Notes under the pieces: generated by a model
Database searches by the model: none
The model's input: the letters and a program-made list of their open reading frames with translations, nothing else
Told to the model about the DNA's origin: nothing
Translations under genes and position numbers: made by a program
Part shown: one piece after another, positions 1 to 64,000 of the stretch
Layout of the letters: every line of letters starts with the position of its first letter
How positions within the stretch are numbered: position 1 is the stretch's first letter
Source of the DNA: Alphaproteobacteria bacterium
GTDB lineage: Bacteria; Pseudomonadota; Alphaproteobacteria; Ferrovibrionales; Ferrovibrionaceae
Length of the DNA: 64,000 nt
Assembly: GCA_017307375.1 (NCBI GenBank)
Contig: JAFKFH010000007.1
Coordinates: 62,001 to 126,000 of the forward strand
Reading direction: 5' to 3'

Positions 1-173
1 CCGTTGACCTGCGGATAGAACAGGCCGGTGGCCAGCAGTTCGGCGGTCTCGTCGGGTTCCAGCCAGTCGGTCGTTCCCAGGCACTTGACGCTGGAATCGG
101 CGAGGTTCAGCTCGACATTGTGTTCATGCTGCGACTGGTAGTATTCGAGCTCGAAATCCTGGAACGGCGGCAT
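1..173 (-). CDS. PLP-dependent aminotransferase, N-terminal fragment
   Basis: The first 57 residues of a minus-strand gene that runs off the left edge. It begins MPPFQDFELEYYQSQHEHNV and continues with a segment containing NLADSSVKCL. This resembles the N-terminus of class I/II aminotransferases of the group often encoded divergently from XRE-cupin regulators, but too little is visible to see a lysine or PLP-binding motif. It is divergent from the XRE-cupin gene that follows, with only 38 bases between the start codons. The family is assigned from a short N-terminus plus context, so the call is moderate. Confidence 0.45.
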   Translation of the reverse strand, partial: MPPFQDFELEYYQSQHEHNVELNLADSSVKCLGTTDWLEPDETAELLATGLFYPQVN

Positions 174-192
174 TGTCGGCTATCCATGTTGC

Positions 193-204
193 GCAATATA
201 TTGC
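193..204. promoter_or_regulatory. Perfect 12-bp palindrome, probable XRE operator
   Basis: GCAATATATTGC is a perfect inverted repeat in the 38-bp gap between the divergent aminotransferase and XRE-cupin starts. Its AT-rich core stands out from the GC-rich surroundings. The position fits an autoregulatory operator that controls both genes. The palindrome is seen directly; the function is inferred. Confidence 0.6.
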
Positions 205-211
205 TCATACC

Positions 212-727
212 ATGACCGATCTTCTCCGCCATGTCTCGGCCAATCTGCGCGAGGCGCGCCAGGCGGCAGGTTTGAGCCAGGCGGCGCTGGCCGCCCGAGC
301 CGGCGTCAGCCGCCGGATGATCACGATGATCGAGGCGGCCGAGGGCAATGTCTCGCTCGGCACGCTCGACCGGCTGGCGACGGCGCTGGGCCTGGCCTTC
401 GCCGAACTGGTCCGGCCGGCCGGCACCGCCTGGCGCGGTCAGGCCCCGGCCAGCCAGGCGCGGCTGGTCGCCGCGTCGACGGCAGCCGGCATGGTCGAAT
501 TGTGGGACTGGGCCCTGGCGCCGGGGGAGCGCTACGTGGCCGAGCCCGACCGCCCAGGCATGCGCGAGATGATCCTGGTCGTCGACGGCAGCCTGATCCT
601 CGACCGGGCGGGCACGTGCGAGACGCTGGCGGCGGGCCAGTCGACCGTTTTTGCCTCCGACCAGCCCTATGCCTATGAAAATCCCGGCCCCGGCATCGTT
701 CGGTTCGTCAAGAACGTCCTGGCCTAG
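212..727 (+). CDS. XRE-family regulator with C-terminal cupin sensor domain
   Basis: A transcription regulator of about 171 residues. The N-terminal helix-turn-helix covers roughly residues 6-62, with the typical pattern ARAGVSRRMITMIEAAEGNV. A short linker leads to a small-molecule-binding cupin, roughly residues 90-170, with a beta-rich pattern including LAPGERY and GQSTVFASD. An in-frame ATG at 173 would overlap the divergent gene and place the palindrome inside the coding region, so the ATG at 212 (MTDLLRHVSANL) is preferred. Such regulators usually control themselves and a divergent metabolic gene in response to an amino-acid-like ligand. The ligand is unknown. Confidence 0.85.
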   Translation: MTDLLRHVSANLREARQAAGLSQAALAARAGVSRRMITMIEAAEGNVSLGTLDRLATALGLAFAELVRPAGTAWRGQAPASQARLVAASTAAGMVELWDWALAPGERYVAEPDRPGMREMILVVDGSLILDRAGTCETLAAGQSTVFASDQPYAYENPGPGIVRFVKNVLA

Positions 728-797
728 TGCCATGGACGGCAGGGGCCGGCCATGCGATCTTGCCGGCTGTTTGCTGAGGCGCGCGGGGGAGTGGGGC

Positions 798-3548
798 ATG
801 GCGGCGTGGCGCGTGGCGATCGGGGCACTGTTGGCGCTCGCGATCATGGCCGGTCAGGGCCGGGCGGCATCGATCTTCGACGAGATCGAGCCCGTCGTGA
901 CGCCGGCACCGGCCGTGCCCCGCAAACTGCCCCTGCCGGCAGGCACGCGCGCCGTCGACATTGCCGTCTCGCCGCTGGGGCCGGAGGCGATCGTGCTGAG
1001 CGAGGACAGCGCGTCGGCCCAGCGACTGCTGCGCTGGAACTTCGCGTCCGACGCGGCACCGCAAATCATCGAGCTGAAGGGGCTGCCGCGGCTGAACAGT
1101 CTCGCCTGGCATCCCAAGGGCACGGCGGTCTTTGCGGCGGCCGGCGCCGACATCCTCGGCTTCGACCCGGCGCGGCTGACCGCGCCGCCGCGGCGCGTCT
1201 GGACCAACGGCCGGCCGGTAGCCCATCTGGTCGCCGCGCCGCGGCCGTTCGGTTATGGCGACAAGCCCGCTTATCGTCTGATGTTTGCGGAAACCCAGCC
1301 CGACGGCCATACCGCCGTGCGCAGCGTGCGCGAGGATGGCTCGGTCGCCTATCTGCTGACCGGCCTGGTGGCCGACCCGCCGCTGCAGGTCGATGCCAGC
1401 CTGAGTGAATCGGTCAATGTCGAGGAAGCCGCCGCCCCATGGGGCGTGGCCGACATGCGGCCTGTCGGCTTTCATCCGGCCGGCCATGTGCTGATCCTGG
1501 CCGATGGCCGGGGCTGCTTCGTCCGCTGGTTCTACAGCCTCGACAACTGGGGCAAGTCCGAACCGTTCGGCAGCGCTTGCGGCGGCTGGCTCGGCTATGC
1601 GCCGAACGGCGCCACGCTGCTGCGCTGGCAGCCCGGCCGCGCGGGCGTCACGCTGAGCGAAAGCCACGAGACCGGGCAGCGGATGGTGCTGCCGGATACT
1701 GCCCTGCCGCTGCCGCCCCGGATCACCGCGGACGGCCGGGGCCTTGTCGTCGCGACAGCGGGCGATATCCAGTACCAGCCCGTCGCGATCCCGCTGGCCG
1801 ACGTGGTCAATGCCTGGATGTTCATCGAAACCCCCGCCGATCGGCGGCTCCTGGCCACTCACGGCGGTGCCTTGCGCCACTTTGGCGAACAGCCCGACCA
1901 GCTCTATCAATTCTACGATACCGAATCCTACCTGTGCGGCGGCCCCGATTCGCGCGCGCCGACCCGGCCCTATCTCGTCACCACGGACATCTTCTGGGAA
2001 GTCTATGCCGCCGCCTATCAGGGCATCTTCATGACGGTGGAGCGCCAGCGGGCGATGCCGGCCTTCCGTGCGATGGTTGACGAGGCTGCCGCTGCCCTGG
2101 CGGCGAGCGCGCCCGACAGCCGGCTGGCGCGCGCCTTCGCCGCGGCAAGGGCGGTCCTGGCGGGCCAGTCCGGCGGCGACGCCGAAGCGGCAAGGATCAT
2201 GGCGGCGGCGGGGCCGGCGCCATCGGCCGACTGGCGGATCGACATCGACTACGCCGATTTCGCCCCGCGCAGCCACTACGTTCGCGACAAGGACGGCCAG
2301 AATTATTTCCGGGCGCTGCGCTATCTCGCCCGCCTGCCGCTGCAGCAGCCGGACGTGGCGCTGCTGCGTGGGCTGCCGCCTTCGGTCGGGCGCCAGGCCA
2401 GTCAGTGGCTTGCCGCCTATCGCGCCTTCATCGCCGGATCGCGGGCGCCGTCCGCCTGGGCCGACGGCCCGGCCCCGGTCGGCTATGTCCGCCGCCCGAA
2501 GAGCGAGGCGCAGCTGTTCCCGTTGTCCTGGGGCTGGGACAACGAGATCTTCGACAATACGCTGCACCACCCCGACCAGCCGATGACCGGCCCCGCCGGC
2601 AACCGGATGATTCCCACCGGCCTCGACGTCGCCGCCGCGCTGGGCAGCCCGCTTGCGACGGCCTTGCTGGCGGAAAGCGGCGAACTGGCGAAGTACCCCG
2701 ATCTCGGCCCGCGGCTGAAGGAACTGGCGGCCCGGGTCGCAGCGGACCGGTCCGTACCCCGCGACACGCTCTACGCCCGCTGGCTCGACGCGCTGGCCGT
2801 CCAGTGGGCCGCGTCGGATGCTATTCCCGGCGAGCTTTGGCAGGCCAAGCGGGTGCAGACCGGGCTGGCGTCGTGGGCGACGCTGCGCCATGCGACCGTG
2901 CTGGTCAACGATACCAGCGGCGCCGAATGCGGCGAGGCGGGGTTCGAGCCGATCGTGATGCGGCCGCCGCGCGGCCATGTCGAGCCCGACCCCGCGGCGT
3001 TCGCCGCGATTGCCACGCTGTTCGACCAGACTGCCGCTACTGTCCGCCGCCTCTGGCCTGCCGGCGACCCGATGGCCGACGGCATCGTCCGCCGCCTCGA
3101 CGAATCGCGCGATACCATCCGCCGTTTCCAGGCGATGGCGGCAAAGCAAACCAGGGGCGAGTCGCTGACCGCGGAGGAATACGAGAGCATTCTCTACGTC
3201 GCCCGGGCCGCCGAGCACAACTTCCTGGTCTTCTACAGCCTGACCAAGGACGAGAACGCCCTGGCTGCGCCCGATCCGATGATGAAGGTGGTCGAGGTCG
3301 CCGGCACTGCCCAGACCGGCTATCTCGAGGCGGCGGTGGGCCTGCCGCTGGAGTGGGACCAGATCATGCCGTCCTTCGGGCGGCGCGAGATCGCCAAAGG
3401 GGCGGTTTATTCCTATCACGAGTTCGTCTCGCCCAGGCCGATCGACGATGCCGCCTGGCTGAAAATGGTGCCGACCGCCACCCATCCCGCGTGGATCGCG
3501 CGCTTCATGTCGGATCGCAAGCTGGCCTGCCCGCCCGAGACGCCGTGA
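798..3548 (+). CDS. Exported DUF3160 family protein
   Basis: A protein of about 916 residues that starts with a clear signal peptide (MAAWRVAIGALLALAIMAGQ, cleavage after GRAA). An upstream in-frame ATG at 651 would lie inside the XRE gene, so the ATG at 798 directly before the signal peptide is chosen. The N-terminal third looks like a beta-propeller-type repeat region (segments such as SLAWHPKGTAVFAAAGADIL). The rest has the DUF3160 hallmarks: an early block around YQGIFMTVERQRAMPAFRAM and the WATLRHATVLVNDTSGAECG block. The biochemical role of DUF3160 is not known. It probably acts in the periplasm or at the cell surface. The stop overlaps the GTG start of the CapA-family gene by 4 bases, so the two are translationally coupled. 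Confidence 0.75.
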   Translation: MAAWRVAIGALLALAIMAGQGRAASIFDEIEPVVTPAPAVPRKLPLPAGTRAVDIAVSPLGPEAIVLSEDSASAQRLLRWNFASDAAPQIIELKGLPRLNSLAWHPKGTAVFAAAGADILGFDPARLTAPPRRVWTNGRPVAHLVAAPRPFGYGDKPAYRLMFAETQPDGHTAVRSVREDGSVAYLLTGLVADPPLQVDASLSESVNVEEAAAPWGVADMRPVGFHPAGHVLILADGRGCFVRWFYSLDNWGKSEPFGSACGGWLGYAPNGATLLRWQPGRAGVTLSESHETGQRMVLPDTALPLPPRITADGRGLVVATAGDIQYQPVAIPLADVVNAWMFIETPADRRLLATHGGALRHFGEQPDQLYQFYDTESYLCGGPDSRAPTRPYLVTTDIFWEVYAAAYQGIFMTVERQRAMPAFRAMVDEAAAALAASAPDSRLARAFAAARAVLAGQSGGDAEAARIMAAAGPAPSADWRIDIDYADFAPRSHYVRDKDGQNYFRALRYLARLPLQQPDVALLRGLPPSVGRQASQWLAAYRAFIAGSRAPSAWADGPAPVGYVRRPKSEAQLFPLSWGWDNEIFDNTLHHPDQPMTGPAGNRMIPTGLDVAAALGSPLATALLAESGELAKYPDLGPRLKELAARVAADRSVPRDTLYARWLDALAVQWAASDAIPGELWQAKRVQTGLASWATLRHATVLVNDTSGAECGEAGFEPIVMRPPRGHVEPDPAAFAAIATLFDQTAATVRRLWPAGDPMADGIVRRLDESRDTIRRFQAMAAKQTRGESLTAEEYESILYVARAAEHNFLVFYSLTKDENALAAPDPMMKVVEVAGTAQTGYLEAAVGLPLEWDQIMPSFGRREIAKGAVYSYHEFVSPRPIDDAAWLKMVPTATHPAWIARFMSDRKLACPPETP

Positions 3549-4963
3549 TCCGCTTTCTCCTCCTGCTGCTGGCGCTGGCCCTCGGCGCCGGCGCGGCCCG
3601 GGCGGAGCGCCTGGTGTTCGCCGGCGACGTGATGCTGGCACGCGAGGTGGCGCGCGAGGTCGCGATGCGCGGCCGGTCGCCGTGGTCGCAATTCGGCGCG
3701 CTCGGTCCCGTCGACTTCGCGATGGCGAATTTCGAGGCCGCGGTTGGTCCGGGGGGCGGCTGTCCGGCAGGGGCCAAGGATCCCTGCTTCGAGGTGGCAC
3801 CCGACAGGCTGGGCCATCTCGCGGCTGCCGGCTTCACCGCCGTGACGCTCGCAAACAATCATGCAGGCGATCTCGGACCCGACGGCCGTGCCCGGACCCG
3901 GGCGGCGTTGGGCGAAGCCGGCATCGCCGCGCTCGATTTCGCCGACTCGCCGGGCTTCGTCCGGCTGGGCCGGCATGTGCTGGGCATTGTCGCGGTCAAT
4001 CTGGTACCCGGCCGCGACCGGGCGGTCGACCTGGTGCCGTCGCTGGAGGCCGAGCGCAAGCTGCGCCTGGCGCGCACCATGGCCGACTGGGTCGTCGTCT
4101 TCGTCCATTGGGGGGCGGAACTGCGCGACTGGCCGCAGCCCGACCAGCGCCGGCAGGCCGCCTGGTTCGTCGCCCACGGTGCCGATCTGATCATCGGCGC
4201 CCATCCGCATGTGCCGATCGCACCCGACTGTGTCGATGGCCGGCCGGTCTTCTACTCCCTCGGCAATCACGTCTTCGACCAGAAATATCCGGCGACGAAG
4301 GAAGGGATGATTGCCGATTGCCGCATCGGCGACGACGGGCTTGCCTGCGGGGCACGGCTCACCCGCACGCCCCCCGGCAGCTCGTTCCCCCGGCTGATAC
4401 CGGGCGAGGCCGAGCCCGGCGCGCTCGCCCGCTGCATCGTGCCACCCGGGCCGGGCCTGGTGGTCGAGGGGGCGCGGCTGCGCCCCTGGGGGCCACCGGG
4501 GCGGCTTGCCGGCGGCGCGATGGTGCTGGAAGGCCGGCGGCCGGACGGCCGGCCCTGGCGCATGGCGGGCCGCCAGGTGCTGTCTGCCGAACCCGTCCGG
4601 TTCGTCGCCGAGGGGCCGCCGCAGATCCTGACGATCGAGCGCCATCCCTCCACCATCGACGGCGAGGACAGCCCGCGGCCCTATGTCTATGCGGTAAGCG
4701 ACCACGGGCTGGTCGCGCGCTGGCGCGGCTCGGCGCTGGCCTGGCCGCTGATCGATGCCCGGCCGCTGGTCACCTCGGGCGGCGAGACCCTGCTCTGCGC
4801 GCTGCATCGCGGAGATTCGTTCCTGCAGCTCGATCCGTCGACGACGGCGACACGACTTGCGCTCTACCGCTGGAACGGTTTCGGCTTCGCCGCGGCCAAC
4901 GAGGACGAGGCGGCGCGCGCGGCCTGCGCCGCGCTGCACGCCGCCTGGCAGGGTCCGCCTTAG
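3545..4963 (+). CDS. CapA-family metallophosphatase-like protein, exported
   Basis: A 472-residue protein with a GTG start that overlaps the previous stop (GTGA). The signal peptide is MIRFLLLLLALALGAGAARA. CapA/PgsA-type motifs follow in order: FAGDVML near residue 25, ANFEAAVG, LANNHAGDLG, VHWGAELRDWP, GAHPHVPI and YSLGNHVFDQ. These His/Asp/Asn residues form the two-metal site of this calcineurin-like superfamily. Family members act in poly-gamma-glutamate capsule synthesis, but here there are no pgsB/C genes nearby. The C-terminal 180 residues form an extra beta-rich region. Coupling to a DUF3160 protein suggests a joint envelope function, substrate unknown. Confidence 0.82.
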   Translation: MIRFLLLLLALALGAGAARAERLVFAGDVMLAREVAREVAMRGRSPWSQFGALGPVDFAMANFEAAVGPGGGCPAGAKDPCFEVAPDRLGHLAAAGFTAVTLANNHAGDLGPDGRARTRAALGEAGIAALDFADSPGFVRLGRHVLGIVAVNLVPGRDRAVDLVPSLEAERKLRLARTMADWVVVFVHWGAELRDWPQPDQRRQAAWFVAHGADLIIGAHPHVPIAPDCVDGRPVFYSLGNHVFDQKYPATKEGMIADCRIGDDGLACGARLTRTPPGSSFPRLIPGEAEPGALARCIVPPGPGLVVEGARLRPWGPPGRLAGGAMVLEGRRPDGRPWRMAGRQVLSAEPVRFVAEGPPQILTIERHPSTIDGEDSPRPYVYAVSDHGLVARWRGSALAWPLIDARPLVTSGGETLLCALHRGDSFLQLDPSTTATRLALYRWNGFGFAAANEDEAARAACAALHAAWQGPP

Positions 4964-5904
4964 GACGCCCGGCTGCGCTCGACCACGAATTCGGCGATCG
5001 CAAGGTCGAGCGCGGCATAGCCGACCGACTTGAACACCGTGATCTCCTCGGCCGAGGTCCGGATCGGGCCGGGCGCGGCCAGGATGTCGGTTAGACCGCC
5101 GCGGATATGGTCGCGCGCGAACAGTCCGGCGCCCAGCGCCTGCACCACCTCGCCGCCCTTGATCAGCACGCTGTCGAGACTGTCGGCGTACAGGGTCGCG
5201 CGTTTCAGCGTTTCGCCGTCGACCTCGGCCATCTTCGGCGTGAAGGCACCGACGGCACCGATATGGGTGCCCGGCCGGACGTCATCCGAGCAGATGAAGG
5301 GGACCGTCGCCGTGGTGGCCGCGGCGATCACATCGGCACGGGCGACCGCGGTGCTGATATCGGTCGAGGCGGCGGCCCGGCGGCCGGTGCGGTCGCGCAA
5401 CGCGGCCGCCACTGCCTCGGCCTTGGCCTGGCTGCGGCCGCAGATCTCGATCTCGGCGAAATCATGGACCGCCAGATGCGCCTCGGCCAGTTCGGCCGAC
5501 AGGGCGCCGGTGCCGATGACGGCCAGGCGGCGGCTGTCCGTCCGCATCATCTTCCGGGCGGCCAGGGCAGCCGCGGCGGCGGTGCGGCGCGCGGTCAGTT
5601 CGGTGCCGTCAATGGTGGTGATGACGGCGCCGGTGGCTGCGTCGAATACAGCGACGACGCCGGCGATGGTCGGCAGGTTGCGGGCCGGGTTGCTCGGATA
5701 GGCCGTGACCAGCTTGACCACCAGGATGCCGTCCGGCCGCCAGGCCGGCATGATCAGCAAGGCGTCTCCGTGCCCCGAGATGTCATGGACATGCCGCTCG
5801 GGCGAGGCCAGCGGCTGGACCACCTTGGGCGCCATCGCCGCGATCAGGGCGGGGTAGGGCGTCAGGGCACGCAGGGCGGCGGCATCGATCAGCGGCGGAA
5901 TCAT
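4960..5904 (-). CDS. Ornithine cyclodeaminase / mu-crystallin family dehydrogenase
   Basis: A 314-residue NAD(P)-dependent enzyme, the usual length of the family. The start at MIPPLIDAAALRALTPYP is chosen because the extra upstream residues are not family-like. Visible blocks are the N-terminal substrate domain (VVKLVTAYPSNPARNLPTIA), DGTELTARRTAAAAALAARK, the Rossmann segment LAVIGTGALSAELAEAH, and DVIAAATTATVPF. Members deaminate ornithine to proline or reduce cyclic imines; several act in opine or ectoine metabolism. The substrate cannot be told from this sequence. The 3' end overlaps the convergent capA-like gene by 4 bases. Confidence 0.85.
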   Translation of the reverse strand: MIPPLIDAAALRALTPYPALIAAMAPKVVQPLASPERHVHDISGHGDALLIMPAWRPDGILVVKLVTAYPSNPARNLPTIAGVVAVFDAATGAVITTIDGTELTARRTAAAAALAARKMMRTDSRRLAVIGTGALSAELAEAHLAVHDFAEIEICGRSQAKAEAVAAALRDRTGRRAAASTDISTAVARADVIAAATTATVPFICSDDVRPGTHIGAVGAFTPKMAEVDGETLKRATLYADSLDSVLIKGGEVVQALGAGLFARDHIRGGLTDILAAPGPIRTSAEEITVFKSVGYAALDLAIAEFVVERSRAS

Positions 5905-6156
5905 CGCGGGCTCCGGCAGTCGGGTGGGAAGAACGCGTCCTCTAGCATGGCCGATCGGGCGCTGTCGATCCCGGCCGGTTCCCGCCTGATCGCCGCCCCG
6001 ACCGGCGGCGGAATATCCTCCGCGGCAGCGCATCTGGCCCCATGCGGCCTATATAGTTCTTATATGAAACCGGACGCCGCCATGCATTGAACGCCAATGC
6101 GGCCCGGCCCTAATCCTGGCGCAGCGATACCTGTTCGTGCCGGAGGATCTTCCGCC
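5905..6156. other. Divergent intergenic region, 252 bp
   Basis: This region separates the minus-strand cyclodeaminase gene from the plus-strand small membrane protein gene. It is GC-rich except for the AT-rich element at 6049-6072. A Shine-Dalgarno-like GGAGGATCTT sits near 6142. No convincing additional coding sequence was seen. Confidence 0.6.
6049..6072 (+). promoter_or_regulatory. AT-rich element, copy 1
   Basis: A 24-nt element built as ATAT-N7-ATAT (ATAT at 6051-6054 and 6062-6065), flanked by a 5' CT and a 3' ACCG. It ends 85 nt before the ATG of the small membrane protein gene. A second copy, identical at 19 of 24 positions, lies at 9178-9201 at the same distance from the kdp leader ORF. 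It may be an operator or a promoter core. The similarity is seen directly; the function is inferred. Confidence 0.5.
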
Positions 6157-6375
6157 ATGTCGATCACGATGGATCACCGTCTGGTCGCCCACCGTCCCAG
6201 CCCGACACCGGCTGCGCCGCCCGCGCGCCCGGTGCGTCCGATGACGCCGCAATGGCTGGAATTCGCCGGCTTCTTCCTTGCCTTCCTGGTTCTGAACGGC
6301 TTGGCGATGGCCATGCGCTTCTACGTCTACGGCCCCGACGGCGTGTGGTCGCGGCTGTGCCAGATCTTCGGCTGA
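6157..6375 (+). CDS. Small single-pass membrane protein of unknown function
   Basis: A 72-residue protein that starts MSITMDHRLVAHRPS behind a good ribosome-binding site (GGAGG about ten bases upstream). The first 30 residues are rich in Pro, Ala and Arg and probably cytoplasmic. One transmembrane helix follows (LEFAGFFLAFLVLNGLAMAM, about residues 36-55), then a short aromatic tail containing one cysteine. No family was recognised. It lies just upstream of the GNAT/C39/ATP-grasp fusion gene, separated by a hairpin, and could be its partner or a modification target. That link is speculative. Confidence 0.7.
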   Translation: MSITMDHRLVAHRPSPTPAAPPARPVRPMTPQWLEFAGFFLAFLVLNGLAMAMRFYVYGPDGVWSRLCQIFG

Positions 6376-6402
6376 CGTTTCCTGGGAGACGGACCGAAGC
6401 CC

Positions 6403-6444
6403 GCGCAACCGGACCGCGACGAGGCGCCGCGGCTCCGGTTGCGC
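6403..6444 (+). terminator. Hairpin with 11-bp stem between two genes
   Basis: The arm GCGCAACCGGA (6403-6413) pairs perfectly with TCCGGTTGCGC (6434-6444) around a 20-nt loop. No T tract follows, so it may be a weak terminator, an attenuator or an mRNA-stability element that sets different levels for the small protein and the downstream fusion gene, whose ATG is only 18 nt away. Confidence 0.5.
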
Positions 6445-6461
6445 CCCCTTGGCCCTGAACG

Positions 6462-9080
6462 ATGATTTCCTTCGAACCTCCAAGTCGATCCGACCTCGAC
6501 GCGCTCGTCGCGCTGGAAGGGGCATGCTTTGCCACTGACCGCATCGCGCGCCGCAGCTGGTCGCGGCTGATTGCCGTGCCGTCGGCCGGCGTGATCGTGG
6601 CCCGCGCCGATCGCCGGCTGCTCGGTGCCGCGGTGGTACTGTTCAACCGGGCCACCGCGATCGCGCGGCTCTACTCGCTGGCGATCGATCCGTCCCATCG
6701 TGCCCGGGGCCTCGGCCGCGACCTGCTGCGACAGGCGATAGCCGCAGCCACCGCCCGCGACTGCGCGCTGCTGCGGCTCGAATGCCGCTCCGACAATACC
6801 GCCGCCCTGCGCCTCTATCTCGACCTGGGCTTTGCCGCCACCGGCCGCCGCCACGGTTTCTACCAGGACGGCGCGGACGCCGTCGTCATGGAGAAATCGC
6901 TGTGGACCGCCCAAGGCGCCGAGCCGCCGTTCTATGGCCAGACGCTCGATTTCACCTGCGGCCCCTGCGCCCTGATGATGGCGATGGCGGCGCTCGATCC
7001 GTCGACGCGCCTTGATCGCCGCGCCGAGATAGGAGTGTGGCGCGAGGCCACCACGGTGTTCATGGCGTCGGGCCATGGCGGCTGCAGCCCGTTCGGCCTG
7101 GCGCTCGCCGCCACCCGTCGCCGCTTCCGCGCCACCGTCTATGCGCCACCGCCCGGCGTGCTGTTCGTCGACAGCGTACGCGATCCCGACAAGAAGGCGG
7201 TGATCGATCTGGCTGAGCGCGATTTCCTCGATCAGCTGCGCCGCACCGACGCCGAGATCCGCCACCAGCCGTTGCGCCTGGACGGTTTGGTCGAGCATGT
7301 CCGGCGCGGCGACATGCCGCTCGTGATGATCGGCCTGTGGCGGCTGCATCGCGAGCAGGGCGCACATTGGGTAACCGTCGCCGGCTTCGACGGCCATGTC
7401 CTGCGGGTCTTCGACCCGATCTCGGCCAGCGGACCCACCACCATCTCGGCCCGGGAATTCGAACGCATCTCGCGCTACGGCCGCGGGCGCCAAGCCGCCG
7501 CGGTCGTGATTTCAAGGAGAGAGCTGACCATGCCCAATCCCGTCATCATCGTCGACAAGATCACCGACTTCCGATGGCCCGATCCCGAGGGCCGCGTCGT
7601 CACTGCAGACACCTTTCTTGCCGGGGACGGCGGGCTGCGCCGCCGACCCGGGCGGGTGATCAATCTGTGTCGCGACTTCGAGTATCTCGATACCGGATAT
7701 TACTGCTCGCTGGTCGCCGCGGCCCGTGGCGACCGGGTCGTTCCCGATGTCGAGACGCTGCTGGATCTGCAACAGAGGCGGCTGCATGCCGGACGCCTGG
7801 CCCAGCTCGACCGCACGCTGGCTGAAATCGCCGGGCTGCCCGCGGCGATCCGCTCGTTCACCGTTGCCGTCTTTTTCGGTCGCGCTGCCGACCAGGCGTT
7901 CGCCACGCTGGCCGAGCGCAGTTTCGAACTGTTCCGGAGCCCGCTGCTGGAAATCGCGATCGAGCGTCGCGACGGCGACGATGCCTGGACGGTATCGGCG
8001 CTGCGTCCGCTCGATCCGCGCGACATCGCGCCGGCCCAGGATGTGGTCTTCCTCGCCGCCCTCGATGCCTTCACGCGCCGCAACTGGCGACCGGGCCGGA
8101 CGGAATCGGTACCCCGGATGGACCTTGCCGTGCTGCACGATCCGGCGGATACGATGCCGCCGTCGCGGCTGGATACGTTGCACCATCTCGCCAGGGTCGG
8201 CGAGGACATGGGGATCGCGGTCGAGCTGATCCAGCGCAGGGATTTCGCCCGGCTGACCCAGTTCGACGCACTGTTCATCCGCGAGACCACGGCGATTCCG
8301 CACCATACCTTCCGCTTTGCCAGGAAGGCAGCGGCGGCGGGCATGCCGGTCATCGACGATCCCGCCTCGATCCTGCGCTGTACCAACAAGGCCTATCTCG
8401 CCGAACTGCTGCGCGGCCACGGCGTGCCGACGCCCGCCACCCGCATGATCACGCGCCGCACGCTGGGGGCGATCGAGGCCGACCTGGCCTTCCCCGCCGT
8501 CCTCAAGATCCCCGACGGCTCGTTCAGCCGCGGGGTCAAGCGCGCCCGCGACCGGCAGGAGTTCCGCGCCATCGCCGAACTGATGCTGAAGGAGTCGGAA
8601 GTCATCCTGGTCCAGGAATACATGTACACCGAATTCGACTGGCGCGTCGGCGTGCTGGCCGGCGAGCCGCTCTTCGTCGCGCGCTACTACATGTGCGACC
8701 AGCATTGGCAGATCCTGCGCCACGATGCCGACGGCAGTCATGCCGAGGGCCGCACCCAGGCCTTCGCCCTCGCCGATGTGCCACGCGAGGTGCTGGAGGC
8801 CGCCACCCGCAGCGCGCGGCTGATCGGCGACGGGTTCTATGGCGTCGACATCAAGCAGAGGCCCGACGGAGTCTTCGTCATCGAGGTGAACGACAATCCC
8901 AACCTGGATCGCGGTCTGGAAGACGGAATCCTCGGCGACGAACTGTACCGCCGCCTGTTGCGACGGTTCCTGCACCTGGTCGATGCCCGCCACCAGCCCG
9001 AGGTGCCTGTGTTCCGCAAGGCGCGTGGCCTGGCATTGCCGCCGGTGGCGCCGGCCGGGATCGCGGCGATGGTGAACTGA
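6462..9080 (+). CDS. GNAT acetyltransferase / C39-like peptidase / RimK-like ATP-grasp fusion
   Basis: An 872-residue three-module protein. Residues about 1-145 are a GNAT acetyltransferase (acetyl-CoA loop SHRARGLGRDLL; C-terminal LRLYLDLGF). Residues about 150-350 are a papain-like C39-type domain with the Cys motif LDFTCGPCALMMAM and a His in GAHWVTVAGF followed by an Asp (VFDPIS). Residues 357-872 are a RimK-family protein: an N-terminal RLAN-type domain (INLCRDFEYLDTGYYCSLVA), then an ATP-grasp ligase (FPAVLKIPDGSFSRGVKRA; VFVIEVNDNPNLDRG). GNAT/C39 and RimK-like proteins are usually adjacent separate genes. Here the frame is open throughout, yet a strong AAGGAGAG site lies just before Met357 at 7530, so the second half may also be made alone. 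The likely role is ATP-dependent amide-bond formation on a peptide or protein, with trimming and acetylation. The substrate is unknown. Confidence 0.85.
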   Translation: MISFEPPSRSDLDALVALEGACFATDRIARRSWSRLIAVPSAGVIVARADRRLLGAAVVLFNRATAIARLYSLAIDPSHRARGLGRDLLRQAIAAATARDCALLRLECRSDNTAALRLYLDLGFAATGRRHGFYQDGADAVVMEKSLWTAQGAEPPFYGQTLDFTCGPCALMMAMAALDPSTRLDRRAEIGVWREATTVFMASGHGGCSPFGLALAATRRRFRATVYAPPPGVLFVDSVRDPDKKAVIDLAERDFLDQLRRTDAEIRHQPLRLDGLVEHVRRGDMPLVMIGLWRLHREQGAHWVTVAGFDGHVLRVFDPISASGPTTISAREFERISRYGRGRQAAAVVISRRELTMPNPVIIVDKITDFRWPDPEGRVVTADTFLAGDGGLRRRPGRVINLCRDFEYLDTGYYCSLVAAARGDRVVPDVETLLDLQQRRLHAGRLAQLDRTLAEIAGLPAAIRSFTVAVFFGRAADQAFATLAERSFELFRSPLLEIAIERRDGDDAWTVSALRPLDPRDIAPAQDVVFLAALDAFTRRNWRPGRTESVPRMDLAVLHDPADTMPPSRLDTLHHLARVGEDMGIAVELIQRRDFARLTQFDALFIRETTAIPHHTFRFARKAAAAGMPVIDDPASILRCTNKAYLAELLRGHGVPTPATRMITRRTLGAIEADLAFPAVLKIPDGSFSRGVKRARDRQEFRAIAELMLKESEVILVQEYMYTEFDWRVGVLAGEPLFVARYYMCDQHWQILRHDADGSHAEGRTQAFALADVPREVLEAATRSARLIGDGFYGVDIKQRPDGVFVIEVNDNPNLDRGLEDGILGDELYRRLLRRFLHLVDARHQPEVPVFRKARGLALPPVAPAGIAAMVN
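7513..7532 (+). promoter_or_regulatory. Internal ribosome-binding site and ATG in the fusion gene
   Basis: AAGGAGAG followed about eight bases later by the in-frame ATG at 7530 (MPNPVIIVDK), exactly at the junction between the GNAT/C39 half and the RimK-like half. Stand-alone RimK-like relatives normally begin at this position. It suggests an additional translation start producing a 516-residue ATP-grasp protein. Confidence 0.55.
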
Positions 9081-9196
9081 TGTCGAAGCCGACCGTTGCG
9101 GAGGTGCTGGGCGAAGCCGGCGTGCTGCTCCTGGGCTTCCTGGCGGCGATCCTGGCCGTCGAACTCGTGGCCGCCGTCTATATGGAATTTATATGA
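9080..9196 (+). CDS. Very small membrane protein (38 residues)
   Basis: The ATG shares one base with the stop of the fusion gene (TGATG), which indicates translational coupling. The product is almost entirely one transmembrane helix (GVLLLGFLAAILAVELVAAV) preceded by a short charged N-terminus, MSKPTVAEVLGEA. No family was recognised. Its last codons overlap AT-rich element copy 2. Together with the 72-residue protein at the other side it brackets the fusion gene, so all three may form one membrane-associated unit. It is too short for homology to be judged by eye. Confidence 0.6.
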   Translation: MSKPTVAEVLGEAGVLLLGFLAAILAVELVAAVYMEFI

Positions 9197-9201
9197 GACC
9201 G
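9178..9201 (+). promoter_or_regulatory. AT-rich element, copy 2, upstream of kdp
   Basis: ATAT-N7-ATAT (9180-9183 and 9191-9194), identical to the 6049-6072 element at 19 of 24 positions, and likewise ending 85-86 nt before the next start codon. It is a candidate binding site for the kdp regulator, for example KdpE. The regulator assignment is inference from position only. Confidence 0.5.
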
Positions 9202-9286
9202 CCCTGGCGGCACGTCTCGAATCTATATGCCGTTCCGGCCGACACTGCCCCCATGGAAAACCGCTTGACCGTCCGGGAGATCCAAC

Positions 9287-9370
9287 GTGTCAGACCTGCT
9301 TCTGCTTGGCCTCGGCCTGGGCTTCTTCGCGATAAGCGTCCTCTACGCCGTCGCCTGCGATCACCTCTGA
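9287..9370 (+). CDS. Kdp-associated leader micropeptide (27 residues)
   Basis: GTG start with an upstream GGGAGA. The product reads as one hydrophobic helix, LLLLGLGLGFFAISVLYAVA, and ends CDHL. Very similar peptides ending in ACDRL or ACDHL are common directly upstream of kdpF or kdpA in proteobacteria, usually unannotated. It is distinct from KdpF, which follows 11 bases later. It may be an extra small subunit of the Kdp complex or a regulatory micropeptide. Its function is not established. Confidence 0.65.
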   Translation: MSDLLLLGLGLGFFAISVLYAVACDHL

Positions 9371-9381
9371 AGGAGAGGATG

Positions 9382-9471
9382 ATGACCATCGACTATGTCC
9401 TCGGCGGCCTCGTGACCGCCGGCCTGCTCGCCTATCTCGTCTATGCCCTGATCTACCCCGAGCGGTTCTGA
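9382..9471 (+). CDS. kdpF: KdpF, small stabilising subunit of the potassium ATPase
   Basis: A 29-residue hydrophobic peptide, [20 protein letters not shown], with a C-terminal YPERF that is typical of KdpF. AGGAGAGG lies immediately upstream; its spacing favours the second of two adjacent ATG codons (9379 and 9382). KdpF is a single-span subunit that stabilises the KdpABC complex in the inner membrane. kdpA begins 10 bases downstream. Confidence 0.85.
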
Positions 9472-9481
9472 GGCCCCGATC

Positions 9482-11185
9482 ATGACCGCCAATGGCTGGA
9501 TCCAGATCGCGCTCTACTGCGTGATCGTCACCGCGCTCGTCAAGCCGCTCGGCGGCTACATGCACCGGGTCTTCTCGGGCGAGCGCACGTTCCTCTCGCC
9601 GATCCTGGCGCCGGTCGAGCACGGCCTCTATGCGCTCGCCGGCGTCGATCGCAAGGCCGAGCAGCATTGGGTGACCTACGCGGTCGCGATGCTGTTCTTC
9701 AGCGTCGCCGGTTTCGTCAGCCTGTACGCGCTGCAGCGTTTCCAGAACGTCCTGCCGTTCAACCCGGAAGGCCTCGACGCAGTCACTCCCGACCTCGCCT
9801 TCAACACCTCGGTCAGCTTCATCTCGAACACCAACTGGCAGTCCTACGTGCCGGAAAGCACGATGAGCTACCTGGTGCAGATGCTGGGCCTGACCGTCCA
9901 CAACTTCGTCTCGGCCGCGACCGGCATCGGGCTGGCCCTGGCCCTGATCCGCGGATTCGCTCGCCGTTCGGCGCGCACCGTCGGCAATTTCTGGGTCGAC
10001 ATGACCCGGGCTGTTCTCTACGTGCTGCTGCCGATCTCGATCGTCGTCGGCCTGTTCTTCGTCTGGCAGGGCACGCCACAGAACCTGGACGCCTATGTCC
10101 AGGCCACGACGCTCGAAGGGGCCCGGCAGACCATCGCGCAGGGGCCGGTCGCCTCGCAGGAGGTGATCAAGATGCTCGGCACGAACGGCGGCGGGTTCTT
10201 CAACGCCAACTCGGCGCATCCCTATGAGAACCCGAATGCCCTCACCAACCTGGTCCAGATGGTGCTGATCTTCGCGTTGGGCGCGGGTCTGACCAACGTC
10301 TTCGGGCGCATGGTCGGCGACCAGCGCCAGGGTTGGGCGATCTTCGCCGCGATGGGGATCCTGTTCGTCGCCGGGGTCGCCGTCCTCTACTGGGCCGAGG
10401 CCGCGGGCAATCCGGCCTTCGCCGCCCTGGGGCTCGATCCCGCCAACATGGAGGGCAAGGAGGTGCGCTTCGGTATCGCCAACTCGGCCCTGTTCGCCGC
10501 GATCACCACCGCGGCCTCCTGCGGTGCCGTCATCGCCATGCACGATGCCCTGACGCCGCTGGGCGGGCTGATCCCGCTGGTCAACATGATGCTGGGCGAG
10601 ATCATCGTCGGCGGCGTCGGCGCCGGTCTCTACGGCATGCTGATCATGGCGGTGATCGCCGTCTTCATCGCCGGGCTGATGGTCGGTCGCACGCCGGAAT
10701 ATCTCGGCAAGAAGATCGAGGCCAAGGAAGTCAAGATGGCGATGCTGGCCATCCTGATCCTGCCGCTCTCCATCCTCGGCCTGACGGCGGTCGCGGTCGT
10801 CGTCGCGCCGGGCCTGGCCGGCCTTGCCAATGCCGGTCCGCACGGCTTTTCCGAGGCGCTCTACGCCTATACCTCGGCAACGGCGAACAACGGTTCAGCC
10901 TTTGCCGGGCTCGGCGCCAACTCGCCCTTCTACAACACCACGCTCGGCGTCGCCATGCTGGTCGGCCGCTTCCTGATGATCGTGCCGATGTTGGCGATCG
11001 CCGGCTCGCTCGCCGCCAAGAAGCTCGCCGCCCCCTCCGCCGGCACGCTGCCTACTCACGGCGGGCTGTTCGTCGGGCTGCTGGTCGGGGTCATCCTGAT
11101 CGTCGGCGGCCTGACCTATTTCCCCGCCCTGTCGCTCGGCCCGATCGTCGAGCATTTCGCGATGCTCGCCGGCAACCTGTACTGA
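9482..11185 (+). CDS. kdpA: KdpA, potassium-binding and translocating subunit
   Basis: A 567-residue polytopic membrane protein of normal KdpA length. It starts [20 protein letters not shown]. Selectivity-filter-type segments are present: [35 protein letters not shown] and [14 protein letters not shown]. In the Kdp complex KdpA forms the potassium channel-like subunit coupled to the KdpB P-type ATPase. It lies within kdpFABC, followed 17 bases later by kdpB. Confidence 0.97.
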
Positions 11186-11202
11186 GAGATCGAGAAACGA
11201 TC

Positions 11203-13284
11203 ATGACCGTGTCCCGTACCAGCGCCGCCACCCTGCTGGACCCGAAGATCCTCGCGCCCGCCATGGGCCAGGCCTTCGTCAAGCTCGACCCCAGGCTGAT
11301 GATCAAGAACCCGGTGATGTTCGTGGTTGAGGTCGTGGCGGTGCTGACCACTGTGCTGTTCGTCCGCGATCTGCTCACCGGCGCCGGCAACTACGGCTTC
11401 TCGTTCCAGATCAATCTGTGGCTCTGGGTCACCGTGCTGTTCGCCAATTTCGCCGAGGCGGTCGCCGAAGGTCGCGGCAAGGCCCAGGCCGCCACGCTGC
11501 GCAAGACCAAGACCGACACGATCGCAAAGCTGCTCGATGGCCGCCAGGTGCCGGCGACGAGCCTGAAACCCGGCGATGTCGTGCTGGTCGAGGCCGGTGA
11601 CCTGATCCCGTCCGATGGCGAGGTGATCGAGGGCGTGGCCTCGGTCAACGAGGCGGCGATAACCGGCGAATCCGCGCCGGTGATCCGGGAAAGCGGCGGC
11701 GACCGCTCGGCCGTCACCGGCGGCACCCAGGTCATATCCGACTGGATCAAGGTACGGATCACCGCGGCGCCGGGCTCGACCTTCATCGACCGGATGATCG
11801 CCCTGGTCGAGGGCGCGCAGCGCCAGAAGACCCCGAACGAAATCGCGCTGAACATCCTGCTCGCCGGCATGACCATCATCTTCGTCTTCGCCGTGGCGAC
11901 GATACCGAGCTTTGCGGCCTATGCCGGCGGCAATCTCGGCGTGCTGGTGCTGGTGGCGCTGTTCGTCACGCTGATCCCGACCACGATCGGCGCGCTGCTC
12001 TCGGCCATCGGCATCGCCGGCATGGATCGCCTGGTCCGTTTCAACGTGCTGGCGATGTCGGGCCGCGCGGTCGAGGCGGCGGGCGACGTCGATACCCTGC
12101 TGCTCGACAAGACCGGCACGATCACGCTGGGCAACCGCCAGGCGACCGAGTTCCTGCCGATCTCCGGCGTGGCCGAGCGCGAGCTGGCCGAAGCCGCGCA
12201 ACTCGCCTCGCTGTCGGACGAGACGCCCGAAGGCCGCTCGATCGTCGTGCTGGCCAAGGAGCGCTATGGGCTGCGCGCCGCCGACCTGGATCCTGCGCAT
12301 GCGCATTTCGTGCCGTTTACCGCCCAGACCCGGCTCAGCGGCGTCGACATTCAGGGCGTCTCGATCCGCAAAGGCGCGGTCGACGCGGTGCTCGCCCATG
12401 TGCAGCCGGCGCCAAGATCGAACGGCCGCGCCGTCGCCATGGCCGTCCGCGCGGCGACGCCGGATGCGGCATCGCGCGAAATTGCCGCGCTGGCCGAGCG
12501 CATCGCCCGCGCCGGCGGCACCCCGCTCGCCGTCGCCCGCGATGGCCGGCTGCTGGGCGTCATCCACCTCAAGGATATCGTCAAGGGCGGCATCAAGGAG
12601 CGCTTCGCGGCCTTGCGCCAGATGGGTATCCGCACGGTGATGATCACCGGCGACAATCCGCTGACCGCGGCGGCCATCGCCGCCGAATCCGGGGTCGACG
12701 ACTTCCTGGCCCAGGCCACGCCCGAAGCCAAGCTCAAGCTGATCCGCGACGAGCAGGCGCAGGGCAAGCTGGTCGCCATGTGCGGCGATGGCACCAACGA
12801 CGCGCCGGCGCTGGCGCAGGCCGATGTCGGCGTGGCGATGAACACCGGGACCATGGCGGCGCGCGAGGCCGGCAACATGGTCGACCTGGACAGTGACCCG
12901 ACCAAGCTGATCGAGATCGTCGAGATCGGCAAGCAGCTCCTGATGACCCGCGGCGCGCTGACCACGTTCTCGATCGCCAACGACGTGGCAAAATACTTCG
13001 CGATCATCCCGGCGATGTTCGTGGCCTTCTACCCGCAGCTCGGCGCCCTGAACGTGATGGGTCTGTCGACGCCACAGAGCGCGATCCTGTCGGCGATCGT
13101 CTTCAATGCGCTGATCATCGTCGCGCTGATCCCGCTGGCCCTGCGCGGCGTCACCTATCGCGCCGTCGGCGCCGCCGCGATCCTGCGCCGCAATCTGCTG
13201 ATCTACGGCCTTGGCGGCATCGTGGTGCCTTTCGTCGGCATCAAGCTGCTGGACATGCTGATCACCGCCATCGGCCTTGCCTGA
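11203..13284 (+). CDS. kdpB: KdpB, P-type ATPase subunit
   Basis: A 693-residue P-type ATPase. The phosphorylated Asp is residue 302 in [15 protein letters not shown]. The actuator motif [14 protein letters not shown], the nucleotide-binding residues around KGAVDAVL and the hinge motif [20 protein letters not shown] are all present. It hydrolyses ATP to drive potassium uptake through KdpA. The ATG at 11203 is chosen because it follows kdpA closely and gives the standard N-terminus. Confidence 0.97.
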
Positions 13285-13295
13285 GGAGCCTGCCC

Positions 13296-13901
13296 ATGTT
13301 CGCCCAGATCCGTCCCGCCCTCGTCATGATCATCGGCCTCAGCCTGATCACCGGGCTTGCCTATCCGCTCGGCATGACCGGCCTGGCCCAACTGGTCTTT
13401 CCCGAGCAGGCCGGCGGCAGCCTGGTCGTCAGGAACGGCCAGGTGATCGGCTCGGCCCTGATCGGCCAGAACTTCACCGCCGAGAGGTATTTCCATGGCC
13501 GCCCGTCGGCGACCACCGCGGCCGATCCGGCCGATGCCACGAAGTCGGTGGCGGCACCCTACAATGCCGCGAATTCGTCGGGTGCCAATGCCGGCCCGAC
13601 TTCCAAGGCGCTGATCGAGCGGATGACGGCCGACGTCGACGCGCTGAAGGCGGGGAATCCGGCGGCGCCCGTGCCGATCGACCTCGTGACGACCTCGGCC
13701 TCGGGCCTTGATCCCGACATCACCCCGGCGGCGGCCCTGTTCCAGGTGCCGCGCGTCGCCAAGGCGCGGGGGCTGGCCCCGGAGCAGGTCGCGGCACTGG
13801 TCACCGAGCACACCCAGGGCCGCTTGCTCGGCCTGATCGGCGAGCCGCGGGTCAATGTGCTCGGCCTCAACTTGGCTCTCGATGCGATCGGCGCTAAGTA
13901 G
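13296..13901 (+). CDS. kdpC: KdpC, accessory subunit of the potassium ATPase
   Basis: A 201-residue protein with one N-terminal transmembrane helix ([20 protein letters not shown]) and a periplasmic domain with typical KdpC blocks: [48 protein letters not shown] and [10 protein letters not shown]. KdpC increases the ATP affinity of KdpB and is needed for assembly. It starts 11 bases after kdpB. Confidence 0.97.
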
Positions 13902-13906
13902 AGGGA

Positions 13907-16591
13907 ATGGACGCAACCGCCGACCGTGACGGCCGCCCGTCGCCCGATGCCCTGCTGGCCGAGGCCCGCCGGGACGGCCGCGGGCGGCTGAAGGTTTTCC
14001 TGGGGGCCGCCCCCGGGGTCGGCAAGACCTACGAGATGCTGCAGTCGGCGCATGCCCGCAGGCAGGAAGGCGTCGACGTCGTGGTCGGCATCGTCGAGAC
14101 CCACGGGCGGCGCGAGACGGCGGCACAGCTGCAGGGCCTCGAAGTCGTGCCGACCCGGGCGGTCGAGTACAAGGGCAGGACGCTCCAGGAAATGGACCTG
14201 GATGCGGTGCTGCACCGCCGCCCGGCGCTGGTCCTGGTCGACGAGTTCGCCCATACCAACGCGCCGGGCAGCCGCCACCCGAAGCGCTATCTCGACGTCG
14301 AGGAACTTCTCGACGCCGGTATCGACGTCTACACGACGCTCAATATCCAGCATCTGGAAAGCCTCAACGATATCGTTGCCCGCATTACCCGGGTCCGCGT
14401 GCGCGAAACCGTACCCGATGCGGTCATCGACCGCGCCGATGATGTCGAAGTGATCGACCTGGCGCCGGAAGAACTGATCCGCCGCCTGCAGGAAGGCAAG
14501 GTCTACCTGCCGGCGCAGGCCGAGCGGGCGATCCGCCATTATTTCAAGCCCGGCAACCTGACGGCGCTGCGCGAACTGGCGCTGCGCCGTACCGCACAGC
14601 GGGTTTCCGACCAGGTCGTCAGCTACATGCAGGCGCATGCGATCCCAGGGCCCTGGGCCACGGGAGATCGGGTGCTGGTGGTGATCGGCGATGGGGCCGA
14701 CGGCGACGAGGCGGTCCGCTATGGCCGGCAATACGCCGAGCGCCTGCGGGCGCCCTGGGCGGCGATTCATGTCGAGACCGCGCGCAGCCGCCGCCTGCCG
14801 GAGGCCCGGCGCGACCGGGTGGCCGACAGTCTGCGTCTCGCCCAGCGACTGGGGGGCGATGCGGTGACGATCCCGGCATCCGATCTGGCCGCCGGCGTCA
14901 TCGACTACGCACGGGACGGCAATTTCACTCAGATCGTCATGGCGCGGCCGCGTCTGCCGCGCTGGCGCGATCCATTCCGGCTTGCCGATCTGGATCGCCT
15001 GATGGCGGCGGCGCGCGACATTGCAGTCCATGTGATCCCCGTCGAGGCCGAGGATGCGCCCGTCCTGGCATCGGATGGTCCATCCGCGATCGACCCGCGC
15101 GCCTATCTCGGCAGTGCCGCGGCCGTGGTGGCGGCGGTGGTGATCGGCATGGCGTTGCGCGAATTCCTCGCGGTATCCAACGTGGCGCTGGGCTTTCTTA
15201 CGGCGGTCCTGGTGGCCGGCGTCGCCTATGGCCTGTGGCCGGCGCTGTTTGCGGGTTTCGCCGGCGCGCTGGCCTACAATTTTTTCTTCCTCGAGCCGCT
15301 CTATACCTTCACGATCACCGATCCCGAGAACATCGTCGCCTTGTTCTTCTTCGCGGTCGTCGCGGTCATCGCCGGCAATCTCGCCGCCCGCGTGCGCGAT
15401 CAGGCGATGGCGGCCCGCGCCCGGGCGCTGACCGCCGACAACCTCTACCAGTTCAGCCGCAAGCTGGCGGTGGCTGCCTCGATCGACGATCTTCTGTGGG
15501 CGGTTGCCTATCAGGTCGCGCTGATGCTGAAGATGCGGGTGGTGATCCTGCTGCCCGAGGGCGAGACCGTTGCGGTCCGTGCCGGCTATCCGCCGGAAGA
15601 CATGCTCGACGAGGCCGATATTGCCGCGGCGATCTGGTGCTGGCGCAACAACCAGCCGGCCGGCCGCGGCGCCGATACCCTGCCCGGGGCCCGGCGACTG
15701 TTCCTGCCGATGCGGACGGCGCGCGGTGCCGTAGGGGTCGTCGGGCTGGACAGCGACCGGCCAGGGCCGCTGCTGTCGCCCGACCAGCGCCGGCTGCTCG
15801 ATGCGCTGGCCGATCAGGCCGCCCTGGCGATCGAGCGCGTCAACCTCGCCCAGGACGTCGATCGCGCGCGGATGACGGCGGAGACCGAGCGGCTGCGCTC
15901 GGCCCTGCTGACGTCGATCTCGCACGATCTGCGCACGCCGCTCGCCTCGATTCTCGGATCGGCCACGAGTCTTGCCGCCTATCACGGCGTGCTGGCCGAA
16001 CCCGATCGCATGGCGCTGATCGGCACGATCCAGGACGAAGCCGAGCGGCTCAACCGCTTCATCGCCAACCTGCTCGACATGACCCGGCTCGAATCCGGCG
16101 CGATCGTGCCGAAGACGACGGCGGTCGATCTGGGCGATGTCGCCGGTAGCGCGCTGGGCCGCGCCGCCAAGGTCCTGGGCGATCGGCCGATCACCGTCGA
16201 CCTGCCGGCGACGCTGCCGCTGGTACAGGTCGATCCGGTGCTTCTGGAGCAGGTTCTGTTCAATCTGCTCGACAATGCCGCCAAATATGCCCCTGCCGGG
16301 TCGGCGATCCGGCTGGAGGCGGCGGCGGCGGGAAGCATCGTGCGCCTGCAGGTGATGGACGAGGGCGAGGGCATTCCCCCCGACGACGTCGAACGGATCT
16401 TCGACAAGTTCTATCGGATCCGCGCTGCCGACCGGCAGCGCGCCGGCACGGGACTCGGGCTTGCCATCGCGCGCGGCTTCATCGACGTCATGGGTGGCTC
16501 GATCGTCGCCGGCAACCGGACCGACCGTTCGGGCGCGGTGTTCACCCTGACCCTGCCCATCGCCGATGTGGAGGCGGAGATTCCGGAATGA
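13907..16591 (+). CDS. kdpD: KdpD, sensor histidine kinase for potassium limitation
   Basis: An 894-residue sensor kinase. The N-terminal KdpD domain has a Walker A motif (GAAPGVGKTYEML, near residue 35) and VDEFAHTNAPGSRHPKRY. A USP-like domain follows (about residues 250-370), then four closely spaced transmembrane helices (about 400-500), a GAF-like region, HisKA (ISHDLRTPLASILGSATSL) and HATPase (LLDNAAKYAP; GTGLGLAIARG). It phosphorylates KdpE when potassium is low. It is transcribed directly after kdpC and overlaps kdpE by 4 bases (ATGA), so structural and regulatory genes probably share one transcript. Confidence 0.96.
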   Translation: MDATADRDGRPSPDALLAEARRDGRGRLKVFLGAAPGVGKTYEMLQSAHARRQEGVDVVVGIVETHGRRETAAQLQGLEVVPTRAVEYKGRTLQEMDLDAVLHRRPALVLVDEFAHTNAPGSRHPKRYLDVEELLDAGIDVYTTLNIQHLESLNDIVARITRVRVRETVPDAVIDRADDVEVIDLAPEELIRRLQEGKVYLPAQAERAIRHYFKPGNLTALRELALRRTAQRVSDQVVSYMQAHAIPGPWATGDRVLVVIGDGADGDEAVRYGRQYAERLRAPWAAIHVETARSRRLPEARRDRVADSLRLAQRLGGDAVTIPASDLAAGVIDYARDGNFTQIVMARPRLPRWRDPFRLADLDRLMAAARDIAVHVIPVEAEDAPVLASDGPSAIDPRAYLGSAAAVVAAVVIGMALREFLAVSNVALGFLTAVLVAGVAYGLWPALFAGFAGALAYNFFFLEPLYTFTITDPENIVALFFFAVVAVIAGNLAARVRDQAMAARARALTADNLYQFSRKLAVAASIDDLLWAVAYQVALMLKMRVVILLPEGETVAVRAGYPPEDMLDEADIAAAIWCWRNNQPAGRGADTLPGARRLFLPMRTARGAVGVVGLDSDRPGPLLSPDQRRLLDALADQAALAIERVNLAQDVDRARMTAETERLRSALLTSISHDLRTPLASILGSATSLAAYHGVLAEPDRMALIGTIQDEAERLNRFIANLLDMTRLESGAIVPKTTAVDLGDVAGSALGRAAKVLGDRPITVDLPATLPLVQVDPVLLEQVLFNLLDNAAKYAPAGSAIRLEAAAAGSIVRLQVMDEGEGIPPDDVERIFDKFYRIRAADRQRAGTGLGLAIARGFIDVMGGSIVAGNRTDRSGAVFTLTLPIADVEAEIPE

Positions 16592-17286
16592 CCACGCCCG
16601 CCCCACTGCGCATTCTGGTGGTCGACGACGAGCCCCCGATCCGCCGTTTCCTGCGGACCAGCCTCGGCACCCAGGGCTATCAGGTGCTGGAGGCCGAGGA
16701 TGGCCAGGGGGCGCTCGACATCATCGGTCGTAATCATGTCGATGTGCTGGTGCTCGATCTCGGCCTGCCCGACATCGACGGGTTCGAGGTCATACGGCGG
16801 CTGGACCAGAAGGGTTCGACCGTGCCGATCATCGTGTTATCCAGCCGCGACGACGAAGCCGGCAAGGTCCAGGCCCTCGATCTCGGCGCGGACGACTACG
16901 TCACCAAGCCGTTCGGGGTCGAGGAACTGCTGGCCCGCATCCGCGCCGCCTTGCGCCATCGGCTGCAGCGCCAGGGCGAGCGTCCGCTGTTCCGGGCCGG
17001 CGGGTTGACCGTCGATCTCGTTCGTCGCGTCGTCACCGCCCAGGGGGGCGAGGTCAAGCTTTCGCCAAGGGAATACGATCTTCTGCGCCTCTTGGTGGCC
17101 CATGCCGGCAAGGTGCTGACGCACAAGATGATCCTGCGCGAACTCTGGGGGCCGGATGCGGACGTGCAGTACTTGCGCATCTATGTCCGATCGCTGCGCC
17201 AGAAGATCGAGCCGGTGCCGGAGCGGCCGCAATACCTGCTGACCGAACAGGGTGTCGGCTATCGCCTGCGGGCGGCCGATCCGTAG
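16588..17286 (+). CDS. kdpE: KdpE, OmpR-type response regulator
   Basis: A 232-residue protein. The receiver domain (residues about 8-120) has acidic residues in VVDDEPPIRR, the phosphoacceptor Asp in VLVLDLGLPDIDGFEV, and Lys in VTKPFGVEELL. The C-terminal winged helix (about 135-230) includes LSPREYDLLRLLVAHAGK and LRIYVRSLRQKIE. It activates kdpF-kdpC in response to KdpD. The start overlaps the kdpD stop. Confidence 0.96.
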   Translation: MTTPAPLRILVVDDEPPIRRFLRTSLGTQGYQVLEAEDGQGALDIIGRNHVDVLVLDLGLPDIDGFEVIRRLDQKGSTVPIIVLSSRDDEAGKVQALDLGADDYVTKPFGVEELLARIRAALRHRLQRQGERPLFRAGGLTVDLVRRVVTAQGGEVKLSPREYDLLRLLVAHAGKVLTHKMILRELWGPDADVQYLRIYVRSLRQKIEPVPERPQYLLTEQGVGYRLRAADP

Positions 17287-17348
17287 TCCTTGCCCCGTCC
17301 CGGACCTTCGGCGAGGATGGCGCCGCACCGAGGGCAGGTTCGACGTCA

Positions 17349-17918
17349 ATGAGTCAGATCGAGCGTCACGTGATCACCGTCGAACAGCCGGCCGACGTCC
17401 GCGATGCCCGGCTGCGCCCGCTTTTTGTCCTGTGGGACTCGAAGCGCCGGGGCCGGCGCCTGCCGGCGCGGGCCGACTTCCTGGCCGAGGAATTCAAGGC
17501 CTGGATGCCTAACCTGGTTCTCTACGAGGTCGAGGGCGAGGCATCGTCGTTCCGGCTGAAGGTCCGCCTGAGCGGGACGGCGATCGTCGAACTCGACGGC
17601 GCCGACCTGACCGGTCGCTATCTCGACGAACTGATCGATCCGGCGCGCCATCCGGCAATCTACCGCAGCTACGGTCAATGCATCGCGGCCCGCGCGGCCC
17701 GCTATGAATGGGCGGACACCAAACCGCACGAACCGGTCTATTCCGTCCGGCGCATCCCGTTTCGCAGCTTCTGCAAGCTGCTGCTGCCGCTCTCCGCCGA
17801 CGACAGTTCCGTCCAGATGATGCTGGTGGCGCTCTATGCCGATTTCGATCCGCTTGTCGACGGCGAGGCGCTGACCTTGCGCGAAGCGGCCGGGCGCGGT
17901 GGGCTGCCGCTCGATTGA
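17349..17918 (+). CDS. PAS_5-type PAS domain protein
   Basis: A 189-residue single-domain protein of the PAS_5 family common in alphaproteobacteria: LPARADFLAEEFKAWMPNL, a middle block FRLKVRLSGTAIVELDGADL with TGRYLDELIDP, and a C-terminal block around VYSVRRIPFRSFCKLLLPLS. No output domain is present, so it is probably a sensory or adaptor protein of unknown partner. It follows kdpE by 62 bases. Its 3' end overlaps the convergent GntR gene by 85 bases, an unusually long antisense overlap. Confidence 0.75.
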   Translation: MSQIERHVITVEQPADVRDARLRPLFVLWDSKRRGRRLPARADFLAEEFKAWMPNLVLYEVEGEASSFRLKVRLSGTAIVELDGADLTGRYLDELIDPARHPAIYRSYGQCIAARAARYEWADTKPHEPVYSVRRIPFRSFCKLLLPLSADDSSVQMMLVALYADFDPLVDGEALTLREAAGRGGLPLD

Positions 17919-18544
17919 ACCGCCGCGATCAGTGCCTCGCCTGCCGCGACGACGTGCTCGCGTAGCAGTGCGATCGCCGAAGCGGAGTCACCGGCGGCGA
18001 TCGCGGCGAGCAGCCGGTGATGTTCGGGCGCCGAACGCTCCTGCCAGTCCAGGTCGCGCCAGCAGGCGAACATGAAGCGGGCCGAGGCCTGGTGCAGGTC
18101 GTCGATCGCGGCCAGAAGGCGCTTCATGCCGCAGGGCGCGACCAGCGCGCGGTGAAAGCGCCGGTTCGCCGCCTCCCACAGCCGGATGTCGGTCGACGCC
18201 TCGCCCGCGGCCAGGGCCGCGCGCGCCTCGTCGAGATCGGCGGCCGCCAGGCGGGGCAGCGCCTGTTCGAGCGCCAGCGCCTCCAGCGCCGCGCGCATCA
18301 GCGTGGTCTCGCGGATCGCGCCGGGGTCGAGCGGCGGCACCCGGGTGCCGCGGCGCGGTTCGCTGACGGCCAATCCCTGCGCCTCGAGCCGCCGCAGCGC
18401 TTCCCGCACCGGGACATGGCTCGCCTTGAATTCCGCCGCGATGTGGTCCTGGGCCAGGCGGCTGCCGGGACCGATTTCGCCCGACACGATCCGGTCGGCC
18501 AGTGCCCGGGTAATGACCCCTGCCAGGGTGCGGTCTTCGTCCAT
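17834..18544 (-). CDS. GntR-family (FCD/FadR-type) transcription regulator
   Basis: A 236-residue regulator. The N-terminal winged helix (residues about 5-72) contains GPGSRLAQDHIAAEFKASHV and PVREALRRLEAQGLA. The FCD ligand domain (about 80-205) contains ETTLMRAALEALALEQALP, NRRFHRALVAPC and EHHRLLAAIAAGD. The ATG at 18544 has an AGAGAGG ribosome-binding site and is preferred over an upstream Met that would overlap the operator. The last 25 residues are low-complexity, lie beyond the usual FCD end and are read antisense to the PAS gene. It is divergent from the aminotransferase gene with a palindrome between, so it probably represses that operon. Confidence 0.88.
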   Translation of the reverse strand: MDEDRTLAGVITRALADRIVSGEIGPGSRLAQDHIAAEFKASHVPVREALRRLEAQGLAVSEPRRGTRVPPLDPGAIRETTLMRAALEALALEQALPRLAAADLDEARAALAAGEASTDIRLWEAANRRFHRALVAPCGMKRLLAAIDDLHQASARFMFACWRDLDWQERSAPEHHRLLAAIAAGDSASAIALLREHVVAAGEALIAAVQSSGSPPRPAASRKVSASPSTSGSKSA

Positions 18545-18576
18545 CGATCCTCTCTTGCAGTCCCAGCCGGGGCATT

Positions 18577-18593
18577 TTATAGATAATCTATAA
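18577..18593. promoter_or_regulatory. Perfect 17-bp palindrome, probable GntR operator
   Basis: TTATAGAT-A-ATCTATAA is a perfect inverted repeat centred at 18585, between the divergent GntR and aminotransferase genes. It overlaps the -10-like TATAAT at 18589-18594, so binding would block transcription. The arrangement is typical for autoregulated FCD-type GntR proteins. Confidence 0.7.
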
Positions 18594-18594
18594 T
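18589..18594 (+). promoter_or_regulatory. -10 promoter element of the aminotransferase operon
   Basis: TATAAT, a consensus -10 box, about 19 bases before the preferred start codon at 18614. The implied transcription start near 18601 gives a very short leader. No clear -35 box was seen upstream. Confidence 0.5.
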
Positions 18595-18613
18595 TTTCTG
18601 ACGAGGCATGATC

Positions 18614-19777
18614 ATGGCACGCATCCGTCCCCGCCGGTTGGAGCATATCGCCGGTATCGGTGTCGACCGCATGGGTTCCCTAGCCGACGGTTCCGGACGG
18701 GATTTTCTGAGGCTGGAGAATCTCGACGTCGACCTGCCACCCGATCCCGAGGCGATCGCCCGTACCCGCGCGGCGGCCGATACCGATGACGACAATTCCT
18801 ATCTGCCGTTCGTGGGACAGGCTCGTCTGCGCCGTATCGCCGCGGCCCATGTCGCGGCAACGACGGGTGTCTCCTATGACGGCGAACGCAACTGCGTCAT
18901 CTCGGCCGGCGGGCTCTCCGGCGTGCTGAATACCCTGCTGGCGACGATCGAAGTCGGCGACGAGGTCATCGTCACCGACCCGACCTATGCCGGGCTGATC
19001 AACCGGGTGCGCCTGGCCGGTGGCATCCCGCGGTTCGTGCCGTTCGCCTTCAATCCCGGCGACTGCTGGACGCTCGATCGCGCCGCGCTGAGGGGCGCGG
19101 TCGGCCCGAAGACCCGCGCGATGCTGCTGATGTCGCCGTCGATGCCGTCGGGCGCGGTGCTGGACCAGGAAGACTGGAACCTCGTTGCCGAACTCTGCGT
19201 CCGCCACGATCTGTTGCTGATCGTCGATGCCGCGATGGAGCGGCTGCTCTACGACGGCCGGCAGGTCATTCATCCGGCCGGACTGCCCGGCATGGCGGAA
19301 CGTACGATCTCGGTCGGTTCGTCGGCCAAGGAACTGCGCATGATCGGCTGGCGGGTCGGCTGGATCGTCGCGCCCGAGAGCTACATGCCCGATCTTGTCG
19401 CCGTCTCGCTCGCCAATGTCGTGGTGCCGGTGGGCATCGGCCAGGATGCGGTAGCGACCGCCCTGGAAGGGTCGGCCCGGACATTGCCAGCCTATGTCGC
19501 CGAACTCGAACGCCGGCGCGACACGGTACTGGCCGAACTGCGCGGCCTGCCGGTCGGGGTGCCGGCCGGGGGCTGGTCCCTGCTGCTCGACGTATCCGGC
19601 GCCGGCATCGACGGCGCAAGAATGTCCGAGCGCCTGCTGGCCCAGGGCGTCTGCGCCACGGCGATGACCGGTTGGGGCGAGACGCATGGGCGACAGTACA
19701 TTCGTTTCGTCTTTTCCAATGAACCGGTCGAGCGGCTGAAGGGGCTGGGGGCCAAGGTGCGCGCGGCGCTGGCTTGA
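18614..19777 (+). CDS. Class I/II PLP-dependent aminotransferase
   Basis: A 387-residue fold-type I aminotransferase. An ATG at 18608 is also in frame, but GAGG at 18603-18606 is best spaced for 18614. Visible family features are NSYLPFVGQARLRRIAAAHV, VISAGGLSGVLNTLLAT, VTDPTYAGLINRV, MLLMSPSMPSGAVLDQEDW, LLIVDAAMERLLYDG and the PLP lysine region ISVGSSAKELRMIGWRVGW. The C-terminal Arg lies in RQYIRFVFSNEPVERL. The substrate is unknown. It is probably in an operon with the gamma-glutamyltransferase-like gene 56 bases downstream, under the divergent GntR regulator. Confidence 0.87.
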   Translation: MARIRPRRLEHIAGIGVDRMGSLADGSGRDFLRLENLDVDLPPDPEAIARTRAAADTDDDNSYLPFVGQARLRRIAAAHVAATTGVSYDGERNCVISAGGLSGVLNTLLATIEVGDEVIVTDPTYAGLINRVRLAGGIPRFVPFAFNPGDCWTLDRAALRGAVGPKTRAMLLMSPSMPSGAVLDQEDWNLVAELCVRHDLLLIVDAAMERLLYDGRQVIHPAGLPGMAERTISVGSSAKELRMIGWRVGWIVAPESYMPDLVAVSLANVVVPVGIGQDAVATALEGSARTLPAYVAELERRRDTVLAELRGLPVGVPAGGWSLLLDVSGAGIDGARMSERLLAQGVCATAMTGWGETHGRQYIRFVFSNEPVERLKGLGAKVRAALA

Positions 19778-19833
19778 CAGGCGGTGTCCCTGGGGTATGG
19801 ACCAGGGCTGACCCCGCTCCTTGAGGTGATTCG

Positions 19834-21423
19834 ATGCTGAACACGCCCCGCAGCCGCCGCGCCATGGTCACCTCGCCCCACCATCTGGCAAGCCAGGCCG
19901 GGCTGGATGTGCTCAAGGACGGTGGCAACGCCGTCGAGGCGGCGGTCGCGGTCGCCGCGACGCTGGCGGTCGTCTATCCGCACATGACCGGGATCGGCGG
20001 CGACGGCTTCTGGCTGATCGCCGAGCCCGGGCGGGACCCGGTCGCGGTCGACGGCTGCGGTGCCGCTGCGGCAGCGGCCGACCGCGAATTCTATCGCCGG
20101 CATGGGCATGTCGCGATCCCCTGGCGGGGTCCGCATGCGGCCAACACCGTCGCCGGCACGATCTCCGGCTGGGCCACCGCGCTCGACCTGGCGCGCGGCT
20201 GGGGCCGGCCGCTGCCCCTCGGCCGGGTCCTGCGCGATCCGATCCATCATGCCGAGGCGGGCATGGTGGTGACCCTGAGTCAGGCCGAACTCACCGCCGC
20301 CAAGCTTGCGGAATTGCGCGATGTCAGCGGATTTGCCGCGACCTTCCTGGACGACGGTGCCGCACCGCGCGCCGGCAGCATCCTGCGCCAGCCGGCGCTG
20401 GCGCAAACCCTGCGTCGGCTGGCAGACGACGGGCTCGACAGCTTCTATCGCGGCGACTTGGCGCGTTCGATCGCCGCCGATCTGGCCGCCGCCGGCTCGC
20501 CGCTCACGGCCGCCGATCTCGCCGCGCATCAGGCCGGGATGCGCCGGCCGCTGTCGGTCGGCCTGCGTGGCAGCCGCCTCTACAACTTTCCGCCGCCGAC
20601 GCAGGGCCTCGCCTCGCTGATCATCCTGGCCTTGTTCGACCGGCTCGGCGTCGACGAGGCGGAAGGTTTCGCCCATATCCACGGGCTGGTGGAGGCGACC
20701 AAGCAGGCGTTCCTGGTGCGCGATGCCGAAATCGGCGACCCCGCCCACATGAAGACCGACCCGGAAAGTTTTCTCAGCCCCGCGGCCCTCGATGCGCTGG
20801 CTGCCCGCATCGACCGGCGCGTGGCCCTGCCCTGGCCCGCACCGGCTGCGGGCGGGGATACCGTCTGGCTCGGGGTCGTCGACGGCGAGGGGCGCGCGGT
20901 CAGCCTGATCCAGAGCGTCTATTTCGAATTCGGCTCCGGCGTCGTGCTGCCGGGCACCGGCATCACCTGGCAGAATCGCGGATCGAGCTTCCGGCTGGCC
21001 GAGGCCGGGCCGAACGTGCTGCGCCCGGGGGCCAAGCCGTTCCATACGCTCAATCCGGCGTTCGCGCGCTTTGCCGACGGCCGCACGATGGTCTACGGGA
21101 CCATGGGCGGCGAGGGCCAGCCGCAGACCCAGGCTGCCGTGTTCTCGCGCTATGCGCTGTTCGGCCAGGAATTGCAGGCCGCGATATCGGCGCCGCGCTG
21201 GCTGCTCGGCCGCACCTGGGGCGAGGACAGCGTCACGCTGAAGCTGGAAAGCCGGTTTGCCCCCGCGCTCGTCGACGAATTGCGGGCCGCCGGCCATGCC
21301 GTGGAGATGCTCGGATCCTATACCTCGACGATGGGGCATGCCGGGGCGATCGTGCGCCGGGCCGACGGGGTATTGGAGGGTGCGACCGACCCGCGCAGCG
21401 ACGGGGCGGTCGCCGCCTGGTAG
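19834..21423 (+). CDS. Gamma-glutamyltransferase / acylase family Ntn-hydrolase
   Basis: A 529-residue protein without a signal peptide, so probably cytoplasmic. N-terminal blocks are SPHHLASQAGLDVLKDGGNA, VEAAVAVAATLAVVYPHMTG and IGGDGFWL. The self-cleavage site should be in GGDTVWLGVVDGEG, with Thr343 the presumed nucleophile, as in YwrD-like members where Thr sits one residue further from the conserved Asp than in classical GGT. The glycine-rich loop near the C-terminus reads YGTMGGEGQPQTQ. Members transfer or hydrolyse gamma-glutamyl groups or cleave acyl amides. With the adjacent aminotransferase it may form a small amino-acid or amide catabolic unit. Confidence 0.83.
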   Translation: MLNTPRSRRAMVTSPHHLASQAGLDVLKDGGNAVEAAVAVAATLAVVYPHMTGIGGDGFWLIAEPGRDPVAVDGCGAAAAAADREFYRRHGHVAIPWRGPHAANTVAGTISGWATALDLARGWGRPLPLGRVLRDPIHHAEAGMVVTLSQAELTAAKLAELRDVSGFAATFLDDGAAPRAGSILRQPALAQTLRRLADDGLDSFYRGDLARSIAADLAAAGSPLTAADLAAHQAGMRRPLSVGLRGSRLYNFPPPTQGLASLIILALFDRLGVDEAEGFAHIHGLVEATKQAFLVRDAEIGDPAHMKTDPESFLSPAALDALAARIDRRVALPWPAPAAGGDTVWLGVVDGEGRAVSLIQSVYFEFGSGVVLPGTGITWQNRGSSFRLAEAGPNVLRPGAKPFHTLNPAFARFADGRTMVYGTMGGEGQPQTQAAVFSRYALFGQELQAAISAPRWLLGRTWGEDSVTLKLESRFAPALVDELRAAGHAVEMLGSYTSTMGHAGAIVRRADGVLEGATDPRSDGAVAAW

Positions 21424-21556
21424 CTGCGGGCAGCATCGCCAAGCCGGGAACAGGGGGCAGCCGCGCCTCCGGTCGTCGCTGATGCGATGACAGCGCCGCC
21501 GCTTATCCCTAAGATGCGGAAATCCAAGCGTTCTCGGGGACCCGCAGCGAATCGAA

Positions 21557-23173
21557 ATGAACCAGCGTCCGGACGTGCAGCAGCAGCTTGACCAATTGGC
21601 CAAGAGCCTCGTCGGCCAGCTGTCGCCCGAAATGATCCGCCAGATTCTGGTGGCGATCGAGACCGGCATGTTCGGCGTTCCGACCAAGGCCGAGGCGGTG
21701 CGGCTGACCCTGGTTTCGCATCTGAACGCGCGCCGGCCCCAACTCGTCCGCCGGCTGTTCACCTCGTTCTTCGAACCGCTGATTGCGACCGATGTGCAAC
21801 TGGCACTGGCCCCGGTGCCGCTGCCCGGTCTGGTCCTGCGGGCCGATCTGGCCGCGCTGTGGCGGATCCTGGCCAAGGGCAGCTTCGCTGCAATGCAGAA
21901 GCGCACCGAAGGCGCGCTGCGGCGCGAGACCGAGGCCAGGCTGTCCGAGGACGTGCTGGAAACCGAGGTTGCCATGAACTGGCGGGCCGAGCTCGGCCAG
22001 GCCGCGCTCACCGTGCTCGACGACAATCTGCGCGACAGGAAGGCAGCCGCCGACATGCTGGCGGCTTTCAACAAGGCACGTGCGAACGAGTTGCGCCCTG
22101 CGCTGGGATCCGCCTCGCCGGCCGGCGTCGATCTTTCGGTTCTGCGCCAACTGCGCGACATCATCGCATCGGCCGAGAAGCTGCCCGGCCTGACCATGCG
22201 CCTCTATGAGGAGTTCGTCGTTCCCGCGACCGATCCCGAGATCGCCGCGCGCCAGGCGACCGCGATCATCCAGGCCATCGAGGGTTGGCGCGCAGTGGAC
22301 GGGCCGCCCGATCTCGCCTATCTGCTGCCGGTCACGATCCTCTACCGCTTCCGCGCCTATCGAGCGGTTGCCGAATTCGTCCGCGAGAATCCGACCGACG
22401 GCGCCATACCGCCGGTGAGCGAGGCGCTGGTCGGCCTGTTCAGCCATGCCTGCCTCCGGCTGGCCGACGGCTTCGAACGTTCGGTCGCTGCGGCGAAAAG
22501 CGGCGACGGGCCGCTGATCCTGACCCCGGCCGACGATGCCGCCCTTGCCCAGGCGATCGAGCGGTTCGCGCAACTGCTGGATGCGGTTGCCTATGCCGGG
22601 CTGTTCGACCAGCGCCGTATCGAGGTACGGCTGAAGGATGCGCTGACCCAGCTGTCCCGCTCGATCAACGAGGCGGTGCTGCCTACTCTTGCCCGCCGGG
22701 CCGGCGTTGCCGCCTTCGCCCGCCGCGACAGAACCATCGACCATGTCCATTTGCTCAAGATCATGCGCGCCGTCTGGGACTGGCGCGGCGTCCTGGCCGA
22801 CATGAGCTATGCGACCGCCGAGGTCTTCAACTGGCGACAGGGACTGTTCCGCGATTTCGAGGAGGCCCTGAACGGTGCGTTGAAGTTGCAGGAAGGCGAC
22901 CGGCCGCATGATCGCATGGGGCAGTTGCTGCGGCTGAGCCAGCTCTACCGCGCCGTGGACCTCGACATCGGCGCATCGATGGCGGTGACCAGCCGGGCGC
23001 TGCAGACGCTTGCCCGCGACGTGCTTGCCGAAGGTCGCACATTGGCCGCCGAGGAGCGCGCGCTGATCCAGCCCTTTGTCCAGCTGGCGCGCAACGAGGC
23101 GGCCAAGATCCGTTACTGGCACAGCCCGATGCTGACGGAAATCATTGCCCTGGCGGACAATCATGGGCTCTAG
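21557..23173 (+). CDS. Large helical protein of unknown function
   Basis: A 538-residue, almost entirely alpha-helical, soluble protein with no signal peptide or membrane segment. It starts MNQRPDVQQQLDQLAKSLVG. There are many Arg- and Leu-rich helices (for example LRRETEARLSEDVLETEVAM) and a C-terminal segment VQLARNEAAKIRYWHSP. No family was recognised. The stop overlaps the start of the giant hybrid kinase by several bases, so the two are co-translated; it may be a partner of that kinase. A role as scaffold or sensor is a guess from context only. Confidence 0.75.
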   Translation: MNQRPDVQQQLDQLAKSLVGQLSPEMIRQILVAIETGMFGVPTKAEAVRLTLVSHLNARRPQLVRRLFTSFFEPLIATDVQLALAPVPLPGLVLRADLAALWRILAKGSFAAMQKRTEGALRRETEARLSEDVLETEVAMNWRAELGQAALTVLDDNLRDRKAAADMLAAFNKARANELRPALGSASPAGVDLSVLRQLRDIIASAEKLPGLTMRLYEEFVVPATDPEIAARQATAIIQAIEGWRAVDGPPDLAYLLPVTILYRFRAYRAVAEFVRENPTDGAIPPVSEALVGLFSHACLRLADGFERSVAAAKSGDGPLILTPADDAALAQAIERFAQLLDAVAYAGLFDQRRIEVRLKDALTQLSRSINEAVLPTLARRAGVAAFARRDRTIDHVHLLKIMRAVWDWRGVLADMSYATAEVFNWRQGLFRDFEEALNGALKLQEGDRPHDRMGQLLRLSQLYRAVDLDIGASMAVTSRALQTLARDVLAEGRTLAAEERALIQPFVQLARNEAAKIRYWHSPMLTEIIALADNHGL

Positions 23174-26100
23174 TCAGGGGATGGGGTCCGAGCCGACGCA
23201 GGAACAGACCGGGTTCCGGCTGATCAGCCGGCGTGCGCTGATCGCGATCACTGCCGCGGTCTGGCTGGTCTTCGTCCTCTTGCTCGCGGCCTATCTTGCG
23301 GTCGATCGCCGCAAGGAGATGCGTTACGCCGAGGAGAACGCCCGCGACTACGCCCAGCTTCTCGCCCAGCATGCCGGGCGGACGATGCAATCGGTCGATT
23401 CCTCGCTGCGACTGGTCATCGCCCAGTACGACAAGCTGCGCGCCGAGGGCCGCACCGACGGGGCCAGCCTGAATCAGTTGCTGGTCCAGGCCAAGCAGGA
23501 CCAACCCTCGGTCCGCAGCATGACGATCTTCGATTCCCGAGGACTGCTGATCGGCGATTCCGAATCGCCGACGCCGCGCCAGCTCGCGATCGCCGACCGC
23601 GATCACTTTCGCGTCGCCCGCGACAAACCGAATGCCGGCCTCGACATCTCGGTGCCGCTGCGCGCGCGCGTCGACGGGCGTTGGGCGATCTATCTGGCCC
23701 GGGGCCTGCGCGACATCGACGGCAATTTCATCGGTGTCGCGGTGGCGTCGGTCCAGCCCGAATACTTCGCGAACTTCTATGGCTCGTTCGAGCAGATCGA
23801 GGGGCTGGCGCGGATCGCGCTGGTGCGTGGCGACGGTGTGATACTGGCCGCCTATCCCCAGGCCGAGAACGAGATCGGTTCGCGGTTTCAGCGGCTGTTC
23901 CCGGACTCGATCCTCTTCGACAGCAAGGTGACGCCCAACGATCTCTGCGTCATCGTCGAACTCGACCGCAACGCGCTACTGACCGACTGGCGCGGCCGCG
24001 TGGTGCTGCTCGCGGCCGTGGCGCTGCTGTCCGGCCTGCTCCTGCTGGTACTGGCCCGCCAGGTGGCCCGCCGCATCAACGAGGCCGATGCCGCCCATCG
24101 CGCGATGGCGCAGGCCGAACAGCGTTTTCGCGACGGGCTGTCGGCAATGGACGACGGTTTCGCCATCTTCGACGCCGACGACCGGCTGATCCTGTGCAAC
24201 GCGCGCTATCGCGACTGTTTTCCTTCGGCCGCGCAACTGCTCGAGCCAGGCGTCGACTACCAGGTGATCATGCGGGCGGTGTCGTCGACCGACCTGGACC
24301 TGCAGGGCGAGGACATCGCTTCCTGGCGTCGCCGCCGCATCGACTATCGCGAGAACCCGGGGCGCGGTGCCTTCACCTTCCGCCGGCGCGACGGCAGGCT
24401 GCTGGCCATCACCGATCGCCCGACCTCGGACGGCGGCCGGGTCAGCGTGGTCTCCGACATCACCGAGCGCGAGGATCGCGCCGCCGCGCTGACCCGGTCC
24501 AACGTGCTGCTGCAGGCGGTTTTCGACGGGGTGATCCAGGGCATCTGGGCCTTCGACGAGGATCGCAAGCTCGTCGCCTGGAACCGACAGGTCGAAGTCC
24601 TGCTGGAACTGCCTGAGGGCTTCCTGCGCCGGGGCATGGATCTCGGCGAGGTGCAGCGCTTCGGCGCAGCGCGCGGCGACTACGGGCCGGGGGACCCGGC
24701 CGAACATCTTGCCCGTCGCCGGCGCGAGACCGCAACCCACGCCCTCCACAATATCGAGCGCGTGTCGCCGTCCGGCCGGATCGTGCTGGCACGCGGCGGC
24801 CCGATGCTGAACGGCGGCTTCGTCTCGACCTTCACCGATATTTCCGAGCAGCGCGAGCGCGAGGCCGCGCTGGAAAGTGCTCATGCGCTGCTGCGTGCCG
24901 TGTTCGACAGCGTCACCCAGGGCATCTGGGCCTTCGACCGCAACGGCCGGCTGGTCGCCTGGAACGAGACGATGGGCAAGGTGTTGGACGCCCCGCCCGG
25001 CCTGCTCTGCGAAGGCAGGTCCTTCCGCGAGATCCAGATGGTCGCCGCCCGGCGCGGCGACTTCGGCCCCGGCGACCCCGATGACCTGGTCGACAATCGC
25101 GGCAGCCTCGAGCGGGCGCGCCAACCCCATCTGATCGAGAATGAACTGGCCGACGGCCGTACCATCCAGATCCGCGGCGGACCGATGCCGGGCGGCGGCT
25201 TCGTCTCGGCCGTCACCGATATCACCGAGCAGAAGCGGCACGAACGCGAGGTCGAGGCGCAGACCGTGCGCTTCAAGGCCATTTTCGACAACGTGCTCGA
25301 CGCAATCATCACCATCAACGAAAGCGGCGGTATCGAGAGCTTCAACCCGGCGGCCGAGCGGCTGTTCGGCTATCGCGCCGAGGATGTGCTGCGCCGCAAC
25401 GTCAAGCTGCTGGTGGCCGAGCCGCATTCCAGCGCCCATGACGGTTATCTGCGTCGCTACCTGCAGACCGGCGAGCGTCATGTCATCGGCCGCACCCGCG
25501 AGATGACCGCCCGTCGCGCCGACGGCTCGCAGATCGACGTCGACCTGTCGGTCAATGAATACAACCTCGGCGGCCAGCGTCTGTTCGTGGGTATTCTGCG
25601 CGACATCAGCGAGCGCAAGGAAGTCGAGCGGATGAAGCGCGAATTCGTCTCGGTGGTCAGCCACGAACTGCGCACGCCGCTGACCGCGATCGCCGGCGCC
25701 CTCGACCTGCTCGGTACCGGGGTGATGGCCAAGCAACCGGGGCAGACCGAACGGCTGGTCGAGATCGCGCGCAACAACAGCCACCGCCTGATCCGTCTGG
25801 TCAACGACATCCTCGACATCGAGAAGATCGAGGCCGGCACGGTCGCCCTGACGCTCGAACCTATCCTCGTCGAGGAATTGATCGACGGGGCGGTCGAGGC
25901 CAATCGGGCCTTTGCCGCCGGCTTCCGGGTCGAACTGGAGATCGGCGCCATTGCCGACGCCCAGGTGCGCGGCGATTTCGACCGGCTGATCCAGGTGCTG
26001 ACCAACCTGATCTCGAACGCATGCAAGCATTCCCCGTCGGAAGGTACCGTGACCGTGGCGGTCGAACGGCGCGGCGATCAGCTGCATTTCAGCATCAAGG

Positions 26101-26717
26101 ACCAGGGACCTGGCGTGCCCGAGGAATTCCGCAGCCGCATCTTCGAGCGTTTCGCCCAGGCCGATTCGTCCGACCGGCGTCGCAAGGGCGGTACCGGCCT
26201 CGGCCTGTCGATCGCCAAGAGCATCGTGGAACGCCATGGCGGCCGCATCGGCTATGATTCGACGCTGGGTGCCGGCGCGGTCTTCTGGTTCGACCTGCCG
26301 GTCTGGGGCGGCGCGATGCGGCCGGTGGCGCCGAAGCGCGCGGCCGCGGTGACGCGCCGCGGCACGATCCTGCATATCGAGGATGATCCCGAGATCGTCG
26401 AATTGCTGCGCCAGTCGCTGGCCGGGATTGCCGAGCTGATCGCGGCGTCCAGCCTCGCGGAGGCGCGGCTGGCGCTGGCCGAGGAACGCTTCGATGCCGT
26501 CGTGCTGGATATCGGGCTGACCGATGGCCATGCCCGGGAACTGCTGCCGGTCTTCGACCGCCTGTCGCCTGCGCCCGCGCTCTACGTCTTCTCGGGCCAG
26601 CAACTGGATGCCGAGATTGCCGGCCGTGCCGACCTCGTGCTGGTGAAGGCGCAGGAAGGGCTGGTCGAGCTGGTGGAACTGATTACCGACCTTTTGGCCA
26701 GGGAACGACCTGAATGA
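23163..26717 (+). CDS. Membrane-bound multi-PAS hybrid sensor histidine kinase
   Basis: A protein of about 1184 residues (a second possible ATG is at 23181). Order: TM1 (about 27-47), a periplasmic PDC/dCache-type domain with VRSMTIFDSRGLLIGDSE and LDISVPLRARVDGRWAIYLA, TM2 (about 280-298), three PAS_7-like domains (about 320-690), and a fourth FixL-like PAS (about 695-815). HisKA follows with His834 (SVVSHELRTPLTAIAGAL), then HATPase (LISNACKHSP; GGTGLGLSIAKSIV) and a C-terminal receiver with Asp1116 (VVLDIGLTDG). In the fourth PAS, His759, Arg765, His773 and Arg779 match in spacing the heme-pocket residues of FixL, so oxygen or redox sensing is possible. It overlaps its neighbours on both sides. 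Confidence 0.88.
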   Translation: MGSSQGMGSEPTQEQTGFRLISRRALIAITAAVWLVFVLLLAAYLAVDRRKEMRYAEENARDYAQLLAQHAGRTMQSVDSSLRLVIAQYDKLRAEGRTDGASLNQLLVQAKQDQPSVRSMTIFDSRGLLIGDSESPTPRQLAIADRDHFRVARDKPNAGLDISVPLRARVDGRWAIYLARGLRDIDGNFIGVAVASVQPEYFANFYGSFEQIEGLARIALVRGDGVILAAYPQAENEIGSRFQRLFPDSILFDSKVTPNDLCVIVELDRNALLTDWRGRVVLLAAVALLSGLLLLVLARQVARRINEADAAHRAMAQAEQRFRDGLSAMDDGFAIFDADDRLILCNARYRDCFPSAAQLLEPGVDYQVIMRAVSSTDLDLQGEDIASWRRRRIDYRENPGRGAFTFRRRDGRLLAITDRPTSDGGRVSVVSDITEREDRAAALTRSNVLLQAVFDGVIQGIWAFDEDRKLVAWNRQVEVLLELPEGFLRRGMDLGEVQRFGAARGDYGPGDPAEHLARRRRETATHALHNIERVSPSGRIVLARGGPMLNGGFVSTFTDISEQREREAALESAHALLRAVFDSVTQGIWAFDRNGRLVAWNETMGKVLDAPPGLLCEGRSFREIQMVAARRGDFGPGDPDDLVDNRGSLERARQPHLIENELADGRTIQIRGGPMPGGGFVSAVTDITEQKRHEREVEAQTVRFKAIFDNVLDAIITINESGGIESFNPAAERLFGYRAEDVLRRNVKLLVAEPHSSAHDGYLRRYLQTGERHVIGRTREMTARRADGSQIDVDLSVNEYNLGGQRLFVGILRDISERKEVERMKREFVSVVSHELRTPLTAIAGALDLLGTGVMAKQPGQTERLVEIARNNSHRLIRLVNDILDIEKIEAGTVALTLEPILVEELIDGAVEANRAFAAGFRVELEIGAIADAQVRGDFDRLIQVLTNLISNACKHSPSEGTVTVAVERRGDQLHFSIKDQGPGVPEEFRSRIFERFAQADSSDRRRKGGTGLGLSIAKSIVERHGGRIGYDSTLGAGAVFWFDLPVWGGAMRPVAPKRAAAVTRRGTILHIEDDPEIVELLRQSLAGIAELIAASSLAEARLALAEERFDAVVLDIGLTDGHARELLPVFDRLSPAPALYVFSGQQLDAEIAGRADLVLVKAQEGLVELVELITDLLARERPE

Positions 26718-27100
26718 CCGAACTCGGCCACGTCCTCTATGTCGACGACGAGCCTGACATCCGCGAGATCGCCTCGCTGGCCCTGGCCGGCGTCGGCGGT
26801 TTGCGGGTTACGCTCTGCTCCTCCGGCGCGGAGGCGCTGACGGAGATACCGCAGGCCTTGCCCGACATGATCCTGCTCGACGTCATGATGCCGATGATGG
26901 ACGGACCCGCGGTCATGGCCAAGCTGCGTGAGGATCCAGCCACCGCCGGCATTCCCGTGGTCTTCCTGACCGCCAAGGCCCAAGCGGCGGAGATGCAGAG
27001 CTATCTGCGGCTGGGGGCGCTGGGCGTGATCGCCAAGCCGTTCGATCCGCTCGCCCTGGCCGACCAGCTCAAGGCACTGTGGCGCCGCCGACCGGCGTGA
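26714..27100 (+). CDS. CheY-like single-domain response regulator
   Basis: A 128-residue receiver domain: acidic pocket in VLYVDDEPDIREIAS, phosphoacceptor Asp in MILLDVMMPMMDGPAV, Thr in VVFLTAKAQ, and Lys in GVIAKPFDPLALADQL. No output domain is present. The ATG overlaps the stop of the hybrid kinase by 4 bases, so it is very probably phosphorylated by that kinase or acts in the same relay. Confidence 0.92.
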   Translation: MTELGHVLYVDDEPDIREIASLALAGVGGLRVTLCSSGAEALTEIPQALPDMILLDVMMPMMDGPAVMAKLREDPATAGIPVVFLTAKAQAAEMQSYLRLGALGVIAKPFDPLALADQLKALWRRRPA

Positions 27101-27187
27101 CGGCCTGGGGCACCGCCCTGTCATCCATGGTTCATTCGGACGAGATATGCCATAGTTCCTAAATTGAACAGAAGAGCAGGAAAACTC

Positions 27188-27973
27188 ATGTCGGGCTCGA
27201 ACAATCACAACGTCGACCAGATGGAGCGAACGATCGAGGGCGAGTTCGTCGACGAGGTGCGCGACGTCTGCAATACCCTCGACGTGCTGCTGGGCAATCT
27301 GCGTTCGGGCACGGCCAAGCCGGCCGATGCGCTGGCCACGCTGCGCCGCTCCTTCGCCAGCATCGAAGCCCGCTCGAAGGGCGTCGACCAGCCGCTGATC
27401 TCGATCCTGGCCTTTCGCGCCACGGACTACCTCGCCGATATCAAGGACCTTTCCGCCGGGCAGATCGACGATCTGCAGACGTTCGTCGACCGCATGCGCG
27501 CCGTGGCCGACGGCGAGGTCGCCAAGGTCGAGGCCGCGCCGCAGATGGTGCGCGAACTGCCGGCCAAGCGGGCGACCGATTTCGACATCGGCGATGTCAA
27601 GCAGCTCAACGTCGAATCCATGGTGGTGGCGCCGGACCGCATGACGCAGCGCGTGGTCTCGCGCGAGCTTGCCGCCTGCGGCTACCGCGTCTCGTCGGAA
27701 AAGTCGGCCCTGAGGGCGCTGGAGCTCATTTCGCGCACCCGGCCGGATTTCGTCATCGTTTCGGCCGTGCTGGACGAACTCTCCGGCATCGACGTTGCCA
27801 GTGCCCTGACCGCCATGCCGTCGACGCGCAATATCCCGATTGCGCTGTTGACCAGCTATACCTGGGGCCACCCGTCGTTGCACGACCTGCCGACGCGGGT
27901 GGCGATCATCCGCAAGGGTAATTCCTTCGGTTCCGACCTCGCGGAATTCCTCGGGCGGTTCGGCGTCACCTGA
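27188..27973 (+). CDS. Degenerate receiver protein with helical N-terminal domain
   Basis: A 261-residue protein. The first about 110 residues are helical and Hpt-like in pattern (VDEVRDVCNTLDVLLGNLRS), but no phosphorylatable His is evident. Residues about 145-260 have the receiver fold: MVVAPDRMTQRVVSRELAAC, IALLTSYT, and a Lys in IIRKGNSFGSDL. At the phosphoacceptor position, in FVIVSAVLDELSG, Ser192 replaces Asp (the P and G positions align at +4 and +8), so it is a pseudo-receiver. The ATG at 27188 follows AGCAGGAAAAC. It lies 87 bases after the CheY-like gene and probably works in the same signalling system, as a phosphorylation-independent adaptor. Confidence 0.75.
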   Translation: MSGSNNHNVDQMERTIEGEFVDEVRDVCNTLDVLLGNLRSGTAKPADALATLRRSFASIEARSKGVDQPLISILAFRATDYLADIKDLSAGQIDDLQTFVDRMRAVADGEVAKVEAAPQMVRELPAKRATDFDIGDVKQLNVESMVVAPDRMTQRVVSRELAACGYRVSSEKSALRALELISRTRPDFVIVSAVLDELSGIDVASALTAMPSTRNIPIALLTSYTWGHPSLHDLPTRVAIIRKGNSFGSDLAEFLGRFGVT

Positions 27974-27985
27974 CGCCGACCGGCA

Positions 27986-28210
27986 TCAGACGATGATGCC
28001 CAGACCGCGCTTCGGCTTGTCGCCGGCGCGGTTTTCGCGCTTGTCGCCGTCGCCGCGGCCTTTCAGGTTCTTGTCGTCGCGCTTCTGGTCGGTCTTGCTG
28101 CCCGACGTGGCCACCTTGGCCTGGGCCAGGGCGCCTACCTGCTGCTGAGCGGCCTGAACCGGTTGGGCAGCCTGGGGCGTGGTATTCGGAACCACCGGGG
28201 TTACGATCAT
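27986..28210 (-). CDS. Small basic, disordered protein of unknown function
   Basis: A 74-residue protein starting MIVTPVVPNTTPQAAQPVQA with AAGGGAG upstream. The N-terminal half is rich in Gln, Ala and Pro. The C-terminal half is strongly charged, with Lys, Arg and Asp runs, and ends GLGIIV. It is predicted to be disordered and no family was recognised. It lies between the convergent pseudo-receiver gene (12 bases apart) and the divergent halohydrin-dehalogenase-like gene. A good ribosome-binding site makes it plausible as a real gene. Confidence 0.55.
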   Translation of the reverse strand: MIVTPVVPNTTPQAAQPVQAAQQQVGALAQAKVATSGSKTDQKRDDKNLKGRGDGDKRENRAGDKPKRGLGIIV

Positions 28211-28303
28211 TGCGGCTTCTCCCTTCTGGAGATCAGTTCGTTCGCTAATGTAACATAAGTTGTCGCGAATTCGATTCAATTTGCATGAAAGGCCGATATC
28301 GTC

Positions 28304-29035
28304 ATGACGAATCGTACGGCTCTGGTCACCAATGTCACCGACTATGCCGGCCTGCCTGGTGCAACCGCGCTCGCGGCAGATGGTTTCCGGGTATTCTGCC
28401 ACGATCCGTCTTTTGTCGACCCGGTCGCCCGCGCGGCCTTCGTGGCCGGCCATTCGGGACTTGAGGCGCTGGCCGGTACCACGCCGGAGGCGCTGGTCGC
28501 CGAAGTCGTCGGGGCTGCCGGCCGGCTCGATGTCATCGTCTCGAACGACAGCCACCCGGCGACGCGCGCCCGGATCGAGCAGGCCGAGGCGCAGGCCTAT
28601 CGGGATACCCTCGAGGCGCTGATGGTATGGCCCTTCCGGCTGGTCGGCGCCGCGACGCCGGTGATGAAGGCGCAGGGCGGCGGCCGGCTGGTCTTCATCA
28701 CGTCGGCGTCCCCGCTGCATCCCTATCCCGGCTTCTCGATGTATGCCTCGGCCCGGGCCGGGGCGAGCGCCCTGTCGCAGGCGCTGGCCCGCGAGCTGGC
28801 GCCGCACGGCATCCAGGTCAACGCCATCGCGCCGAATTTTCTCTACAGCGAGACCTATTATCCGCGGGCGCAATGGATGGAGGATCCGAAATACGTCCAG
28901 CGCCTCAAGGAGATGGTGCCGATGCAGCGGCTGGGCCGGCCCGAAGAGATCGGCGCGCTGATCGGCTTTCTTGCCTCGGGCAAGGCCGAGTTCGTCACCG
29001 GCCAGGTCATCGCCTTCACCGGCGGCTGGCCCTGA
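28304..29035 (+). CDS. Halohydrin dehalogenase-like SDR protein
   Basis: A 243-residue short-chain dehydrogenase fold protein that lacks the glycine-rich NAD(P) motif of ordinary SDRs. Instead it has Thr9-x4-Tyr14-x-Gly16 (TNVTDYAG), the nucleophile-pocket motif of halohydrin dehalogenases. The catalytic triad Ser134-x12-Tyr147-x3-Arg151 has exactly the spacing of HheC-type enzymes (within FITSASPLHPY and MYASARAG). Further HheC-like blocks are FCHDPSF, DVIVSNDSHPA, NAIAPNFLYSETYY and AEFVTGQVIAFTGGWP. Such enzymes convert vicinal haloalcohols to epoxides and halide, without a cofactor, and open epoxides with azide, cyanide or nitrite. The natural role is unclear. mobA starts 2 bases after the stop. 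The activity is predicted, not proven. Confidence 0.78.
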   Translation: MTNRTALVTNVTDYAGLPGATALAADGFRVFCHDPSFVDPVARAAFVAGHSGLEALAGTTPEALVAEVVGAAGRLDVIVSNDSHPATRARIEQAEAQAYRDTLEALMVWPFRLVGAATPVMKAQGGGRLVFITSASPLHPYPGFSMYASARAGASALSQALARELAPHGIQVNAIAPNFLYSETYYPRAQWMEDPKYVQRLKEMVPMQRLGRPEEIGALIGFLASGKAEFVTGQVIAFTGGWP

Positions 29036-29037
29036 GC

Positions 29038-29625
29038 ATGGCCGTCGTCGGCGCAATCCTCGCCGGCGGCCTGGCGCGCCGGCTGGGCGGCGGCGACAAG
29101 CCCTTGCGATTGCTGGCCGGTCGGCCGCTGCTGGCCCACGTCGCCGAGCGGCTGAGGCCGCAGGTCGACCGGCTGATCCTCAATGCGAACGGCGATCCGG
29201 CGCGTTTTGCCACCTTCGGTATCGAGGTCGTGCCCGACAGCGTTCCCGGCAATCCCGGTCCGCTCGCCGGCATCCTCGCCTGCCTTGAGACGGCGACGGA
29301 TGCCGACTGGGTGGTCACCGTGCCGGGTGATGCGCCGTTCCTGCCGGCGGACCTGGCGATGCGGCTGGTCGCCGCCGGCCCCGCCGCCGCGTCGAGCCGG
29401 GGCCGGCGCCATCCGGTAATCGGCGCCTGGCGGCCGGGTCAGGCGCGCCGGCTTGCCGAACTCCTCGCATCGGGCGAACGGCGTGTCGGTGTGTTCGCGG
29501 CCGACGCCGGCGTTGTCGAGTGGCCGGCCGAACCGGTCGACCCTTTCATGAACCTCAACGAGCCCGCCGACTTCGCCGCGGCCGAGGCGCTGATCACGGC
29601 GTCAGCCGGGTATGGTCGAGGATGA
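29038..29625 (+). CDS. mobA: MobA, molybdenum cofactor guanylyltransferase
   Basis: A 195-residue nucleotidyltransferase. The signature GAILAGGLARRLGGGDKPLR binds GTP; further blocks are GNPGPLAGILACLE, VTVPGDAPFLPADL, HPVIGAWRP and FMNLNEPADF. It links GMP to molybdopterin to give the MGD form of the cofactor. The start at 29038 sits directly after the dehalogenase-like gene. It converges with mobB, overlapping it by 32 bases. Confidence 0.92.
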   Translation: MAVVGAILAGGLARRLGGGDKPLRLLAGRPLLAHVAERLRPQVDRLILNANGDPARFATFGIEVVPDSVPGNPGPLAGILACLETATDADWVVTVPGDAPFLPADLAMRLVAAGPAAASSRGRRHPVIGAWRPGQARRLAELLASGERRVGVFAADAGVVEWPAEPVDPFMNLNEPADFAAAEALITASAGYGRG

Positions 29626-30124
29626 AGTCGGCGATCGACCGCGGGTCGTCCAGTCGCAGCGGGTGGGGGGCATCCGGCGGCAGCGGATCGTTGCTGGCGA
29701 CCGCGACGATGTCGCCTTCCTCGCGCCAGAGCGGCGCCTGGCCCTGCTCGGCACGCCAGACTTCGAGCTTCGGGTGCGGGTGCCGCTTGTAGCCCTCGAC
29801 CAGGACAAGGTCGACAGGCGACAGCCGCGGCAGCAGGTCGTCCAGCGAGGGTTCGGGTGCGCCACGATTCTCGTGCAGCAAGGCCCAGCGCGTGCCCGAG
29901 CTGATCAGCACCTCGCTCGCGCCGGCCTCGCGATGCCGCCAGGAATCCTTGCCGGGCTTGTCGAGATCGAAGGCATGATGGGCATGCTTGATGGTCGAGA
30001 CCTTCAGGCCCCGTGCGGTGAACAGCGCGACCAGCTCGACCAGCAAGGTGGTCTTGCCCTGGCCGCTCCAGCCGACGATGCCGAACAGGCGGATGGGGGG
30101 CGGGTTCGTATCGGTCGGCTGCAA
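29594..30124 (-). CDS. mobB: MobB, molybdopterin-guanine dinucleotide biosynthesis GTPase
   Basis: About 176 residues. The P-loop GIVGWSGQGKTTLLVEL is followed by VSTIKHAHHAFDLDKPGKDS, SGTRWALLHE and LVLVEGYKRHPHPKLEVWR, all MobB hallmarks. No ATG lies in frame near the conserved start, so the TTG at 30124 (GGGAAGA upstream) is the best guess; the exact start is uncertain. MobB binds GTP and helps MobA-dependent cofactor maturation. It overlaps mobA convergently and follows the hydrolase gene on the minus strand by 28 bases. Confidence 0.88.
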   Translation of the reverse strand: MQPTDTNPPPIRLFGIVGWSGQGKTTLLVELVALFTARGLKVSTIKHAHHAFDLDKPGKDSWRHREAGASEVLISSGTRWALLHENRGAPEPSLDDLLPRLSPVDLVLVEGYKRHPHPKLEVWRAEQGQAPLWREEGDIVAVASNDPLPPDAPHPLRLDDPRSIADFILDHTRLTP

Positions 30125-30152
30125 TGCACATCTTCCCAAGGTCTCGACCGGT

Positions 30153-30953
30153 TCACCCTGCCACCTTGCGCGCCAGTTCGGCAAGGCCGCCGGCCACGGC
30201 ATCCGGATCGGTAAAGAGAACTTCATGGCCGCCCGGAATCTCGGTCTCGTCGAACGACCCGAGCGCGGCGACCATGCCGCGGAAGGCGCCCGGCGGCAGC
30301 GACTTGTCGTCGCGCGCGAACAGGAAGGCGCGCCTGAGCGGCAGCTTGGCAAAACGCGCCGCGTCGACCGTGCCGGTATAATATCCGTAGGGCTGGACGA
30401 CGAGCCGGCTGATGACGGCATCCTGCTGGGCGGCGGTGTCGCCGGGCATCAGCACGTACCGCACCAGATCCGGCGGCACCGGCAGCGTGTTGCCGTTGGC
30501 CGCCGCAGTCTTTTCGTACTGGGCCTTGATGTCGGGCGGCAGCGAGTCGAGCAGCCGCTTGCCGTCATCCGCCAGAAAGGCATCGAAAAACACGACCTGA
30601 GCGACCTTGTCCGCTGCCCGCGGCACCGCCTGCTGGACGACGACGCCCCCTGCCGAGTGGGCGACGACGACGACGGGCGCCTGCTGACGCTGCAGCATCG
30701 CGACCAGGGCGGCGGTGCAGTCCTCCAGGGTAACCTTGCCGGGATCGCCATTGTCAGGGCCGTAACCCGGTAAGGTGATTGCCTCGGCGGTGAAGCCGCG
30801 CTGGCTCAAGCCTTTGACGACACCGTCCCAGGCGGTGCCGGTGTGCCAGGCGCCATGCACCAGGATAAAATGCGTCGGCGCCTGCGCGAAAGCCTGGCCG
30901 GCCGCAACGGCCAGCCCGGCGGCAAGGACCAAGGCGAGGATTTGCCTTATCAT
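30153..30953 (-). CDS. Exported alpha/beta hydrolase
   Basis: A 266-residue protein with a signal peptide (MIRQILALVLAAGLAVAAGQ, cleavage after AFAQA). Alpha/beta-hydrolase blocks are FILVHGAWHTGTAWDGV (oxyanion region), the nucleophile elbow VVVAHSAGGVVVQQ, and the catalytic His in IPGGHEVLFTDPDAV. This pattern resembles esterases of the salicylate-esterase/EstC-like group. The ATG follows GGAGGATCC. The gene is divergent from an AraC regulator, which is likely to control it. Confidence 0.87.
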   Translation of the reverse strand: MIRQILALVLAAGLAVAAGQAFAQAPTHFILVHGAWHTGTAWDGVVKGLSQRGFTAEAITLPGYGPDNGDPGKVTLEDCTAALVAMLQRQQAPVVVVAHSAGGVVVQQAVPRAADKVAQVVFFDAFLADDGKRLLDSLPPDIKAQYEKTAAANGNTLPVPPDLVRYVLMPGDTAAQQDAVISRLVVQPYGYYTGTVDAARFAKLPLRRAFLFARDDKSLPPGAFRGMVAALGSFDETEIPGGHEVLFTDPDAVAGGLAELARKVAG

Positions 30954-31080
30954 TGGATCCTCCATTGATGAATTGGCTGGCGCATTATCGGGGGCGCCGC
31001 ATCCGGTGGCCTTGTCCATTCGTGCGGTTATTCGCCCTAGCGCTTTGACAGCGCCGAGCCATGGGGTGCAGCTTGGGGTC

Positions 31081-31908
31081 ATGGACAAGGGCGGCAGCTA
31101 CGAGGGCTATGACGTCGGCGCGCTGTGGACCGGAACGCCCGGCCTCGCCGTCCGCCGGCTGACCCGGACCAGGGGGGTGGTGCCGATTCCCCGCGTGCTG
31201 CCGCAGTACCGGATTGCCTTGTCGCTCGGCGACAATCGCGCGACGCTGGCGATCGGCAACCGGGTCGCCACCCGCGATGCTTTTCCGGCGGGTACTGCCG
31301 TGCTGGGCCAGCCCGGCGATGTATTCGACGGCGAGATGCGCGATCGCGTCGACGTGCTGTTCTTCCTGATGGAGCCTGAATTCGTCGGTGCCCGCGCCGG
31401 GCTGGAGTTGTCCAACCGGCCGCTGCGACAGGATCTGGCACTGCTCGATCTGTCGTGCCGGCTGGTCGCCGTGCTGGGCGAAGGCGTCAGGAACGAGGCA
31501 CTTTACTGCGACCTGTTGATCGAAGCACTGGTCGACCGGCTGATTACACTGCATGGTGCGGCCGGCGGCCGGACACCCTATCGCGAGACGCTGGCACCCG
31601 CCCGGCTCAAGGGGCTGATCGACTTCATCGAGGCGAACCTGGACGCGCCGTTGCGCCTGACCGACCTGGCCGGTGCCGCGGCATTGAGCCGCGCCCATTT
31701 CGCCCGGGCCTTCCATGCGGCCACCGGCCAGGCGCCGCATCGCCATGTCCTGCAGCGGCGGCTGCAGCGCGCGCATGACTTGCTGCAGCGCACAGAGTTG
31801 ACGGTCGCCGAGATCGGCGCCCGCTGCGGCTTTGCCGATTCAGCGCATTTCAGTCGGGTCTACCGCCGCTATTTCGGCCAGCCGCCCACGACCGGCCGCA
31901 TGCGCTGA
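31081..31908 (+). CDS. AraC-family transcription regulator
   Basis: A 275-residue regulator. The C-terminal AraC DNA-binding domain (about residues 170-272) has two helix-turn-helix motifs: RLTDLAGAAALSRAHFARAF and VAEIGARCGFADSAHFSRVY, followed by RRYFGQPP. The N-terminal region has no recognisable sugar-binding fold. It is separated by 127 bases from the divergent hydrolase gene. The start has no strong ribosome-binding site, so the N-terminus is uncertain. Confidence 0.88.
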   Translation: MDKGGSYEGYDVGALWTGTPGLAVRRLTRTRGVVPIPRVLPQYRIALSLGDNRATLAIGNRVATRDAFPAGTAVLGQPGDVFDGEMRDRVDVLFFLMEPEFVGARAGLELSNRPLRQDLALLDLSCRLVAVLGEGVRNEALYCDLLIEALVDRLITLHGAAGGRTPYRETLAPARLKGLIDFIEANLDAPLRLTDLAGAAALSRAHFARAFHAATGQAPHRHVLQRRLQRAHDLLQRTELTVAEIGARCGFADSAHFSRVYRRYFGQPPTTGRMR

Positions 31909-31911
31909 CGG

Positions 31912-32226
31912 TCAGTGCCCGCTGATCACGGAATGCAGCGGCTTGGTTTCCTCGAAGCGGGCCTTCTGCTCGGCCGTGGCTTCCTGCTGATGCTTCTTCT
32001 TCCATTCGGAATAGGGCATGCCGTAGACCGCTTCCCGCGCCTCGTCGTCGGTCAGCGCGATGCCGTTTTCCTTGGCGGCGGCGAGATACCACTTGCCCAG
32101 ACAGTTGCGGCAGAACCCGGCGAGGTTCATCAGCTCGATGTTCTGCACGTCGGTGCGCTTCTGCAGATGCTCGACCAGCCCGCGGAACGCGGCGGCTTCG
32201 AGCTTCAGGCGATCCAGGTCATCCAT
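31912..32226 (-). CDS. DUF1244 family protein
   Basis: A 104-residue protein. The conserved core TDVQNIELMNLAGFCRNCLG and KWYLAAAKENGIALTDDEAR is typical of DUF1244, a small alphaproteobacterial and gammaproteobacterial family with two conserved Cys residues (here CRNC). The C-terminal GMPYSEWKKKHQQEAT is also characteristic. Function unknown. The start at 32226 has AAGGAG. It converges with the AraC gene, with only three bases between the stops. Confidence 0.9.
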   Translation of the reverse strand: MDDLDRLKLEAAAFRGLVEHLQKRTDVQNIELMNLAGFCRNCLGKWYLAAAKENGIALTDDEAREAVYGMPYSEWKKKHQQEATAEQKARFEETKPLHSVISGH

Positions 32227-32319
32227 CGTGATACTCCTTGTTCCGACAACCCGACATATTGCTTGTCTCGTGTGCGTCAACTACAAGATTTCAACGGGTT
32301 AGGGCAGGGGGAACGAGTC

Positions 32320-32949
32320 ATGACGCGATTGCGCCTGAACTGCGGGCTGGTTCTTCTGGCCCTTACCGGCTGCAGCGGTGCCGCCACGACCGAGCAGATG
32401 ATGGACACGATGCAGCGTGTCACCAAGCTCGAAACCCGCGCCGACCAGACCACCGCCGAGGTCAATGCGATGAAGGCGGCCATGGCCCGGCCGGCCGCGG
32501 CCCAGCCGGCAGCGCCGCCCGCGGCCCCGGCTGCTGCGCCGACACCCGCCGCGCCCGCCGCAGCGCCGCCTGCAGCGTCCACACCCGCCGCCCCGGCTTC
32601 CGGCGCCCCGGTACCGGTAACCCCGCCGGCAGCCCCCGCCGCCGCCGCGGCGTCACCGCCCGCTGCAGCCAGCGAGCTGAAGTTCGCCGTCCACCTGGCT
32701 TCCTACAAGCACGAGGCCGAGGCGACGAAGGGCTGGAGCCAGTTGCAGGCGAAGTACCCGGCGCTGAAGCCGATGGAGGCGCGGCTGGCCCGGGTCGACC
32801 TCGGACCAAAGGGGGTCTACTACCGGCTGAAGGCTGGTCCGCTGTCCGATCAGAAGGCTGCGGAAACGCTGTGCCGCCAGCTCAAGGGTGCGGGCGTCGG
32901 CTACTGCAATCCCGAAGGATTCGACGGCAAGCCGCTCGGATCGTCCTGA
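32320..32949 (+). CDS. SPOR-domain lipoprotein
   Basis: A 209-residue protein. The N-terminal lipoprotein signal has lipobox LLALTGC with Cys18. A short helical, coiled-coil-like stretch (MMDTMQRVTKLETRADQTTA) leads to a long Ala/Pro-rich linker (about residues 50-120). The C-terminal SPOR domain includes FAVHLASYKHEAEATKGWSQ and GVYYRLKAGPLSDQKAAETL. SPOR domains bind denuded peptidoglycan at division sites. It is probably an outer-membrane or periplasmic-side lipoprotein. The 3' end overlaps the convergent RidA gene by 49 bases. Confidence 0.85.
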   Translation: MTRLRLNCGLVLLALTGCSGAATTEQMMDTMQRVTKLETRADQTTAEVNAMKAAMARPAAAQPAAPPAAPAAAPTPAAPAAAPPAASTPAAPASGAPVPVTPPAAPAAAAASPPAAASELKFAVHLASYKHEAEATKGWSQLQAKYPALKPMEARLARVDLGPKGVYYRLKAGPLSDQKAAETLCRQLKGAGVGYCNPEGFDGKPLGSS

Positions 32950-33326
32950 CGGGCGGCCACCACCTCGATCTCGACCTTGAATTCCGGCCGCGAGAACCCC
33001 TGCACCAGCAACAGGGTCGAGGCCGGGGGCGGGCTTGCCACGACCCGGTCGCGTGCCGCCATATAGGCGGCCAGATCGGCCCGGTCGGTCAGGTAGGCGT
33101 TCAGCCTGACGATGTCGGCCATGGTCATGCCGGCCTCGGCCAGGATCGCCGCGATATTCTCGAAGATCAGCGCGGCCTGTGCGGCCGCCCCGTCCGGCAC
33201 GCTGCCGTCCGGGCGGGTGGCAAGTTGGCCCGAGAGAAACAGAAGGCGGCTGCCTGCCTCGATTTCCACGGCGTGGCTGTAATTCGCGAGCGGGCGGCCG
33301 AGGCTTGGCGGAACCAGATGGCGCAT
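32901..33326 (-). CDS. RidA-family enamine/imine deaminase-like protein
   Basis: A 141-residue protein of the YjgF/YER057c/UK114 family. Typical blocks are YSHAVEIEAGSRLLFLSGQL, AAQAALIFENIAAILAEAGM, DIVRLNAYLTDRADLAAYMA, and the C-terminal LLLVQGFSRPEFKVEIEVVA, where the family normally has an Arg and Glu at the active site. Members hydrolyse reactive enamines and imines or act on related substrates. It is divergent from the creatininase-like gene, 34 bases apart. Confidence 0.87.
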   Translation of the reverse strand: MRHLVPPSLGRPLANYSHAVEIEAGSRLLFLSGQLATRPDGSVPDGAAAQAALIFENIAAILAEAGMTMADIVRLNAYLTDRADLAAYMAARDRVVASPPPASTLLLVQGFSRPEFKVEIEVVAARQDDPSGLPSNPSGLQ

Positions 33327-33360
33327 GACGGACGGGTCCGGGGTTGTTAACGTTCCCGCC

Positions 33361-34173
33361 ATGACAGACACGCTGCCCCGCCGCTGGCAAGAGCTGACCC
33401 ACCCGGAATTCGCCCGGCTGGATCCCGCCCGTACCGTCGCGATCCTGCCCGTTGCCGCAATCGAGCAGCATGGACCGCATCTGACGACCGCCGTCGATGC
33501 CTGCCTGGTCGATGCGGTGCTCGACCGCGCATTGACTCTGGCGCCGCCGGAACTGCCGTTGCTGGCCCTGCCGACCCAGGCCGTCGGCAAGAGCAACGAG
33601 CATCTGGCCTTTCCCGGTACGCTGACCCTGTCGGCCGAAACGCTGACCCGGCTGTGGACCGAGATCGGCGAATCGGTCCATCGCGCCGGCCTGCGCAAGC
33701 TGGTCCTGTTCAACAGCCATGGCGGCCAGGTGCAGATCATGGATGTCGTCGCCCGCGACCTGCGCGTGCGGCTGGGCATGATGGTGGTGAAGGCCAACTG
33801 GTGGGGCTTCGGCTATCCGCCGGGGCTGTTTCCGGAAGGCGAACTGCGCCATGGCATCCATGCCGGCTCGGTCGAGACGTCGATGATGATGGCGGTGCGC
33901 CCCGATCTGGTGCGGCGGGCCGAGTTGCGCGATTTTGCGCCGGCGACGATCGAGTTGGGCCAGCGCTACCGGCATCTCAATGCGATCGGTCCGTCGGCCT
34001 ATGCCTGGGCCGCGCAGGACCTGCATCCCGAAGGCGCCGCCGGCAATGCCGCCGATGCCGATGCCGCGCGGGGCCGCACGGTGATCGAGCATGCCGCCCG
34101 CGGTTTTGCCGAACTGCTGGCCGAGGTGGTGGCCTTTCCCCTCGACGACTTGCGGCCCGGCCCGCTGGGCTGA
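33361..34173 (+). CDS. Creatininase-family amidohydrolase
   Basis: A 270-residue metalloenzyme. Metal ligands are visible in the family pattern: Glu and His in AAIEQHGPHLTTAVDACLVD, then NSHGGQVQIMDVVARDLR and HAGSVETSMMMAVRP. The family includes creatininase, mycofactocin MftE and FAPy deformylases. The substrate is not known here. The start at 33361 fits the family N-terminus. It is probably in an operon with the flavin reductase gene 18 bases downstream. Confidence 0.87.
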   Translation: MTDTLPRRWQELTHPEFARLDPARTVAILPVAAIEQHGPHLTTAVDACLVDAVLDRALTLAPPELPLLALPTQAVGKSNEHLAFPGTLTLSAETLTRLWTEIGESVHRAGLRKLVLFNSHGGQVQIMDVVARDLRVRLGMMVVKANWWGFGYPPGLFPEGELRHGIHAGSVETSMMMAVRPDLVRRAELRDFAPATIELGQRYRHLNAIGPSAYAWAAQDLHPEGAAGNAADADAARGRTVIEHAARGFAELLAEVVAFPLDDLRPGPLG

Positions 34174-34191
34174 ACGTGGAGTAACCTGTCG

Positions 34192-34806
34192 ATGTATTAC
34201 GAAATCGGTCAGCCGCACGGTCTGCGCTATTCGCCGTTCAAGGCACTGGTGGTGCCGCGGCCGATCGGCTGGATCACCTCGATCAGCGCCGAGGGGCGGG
34301 TCAATCTGGCACCGTTTTCGTTCTTCAACGGCGTCTCGGCCGATCCGCCGATGGTGATGTTCTCGTGCAACGGGCTGCATGCCGACGGGGGTGTCAAGGA
34401 TTCGGTCGCCAATGTCGAGGCGACCGGGGAGTTCGTCGTCAACCTCGCCAGCTGGGACCTGCGCGACCAGATGAACCAGACCTCGGCGATGGTGCCGAGG
34501 GAGACCAACGAGATGGAACTGGCCGGGCTCGCGGCCGCGCCGTCGCGCCTGGTCAGGCCGCCGCGGGTGGCCGCCTCGCCGGCGCATCTGGAATGCCGCC
34601 TGCTGCAGATCGTCCGCCTGCCCGACGGCGCCCGGGGGGCACCCAACTTCACCGTGTTCGGCCGGGTCGTGGCGATCCATGTCGACGATCGCTTCATTCG
34701 CGACGGCCTTGTCGATACTGCGGCGATGCGCCCCATCGCCCGGCTCGGCTATCACGATTATTCGGTGGTCGACGCGGTTTTCGCGCTTACCCGCCCAGGG
34801 GAATAG
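34192..34806 (+). CDS. Flavin reductase (DIM6/NTAB)-family protein
   Basis: A 204-residue FMN-binding split-barrel protein: [53 protein letters not shown] and [14 protein letters not shown] are family blocks. Members bind FMN and act as flavin reductases or as oxidoreductase partners. It lies between the creatininase-like gene and the acyl-CoA ligase gene on the same strand. The substrate is unknown. Confidence 0.88.
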
Positions 34807-34888
34807 GACCCGGCTGGGCACGCTTGCAGGTTACCCGGCGGTATGCCTAAATGCCGCCGAATCGCTTGGATTGATGGGAGGAAACGAG

Positions 34889-36547
34889 ATGCTCGGGTTG
34901 ATGCAGGATCGTGCGCTGCTGATCTCGGACCTGATCGAATATGCCGCGCTCTATCACGGGGATACCGAGGTCGTCTCGCGCAGCATCGAGGGGCCGATCC
35001 ACCGCACCAATTACCGTGAGCTGCGGCAGCGCTCCAAGCAGCTGGCCAATGCCTTGACCGCCCTGGGCGTCAAGTTCGGCGACCGCGTCGGCACGCTGGC
35101 CTGGAACGGCTATCGCCACATGGAACTGTATTACGGCATCTCCGGCATGGGGGCCGTGCTGCACACGATCAACCCCCGCCTGTTCCCCGAACAGATCACC
35201 TATATCGCCAATCACGCCGAAGACCAGTTCCTGTTCTTCGACCTGACCTTCGCACCGCTGATCGAGAAGCTGGCGCCGACGATGAAGACGGTCAAGGCGT
35301 TCGTCGCCATGACCGATCGCGCGCACATGCCCAAGATCAATACCGGCAGCGTCGATCTGCTCTGCTACGAGGATCTGATCGACAGCCATTCGGCCGATTT
35401 CGAGTGGCCGCAGTTCGACGAGAAGACGGCATCGTCGCTGTGCTACACCTCGGGCACGACCGGCAATCCGAAGGGCGTGCTCTATTCGCACCGCTCGACG
35501 GTGCTGCACTCGTTCTGCGTCTGCAGCCGGGACGGCCTCGGCCTGTCGTCGGCCGACAGCGCGCTGATCATCGTGCCGCTGTTCCATGCCAATGCCTGGG
35601 GCATTCCCTATGCCGCCGCGATGTGCGGGGCCAAGCTGGTGCTGCCCGGCGCCCAGCTCGACGGCAAGTCGGTCTATGAACTGACCCGTGACGAAAAGTG
35701 CAATTTCTCGGCCGGCGTGCCGACGGTGTGGCTGATGTTCTTCGGCTATGTCGACCAGAACCCGCATCTCGACGTCAAGAAGGACATCGTCCTGGAGCGT
35801 CTGGTGATCGGCGGCTCGGCTGCGCCGCGCGCGATGATCGAGCGCTTCCACAATGATTTCGGCGCCTATGTCGTGCATGCCTGGGGCATGACCGAGATGA
35901 GCCCGCTCGGCACCACCGGCAACCTGCTCAAGCGGCATGCCGACCTGCCGATCGAAAAGCGTTTCGATATCCAGCAGAAGCAGGGTCGGGCGGTCTTCGG
36001 CGTCGACATGAAGATCACCGACGACCAGGGCAAGGAACTGCCGCGCGACGGCCATGCGTTCGGCAACCTCAAGGTCCGCGGCCCCTGGATCACCAAGGGC
36101 TACTTCAAGGGCGAGGGCGGGCAGGTGCTCGACGAGCAGGGGTACTTCGACACCGGCGACGTCGCGACGCTCGATCCCGAAGGCTACATGCAGATCACCG
36201 ACCGCTCGAAGGACGTGATCAAGTCCGGCGGCGAATGGATCTCGTCGATCGATGTCGAGAACGCTGCGGTCGGCCATCCCGCGGTACAGGAAGCTGCCGT
36301 CATCGGCGTGTTCCATGCCAAGTGGCAGGAACGCCCGCTGCTGATCGTCATCAAGAAGCCGGGCCAGGACGTCACCGGCCCAGAGCTGATCAAGTTCCTG
36401 GAAAGCCGCATCGCCAAGTGGTGGCTGCCCGACGACGTGGTCTTCGTCGACGAGTTGCCGCATACCGCCACCGGCAAGCTGCTGAAGACCAAGCTGCGCG
36501 AGCAGTTCAAGGATCACAAGCTGCCGACGGCAGACGCCGCGGAATGA
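34889..36547 (+). CDS. Long/medium-chain fatty acid-CoA ligase
   Basis: A 552-residue AMP-binding enzyme. Signature [20 protein letters not shown] (P-loop), [51 protein letters not shown], and the C-terminal adenylation Lys in [15 protein letters not shown]. It activates fatty acids with ATP and coenzyme A. The overall pattern is that of AlkK-like medium/long-chain enzymes. GGGAGGAAACGAG before the ATG supports this start. A strong hairpin follows the stop. Confidence 0.9.
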
Positions 36548-36580
36548 GATAAGCGACACCCTCAAGTCGCGCTCAGGGGC

Positions 36581-36608
36581 AGCGGGGGAAGGGCGACCTT
36601 CCCCCGCT
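36581..36608 (+). terminator. Hairpin after the acyl-CoA ligase gene
   Basis: A perfect 12-bp stem, AGCGGGGGAAGG (36581-36592) with CCTTCCCCCGCT (36597-36608), and a GCGA tetraloop. No T tract follows. It lies 33 bases after the stop and before the HD-GYP gene, so it probably ends or attenuates the upstream operon. Confidence 0.6.
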
Positions 36609-36689
36609 TGCGATTCATGGCGGCTGGCTTAAGCTCGGAGGCAGGGAGAGCGGCATGGGGGACGTGCCGCCGGCGATGCGAGGGGCCGC

Positions 36690-37790
36690 ATGGACGATGG
36701 TTCGAGTACGAGCGATCCGGCCATGGACGAGGATGCCGGGGGCGATCCGATCCGGGACGCCCGCATCCTGATCGTCGACGACAACGCGGCCAATGTCGCG
36801 CTGCTCGAAGGCATCCTGGCCAACGACGACTTCCACAACATCCACGCGACGACCGACCCGCGTGCCGTCGAGGGGCTGCAGGCGGCCCAGCCGTTCGACC
36901 TGATCCTGCTCGACTATCGGATGCCGCATATGGACGGTGTCGAGGTGATGCATCGCCTGGCGCGGGCGATGCGGGACGATTACCTGCCGGTGCTGGTCCT
37001 GACCGCGCAGGACGACCGGGCGACGCGGTTGAAGGCGCTGGAGGCCGGCGCCAAGGATTTCATCACCAAGCCTTTTGATTCGGTCGAGGTGCTGCACCGC
37101 ATCCGCAACATGCTGGAGGTGCGCAGGCTTTACAACGACCGCAAGCGCGAGAACGAGCGGCTGGAAGCGGCAGTGCGCGCGCGAACCCACGAGCTTGAGG
37201 AGACCCGTCGCAAGATCATCGAGCGGCTGGGCCGTGCGGGCGAGTATCGCGACAACGAGACCGGCATGCATGTCATCCGCATGTCCAAATGCTGCCAGTT
37301 GCTGGCGTTGCGGGCCGGCCTGCCCGAGACCGAGGCCGAACTGATCCTGCAGGCCAGCCCGATGCACGACGTCGGCAAGATCGGCGTGCCGGATTCGATC
37401 CTGCTCAAGCCGGGCAAGCTGACGACGGACGAATGGGACCTGATGAAGACGCATGCCGAGATCGGCGGCGACATCATCGGCGACGATCCCTCGGCCCTGC
37501 TGCAGGCCGCCCGCGTCATCGCGCTGACCCATCACGAGAAGTGGGACGGCACGGGCTACCCCCGTGGCCTCTCCGGAGAAGATATTCCCATCGCCGGACG
37601 GATCGCGGCGATCTGCGACGTCTTCGACGCACTGCTGTCGGAGCGCCCCTACAAGCAGCCCTGGTCCTTCGACGAGGCGGTAGCCTATATCCGGGACAAT
37701 GCCGGCCGCCACTTCGATCCACGCCTGGCCAGGCTGTTTCTCGAAGCGCTGCCCGAGATCATGGTTATCCGCGAGACCTACAAGGATTAA
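36690..37790 (+). CDS. HD-GYP response regulator (cyclic di-GMP phosphodiesterase)
   Basis: A 366-residue protein. The receiver domain (about residues 24-145) has acidic residues in ILIVDDNAANV, phosphoacceptor Asp in LILLDYRMPHMDGVEV and Lys in FITKPFDSVEVL. A coiled-coil linker (about 148-180) leads to HD-GYP (about 180-350) with SPMHDVGKIGVPDSILLKPG, THHEKWDGTGYPRGLSGEDI and the later AAICDVFDALLSERPY. All metal-binding and GYP residues appear present, so it is probably active against cyclic di-GMP. It converges with the PAS hybrid kinase, their stop codons overlapping by 4 bases. Confidence 0.92.
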   Translation: MDDGSSTSDPAMDEDAGGDPIRDARILIVDDNAANVALLEGILANDDFHNIHATTDPRAVEGLQAAQPFDLILLDYRMPHMDGVEVMHRLARAMRDDYLPVLVLTAQDDRATRLKALEAGAKDFITKPFDSVEVLHRIRNMLEVRRLYNDRKRENERLEAAVRARTHELEETRRKIIERLGRAGEYRDNETGMHVIRMSKCCQLLALRAGLPETEAELILQASPMHDVGKIGVPDSILLKPGKLTTDEWDLMKTHAEIGGDIIGDDPSALLQAARVIALTHHEKWDGTGYPRGLSGEDIPIAGRIAAICDVFDALLSERPYKQPWSFDEAVAYIRDNAGRHFDPRLARLFLEALPEIMVIRETYKD

Positions 37791-39364
37791 TGCCCGGCGT
37801 CGAGAATCGACCGTAGCTTCGTTGCCAGCTCGACCTGGCGATAGGGCTTGGGCAGGAAGATGTCGGCGAAGTCGTTCTGCGTACCGGCATGCATGCTGCC
37901 GCGGGCGAAACCCGAAGTCAGCAGGACCTTGAGGTCCGGACGCTGGCGGCGCGCGACCCTTGCGAGTTCGTCGCCGCTCATCGAACCGGGCATGACGACA
38001 TCGGTGAACAGCAGGTCGATGTTTGCCTCGCGCCCCAGGATGCCCAGCGCCTCGTCGGCATTCGCCGCCTCGATCACCCGATAGCCCAGCGCGCCGAGCT
38101 GGGCGACGACGACCTCGCGCACTTCCGGATTGTCCTCGACGACCAGGATGCGTTCGCCCTGGCGGATGGTCGGGGCGGCCGGCGATCCGGCGTCGGCCGG
38201 CGGCGAGCCGGCCGCTTCTGCGCGGGGCAGATAGAGCCGTACGGTCGTGCCCCGGCCCGGTTCGGAGTAGATCTTGACGTGGCCGTGCGACTGGCGCGCG
38301 AAGCCGTAGACCATCGACAGGCCGAGGCCGGTTCCTTCGCCCGGTGCCTTGGTGGTGAAGAACGGTTCGAAGGCACGGGCGAGAGTTTCGGGCGACATGC
38401 CCCCGCCGGCATCGGTTATCGCGACCATCACATAGTCGCCGGGGGTCACGTCCGCATTTTGCTTGGCGTAGTCCTTGTCCAGATGGAAGTTCTCGGCAGC
38501 GATGGCGATCCTGCCGCCGGCCGGCATCGCGTCGCGGGCGTTGATAGCGAGGTTGACGAGGGCGGTTTCGAACTGCACCGGGTCGGCCAGCGCGGGCCAC
38601 AGATCGGGTGACAGGTCGACCGCGACCTCAATGCGTTCGCCCAGCGTGCGGCGTAACAGCGCCGCCGTCGCCGCGATGCACTCGTCCATTGCCAGGACCT
38701 TGGCGTTCAGCGGTTGCTGGCGGGCGAAGGCAAGGAGTTGCCGGGTCAGGTCGGCGCCCCGCAACGCCGCCTTCAGGGCGGCTTCGGTCAGTTCGACCGC
38801 CTCGGGGTCGCGGGCGACGCGCATCTGCAGCAGGTCGAGCGAGCCGATGACGATGGCCAGCAGGTTGTTGAAGTCATGGGCGATGCCGCCGGTCAGCTGG
38901 CCGACCGCTTCAAGCCGCTGCGAGCGGCGGGCGCGATCTTCGGTGACCAGCCGCTCGGTCATGTCTCGGCCGATGAAGATGTGCTGCTGTTCGTCGTCGA
39001 GCCAGACGCCGGTCCAGGCCAGCGTCACCGGATGGCCGTCGCGATGGACGTAGCGGCACTCGAAGTTGCGGGTCGTCCGGCCGCGACGCGCCACTCGCAT
39101 CTCGCGGCGCGTGGCATCGAGGTCGGGCGGATAGAGGAATTCCTTGGCGCTGTGCCCCTGCATCTCGCCCGGCTCGCGGCCGAGGATGGTGCGCGCGCTG
39201 GGCGACACCCGCAGCAGTTCCCCCTGGCGCGACACCACCAGGATCAGGTCGAGCGAGGTTTCGAACAGCCGCTGGTTGGTCGCGTTGTCGACATCGGCGT
39301 CGCCGCGCGCCGGCGGCGGTGCCGTGCCGGATATCCGATCGAGAAGGTCGCGCCACAGGCCCAT
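37787..39364 (-). CDS. PAS hybrid sensor histidine kinase
   Basis: A 525-residue soluble kinase. The PAS domain (about residues 30-145) contains [20 protein letters not shown] and ends [12 protein letters not shown]. HisKA has His in [20 protein letters not shown]. HATPase has [12 protein letters not shown] and [22 protein letters not shown]-terminal receiver (about 400-520) has Asp in [17 protein letters not shown] and Lys in [11 protein letters not shown]. The kinase subtype is like those with the AHDFNN H-box. It may act on the convergent HD-GYP protein, which is inference. Confidence 0.9.
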
Positions 39365-39381
39365 CGCCGATCAGCCTATCA

Positions 39382-40461
39382 TCAACGACCCGTCAATTGC
39401 GCGACGATCCGGTCGGCGGCCTGGGCAATGCCGCTCGGTTCCAGCGGCGGTGCCCTGGGCCGGTCGAGCAGCGCCAGGATGGCGGCGGCAACCTCGGCAG
39501 CCGGCGCGTCGAAGGCATGGCCCGGCAGCTTGGCCGCGCAGGCGTGATCGGCGGCGAAGGCATCCAGTGCGGCAGCTTCCGGCCAGTCGTCGCGCGCCGC
39601 ATAGAGCAGCCGGGTACGGTTGACCGCCGCCTCGACGAACATGCCGTAACCCGGCTTGGTGATCAGCAGATCGACCGACGCCATCGCGTCGATGAACGAG
39701 AGGCCGAGGCGGTCGAGGGCGAGCGCGTCCCGCCGGGTCGCGGCATCCTCGGCGCGGGCGAAGACATAGGTGACGCCGGGTAATTCTGGCCAGGCTGCTG
39801 CCGGGGTGCCGCCACGGATGCCGCCGGCCGAGACCAGGACCAGGGCCTGTTCCCCGTCCGCCAGGGCGTCGCGCCGGCCGGTGCCGCGGCGCCCGATCGG
39901 ACCGATATCGACGACGCCGGGAATGCCCGGCATCGGCATGCCCGGGGCGCAACGCAGGAACGGCCGGGCCCCGGCATAGGCCATACGCTGTTCCAGCACG
40001 ATCGGCACCACATCGGGTTCGCCGCCGCGATAGTGATCGAGGATGTCGGCCCAGTTGAGCGACGACAGCCCGATCGCCGGCAGGCGCAGCTCGGCGGCCG
40101 CCGCAAGCGAGACATAGCCTGCATTGCACAGCACCAGGTCGGGTGACAAGGCGTGCAGCACGGCCATTTCGTCCTCGATCGCGCCGTGCCAGTCGCGGTG
40201 CAGTCCGGCGTAGCGGGCAAGGCTGGCCGGCCAGTCGATGGCGACCGGCGACGTCATGGCAAGGCCGAAATCGGGCGGCGCAGGGCCCTGTTCGAGCGGA
40301 CCCGACAGGAAACCCGCGATCACGCCTTCCGGAAAGTCACCACGCAGCGTGATGCGAAGATCGGGCAGTTGCCGCCGCACCGCCTCCAGCACCGGGCCGG
40401 TCTGGGCCAGGTGCCCGTAGCCATGCGCCGTCACCGAGACGACGAGATGCGGTGCGGCCAC
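39382..40461 (-). CDS. GT-B-fold glycosyltransferase-like protein
   Basis: A 359-residue protein with a GTG start. The N-terminus LVVSVTAHGYGHLAQTGPVL resembles MurG-like transferases, where a His/Gly-rich loop binds the acceptor. The C-terminal half contains LVLVSAGGIRGGTPAAAWPE and LLITKPGYGMFVEAAVNRTR, matching the donor-binding pattern of GT-B enzymes. The exact substrate is unknown. It starts one base after the stop of the coiled-coil membrane protein gene on the same strand. Confidence 0.7.
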   Translation of the reverse strand: MAAPHLVVSVTAHGYGHLAQTGPVLEAVRRQLPDLRITLRGDFPEGVIAGFLSGPLEQGPAPPDFGLAMTSPVAIDWPASLARYAGLHRDWHGAIEDEMAVLHALSPDLVLCNAGYVSLAAAAELRLPAIGLSSLNWADILDHYRGGEPDVVPIVLEQRMAYAGARPFLRCAPGMPMPGIPGVVDIGPIGRRGTGRRDALADGEQALVLVSAGGIRGGTPAAAWPELPGVTYVFARAEDAATRRDALALDRLGLSFIDAMASVDLLITKPGYGMFVEAAVNRTRLLYAARDDWPEAAALDAFAADHACAAKLPGHAFDAPAAEVAAAILALLDRPRAPPLEPSGIAQAADRIVAQLTGR

Positions 40462-40462
40462 G

Positions 40463-41683
40463 CTATTCGGTCTTGGGCGGCTCGGCCCCCGAGCCGGGGA
40501 CCAACCGGCGCCGCGGGGTTTCGATCGCCGGCGGCGGTGCCGGATTGGCGGGTTCCTGGGCGGCGGGCGGGGGCGGGATAGGTGTGGTCGCCGGCGGGGC
40601 CGGGGCGGGCTGGATGCGCTGCGGCTCGGCGACCGGCGCGGCGGGGCGGGGCGCTTCCGGAATCCGGTTCATCGCCGGCGGCGGCGCTGCCTGGATCGGC
40701 TGGCGAGTCGGGCTGCCCGGCAACAGGCCGATCACGGCCAGCACGGCGATCCCGCCGATCGCGGCGCCGACGACCAGACCCAGCAGCAGGCCCCAGGACC
40801 GTCGGCGCGGGCCGGCGAGGCCCGCCAGGCTTTCCAGCCGGCTGGTAAGTTCCGTCTGGTTCTGGCCGATCCGGTCGATTTCGCGGGACAGCAGCTGATG
40901 GAGATCGTCGAGCTCGGCGCGGATGACCGGGGCCGTGCGCTCGGCGACATTCACCTGGCTCAGCATTTCCAGATCGCGCCGCATCGCGGTCAGCGTGTCG
41001 ACGATCGCCCCGGTCGAGGCGCTGGTCGCGGGGTTGATCACCACGGCCTTGTCGCCGCGGCTCGATTCCATCAACTCGCGCAGCTGCGCCACTTCGGCGG
41101 TAAGAGTGACCAGTGCCCTTTCGGAGGCATCGGTACGCGGCGCCTGCGCCGGTATCTGGGGTTGCGGCTGCGGCGGCGGCAGCAGCGGCGCCGCCTCGGC
41201 CAGCTTGGTAATCGCGCCGGACAGGCCGGTCAGACGGTCCGACAGCGACGATTCCAGCGCCATCAGGTCGCGGCGCAGGGTTGCGAAGGCGCCGGCGGTG
41301 CCGCCATCCTCGCCGGGAACCGGCAGCACGGCGGGACGATTCGACAGGGCCTTGATCGCGTCGCCGAGATGGCCGACTTGGCGTTCCGTCCGCTCGGCCC
41401 GCTCGATCAGCGGGCGCAGCTGGATCGCGCTGCCCTTGAGCGTGGCGGCCAGCGCCTCGGCGAGCTTTTCCGGCACGCCCTCGCGAATCGCCTCGATTTC
41501 CTGCTTGATCGTGGTAAACGACCGCAATTCGCGGCCGAGTTCCTCGACCAGATCGGGCAATTCGCCCAGCGGCACCTGGCCCTTTTCGACCGCGGCGATT
41601 CGCTCGGCCAGAAAGTCCAACCGCTGTTCGATGCTGGTCGGCTTCAGTGTCCGCAGCGGATCCTTGGCGAAGTCGAAGCTCAT
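40463..41683 (-). CDS. Coiled-coil membrane protein with Pro-rich tail
   Basis: A 406-residue protein of unknown function. Residues about 15-290 are helical with several coiled-coil stretches (for example LEELGRELRSFTTIKQEIEA as pattern). One transmembrane segment lies near residues 300-322 (WGLLLGLVVGAAIGGIAVLA). The C-terminal 80 residues are rich in Pro and Ala and end in PKTE. The topology suggests a cytoplasmic rod anchored in the inner membrane with a periplasmic disordered tail. It is followed closely by the glycosyltransferase-like gene. No named family was recognised. Confidence 0.72.
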   Translation of the reverse strand: MSFDFAKDPLRTLKPTSIEQRLDFLAERIAAVEKGQVPLGELPDLVEELGRELRSFTTIKQEIEAIREGVPEKLAEALAATLKGSAIQLRPLIERAERTERQVGHLGDAIKALSNRPAVLPVPGEDGGTAGAFATLRRDLMALESSLSDRLTGLSGAITKLAEAAPLLPPPQPQPQIPAQAPRTDASERALVTLTAEVAQLRELMESSRGDKAVVINPATSASTGAIVDTLTAMRRDLEMLSQVNVAERTAPVIRAELDDLHQLLSREIDRIGQNQTELTSRLESLAGLAGPRRRSWGLLLGLVVGAAIGGIAVLAVIGLLPGSPTRQPIQAAPPPAMNRIPEAPRPAAPVAEPQRIQPAPAPPATTPIPPPPAAQEPANPAPPPAIETPRRRLVPGSGAEPPKTE

Positions 41684-41761
41684 TTCATCGTCCGGGTCTC
41701 AGCGCGCGGCCCAAGGCTAGACGGTTGCGTCCGGTTTGCAAAGCGATCCGGTCGCGAGCGG

Positions 41762-42805
41762 TCAGAACGCGGCAAGCTGGTCGGCATAGACATGGGCCGC
41801 CTCGGGCGGCGGCGCAAGCACCTGGTTGGCGGGGGTCTCCATCGGCACGTCGCCGAGTCGGGCACCCGACATCGAGACGTTGTGGAACGAGACGCCTTCG
41901 AGCCGGCAGCCGCGCAGATCGGCGCCCTGCAGGATCACGTCGCTCATCCGCGCGCCGGTGAAGTCGGCCATGATCAGGCAGGCATGGCGCAGCGACATGT
42001 TGGTCAGCCGGGCATTGCGGAACGATGCCAGCGGGAGGATCGCGTCCTCCATCGGGAAGCCGGTGAGGTCCATGTCGTCGAAGACCATGCGCACGCCGTC
42101 GCGCCCATTGGTCATCACCCAGGTCTCGTGCGCGCTCATCGCGCGACCGATATCGGGCGGCAGGCGACGGGTCGGGCCGGTGGTCATGCCGGCCGGCGCG
42201 CCGATCGCACCGAGCGCGTCGACATCGGCGAGCAGGGCGCCGTTCAGCACCGCACCGGAAAGATCGGCATGGCGCAGCACGGCGCGGCGCAGGTCGGCGC
42301 CGGTCATCTCGGCTCCGGCGAGGCTCGCGCCGGTCATGTCGGCGCCGGTCAGCTTGGCCCGGGTCAGCTTGGCGCCGACCATGGCCGCATTGCAGAAGCG
42401 GGTGGTGCGGTAGTCGCCGGGGGTCCATTCGCCGGTCTTCAGCGGGCCGACGGCGATGCCGCTCGACATCACCGCCTCGGACATGTCGGCGGTATCGAGC
42501 GAGGCGCCGGAGAACACGGCCGAGCGCAGATCGGCGCGGGTGAAATTGGTCCCGACCAGGTTGGCGTCGGTGAAGTCGCAGCCCAGCAGCGACGAAAACG
42601 AGAGATCGGCGTGGTTCAGATTGGCCCCGATGAAGGAACAGCCCATCAGCACCGCATCGCGCAGCGGGGCCTTGGCGAGGTTCAGGCCGGAAAGGTCCAT
42701 GTTGCGCAGCATCAGCCGCTTGCCGCCGCCCTTGCGCGAGACGAAGCGGATATGATCCTTGATCGCCTGGCGCAGCATGTCGCGCTGGATATCGTTCATC
42801 GCCAT
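41762..42805 (-). CDS. Pentapeptide-repeat protein
   Basis: A 347-residue protein with two blocks of A(D/N)LXX-type pentapeptide repeats: about residues 33-115 (LRNMDLSGLNLAKAPLRDAV, LGCDFTDANLVGTNFTRADL) and 140-190 (AKLTRAKLTGADMTGASLAG), with a third shorter one near 265-320. Such repeats fold as a right-handed quadrilateral beta-helix. Functions in other bacteria range from DNA mimicry to scaffolding; here it is unknown. It lies 39 bases downstream of the unknown 275-residue gene on the same strand. Confidence 0.87.
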   Translation of the reverse strand: MAMNDIQRDMLRQAIKDHIRFVSRKGGGKRLMLRNMDLSGLNLAKAPLRDAVLMGCSFIGANLNHADLSFSSLLGCDFTDANLVGTNFTRADLRSAVFSGASLDTADMSEAVMSSGIAVGPLKTGEWTPGDYRTTRFCNAAMVGAKLTRAKLTGADMTGASLAGAEMTGADLRRAVLRHADLSGAVLNGALLADVDALGAIGAPAGMTTGPTRRLPPDIGRAMSAHETWVMTNGRDGVRMVFDDMDLTGFPMEDAILPLASFRNARLTNMSLRHACLIMADFTGARMSDVILQGADLRGCRLEGVSFHNVSMSGARLGDVPMETPANQVLAPPPEAAHVYADQLAAF

Positions 42806-42844
42806 GGTGTCAGCACTCCCTCCGGCGCGCCGGGCGGCCGGTAC

Positions 42845-43672
42845 TCAATGCCTGGTCGTCCGCCGGTTGTCCTCGATGACGAAGGCAAGCTCGGTCTTGA
42901 CGTAAGCGGTCTCGATATCGTTGGGCATGGCCGTGACCGCCGAGATCACGTCCATCTGCACCCGGCGCGGCATGCGGCCGATATTGTTCACCAGCAGCAC
43001 CTTGACCATCGGCCGGATCTTCATCGAGGTGATCAGGGTCATGACCATCGACTTGTAGACGTCGATCTTGATCCGGCTGCGTTCCGACAGCGTGAAGAAG
43101 CGCTCGATGAACTCGGCCGGGGCGAGGTCGCGGTCCAGCAGGTCGCGCAGGATATTGCGCAGCTCGACGAAGCATTCGGTGCGGATGTCGGAAATCTTCG
43201 ACTTGATCGTCTGCTCGAGTTCGGCCTGGGCGCCCGGCGCGAACGAATGGCGGGCGGCGTAGTCGATGCACAGCCGCACGTCGTCGTGCAGCGCGCTTTT
43301 CGAGACTTCGGTGAGAATGGAGGGGACGAGCGTCGAGCGGCGTGCCCGCGGCGTCAGCCGCGCGGTCGCGGCCAGCGACATCACGTTCGCCGGATCGCGG
43401 GCGGCGACCACGGCCAGCACCATCGGGTCCTCGAAGACGCCGATATCGATATCGTGATTGAGAAACAGTTCCGGCCCGATCAGCCAGTCATTGTCGCCGG
43501 GGATGCAGAGCGACTCGCCCTCGCGATACTTTTCGCGCAGCGACTGGGCCAGCCGCTTGCCCGGGCCGGTCACGGCCCCGTCGCGAGCGATCTGGCCGCC
43601 TTGCGTCTGGTAGAGATGGTCGCGAACCGTCTCGGTCCATTCCCGGTCTATGCCGATCCTGACCTGAACCAT
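42845..43672 (-). CDS. Helical protein of unknown function
   Basis: A 275-residue cytoplasmic protein starting MVQVRIGIDREWTETVRDHL. It is predicted mostly helical with segments such as EQTIKSKISDIRTECFVELR and FFTLSERSRIKIDVYKSMVM. No enzymatic motif, signal peptide or membrane segment is visible and no family was recognised. It is followed by the pentapeptide-repeat gene, which suggests a shared role. Confidence 0.7.
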   Translation of the reverse strand: MVQVRIGIDREWTETVRDHLYQTQGGQIARDGAVTGPGKRLAQSLREKYREGESLCIPGDNDWLIGPELFLNHDIDIGVFEDPMVLAVVAARDPANVMSLAATARLTPRARRSTLVPSILTEVSKSALHDDVRLCIDYAARHSFAPGAQAELEQTIKSKISDIRTECFVELRNILRDLLDRDLAPAEFIERFFTLSERSRIKIDVYKSMVMTLITSMKIRPMVKVLLVNNIGRMPRRVQMDVISAVTAMPNDIETAYVKTELAFVIEDNRRTTRH

Positions 43673-43705
43673 TCGAACCCTTAACCCCCTCTGAACAGGC
43701 CCCCG

Positions 43706-43730
43706 GGGACCTCCGCCACCTTGAGGTCCC
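43706..43730. terminator. GC-rich hairpin between decarboxylase and unknown gene
   Basis: GGGACCT (43706-43712) pairs with AGGTCCC (43724-43730), loop 11 nt. It lies 66 bases past the stop of the minus-strand decarboxylase gene and just upstream of the next gene's start. No T tract is present; a terminator or leader structure are both possible. Confidence 0.35.
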
Positions 43731-43795
43731 ATCTCTCCGGTACCTGTTTTGCCCGATCAGAGTTTAGGAAGGGTTAAATAGGTGAAGATCGCCGG

Positions 43796-46272
<2,477 letters not shown>

Positions 46273-46276
46273 CCCA

Positions 46277-48736
46277 TCACCGGCCCCCTTTCAGCCGCTG
46301 CTCGCGCGCCTCCTGGGCGTGGAGTTCGGTTTCCAGCTCGGCGATCAACTCGGCGATACGACCAAGATGCGGCGCCTCGGCCTTCAGTACAGTGCGGAAT
46401 GCACGGCGCTTCAAGGCGGTAATCGCCTCCTGGCCGCCGGTAAATCCCGATCCTGCGGCGTCGATCACGATATCGATCATGCGTTCGACACCGTGCAGCC
46501 GGCCCCACAGGTAATCGTTCTCGCGATAGGCGCGGCTGAAGAAGGCGCCGAAATGGCTCAGCGCCACGCCCTTCAGCAGGCTTGCCGCTTCGCCGGGCCT
46601 GAGCGACCGGGCGTCGACCGGGCTGATCCGGTCGATCTTGATCTCGTCGAATTCGCCGAGGTCGCGCCACTTGGTGATCGAGAAGGTCATGACGTCCCAG
46701 AACGGGAAGCCGACATAGTTCAGCAGCAATTCGTGGCGTGCCTGCGGCGCCCAGTCCTTCGGGTCGGTCGCCGCGATCAGCCGGTCGAGCTCGGCGGTGG
46801 TGCCCTCAAGATTCATTTCCTCGGCCATCAGGCCAAGCAGCTGGTCGAGACGCCGGCCGCGCCGGGCGACGAACTCCTCCGGGCTGCGCTGCAGTGCCTC
46901 GGCGGTGAACAGGCTCTTCGTCAGCGCCCTGACCTCGGTCGAATAGAAGTCCGGCGCATCGCGCCGTCGCAGATGCGCCAGCTGGTCATAGAAGCGCCGC
47001 TTCATCCAGTCGACCAGCTCGACCGCCATGCCGGCATACTCGGCCCGCTCAAGTCGTTCGTAGAGCTGGTTCTGCCCCTGGATCAGAAAGCGCAGGCGAC
47101 GCTGGCGGAAGGCGATGTCGTAGGCCTGCAAGGCCGTGATCCACGGCTTGGTTCCGTCGGCTGCCGTGGTCAGCAGGCTGCCGCCCTCGATCGGCACGAT
47201 ACCCTTGACGCTGGCCCAGACCCGTCCGACCCGGGTGAACCAGACCCGCTCCTGCTCGCGCTGGCCGCGGCCGGCAAGCTGGCCGATGACCGCCGAGATC
47301 GAGAGGACCGCGCTCTGCAGTTTGAGACGCGCATAGGCGTCGTAGGCGTAGCCCGCCTCCTCGGCGGCCAGCGACGAAGCGGTCTCGCGCCACATCGCGA
47401 CATGCTCGGGCGTCAGGGGCCCGCCGGTATCGATCTGGGTGGCCTCGCCGACCAGCTTGGCAATGTAGGGGCGGGCCGATTCGATGATGAGGCGCTGGCG
47501 GCGGACGTTTTCGTTGTGCTCGTTGACGCGCAGGAGTTCGCTGCCGATCGGCTCCGAGCGGGGAATGTCGGACAGCGCGGCCTTGAGGGTCGAGAAGAAG
47601 CCGGGCCGTCTGCCGGACGGCGGCGGCGGCGGCCGGATCGGGTCCGGGTCGATATAGAGCAGCCGGCGGTCCACCTGCCGGAACGCCGGCCGCCCGTCGA
47701 TCGAGCGCAGCGCCTTGGCGAACGGCTTGTTGTTGAGGACCGAGCCGTCGATGAACGAAGTGGCGGCGGGATCCATCCCGGCTTCGCGATAGACTTCGAA
47801 ATTGCGCTCGAGGAAACGTTCGCGCCCCTCCCAGCTTTCGCCCCGGCGGGCCAGCACCCGGTCGATCTCGGACAGCTGGGCCGGTGGGAACGCACCGGGA
47901 AAGGACGATGTCGCGCGTGCGGCAAAGGTCAGGGCGGGCACCGCGTCGTCGGTGAAGTCCGACGTCACCCGGCCGTCGTGGTCGCGCAGATAGGTGAAAC
48001 GCAGGTGATGGCGGTGATCGCGTTCGCCGACGACGGGCGGATCGTGCAGGGCGATGTCCTGGTGCCAGCCGTAGAAGTCGGTCACCGGCACCGAGAGTTC
48101 GAGCGGTTGGTCGGGCGGAACCAGCGAAGGCCCGGCAAGGTCGGCATTGCCCATCTGCCTCAGCGCATCATGCAGCATGGCCGACATGCGCTCGCCGCCG
48201 AAGGGCGGGCTGAACCAGCGCGAACGCACGAACAGCGAGATCTTGTCCTGGACCTCGCGGTCGGCGTTGAGCCTGATCAGGCCGAGGCTGCTGGCCAGCC
48301 ACAGCACCGGCCGCATGAACCATTTCGAGAAGCGGGTCGCCCGGCTGTCTGCCGCCAGCAGTTCGTCGACATCGGCCTGTTCCAGCCACAGGTCGCGCAG
48401 CGGTTCGAGGCTGAGGTCATGAGCCAGCGCCCGGGCGAGCAGCACGCCGTTGATGCCGCCGGCCGAGGCACCGGCGATGGTATCGACGATGACGCGCAGC
48501 TCGACCTCGCGGCCGATATCGCGCAGCAGGTCGAAATAGACCGCCTCGGTCGAGGTTTCCGGACCGTCCGAATCGGGATGGACCGCCGCCGCGCGGTCAT
48601 TCCGATTCGTGATTTCATGCAGCAGTTTCGAAGCACGGACGAGCTTGAGGATCTCCTTGGAGATACCGTGCATGTAGACGGCAAGCGATACGCCGCCGAA
48701 GCAGACCAGTGCGAGGCGAAGCTCCTTTTGCCGCAA
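46277..48736 (-). CDS. Large patatin-like phospholipase (DUF3376-type)
   Basis: An 819-residue protein with a TTG start. The N-terminal patatin domain has an oxyanion-type loop CFGGVSLAVYMHGISKEI, nucleophile Ser in the elbow TIAGASAGGINGVLLARAL (residues about 87-105), and the catalytic Asp in TSFIDGSVLNNKPFAKALRS. FAARATSSFPGAFPPAQ is also typical. The long C-terminal half contains the helical DUF3376-like region. These proteins are predicted lipid acyl hydrolases; the exact substrate is unknown. It probably heads the minus-strand operon that continues with two unknown genes and dgdA. Confidence 0.85.
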   Translation of the reverse strand: MRQKELRLALVCFGGVSLAVYMHGISKEILKLVRASKLLHEITNRNDRAAAVHPDSDGPETSTEAVYFDLLRDIGREVELRVIVDTIAGASAGGINGVLLARALAHDLSLEPLRDLWLEQADVDELLAADSRATRFSKWFMRPVLWLASSLGLIRLNADREVQDKISLFVRSRWFSPPFGGERMSAMLHDALRQMGNADLAGPSLVPPDQPLELSVPVTDFYGWHQDIALHDPPVVGERDHRHHLRFTYLRDHDGRVTSDFTDDAVPALTFAARATSSFPGAFPPAQLSEIDRVLARRGESWEGRERFLERNFEVYREAGMDPAATSFIDGSVLNNKPFAKALRSIDGRPAFRQVDRRLLYIDPDPIRPPPPPSGRRPGFFSTLKAALSDIPRSEPIGSELLRVNEHNENVRRQRLIIESARPYIAKLVGEATQIDTGGPLTPEHVAMWRETASSLAAEEAGYAYDAYARLKLQSAVLSISAVIGQLAGRGQREQERVWFTRVGRVWASVKGIVPIEGGSLLTTAADGTKPWITALQAYDIAFRQRRLRFLIQGQNQLYERLERAEYAGMAVELVDWMKRRFYDQLAHLRRRDAPDFYSTEVRALTKSLFTAEALQRSPEEFVARRGRRLDQLLGLMAEEMNLEGTTAELDRLIAATDPKDWAPQARHELLLNYVGFPFWDVMTFSITKWRDLGEFDEIKIDRISPVDARSLRPGEAASLLKGVALSHFGAFFSRAYRENDYLWGRLHGVERMIDIVIDAAGSGFTGGQEAITALKRRAFRTVLKAEAPHLGRIAELIAELETELHAQEAREQRLKGGR

Positions 48737-48899
48737 TTTCCTTCGCCTTTCAGGGGCTTGTTGTCCTCAAGCCCTGTATTTTAGCGTGTTCGCAGGCAAG
48801 AGCGAGGGCCGAGACGATCAACGGTCGCACAGGATCGCGATTGATTTTCCCTGGGCTTGTGGTTATCTCGCTGGCGTCATTGCTCTGAGGGAGGCCTTT
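48737..48899. other. Divergent promoter region, 163 bp
   Basis: It separates the patatin-like gene (minus) from the HU-like gene (plus). The plus-strand promoter candidate lies at 48841-48869. Nothing else was recognised apart from AT-rich stretches near 48775. Confidence 0.5.
48841..48869 (+). promoter_or_regulatory. Candidate sigma70-type promoter of the HU gene
   Basis: TTGATT at 48841-48846 and TATCTC at 48864-48869 with a 17-nt spacer. The implied start lies about 25 nt before the ATG at 48900, which carries GGGAGG. The -10 match is moderate. Confidence 0.4.
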
Positions 48900-49196
48900 A
48901 TGGCTGCAAAGAAGCAGGTTCCGTCGGTTACTCCGCGCAAGCAGCTTGCCGCTATTGTCGCCGAGAAGACCGGTTCGTCGAATGCCGCGGCGTATGAAGC
49001 GGTCGGCGAGGTGCTCGAGCACATCGTCAAGATCACCAAGAAGGAAGGCCGCTTCTCGCTGCCCGGCTTCGGCACCTTCTCGGTCGTCAAGCGCGCCGCC
49101 CGCAACGGCGTGAACCCGAAGACCGGCGCCGCGCTCAAGATCAAGGCGTCGAAGAGCCTCCGCTTCAAGGCCGCTGCCGGCCTGCGCAAGCTCTGA
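48900..49196 (+). CDS. HU/IHF-family DNA-binding protein
   Basis: A 98-residue nucleoid protein. TPRKQLAAIVAEKTGSSNAA, VGEVLEHIVKITKKEGRFSL, PGFGTFSVVKRAARNGVNPK and TGAALKIKASKSLRFKAAAG follow the HU pattern, including the DNA-binding arm with a Pro in GVNPKTG. The start at 48900 is supported by GGGAGG. It is probably a stand-alone gene, ended by the hairpin at 49268-49312. Confidence 0.88.
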   Translation: MAAKKQVPSVTPRKQLAAIVAEKTGSSNAAAYEAVGEVLEHIVKITKKEGRFSLPGFGTFSVVKRAARNGVNPKTGAALKIKASKSLRFKAAAGLRKL

Positions 49197-49267
49197 TTTC
49201 CAGGTAACACCGACATTCCGTTGCGGTGGGCTGGCCGAAAGGCCGCCCGGGGGACCGTAGCGGGCGC

Positions 49268-49312
49268 AGGGCCGGTCGGCGGGTTGAACCGCGTGCCGGC
49301 CCTTTGTCGTTT
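49268..49312 (+). terminator. Terminator of the HU gene
   Basis: AGGGCCGG (49268-49275) pairs with CCGGCCCT (49296-49303) around a loop of 20 nt, followed by a T-rich stretch (TTTGTCGTTT). It lies 72 bases after the stop codon. Confidence 0.55.
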
Positions 49313-49349
49313 CTGCCGGCCCGGCGTCGGTTCCGGTGACCCGGGCAGC

Positions 49350-49382
49350 AAAAAGGGCGCGGCGATCGTGCACCGCGCCCTT
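49350..49382 (-). terminator. Rho-independent terminator of the RidA gene
   Basis: AAGGGCGCGG and CCGCGCCCTT form a perfect 10-bp stem with a 10-nt loop. On the minus strand it is followed by TTTTT, so it terminates the minus-strand RidA gene that ends at 49403. Confidence 0.85.
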
Positions 49383-49402
49383 CGGGACTTTCGCCGTGAG
49401 GC

Positions 49403-49750
49403 TTACTTGGCGGCGGTCACGGTGATCTCGACCAGATAGCCGGGGGCGGCCAGCCGCGCCTCGACCGTCGTGCGGGCCGGGGTATTGCCCTGCGAAACCC
49501 AGCCATCCCACACCGAGTTCATGTCGGCGAAGCTGCCGATGTTCGACAGATAGATGGTCGCCGACAGGATCTTGGTCTTGTCCGACCCGACGCTCGACAG
49601 GGCGGCCTCGATCTTGGCGAGGACCTCGGCGGTCTGGCCCTTGACGTCCTTGGCGGTCGAATCCGCGACCTGGCCGGCGAGGTAGACGGTGTCGCCGTGG
49701 ACGACGGCGTTCGACATGCGCGGACCGACGCCGACACGCTGAATGGTCAT
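49403..49750 (-). CDS. RidA-family protein
   Basis: A 115-residue member of the YjgF/RidA family, here the second one in the window and of a different subgroup. VHGDTVYLAGQVADSTAKDV, TAEVLAKIEAALSSVGSDKT and the C-terminal TPARTTVEARLAAPGYLVEI are typical, with the Arg and Glu used for substrate binding visible in ARTTVEARL. The start at 49750 has AGGAG. It is followed by a strong terminator and is probably monocistronic. Confidence 0.88.
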   Translation of the reverse strand: MTIQRVGVGPRMSNAVVHGDTVYLAGQVADSTAKDVKGQTAEVLAKIEAALSSVGSDKTKILSATIYLSNIGSFADMNSVWDGWVSQGNTPARTTVEARLAAPGYLVEITVTAAK

Positions 49751-49818
49751 TGGCTTATACTCCTGAGGCTGGATCCGGCCGGCGGCCGGCGTTGGAAAGG
49801 GGGGCACGATAGTATAGC

Positions 49819-51360
49819 TTGGGCACCCGTCTCAATCGCGAAACCGCCGTGGCCTCAGTCCGCCTCAATATCGCCGCCAATCTCGCCGGACGCATCGCTG
49901 CCGCGTTGATCAATTTCGCCGCGGTGCCGGTGTTCCTGCGGCTGCTTGGCGTCGAGAGCTTCGGCCTGGTCGCGCTCTACACCACTTTCCAGACCCTGGC
50001 GCTGGTCCTCGACCTCGGGCTGTCGCTGACGATCAATCGTGAGCTGGCACTGGCCGGACAGGATCCGGATAGGCTGGGGCGGGCCCGCGCGCTGCTGCAG
50101 GCGAGCGAGGTGGCCTATTGGGGCATCTCGATCCTGGCCGGCATCGTGCTCGCTGTGCTGAGCCCCTATCTCGCGACCGACTGGATCCGGCCGCAGGGGC
50201 TGGCGCCGGACGAGGCGCGCAACGCCTTCATCGCCATGGGCGCGGCCCTGGCCGTGCAACTGCCCGCCGCCCTCTATGTCGGCGGCCTGTCCGGTCTGCA
50301 GCAGCAGTTCGGGCTCAACCTGACCCAGGTCGGCTTCGCGCTGCTGCGCGCGGGCGGCGCGATCCTCGTGCTCCAACATGTCTCGGCGACGCCGACCGCC
50401 TTCCTGGTCTGGCAGGCGCTGTCGGCGCTGGCCCAGTCGCTGATCCTGGGGCTGCTGCTGCGCCGTGCGCTGCCGGCGGCGACGGGCGAGGGCGGGCGGA
50501 CGCTGGGGTTCGTGCTGCTGCGCGAACGCTGGCGCTTCGTCATCGGCGCCAATCTGCTGGCGCTGCTCGGCGCGCTGGTGCTGCAGGCCGACAAGCTGGT
50601 GCTGAGCCGTACCCTGCCGCTCGAAGCATTCGGCATCTATTCCTTGGCGGCGCTGGCCGCGTCGCTGCTGTCACAGTTGTCGGGGCCGATCTTCACTGCC
50701 TACCAGCCGCGGCTGACCCAACTGGTCGGCGCCGGCGACGCCGACGGCACGGTCCGGGCCTATCGGGTCTATGCCCAGGCGATGGCCGTGGTCGTTGTGC
50801 CAACCGCGGTGGTCGGCGCGCTTTTCGCGCCGGAACTGATGAGCCTGTGGACCTTGCGCAACCCCGCCGCGGCCGGGGCGGCGCTGCCGTTCGCGGTGCT
50901 GGTGGTCGGCTGGGCGCTGAACGCGCTGGCGACCGTGCCGGGCACGCTGCAACTGGCCCATGGCCGGCCCGGTTTCGGGGTCCGCATGCATGCCGGCGCG
51001 GTGGTCCTGCTGGTCCCGGTGCTGGCGCTGCTGGCCGAACGTTACGGGGCCGCCGCCGCCGCCGGCGCCTGGGGCGTGCTCAATCTCGGCTATCTGCTGC
51101 TGCATGGCTTCGTCGGCAGCCCGCAATACCTGCCGCCGGGCACGACGCGGCGCTGGTTTGCCGGCGATGTCGTCCTGCCGATCGCGGTCACCGGCGCGAT
51201 CGCCGGTCTCGGCCGCCTCGTCGTGCCGCATGGCCTGCCGCTCTGGGCCGAGGTGCCGGCAATCGGCCTGTGCTGGATCCTGGCCACCGCGGCGACGGCG
51301 ATGGCCGGGGAACGGACGCGGGCGCTGGTGCTGCAGCGGTTGCAGCGCGCCCGCGCCTGA
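49819..51360 (+). CDS. Oligosaccharide flippase (MOP/Wzx-like)
   Basis: A polytopic membrane protein of up to 513 residues with about 12-14 hydrophobic segments (FAAVPVFLRLLGVESFGLVA; YWGISILAGIVLAVLSPYLA; LLALLGALVLQADKLVLSRT), the pattern of the polysaccharide-transporter/MVF superfamily. There is no in-frame ATG near the start: TTG at 49819 or GTG at 49849 are the options, and no strong ribosome-binding site helps to choose. It presumably moves lipid-linked glycans across the inner membrane. It is the first gene of the surface-glycan region. Confidence 0.78.
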   Translation: MGTRLNRETAVASVRLNIAANLAGRIAAALINFAAVPVFLRLLGVESFGLVALYTTFQTLALVLDLGLSLTINRELALAGQDPDRLGRARALLQASEVAYWGISILAGIVLAVLSPYLATDWIRPQGLAPDEARNAFIAMGAALAVQLPAALYVGGLSGLQQQFGLNLTQVGFALLRAGGAILVLQHVSATPTAFLVWQALSALAQSLILGLLLRRALPAATGEGGRTLGFVLLRERWRFVIGANLLALLGALVLQADKLVLSRTLPLEAFGIYSLAALAASLLSQLSGPIFTAYQPRLTQLVGAGDADGTVRAYRVYAQAMAVVVVPTAVVGALFAPELMSLWTLRNPAAAGAALPFAVLVVGWALNALATVPGTLQLAHGRPGFGVRMHAGAVVLLVPVLALLAERYGAAAAAGAWGVLNLGYLLLHGFVGSPQYLPPGTTRRWFAGDVVLPIAVTGAIAGLGRLVVPHGLPLWAEVPAIGLCWILATAATAMAGERTRALVLQRLQRARA

Positions 51361-51364
51361 CCGG

Positions 51365-52843
51365 TCAGCCGCCGGGGCGGCCGCCGGCACCCGATGCCAG
51401 CCGGATGCCGACATTCTTGGTCTGGACGTAGTTCAGCAGGGCCTCCTGGCCCTTCTCGCGGCCATAACCCGATCGCTTGGTGCCGCCAAACGGGGTCTCG
51501 ACCCCGCCGGCGAACCATTCGTTGACGAACACCTGGCCCGCGACCAGACGATCGGCGGTCCAGTGCGCCAACGCCAGGTTCTGGGTGTAGACCCCGGCGC
51601 AGAGGCCGTATTCGGTACCGTTGGCCAGGGCGATCGCCTCGTCGGTATCGTCGAAGGTCTGGACCGCCAGCACCGGGCCGAAGACTTCCTCGCGCGCGAT
51701 CGTCATGTCCGGGCGCACGCCGGTGAACACCGTCGGCTGGATGAAATAGCCGGGCAGGCCGTCGGCGCGGCGGCCGCCGGTCACCGCCTCGGCCCCTTCC
51801 TGGGCGGCGGCAAGGCACATGCCCTCGACCTTGTCGCGCTGCGGGCCGGAGATGACCGGGCCGAGGTCGAAGCCGTCGATGCCCGGACCGACCGACAGGG
51901 CACGGGCGCGCGCGGCGATCTTCGCGACCACTTCGTCATGGCGCGAACGATGGACGACCAGCCGCGAGGCGGCCGAGCAGACCTGGCCCGCATTGCTGAA
52001 GATGCCGGCGACGGTCGAGGCCGCGACCTGGTCGAGATCGGCATCGGGGAAGACGATCCCGGCCGACTTGCCGCCCAGTTCCATCACGCAGGGGATCACC
52101 CGTTCGGCGGCGGCCCGCAGAATGAACTGGCCGGTCTTCAGCGAGCCGGTGAAGACGATATGGTCGATGTCGCCATGGGTGACCAGCGCGGCGCCGGTAT
52201 CGTGGCCATAGCCGCACAGGATATTGACCGCGCCGGCCGGCACGCCGGCGCGCTGGCAGGCCTCGGCGATAAAGGTGCAGGCCAGCGGCGACAACTCGGG
52301 CGTCTTGAGCACGACGGTATTGCCGGTGGCCAGCGCGCAGGCGACCGAGCGGGCGGCGATCTGCAGCGGGAAGTTCCACGGCACGACCTGGGCCGAGACG
52401 CCGAAAGGCGCGGGCACGGTATAGTCGACATAGCCGGCGCCCAGCGGGATCATCCGGCCTTCGAGCTTGTCGGTCGCGCCGCCGTAGTAGGTGAAGTAGC
52501 GCGCGGCGGCCAGCGCCTCGTTGCGGCCGGCGGCAAGGGTCTTGCCGTTATCCAGGCATTCGACCAGTGCGATGTCGTCGGCCATTGCCCGCATCGCCTG
52601 GGCGATGTCGAGCAGCAGCTGGCCGCGCGCCGACGGACGCATGTCGAACAGCGTCCGGGCATTGAAGCGGGCGCGGGCGGCGGCGACGGCGCGGTCGACG
52701 TCGGCGGGGGTCGCCCGGGCGATATCGGCGATGACCTCGCCGCGTGCCGGATCCTCGACCGGGATGCGGCCGCCATCGGCGCCGTCGACCCAGGCACCGT
52801 CGATGAAGTTCTGCCAGTAGCGCTTGATCGCGGGGCGGTCCAT
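51365..52843 (-). CDS. Aldehyde dehydrogenase family protein
   Basis: A 492-residue NAD(P)-dependent enzyme. PWNFPLQIAARSVACALATG (cofactor site), the Glu motif VMELGGKSAGIVFPDADLDQ, the catalytic Cys in FSNAGQVCSAASRLVVHRSR, and EEVFGPVLAVQTFDDTDEAI are all present. The N-terminus YWQNFIDGAWVDG is typical of betaine/aminobutyraldehyde-type enzymes, but the substrate is not certain. It converges with the flippase gene (4 bases apart) and is divergent from the TPR-transferase gene. Confidence 0.9.
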   Translation of the reverse strand: MDRPAIKRYWQNFIDGAWVDGADGGRIPVEDPARGEVIADIARATPADVDRAVAAARARFNARTLFDMRPSARGQLLLDIAQAMRAMADDIALVECLDNGKTLAAGRNEALAAARYFTYYGGATDKLEGRMIPLGAGYVDYTVPAPFGVSAQVVPWNFPLQIAARSVACALATGNTVVLKTPELSPLACTFIAEACQRAGVPAGAVNILCGYGHDTGAALVTHGDIDHIVFTGSLKTGQFILRAAAERVIPCVMELGGKSAGIVFPDADLDQVAASTVAGIFSNAGQVCSAASRLVVHRSRHDEVVAKIAARARALSVGPGIDGFDLGPVISGPQRDKVEGMCLAAAQEGAEAVTGGRRADGLPGYFIQPTVFTGVRPDMTIAREEVFGPVLAVQTFDDTDEAIALANGTEYGLCAGVYTQNLALAHWTADRLVAGQVFVNEWFAGGVETPFGGTKRSGYGREKGQEALLNYVQTKNVGIRLASGAGGRPGG

Positions 52844-52930
52844 GGAAACCTCGAGGCTTGAACGGGTAAAAAGGCGGCGGATTTTAGCGCCCTCCCTGGC
52901 GGGCGCAAGGAATCCGGGGTATGAGCGGCC

Positions 52931-54799
52931 ATGTCCGATCGTCATACCCTGATCACTGCGGCCAAGTCGGCCCTGGGCGCTGGCAATCTGGCCGCCGCGG
53001 AAAGCGCGCTGCGCCGTGTGCTGCAGACCGATCCGGCCGATGGCGACGGGCTGATGCTGCTCGGCATCGTCGCGGCGCGGGCCGGCAAACCCGAACCCGC
53101 GATCATGCTGTTCGAGCAGGTGATCGCCCGATATGGCGAACAGCCCTCGATCCTCGCCAATCTCGCCGCGGCACTGCATTCGGCGGGCCGTCACGCCGAC
53201 GCGATCGCGCGGGCGCGCCAAGCCTTGCATCTGCTGCCCGCGATGATCGAGGCGTTGAACACGCTCGGCAATGCGCTCGCCGACGCCGGCCAGGCCGCAG
53301 AAGGCGCCGCGGTGCTGGCGCGCGCGGTGGCATTGCGGCCCGACCATCCGGAGCTGTGGAACAGTCGGGGCAGCGCCCTGGGCATCGCCGGCCGGATTCC
53401 CGCGGCTGTCGCCGCCCTGCGCCACGCATTGACCCTGCAGCCCGGGCACGGCAACGCATTGTCGAGCCTGGGTCGCTATGCCCGGCAGATCGCCGACTGG
53501 CGCGATGATGCCGAGATCGACGCAGCCTTGGCCGCGGCGATCGCGCGTGGCGAGGCGGCGATCGACCCGCTGGTCGCGGTCGCGCGGCGAGCCGACCCGG
53601 CCGAGCACGCCGCCTGCGCCGCTGCCTGGGCTGGCGCCCGCTATCCCTCCGCCGCCAGCCGCCCGGCGCCTGTTGCACGCGATCGGCTGACCATCGGCTA
53701 TCTGTCGAGCGACCTGCACCTGCACGCGACCGCCTTGCTGGCAGCCCGCGTCTTCGAACTGCACGACCGCGGCCGATTCCGCATCCGCGCCTATTCGGCC
53801 GGGCCCGACGACGGCAGCGCGATGCGACGGCGGCTGGTTGCCGCCTTCGATGGCTTCACCGAGATCGGTGACCGCGGTGATCGCGAGGCGGCGGAGATCA
53901 TCCGCGCCGACGGGGTCGACATTCTCGTCGATCTGAAGGGCCATACGCGGGGGTCGCGCTTCGGCATACTGGCGCATCGCCCGGCGCCGCTGCAGGTCGC
54001 CTGGCTCGGCTTTCCCGGTACCTGCGGCGCGCCCTATGTCGACTACGTCATCGGCGATCCGACGGTGACGCCGATGGCGCATCAGCGCTGGTTCGCCGAA
54101 CGGATCGTGCAACTGCCCGACAGCTACCAGCCCAACGACGACCTGCGGGCGATCGATTCCGACCTGCCCGGCCGGGCCGCCCTCGGCCTGCCGGAGCAGG
54201 GCGTGGTCTTTGCCGCGTTCAACGAGGCCTTCAAGATCTCGCCCGCGATGTTTACCTGCTGGATGCGCCTGCTGGACCGGGTGCCGGGCAGCGTGTTGTG
54301 GCTGCTGGACGGGCCGGCGCGCCGGAACCTCCAGGCCCAGGCCGACGCGCAGGGCATCGATCCCGCGCGGCTGGTCTTCGGTGGCTTCCTGCCGCCGGCC
54401 CGCCATCTCGCCCGCTACGCCCGGGCCGATCTCCTGCTCGACACCACACCTTATGCCGGGCACACCACGATGTCGGACGCCTTGTGGGCCGGCTGCCCGG
54501 CGGTGACCGTGGAGGGCGCCGCTTTTGCCAGCCGGGTTGCGGCCGGCCTATTGCGCGCCGTCGGCCTGCCCGAGCTGATCGCGTCCGACCTGGAGGGGTA
54601 CGAGGCGCTGGCGCTGGCGCTGGCGAACGATCCCGAACGGCGCGCGGGCCTGCGCCGCCATCTGGTCGAGGGGGGCAGCCGGCTGCCGCTGTTCGACAGC
54701 GCGCGCTTCACCCGTCATCTGGAGGCGGCTTACGCAACGATGTGGCAGACCCTGGCAGCCGGGAAGCCGCCGGAGGGTTTCGCGGTCGCGGCCGGATAG
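52931..54799 (+). CDS. TPR protein with GT41 (SPINDLY/OGT-like) glycosyltransferase domain
   Basis: A 622-residue cytoplasmic protein. About five tetratricopeptide repeats (residues 5-190; for example LGIVARAGKPEPAIMLFEQ-like units) precede a GT41 domain (about 245-605) with LTIGYLSSDLHLHATALLAA, DGVDILVDLKGHTRGSRFGI, PLQVAWLGFPGTCGAPYVDY, FAAFNEAFKISPAMFTCWMR and LLLDTTPYAGHTTMSDALWA. GT41 enzymes transfer N-acetylglucosamine or other sugars to protein Ser/Thr. In alphaproteobacteria soluble TPR-glycosyltransferases (FlmG type) modify flagellin with pseudaminic acid. With pse genes 5 kb away, flagellin is a reasonable acceptor, but this is inference. Confidence 0.85.
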   Translation: MSDRHTLITAAKSALGAGNLAAAESALRRVLQTDPADGDGLMLLGIVAARAGKPEPAIMLFEQVIARYGEQPSILANLAAALHSAGRHADAIARARQALHLLPAMIEALNTLGNALADAGQAAEGAAVLARAVALRPDHPELWNSRGSALGIAGRIPAAVAALRHALTLQPGHGNALSSLGRYARQIADWRDDAEIDAALAAAIARGEAAIDPLVAVARRADPAEHAACAAAWAGARYPSAASRPAPVARDRLTIGYLSSDLHLHATALLAARVFELHDRGRFRIRAYSAGPDDGSAMRRRLVAAFDGFTEIGDRGDREAAEIIRADGVDILVDLKGHTRGSRFGILAHRPAPLQVAWLGFPGTCGAPYVDYVIGDPTVTPMAHQRWFAERIVQLPDSYQPNDDLRAIDSDLPGRAALGLPEQGVVFAAFNEAFKISPAMFTCWMRLLDRVPGSVLWLLDGPARRNLQAQADAQGIDPARLVFGGFLPPARHLARYARADLLLDTTPYAGHTTMSDALWAGCPAVTVEGAAFASRVAAGLLRAVGLPELIASDLEGYEALALALANDPERRAGLRRHLVEGGSRLPLFDSARFTRHLEAAYATMWQTLAAGKPPEGFAVAAG

Positions 54800-54801
54800 G
54801 A

Positions 54802-56706
54802 TTATCCCCGCGCCTCCGCAGTGGCGGGCGCTGTCTCTTCGCCGCGGCTGAAGCCGGGGACGTGGCGGCTCAAGGTTGCCAGCACCCGCTCGATGTCGCC
54901 GGTCTGGGCCGCGGCCTCGACCTCGGCGATGGCCTCGGCCAGCGCCGCGCGTTCCGGCAGGCGGGGGCTGGCCAGCATGATGCCTTCCAGCGGCGTCGGG
55001 CTCAGCGTCTCGTCAGCGTAGAACAGCTCCTCGGTCATCTTCTCGCCGGGGCGCAGGCCGATCACCTTGATCTCGATGTCGCGATGCGGGACCAGCCCGG
55101 CCAGTCGGATCATCTGGCGCGCGACCTCGATGATCTTGACCGGTTCGCCCATGTCGAGGACGTAGATCCTGCCCTGCGCCGCGACCGGATCGGAGAGCCG
55201 CAGGGCCATCGCCTGCAGCACCAGCGACACGGCTTCGGCGATCGTCATGAAATAGCGGGTGATATCGGGGTGGGTGACCGTCAGCGGGCCGCCCTGCGCC
55301 AGTTGCCGCTTGAACAGCGGCACCACCGATCCGGTGGACCCCAGGACGTTGCCGAAGCGTACGGTGACGAACCGGGTCGACGACGACAGATCCAGCGTCT
55401 GGCAATAGCATTCGGCCAGCCGCTTGGTCGCCCCCATCACGTTGGTCGGATTGACCGCCTTGTCGGTCGAGATCATCACCATCGCGGCGACACCGTGGGC
55501 CACCGCCAGATCGGCGAGATGCCGGGTGCCGAGCACGTTGGTCCAGGCCCCCTCGACCGGGTTTTCCTCGATCAGCGGCACATGCTTGTAGGCGGCGGCG
55601 TGAAAGATCAGGTCGGGCTTTTCCGCGGTCAGCAGGCGGTCGAGCTGGCCGCGATGGCGGACGTCGGCGAGAACCGCCCGGCGCTCGAGGCCCGGATATT
55701 TGTCGGCCAGTTCGTGATCGATGGCGTAGAGGTTGAATTCGCCGGCATCGAGCAGGACGAGGCGGGCGGGGCCGAAGCTTGCGACCTGGCGCACGATTTC
55801 GGACCCGATCGAGCCGCCGGCCCCGGTGATCAGGACGCGGCGGCCGCTGATCTGCAGGGCCGGCCGTTCCGGGTCCAGCCGCGTCTGGGCCCGCCCCAGC
55901 AGGTCCTCGATCGCGATGTTTTCGACCGCGGGCCGCGCGCCCAGCCCGCTCTGCAAGGCGGTAGGCGACGGGGCGCGACCGAGCGTCATGCCATGCCGCT
56001 CGGCGATCTCGAGCAGTTCGGCGATGCGGGCGCGGGGCGTCGCCGGGTCGGTCACGACCAGCTTGACCGGCCGGATCGCCCGCCGCGCCAGGTCTTCCAG
56101 CACCTTTTCCAGTTCGTCGACGCGGCCCAGCACCGGAATGCCGTGCACCTTCTCGCCCCGGCGGGCCTGCTTGTCGTCGAGGATGCCGACCGGGATGTGG
56201 CGGCCGCCTGAACGGCCCCGGGTCGCGCGCAGGTACAGTTCGGCCGATTCGCCGCGCCCGACCAGCAGGACCGGCAAGCGGTCGGCCGGGGTGGCCCGGC
56301 GCGGGTCGAAATAGCCTTCGCGCAGCAGGCGGTAGGCGATGCGCGGCAGGCTGACGAACAGCAGCAGCACGAACCAGGCGATGATCACGCTGGAGCGCGG
56401 CACCGCCTCCAGCCGGGAAACCAGGAACGAGGCGGCGAGGAACATCAGGATCGCGAGCGTCACGCCCCGGACCAGTACCAGCAGGTCGGTCAGCGAGACG
56501 AAGCGCCAGTTGGTGCGCTGCACGCCGGTCACCGCGAAGGAAATCACCGCGACGCCGACGAAGACCGCCCCGGTCTGCGCCAGGAAATCGCCGGGCAGCA
56601 GGAAGGCGGTTTCACCCAGCCGCAGGTAAAGCGCGACGAAAAACGCCAGGCCGGCCATTACCGCGTCGTGGATAGCTGCGACCTTCGCCCGCGTGAACAC
56701 TGCCAT
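54802..56706 (-). CDS. Membrane-bound nucleotide-sugar 4,6-dehydratase (PglF/WbpM/CapD-like)
   Basis: A 634-residue protein with about four N-terminal transmembrane helices (residues 10-140), a CoA-binding-like Rossmann domain (about 150-270; PVLLVGRGESAELYLRA) and a C-terminal SDR dehydratase domain. The latter has the NAD site ITGAGGSIGSEIVRQVASFG, HAAAYKHVPLIEENPVEGAW, and Ser-Met-Lys in MISTDKAVNPTNVMGATKRL, where Met replaces the usual Tyr as in PglF and WbpM. It makes UDP-4-keto-6-deoxy-N-acetylhexosamines for surface glycans. The start has GAAGGAC. It is divergent from the WecA-type transferase gene; the two probably cooperate. Confidence 0.88.
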   Translation of the reverse strand: MAVFTRAKVAAIHDAVMAGLAFFVALYLRLGETAFLLPGDFLAQTGAVFVGVAVISFAVTGVQRTNWRFVSLTDLLVLVRGVTLAILMFLAASFLVSRLEAVPRSSVIIAWFVLLLFVSLPRIAYRLLREGYFDPRRATPADRLPVLLVGRGESAELYLRATRGRSGGRHIPVGILDDKQARRGEKVHGIPVLGRVDELEKVLEDLARRAIRPVKLVVTDPATPRARIAELLEIAERHGMTLGRAPSPTALQSGLGARPAVENIAIEDLLGRAQTRLDPERPALQISGRRVLITGAGGSIGSEIVRQVASFGPARLVLLDAGEFNLYAIDHELADKYPGLERRAVLADVRHRGQLDRLLTAEKPDLIFHAAAYKHVPLIEENPVEGAWTNVLGTRHLADLAVAHGVAAMVMISTDKAVNPTNVMGATKRLAECYCQTLDLSSSTRFVTVRFGNVLGSTGSVVPLFKRQLAQGGPLTVTHPDITRYFMTIAEAVSLVLQAMALRLSDPVAAQGRIYVLDMGEPVKIIEVARQMIRLAGLVPHRDIEIKVIGLRPGEKMTEELFYADETLSPTPLEGIMLASPRLPERAALAEAIAEVEAAAQTGDIERVLATLSRHVPGFSRGEETAPATAEARG

Positions 56707-56791
56707 GTTGTCCTTCAAAATACCGGCGAACAGGTATAACAGGACCGCTTGCCTTAGCAACTCGGCCGACCTTGGACCATACGCAGGACAG

Positions 56792-57844
56792 ATGACCGGT
56801 ACCGCCCTGTTGACCCACCTTGCCTTTGCCGCGGCCCTGGTCGCCCTGTCGGCGGGGATCACCCGCGTGATGATCGCGATCGGGGTAATGGACGTGCCCA
56901 ACCATCGCTCGGCCCATGTGCGCCCGACACCCAAGTCGGGCGGGATCGCCGTGGTCATAACCTTCCTGGTCGGCATCGCCCTGGTCTATGCGACCAGTCG
57001 CTTTGCCCGCCCGCTGGAAGGCACGCTGATCGGCTTCATCGCCGCCGCCATCGGCATCGCCGTGGTATCCTTCATCGACGACGTCAGGCCGCGCTCGTTC
57101 CTGTTCAAGCTGGTCGCCCAGGTTCTGGCGGCGCTGGTCGTGCTCGGGTTCGGCCTGGTCGTGCGCAGCCTGTCGATTCCGGGATTCGGCGAGGTCCACC
57201 TCGGCCTCTGGGCTTATCCGCTGACTCTGGTCTGGATAATCGGGCTGACCAATGCGGTCAATTTCATGGACGGCATCAATGGCCTGACCGGCGGGGTCTG
57301 CGCCCTTGCCGCGGCGATGCTGGCCATCTTCGCCCATGGGGCAGGCGCGCAGTTCGTCTACCTTTCGGCCCTGATCCTCGCGGCCTCGGCGGCCGGATTT
57401 CTCGTCTACAACTTCCCCGCCGGGCGGATCTTCCTCGGCGATGTCGGCAGCCAGTTCCTCGGTTTCAACCTGGCCGTGCTCGCGGTGATCGCCACCCAGC
57501 CGGACCAGGGGCGTCTGTCGTTCATCGTCGTGCCGTTCCTGATGTTCGCGTTCATCTTCGATGTGGGCTTTACCCTGGTGCGCCGCATTCTGGCCGGGGA
57601 AAACCCGGCCGAGGGCCATCATGGCCATCTCTATCAGGTGCTCGGCCGCTCCGGCGTCAGCCGCAACCTGGTGACGCTGCTTCACTATGGGTTCGTCGTT
57701 GTGGCGGCGGGCGCGGTTGCCGTGTTTCTCGACGAGGGAGCAAGGCTGAACCTCGTCGCGGTGCTTTTGCTGCTGGCAGTGCAGGTGGCTTACGCGTTTC
57801 TCGTCGCGCGCCAGGCACGCCGCGCCGGGCTGGGACGCTGGTAG
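56792..57844 (+). CDS. Undecaprenyl-phosphate sugar-1-phosphate transferase (WecA/MraY family)
   Basis: A 350-residue membrane protein with about ten transmembrane helices. Conserved cytoplasmic loops contain the metal-binding Asp pair (SFIDDVRPRS), NFMDGINGLTGG, FLGDVGSQFLGF and the His-rich C-terminal motif GHHGHLYQVLG. It transfers a sugar phosphate from a UDP-sugar to the lipid carrier and so initiates O-antigen or exopolysaccharide synthesis. The ATG at 56792 is chosen since upstream residues overlap the divergent gene. The dehydratase next to it may supply its donor. Confidence 0.87.
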   Translation: MTGTALLTHLAFAAALVALSAGITRVMIAIGVMDVPNHRSAHVRPTPKSGGIAVVITFLVGIALVYATSRFARPLEGTLIGFIAAAIGIAVVSFIDDVRPRSFLFKLVAQVLAALVVLGFGLVVRSLSIPGFGEVHLGLWAYPLTLVWIIGLTNAVNFMDGINGLTGGVCALAAAMLAIFAHGAGAQFVYLSALILAASAAGFLVYNFPAGRIFLGDVGSQFLGFNLAVLAVIATQPDQGRLSFIVVPFLMFAFIFDVGFTLVRRILAGENPAEGHHGHLYQVLGRSGVSRNLVTLLHYGFVVVAAGAVAVFLDEGARLNLVAVLLLLAVQVAYAFLVARQARRAGLGRW

Positions 57845-57934
57845 TTCACCGGCAAGCGGCGTCAATAGATCGTCAACCCTTGTCGACGAATATTATCTCC
57901 GGGACTGTCGTTCGATTGAAGGGGAGAGGCCGTC

Positions 57935-58492
57935 ATGTGCCGGTTGCTCTTTATCGTGGCCGTCGTCATTTCCGGTTTTGCCTGGACGGCCTGCTTTGCC
58001 TGGACGGCCCGGGCCGATACGCCGCAACAATTGGCGCTGCGTGCCTCGACGGGCGATCCGGCGGCGCAATACCAGCTCGCCGTCGCCTATGCCAATGGCG
58101 ACGGCATGCCGGCCGACCTGTCGGCGGCGATCCGCTGGTTCCAGGCTGCGGCGAAGGCCGGCCATCCCGATGCGCGCCAGCAACTGGCGTTCCTGCGTGA
58201 AATCGGTGCGATCGGGGATGCTGCCGGGATCGAGGCGTGGCGGGTTCAGCTTGCCACCGTGGCGAACGAGGACGCCGCCCGGGCGGAATGGCGGCGGCTG
58301 CAGCGGCGCTACGATCTGCTGGCAAACGTTGCGCTGGTGGCGCAACCTTTCGCGACACCGGAAGGCGGTACCGTCTATAGGGTACAGGGCGGCCCCTTCA
58401 ACGAAGCCCAGGCCCGCGATACCTGCAACAGGTTGCGCCAGCAATCGGTCGGTTGCATGCTGGTGCGGCCGGCGACCACGGCGTCGCCATGA
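57935..58492 (+). CDS. Exported Sel1-repeat protein with C-terminal SPOR-like domain
   Basis: A 185-residue protein. The signal peptide MCRLLFIVAVVISGFAWTAC ends near ARADT. One Sel1-like repeat pair covers about residues 35-90 (YQLAVAYANGDGMPADLSAA, IRWFQAAAKAGHPDARQQLA). A SPOR-like segment at the C-terminus has YRVQGGPFNEAQARDTCNRL. GGGGAG precedes the ATG. It resembles the SPOR lipoprotein at 32.3 kb in its last domain (both have GP followed by a Cys-containing helix). Probably periplasmic; partner unknown. Confidence 0.75.
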   Translation: MCRLLFIVAVVISGFAWTACFAWTARADTPQQLALRASTGDPAAQYQLAVAYANGDGMPADLSAAIRWFQAAAKAGHPDARQQLAFLREIGAIGDAAGIEAWRVQLATVANEDAARAEWRRLQRRYDLLANVALVAQPFATPEGGTVYRVQGGPFNEAQARDTCNRLRQQSVGCMLVRPATTASP

Positions 58493-58698
58493 TCGGTCGG
58501 ATTTACATCGTATTTTCCGCTATTTCTATCCGGACTTGACTCGGCTTGGTCGATCACCCACTATAAGACTCGATTGGAGCAGGCCAGCCATCAGGTAACC
58601 GCTTGTAATCTTTGATGGTAGTGCGTTACGGCTAAGATCTCCGTCAGGCAGCGAAATTGAGCGTTCTATCGCTTTTTGGGGGGTGCCTCTAGGCAGAC
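58493..58698. other. Intergenic region upstream of the FlaG-like gene, 206 bp
   Basis: This region is comparatively AT-rich. TTGACT at 58536-58541 and ACTATA at 58560-58565 (spacer 18) are a possible promoter, which would leave a long leader of about 125 nt. A TGCC-TCTA-GGCA mini hairpin at 58684-58695 sits just before the ATG and could influence translation. No clear ribosome-binding site was seen. Confidence 0.4.
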
Positions 58699-59256
58699 AT
58701 GATCTCGTCGATCGCTACCGTGTCAGGCTACGGCTACACGCAAGTCCCGGCGACCGCGCTGGGAAATGCGTCTGCTCGTACGCCCGAGACCGCGGCGACT
58801 GGCGAGACGGCGTCCAACGTTCTTCCCCGCAATCTGCCATTCCTGCCCACCCGTATCGCCTTCGACAGCGACATCAATCGCTTCGTGCTGCAGTTCCGCA
58901 ACACGAAGGATGGCGAGATCACGGGCCAGATTCCGGCCGGCAAGTCGAGCTGGGCCTATCGCGAGGCGCAATTGCTGCGCGGCGAGAAGGCCGATCAGGC
59001 CGACAAATCTGACAAGTCCGAAGTCAAGCTGCCTGGTGACAAGTCGAATGCCGATCCGGTGACGGCGAGCGGCGAGGACAAGGCGCCCGCGCCGGTCGTC
59101 ATCGGTGCCGGCAGCGACAGCGGCAGCCCGGACAAGGGCGTCGCCACGATCGGGAGTGGTGGCTTCGGTGGTTCGACCGCGGCACCCTCCGCCGTGTCGA
59201 GCTATGCCCCGCCGGCGCCGGCCACTCAATCCTCGGGGCGAGGGACGACGGCCTGA
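58699..59256 (+). CDS. FlaG-like protein
   Basis: A 185-residue protein. The central segment IAFDSDINRFVLQFRNTKDG plus EITGQIPAGKS matches the FlaG pattern (a beta-hairpin FxxDxxxxxxVxxxxxxTGEVIRQIP), at about residues 52-85. The N-terminal part and the Lys/Asp-rich, Ser/Gly/Pro-rich C-terminal part (about 95-185) are low complexity. FlaG proteins are linked to flagellar filament length and are often encoded near flagellin genes. A rho-independent terminator follows. It lies directly ahead of pseB, consistent with a flagellar locus. Confidence 0.65.
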   Translation: MISSIATVSGYGYTQVPATALGNASARTPETAATGETASNVLPRNLPFLPTRIAFDSDINRFVLQFRNTKDGEITGQIPAGKSSWAYREAQLLRGEKADQADKSDKSEVKLPGDKSNADPVTASGEDKAPAPVVIGAGSDSGSPDKGVATIGSGGFGGSTAAPSAVSSYAPPAPATQSSGRGTTA

Positions 59257-59287
59257 TCGCCGTGTTGTCGAAGACGCCTTGACCCGT

Positions 59288-59308
59288 GGCGCCGACAGGC
59301 GCCTTTTT
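59288..59308 (+). terminator. Rho-independent terminator after the FlaG-like gene
   Basis: GGCGCC-GACA-GGCGCC followed by TTTTT (59304-59308). It is 31 bases after the stop codon and separates the FlaG-like gene from the pse operon. Confidence 0.8.
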
Positions 59309-59363
59309 CGTCTTGTTAACCGTTGTTCCGCAAGATGCGACCTGCAACTTGGGGGCTGAAGTC

Positions 59364-60395
59364 ATGAGCGAAACCAACGCGGCGGGCGAACTCTACCGCC
59401 AGTTCGATGACCGGTCGGTGCTGATCACCGGCGGCACCGGGTCATTCGGCCGCATGTTCATCCGGATGCTGCTGGCCCATGGCAATCCGCGCCGGCTGAT
59501 CGTGTTCAGCCGCGACGAATTCAAGCAGTACGACATGCAGCAGGGAATGACGCCGGCAGAACTGCAACGGTTGCGGTTCTTCATCGGCGACGTTCGTGAT
59601 GCCGACCGCCTGGAACTGGCGATGCGCGGCGTCGACGTCGTCGTGCACGCCGCCGCCCTGAAGCATGTACCCGCGGCGGAATACAATCCGATCGAATGTA
59701 TCCGCACGAACGTCAATGGTGCGGAGAACGTGGTCCGCGCCGCGCTGCGCACCGGCGTCAAGAAGGTCATCGCGCTGTCGACCGACAAGGCCGCAAACCC
59801 GATCAACCTGTACGGCGCTTCCAAGCTTGCTTCCGACAAGATCTTCATTGCGGCCAACCATCTGGCCGGCGCCGGCGGCACGCAGTTCTCGGTCGTGCGC
59901 TATGGCAACGTCGTCGGTTCGCGCGGCAGCGTGATTCCCTTCTTCCAGAAGCTGATCGCCGAGGGGGCGGACCACCTGCCGATCACCGACCCGCGGATGA
60001 CGCGGTTCTGGATCACGTTGCCCCAGGGGGTGGAATTCACACTGTCGAGTCTGGCGATGATGCAGGGCGGCGAAATCTTCGTGCCGAAGATTGCCTCGAT
60101 GCGTGTGGTCGACCTCGCCACGGCGATGGCCCCCCACCTGCCGCAGAAGGTGATCGGCATCCGCCCCGGCGAGAAGCTGCACGAGGTGATGATTACCGAG
60201 GACGATTCGCGCCAGACCGTCGAATACGGCGATCGCTACGTAATCGAACCGAGCTTTGCGATGTGGCGGGGCGAGCGCCCCTCGGCCTGGGCCGGGCAAC
60301 CGGTCGAGGAGGGGTTCCGCTATGCCTCGGATACCAACCACGACTGGATCGATGGCGAGCGGCTGGCCGCGATGATGGCCGAGGTTACCGCGTGA
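59364..60395 (+). CDS. pseB: PseB, UDP-GlcNAc 4,6-dehydratase (inverting)
   Basis: A 343-residue soluble SDR enzyme, the first step of pseudaminic acid synthesis. NAD motif VLITGGTGSFGRMFIRMLLA; then FSRDEFKQYDMQ, FFIGDVRDADRLELAM, VVHAAALKHVPAAEYNPIEC, and the Tyr-x3-Lys pair in STDKAANPINLYGASKLASD. The C-terminal IGIRPGEKLHEVMITEDDSR is typical of PseB/FlmA. Unlike the 54.8 kb dehydratase it lacks membrane helices. The start at 59364 follows GGGGGCTGAAG. It overlaps pseC by 4 bases. Confidence 0.93.
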   Translation: MSETNAAGELYRQFDDRSVLITGGTGSFGRMFIRMLLAHGNPRRLIVFSRDEFKQYDMQQGMTPAELQRLRFFIGDVRDADRLELAMRGVDVVVHAAALKHVPAAEYNPIECIRTNVNGAENVVRAALRTGVKKVIALSTDKAANPINLYGASKLASDKIFIAANHLAGAGGTQFSVVRYGNVVGSRGSVIPFFQKLIAEGADHLPITDPRMTRFWITLPQGVEFTLSSLAMMQGGEIFVPKIASMRVVDLATAMAPHLPQKVIGIRPGEKLHEVMITEDDSRQTVEYGDRYVIEPSFAMWRGERPSAWAGQPVEEGFRYASDTNHDWIDGERLAAMMAEVTA

Positions 60396-61609
60396 CCAGC
60401 GGCTTCCTGCCGTATGGTCGTCACGTCGTCGACCAGGACGATATCGATGCCGTGGTTGGCGTGCTGAAAGGCGAATGGCTGACGACCGGCCCCACCGTCG
60501 AGGCGTTCGAGACGGCGCTGGTCGAAACCCTCGGCGCCCGCGAGGCTGTCGCCTGCTCGAACGGCTCGACCGCGTTGCATCTGGCCTGCGCCGCCCTCGG
60601 CCTGGGACCCGGCGACACCGTGATCGTGCCGGCGGTGACATTTCTGGCCACGGCCAATGCCGCGCGGTATTGCGGGGCCGAGGTGGTGTTCGCCGATGTC
60701 GATCCCGATACTGCCCTGATGACCGCCGAGACCCTGGACGAGGCCTTGCATCGCGCACGCCGGCAGGGGATGCGGCCGCGTACGGTATCGACCGTCCACC
60801 TCTGTGGCCAGGTCGGGGACCTGGCCGCCCAATCGCGGCTGGCTCGCGCCGAGGGCCTGACCATCATCGAGGATGGCTGCCACGCGCTGGGCACGGTGCA
60901 GCATGTCGACGGGGGCGATGCGCCCGTCGGCGCCTGCCGTTTCGGCGACCTGACGACCCTGTCGTTCCACCCGGTCAAGACCATCGCCACCGGCGAGGGC
61001 GGGGCGATCATGGCCAATGACCCCGATCTCGCCGGGGCCATGCGTCGCCTGCGCAATCATGGCATGGTGCGTGACGCAGCCGGATGGACCGAGGCCGGAC
61101 AGGCGTTCGGCGCCGACGGACAACCCAATCCCTGGTACTACGAAATGCCGGAGCCGGGCTGGAATTTCCGGCTCAACGATATCCAGTGCGCCTTGGGTAT
61201 AAGCCAGTTGGCCAAGTTGAAGCCGTTCGTCGAGCGGCGTCGACAATTGATCCGGCGCTACGATGAACGGCTGTCGGCGCTTGCGCCGGCCGTGCGGCCG
61301 ATGAGGCGACACGGCGATCAGGATGCCGGCTGGCATCTGTCGGTCGCCCTGATCGATTTTGCCGCGTTGCGCCGCGACCGTGGCGCGGTGATGCGCGCGC
61401 TGCGGGCGCAGGGCGTCGGCACGCAGGTTCATTACCTGCCGGTAAGCCGTCAGCCGTATTATCGCCGCCGCTATGGCGCGACTGTCTTGCCTGGCGCCGA
61501 TCGCTGGTACGATCGCTGCCTGTCGCTGCCGCTGTTTCCGGCGATGGCCGAGGACGATGTCGACCGGGTGGTCGATCTGCTGGCCGCGGAACTGGGGCTG
61601 AAGCCTTGA
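60392..61609 (+). CDS. pseC: PseC, UDP-4-amino-4,6-dideoxy-AltNAc aminotransferase
   Basis: A 405-residue DegT/DnrJ/EryC1-type PLP aminotransferase with a GTG start overlapping pseB (GTGA). FLPYGRHVVDQDDIDAVVGV, LKGEWLTTGPTVEAFE, ACSNGSTALHLACAALGLGP, EDGCHALGT and the PLP Lys in LSFHPVKTIATGEGGAIMAN are all present. HYLPVSRQPYYRRRYG near the C-terminus is characteristic of the PseC/FlmB group. It aminates the C4-keto product of PseB. It overlaps the next gene by 4 bases. Confidence 0.93.
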   Translation: MTSGFLPYGRHVVDQDDIDAVVGVLKGEWLTTGPTVEAFETALVETLGAREAVACSNGSTALHLACAALGLGPGDTVIVPAVTFLATANAARYCGAEVVFADVDPDTALMTAETLDEALHRARRQGMRPRTVSTVHLCGQVGDLAAQSRLARAEGLTIIEDGCHALGTVQHVDGGDAPVGACRFGDLTTLSFHPVKTIATGEGGAIMANDPDLAGAMRRLRNHGMVRDAAGWTEAGQAFGADGQPNPWYYEMPEPGWNFRLNDIQCALGISQLAKLKPFVERRRQLIRRYDERLSALAPAVRPMRRHGDQDAGWHLSVALIDFAALRRDRGAVMRALRAQGVGTQVHYLPVSRQPYYRRRYGATVLPGADRWYDRCLSLPLFPAMAEDDVDRVVDLLAAELGLKP

Positions 61610-62322
61610 TCCAGGCCTGCATCGTGCAGGCGCGCATGGGATCGACGCGCCTGCCGGGCAAAATCATGATGCCGCTGGGCGACACGACCGTGCTGGGCCA
61701 GGTGTTGCGCCGCTGTGCCTCGATCCCCGGGATAGACGTCGTCGTTTGCGCGACCGGCACGGTCGCCGCGGATGATCGGGTCTGCGACGAGGCAGCCAGG
61801 CACGGCGCGCTGGTTCATCGCGGTTCGCCCGACGACGTCCTGGCCCGCTATCACGGCGCGGCCCGGCAGGTCGGTGCCGACGTCGTGATGCGGGTGACCA
61901 GTGATTGCCCGCTGATCGACCCCGCGGTCTGCGGCGCGGTGCTCGCGCTGCGCCGGGAGGCACGCGCCGACTATGCCGCGAACAACATGCCGCCGTCTTT
62001 TCCGCACGGTCTGGATTGCGAGGCCTTCACCGCGGCGGCCCTCGCCCGGGCCATGGCCGAGGCCCGCGACCCGCACGACCGCGAGCACGTGACGCCGTGG
62101 CTGCGCCGGGAGGTCGGCTTGCTGCGGGTCAACCTCGACGGGCCTGGCGGGGATCTCGTCCATCGGCGCTGGACGCTCGACTACCCTGAGGATTTCGATT
62201 TCTTCACAGCGGTCTTCGCAGCCCTCGAAGATGCCGCCACCGCAGGGTGGCGCGAGGTGCTGGCCCTGGTCGAGGCGCGGCCGGAGATTGCCGCGCTGAA
62301 CGCCGTGCGCGCGCAGCGCTGA
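61606..62322 (+). CDS. SpsF-type cytidylyltransferase, probable CMP-pseudaminic acid step
   Basis: A 238-residue nucleotidyltransferase with a TTG start overlapping the pseC stop (TTGA). The signature IVQARMGSTRLPGKIMMPLG, VMRVTSDCPLIDPAVCGAVL and HRRWTLDYPEDFDFFTAVFA place it in the SpsF group rather than the NeuA/classical PseF group. In its position in the operon it corresponds to the CMP-sugar synthetase (PseF). Whether it truly activates pseudaminic acid is inferred from the neighbours. It overlaps the pseG/H gene by one base. Confidence 0.85.
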   Translation: MIQACIVQARMGSTRLPGKIMMPLGDTTVLGQVLRRCASIPGIDVVVCATGTVAADDRVCDEAARHGALVHRGSPDDVLARYHGAARQVGADVVMRVTSDCPLIDPAVCGAVLALRREARADYAANNMPPSFPHGLDCEAFTAAALARAMAEARDPHDREHVTPWLRREVGLLRVNLDGPGGDLVHRRWTLDYPEDFDFFTAVFAALEDAATAGWREVLALVEARPEIAALNAVRAQR

Positions 62323-63767
62323 TGGCGCCGCTGGTCGTCGCCCGGTTCGATGCCGGTGCCCGGCTGGGGCTCGGCCATCTCGTGCGGTGCCACGCCTTGC
62401 TCGACCTCCTGGGCGGTCTCGGCTGGGTCCGGGCGGTGGCCGTGAATGCCGAAGGCACGGTATTCCTTCCTGATCGCGGCATGGCCACACTGGTGGTCGG
62501 CGACGACGATGCGGCGCGGATGCGCGCCCGCTGGCCGGACGGCTGCGACCTTGTCATCGTCGACCACTATCGCCGCGATGCCGGTTTCGAACGCGCATTG
62601 CGTGGCTGGGCTCGCCGTATCCTGGTGATCGACGATCTCGCCGACAGGCCGCATGATGCCGATCTTCTGCTCGACCAGACGCCGGGGCGCGGTGCCGCCG
62701 ACTATGGCAGCCTGATCGGCCCGGCCACGCGTGGTCTGTTCGGCGGGGAACATGCGTTGCTGCGACCGCAATTTCAGGCTGCCCGCCGCGTGGCGCTGGC
62801 CCGGCGCGACGGGCGCGCGGTCGAACGCATCGCCATCGCCTTCGGTGGCTCCGATCCCGATGACTGGACCAGCCGCGCAATCGGGGCGCTGGCGGCTTGC
62901 GGGTTTTCCGGCGCACTCGATGTGGTGCTGGGGGCGGCGGCGCCCCATGGCGACCGGGTTAGGGCTGCAATAGCGCCGTTCGGCGATCGGGCGTTGGTGC
63001 ATCGTGACGTCGCCGACATGGCCGGGCTGCTTGCCCGGGCCGACCTCGCGATCGGCGCGGCCGGTGTCTCGTCGTGGGAGCGTTGCGCGCTGGGCCTGCC
63101 CGCCCTTGCCGTCGTCATCGCCGACAATCAGGAGGCTTGCGCGGCTGCCCTGGCCAGGTCCGGCGCGGCGGCGATCTCGGATGCCGCCAGCCTCGCCGAT
63201 GACTTGGCCCAGCTTCTGGATCAACCGGCGACCAGGGTCGCAATGGCTACCGCCGGCGCCTCGCTTTGCGACGGTCGCGGCCTGCAGCGGGTGGCCCTGG
63301 CGCTGCTTCCGTCATTGCCGGTGCGTGGCGGCATCGCGTCGTTGCGCCTGGCGGAGCCGGACGATTCGGCGCGGATGTTGTCTTGGCAAAGCCTGCCCGA
63401 GGTGCGCCGCTTTGCCCGCAATCCTGCCGTACCGACGCCCGAGGAGCATGCCGCATGGCTCGACGGGGTTTTGTCCGACCCCCGGCGCTGGCTGATGCTG
63501 ATCGAACTGGATGGCCGCCCCTGCGGGGTGCTCCGTCTCGATCAGGCCGAAGACGGACGCTTTGAAGTGTCGATCCTGGTCGATCCGGCGCTGCAGGGCC
63601 GGGGGGCGGCGCTGGCCGCGCTCAACTTGGCGCAAGGTTTATGCGCCGGCGTGGATATCCTGGCCGAAGTCGATCCGGACAACGCGGCATCGCGGGCGCT
63701 GTTCCTGAAGGCCGGGTTTCAGGCCATCGATGCCCGTCACTGGCGGTGGCGGGCGGATATCGCCTAG
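62322..63767 (+). CDS. pseG: PseG-PseH fusion: UDP-sugar hydrolase and GNAT N-acetyltransferase
   Basis: A 481-residue bifunctional protein. Residues about 1-325 are PseG: RFDAGARLGLGHLVRCHALL, VIVDHYRRDAGFE, IAIAFGGSDPDDWTSRAIGA, and AIGAAGVSSWERCALGLPAL with the UDP-binding loop. It removes UDP from UDP-2,4-diacetamido-2,4,6-trideoxy-L-altrose. Residues about 335-481 are a PseH-like GNAT domain: LRLAEPDDSARMLSWQSLPE, SILVDPALQGRGAALAALNL, and DNAASRALFLKAGF. It acetylates the C4 amino group, the step before PseG. The fusion thus joins two successive steps. The stop overlaps the convergent final gene by 4 bases. Confidence 0.88.
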   Translation: MAPLVVARFDAGARLGLGHLVRCHALLDLLGGLGWVRAVAVNAEGTVFLPDRGMATLVVGDDDAARMRARWPDGCDLVIVDHYRRDAGFERALRGWARRILVIDDLADRPHDADLLLDQTPGRGAADYGSLIGPATRGLFGGEHALLRPQFQAARRVALARRDGRAVERIAIAFGGSDPDDWTSRAIGALAACGFSGALDVVLGAAAPHGDRVRAAIAPFGDRALVHRDVADMAGLLARADLAIGAAGVSSWERCALGLPALAVVIADNQEACAAALARSGAAAISDAASLADDLAQLLDQPATRVAMATAGASLCDGRGLQRVALALLPSLPVRGGIASLRLAEPDDSARMLSWQSLPEVRRFARNPAVPTPEEHAAWLDGVLSDPRRWLMLIELDGRPCGVLRLDQAEDGRFEVSILVDPALQGRGAALAALNLAQGLCAGVDILAEVDPDNAASRALFLKAGFQAIDARHWRWRADIA

Positions 63768-64000
63768 CCGAGCAGCGAGACGATTGCGCCGGCCTGCTGC
63801 TGGTAGAACGGCGGCTTGGCAAAATTGATCAGGTTCTGCGGCGTGACCTGCTTGGCCACGACCGACTGCGTCGCGTTGTCGATGTCGAGATAAAAAGGCG
63901 TGCCGGCCGCGGCAAAGCTCAACGCATCCTTCTGCCATTTCGTGGAGGCGCCGAGATTCGGATAGGGGTCTTCCTTCAGGAACTGCGGGACGACGTTGTC
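63764..64000 (-). CDS. C-terminal fragment of an unknown protein, runs off the edge
   Basis: The last 78 residues of a minus-strand gene whose start lies beyond the right edge. It contains NLGASTKWQKDALSFAAAGT, FYLDIDNATQSVVAKQVTPQ and ends QQQAGAIVSLLG. No family was recognised. Its position next to the pse operon and FlaG-like gene makes a flagellar or surface protein possible, but this is only context. Confidence 0.6.
   Translation of the reverse strand, partial: DNVVPQFLKEDPYPNLGASTKWQKDALSFAAAGTPFYLDIDNATQSVVAKQVTPQNLINFAKPPFYQQQAGAIVSLLG

Follow-up and report, generated by a model that had tools for sequence, protein, structure and literature searches.

A probable A/C-branch halohydrin dehalogenase, cofactor-free and encoded beside mobA in an alphaproteobacterium

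Halohydrin dehalogenases (HHDHs) convert halogenated alcohols to epoxides by ring closure and can also run this reaction backwards. They serve in the synthesis of beta-substituted alcohols and chiral epoxides, which makes every distinct enzyme of the family a candidate catalyst. Their two diagnostic motifs and the SDR counterparts of these are defined in the accessible parts of PMC11976700 and PMC4989007. Motif 1 is the nucleophile pocket, and it stands in place of the NAD(P) glycine motif. The closest described enzymes are HheC, HheA and an enzyme of Tistrella mobilis. As far as the accessible text of PMC4989007 goes, HheA5 from T. mobilis is among the characterised HHDHs, and a C-terminal extension marks HheC. 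The excerpted text of PMC7321119 gives epichlorohydrin at 75% yield for the HHDH of T. mobilis ZJB1405, and that of PMC11976700 gives an up to 5-fold higher activity and a 10 K rise in apparent melting temperature for the F12Y variant of HheC. The question touched by the present locus is the natural task of HHDHs in environmental bacteria. A literature search for the physiological role of HHDHs found no paper on the subject, judged by title.

The window is the whole stretch of 64,000 nucleotides that was analysed. It contains an uninterrupted ATG-to-TGA frame (Table 1) whose product the sequence-only reading had named a candidate halohydrin dehalogenase, with both diagnostic motifs and without an NAD(P) glycine motif. 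The alignment bears out both statements: the motif residues Thr9, Tyr14 and Gly16, and Ser134, Tyr147 and Arg151, are where they had been placed, and the site of the SDR motif reads T-N-V-T-D-Y-A-G. The protein lacks both parts of the classical SDR signature, T-G/A-x3-G/A-x-G and Y-x3-K, and the triad Lys of SDRs is Arg151 here. Also in the alignment, D82, N178, Y185 and P187 agree with HHDH usage and not with SDR usage.

Table 1. Features of the predicted HHDH gene and its immediate flanks, in window coordinates.
Feature	Position	Strand	Basis
Predicted HHDH gene, 243 aa (P0001)	28304..29035	+	ORF, PDB matches, tree, predicted fold
Motif 1 codons, T9-x4-Y14-x-G16	28328..28351	+	sequence; definition from the accessible parts of PMC4989007 and PMC11976700
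Motif 2 codons, S134-x12-Y147-x3-R151 (catalytic triad)	28703..28756	+	sequence
GAAAGG, ribosome-binding-site-like, 11 bases 5' of the HHDH ATG	28287..28292	+	read from sequence
A+T-richer gap 5' of the HHDH gene, possible promoter region	28212..28303	+	GC 0.46 vs 0.68 for the window
mobA-like gene, ATG at 29038, 2 bases 3' of the HHDH stop (29033-29035)	29038..29625	+	sequence

The gene looks real, judging by its codon-position GC (0.70/0.52/0.84, resembling the window's mobA and gamma-glutamyltranspeptidase gene) and by a dN/dS of about 0.34 against its nearest relative, L090 (0.214/0.628 by counting, over 169 aa). There is no sign of recent transfer in its GC content (0.684, with 0.683 for the window), an absence that is no proof. 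The contig that carries it measures at least 434 kb. A paralogue was looked for in the same genome, where the next best match by E-value is 33% identical. A promoter scan of the + strand upstream of the gene returned no sigma-70-like site. On the reverse strand, a long ORF (27986-29056) overlaps the gene. Its 3' part looks like a small divergent gene (27986-28210) that would start from an inner ATG, preceded by a ribosome-binding-site-like AGAAGGGAG stretch, and encode 74 aa, Gln/Ala-rich and then Lys/Asp/Arg-rich; the remainder of the ORF looks like a shadow frame.

The specificity of the motifs is apparent from a census of the blastp matches at E <= 1e-10 in loci up to L146. Without near-duplicates and sequences shorter than 200 aa, it comprises 129 distinct relatives. 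The HHDH-like group and the other SDRs are separated by a clean gap in E-value, empty from 7.6e-51 to 1.2e-29. Among the 40 proteins with E < 1e-35, motif 1 is found by pattern in 35, motif 2 in 34 and both in 29; the SDR-type motif 1 is in none of them, and one fits the loose SDR motif 2 pattern. Neither HHDH motif occurs in any of the 89 weaker SDR relatives, which have SDR motif 1 in 83 cases and SDR motif 2 in all 89. By this distribution, the HHDH motifs of the window protein are not a product of chance. When the window protein was aligned with 40 other locus proteins and three PDB chains, all HHDH-like, 32 of the 44 rows kept all six motif residues. The 12 that deviate are the contig-end fragment L090, three rows with Trp at position 14, two with Thr or Leu there, and six without Tyr147. 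The three HHDH-like proteins with Trp for Phe/Tyr in motif 1 (L092, L103 and L107) would all be missed by a strict motif search. The two with Thr or Leu for the motif 1 aromatic (L145 and L146, both of genome G786) have an intact triad and group with HheC in the tree.

Searches of the PDB point in the same direction. The ten best phmmer matches (E 1e-53 to 2.2e-46) are labelled HHDH, halohydrin epoxidase or, for 6a41, dehalogenase; next come 8h8y ("alpha/beta hydrolase", 1.6e-30) and DHRS4 (3.6e-30). AbHheG_m (8hqp, 5.8e-29) and the HHDH-labelled 7wkq (5.6e-28) rank below DHRS4, so PDB sequence rank alone does not separate the HHDH family. An AlphaFold2 monomer model built from 16 sequences has a pLDDT of 91.5 and a pTM of 0.90. 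Its eleven best PDB entries by VIA-align are HheC, HheA and 6a41 ("Dehalogenation enzyme"), at Z 34.9-31.9 and rmsd 2.0-2.2, and SDRs start with DHRS4 at Z 30.2, less than 2 units under the lowest HHDH entry (31.9). HHDHs and SDRs resemble each other in fold, which keeps this margin small, and a fold match is weak by itself. The first 50 rows of the comparison hold no HheB or HheG entry and are uninformative about those two. Profile collections return general names: two generic SDR families in Pfam, a FabG-like family alone in PHROGs, and generic SDR names in NCBIfam, where none among the best 25 of 200 families matched reaches its curated cut-off. Automatic annotation would therefore probably read "SDR oxidoreductase".

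In a tree of 50 rows, the 44 HHDH-like rows are split from six SDRs, included as outgroup, by a branch supported at 100/100. The window protein, L090, HheC and the two G786 proteins form a set at 97/92; L090, whose host belongs to the same family of organisms, is 70% identical to the window protein over 172 columns. A larger set of 16 rows (97/89) adds six proteins without the catalytic Tyr, three of Tistrella type, and HheA with its Microbacterium twin; PDB 6a41 falls outside this A/C set. Within it, the fork setting HheA apart is supported at 60/39, and the branching order among HheA, HheC and T. mobilis has weak support or depends on long branches. HheC is flagged as one of these, which makes its place unsure; the HheA pair has a branch length of 1.6, and the outgroup branches are long too. 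The 3zn2 row is an engineered HheC. Since the forks are partly weak and branches long, we assign the window protein to the A/C branch and choose no subtype. The type sequences of subtypes B, D, E, F and G are not among the rows of the tree. Taken together, the motifs, the best PDB matches, the tree and the predicted fold strongly support the halohydrin dehalogenase reading. The gene very probably encodes a cofactor-free enzyme of the A/C branch, whose mechanism is drawn by analogy with HheC.

By that analogy, and following the mechanism in the accessible text of PMC4989007, Ser134 would hold the substrate hydroxyl, and Tyr147, its pKa lowered by Arg151, would take the hydroxyl proton. The alkoxide would then displace the neighbouring halide, which would exit into the pocket made by motif 1 and other loops, and the epoxide would be released. 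In the reverse direction, opening of an epoxide with azide, cyanide, nitrite or halide would be expected. Activity, direction and substrate of the window protein are all what we infer from this comparison. Elsewhere in the same genome, two proteins score above the cut-off for PF06441 (EHN-type epoxide hydrolases), which a single protein does in one of 14 control genomes, and they are 42.2% and 41.4% identical to the epoxide hydrolase beside HheA in Microbacterium sp. J1-1. Three proteins exceed the cut-off for haloacid dehalogenase type II, as happens in two of the 14 controls. All five are encoded on contigs other than that of the HHDH gene. Because epoxide hydrolases and haloacid dehalogenases are in the genome, if unlinked, a route from haloalcohol through epoxide to diol is possible in the host. 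Most likely, the enzyme turns over occasional haloalcohols or epoxides, and the epoxide hydrolases encoded elsewhere finish the conversion.

The six relatives without Tyr147 make up a clade that is stranger than the window gene itself. They are L104 (G164), L141 (G770), L139 (G774), L140 (G771), L105 (G369) and L095 (G052), with the locus pairs L104/L127, L141/L152, L139/L153, L140/L154, L105/L129 and L095/L130. All keep motif 1 (the halide pocket), D82, Ser134 and Arg151; at position 147, five have Pro and the sixth has Ala. They form a single clade (95/89) of three coded families (f16, f36 and f61) within the 16-row A/C set, so that branch need not be uniformly dehalogenating. Genomes G164 and G770 additionally hold an intact HHDH-like protein (L128 and L144). 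In these two genomes, which are of one genus, a P450 gene is divergent to the Tyr-less gene (L127 and L152). L139 has an enoyl-CoA hydratase gene next to it and a biotin carboxylase gene in the vicinity, and TetR and RPE65-type genes adjoin L105. A literature search on pseudoenzymes and tyrosine, in one wording, gave no paper that mentions HHDHs among the matches listed. By counting, dN/dS is 0.043/0.387 for L104/L141, 0.305/1.048 for L104/L139 and 0.326/1.556 for L105/L095. Tistrella-type pairs give 0.019/0.266 and 0.013/0.112, and L145/L146 gives 0.223/1.268. In all seven pairs measured, dN is below dS, values of dS above 1 being near saturation.

The sequence-only reading had called the known enzymes few, which is out of date: the accessible text of the 2016 review PMC4989007 lists 37 sequences and a further 26, and our own searches add to the picture. 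With the window's own genome left out, matches at E <= 1e-35 occur in nine of 60 relatives and, in a class sample of 384 genomes, in 41, the latter a lower bound with seven candidates scored per genome. Motifs were checked for 31 of the 47 match places in the class sample (30 loci and one more). At E <= 1e-50, matches are found in two of 17 other genomes of the order and in none of 397 other genomes of a phylum sample (398 with the window's own; seven candidates scored per genome). The sole match in G369 and in G052 is a Tyr-less protein, so a match alone is no proof of an active HHDH. Several of the class matches are on megabase-size contigs. In a plasmid collection, the single match at E <= 1e-30 comes from Microbacterium sp. 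J1-1. A peptide-pattern scan of genomes, a narrow method, left L009 as the sole HHDH-like locus among 80 kept of 147.

On the 5' side of the gene are a histidine-kinase-like gene and response-regulator-like genes, so called by sequence (the Pfam match of 27164-27973 is sub-cut-off). On the 3' side, mobA is followed, in convergent orientation, by mobB, a serine-type alpha/beta hydrolase, an AraC-type regulator, and DUF1244, creatininase-like and flavin-reductase-like proteins. We compared the window with 18 loci from other genomes or plasmids, 17 in number, by a crude gene calling that in L133 overlooked even the HHDH. None of the flanking genes is common to all 18, and clear sharing of neighbours is seen among close relatives only (the Tistrella-type trio, L123/L134 and L126/L132). 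The earlier remark that the location gives no hint of a haloalcohol pathway holds in that no linked haloalcohol genes were recognised; but neighbours vary among relatives, so the absence is not distinctive. These shifting neighbourhoods suggest that gene context alone will not reveal the natural role. A few window genes have echoes near other HHDHs: the DUF1244 protein (31912-32280, reverse strand) has a 65% homologue near that of L134, in one of 18 loci and perhaps by chance; the alpha/beta hydrolase (30153-31088) has a 29% homologue close to the HHDH of L124; and L123 and L127 contain matches to kinase-type genes. These are taken for members of large or common families. Epoxide hydrolases of the alpha/beta hydrolase fold use Asp at the elbow position. 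The hydrolase at 30153-31088, considered as a partner epoxide hydrolase, was set aside since its elbow has Ser in that place (AHSAGG).

Several other explanations bear on this assignment. The generic names in Pfam and NCBIfam, with no cut-off reached among those 25 best NCBIfam families, would suit an ordinary NAD(P)-dependent SDR that matches the HHDH motifs by chance. That is highly improbable given a missing glycine-rich motif, an Arg for the Lys, HHDH motifs in none of the 89 other SDR relatives, and best matches by sequence and by fold that are HHDHs. The gene does adjoin mobA, as had been noted beforehand, and given the short gap, the two are probably co-transcribed. The two-base spacing and the common strand could even be read as a functional unit tied to molybdenum-cofactor metabolism, an idea to which we give almost no credence. 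Counting the window's own genome, mobA orthologues were found in 17 of the order's 18 genomes. A tblastn search (E <= 1e-6) of 16 other mobA loci from the same family, covering about 1.5 kb to either side or less where a contig ended, detected no HHDH, and it detected even mobB in just two of them. The new physiological role that the sequence-only reading had drawn from mobA is not supported by these loci. A functional link appears unlikely, and the position next to a molybdenum-cofactor gene looks accidental.

The natural reaction is a separate matter. The fold and triad of an HHDH could be kept for opening epoxides with anions, or for another cofactor-free reaction, with dehalogenation not the natural task; we regard this as possible but rather doubtful. 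It would suit the lack of recognised haloalcohol genes around the gene, the matches in 41 of 384 class genomes, and the reversibility of the HHDH reaction with several nucleophiles, as given in the accessible text of PMC4989007. Known HHDHs are described as acting on industrial xenobiotics (PMC9396626, in excerpt), a poor fit with that spread. The spread itself may be limited, the phylum sample having returned the window's own match only, and the window protein agrees in all six motif residues with active HHDHs, one of which, from T. mobilis, dehalogenates. Since one enzyme can run both directions, this alternative also overlaps with the dehalogenase reading, which we continue to prefer. A broader proposal, put forward tentatively, is an old cofactor-free lineage of SDR fold, fairly common in the class, that would handle a natural epoxide or halohydrin and not man-made haloalcohols. 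A Tyr-less sub-clade would have branched off from it with other chemistry or non-catalytic binding. This proposal is built on the frequency of matches in the class, the megabase contigs, dN below dS in the seven pairs, neighbours common to close relatives only, and the Tyr-less sister clade.

Returning to the known systems, the classical SDRs FabG and DHRS4 have the Rossmann fold and the Ser and Tyr of the triad in common with the window protein. The six aligned SDRs have a Gly/Ala-type motif 1 and Lys, whereas the window protein has T-N-V-T-D-Y-A-G and Arg. HheA (PDB 4z9f and 1zmo; L135 on the Microbacterium sp. J1-1 plasmid NZ_CP089591.1) is 40% identical with identical motifs. On that plasmid, epoxide hydrolase, HheA and glpK genes lie between transposase genes or IS elements, in what by its gene content is a classical catabolic cassette; the window gene, unlike it, has no epoxide hydrolase, glpK or transposase partners. 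HheC of Agrobacterium radiobacter AD1 (PDB 1pwx and 3zn2) is 41% identical, gives the top PDB matches by fold and shares the smallest starred set with the window protein. They differ in that the window protein lacks the C-terminal extension with Trp249, stopping at 243, which corresponds to residue 244 of the 254-residue HheC chain, and naturally has Tyr at the position of Phe12, as in HheC F12Y. The T. mobilis protein (G275, L121:8571-9317) is 58% identical over 243 columns (blastp 59% over 240) and shares the six motif residues, the Tyr in motif 1 and the A/C branch. Its locus has a CRP-like regulator gene 5' of the HHDH (by Pfam on the G178 copy, 98.7% identical in G275), where the window has mobA 3'. 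The C2 and C3 stretches of G275 are 100% identical over 4001 bases, at equal coordinates, to the T. mobilis KA081020-065 plasmids NC_017957.2 and NC_017966.1, and a search of G275 with the window protein gives a single match, both at E <= 1e-35 and at E <= 1e-40. From the species and the single copy, not from an accession, we infer that the G275 gene is the published HheA5 / HHDH-Tm. Set beside these enzymes, the window protein is well supported as an additional sequence of an already known enzyme family.
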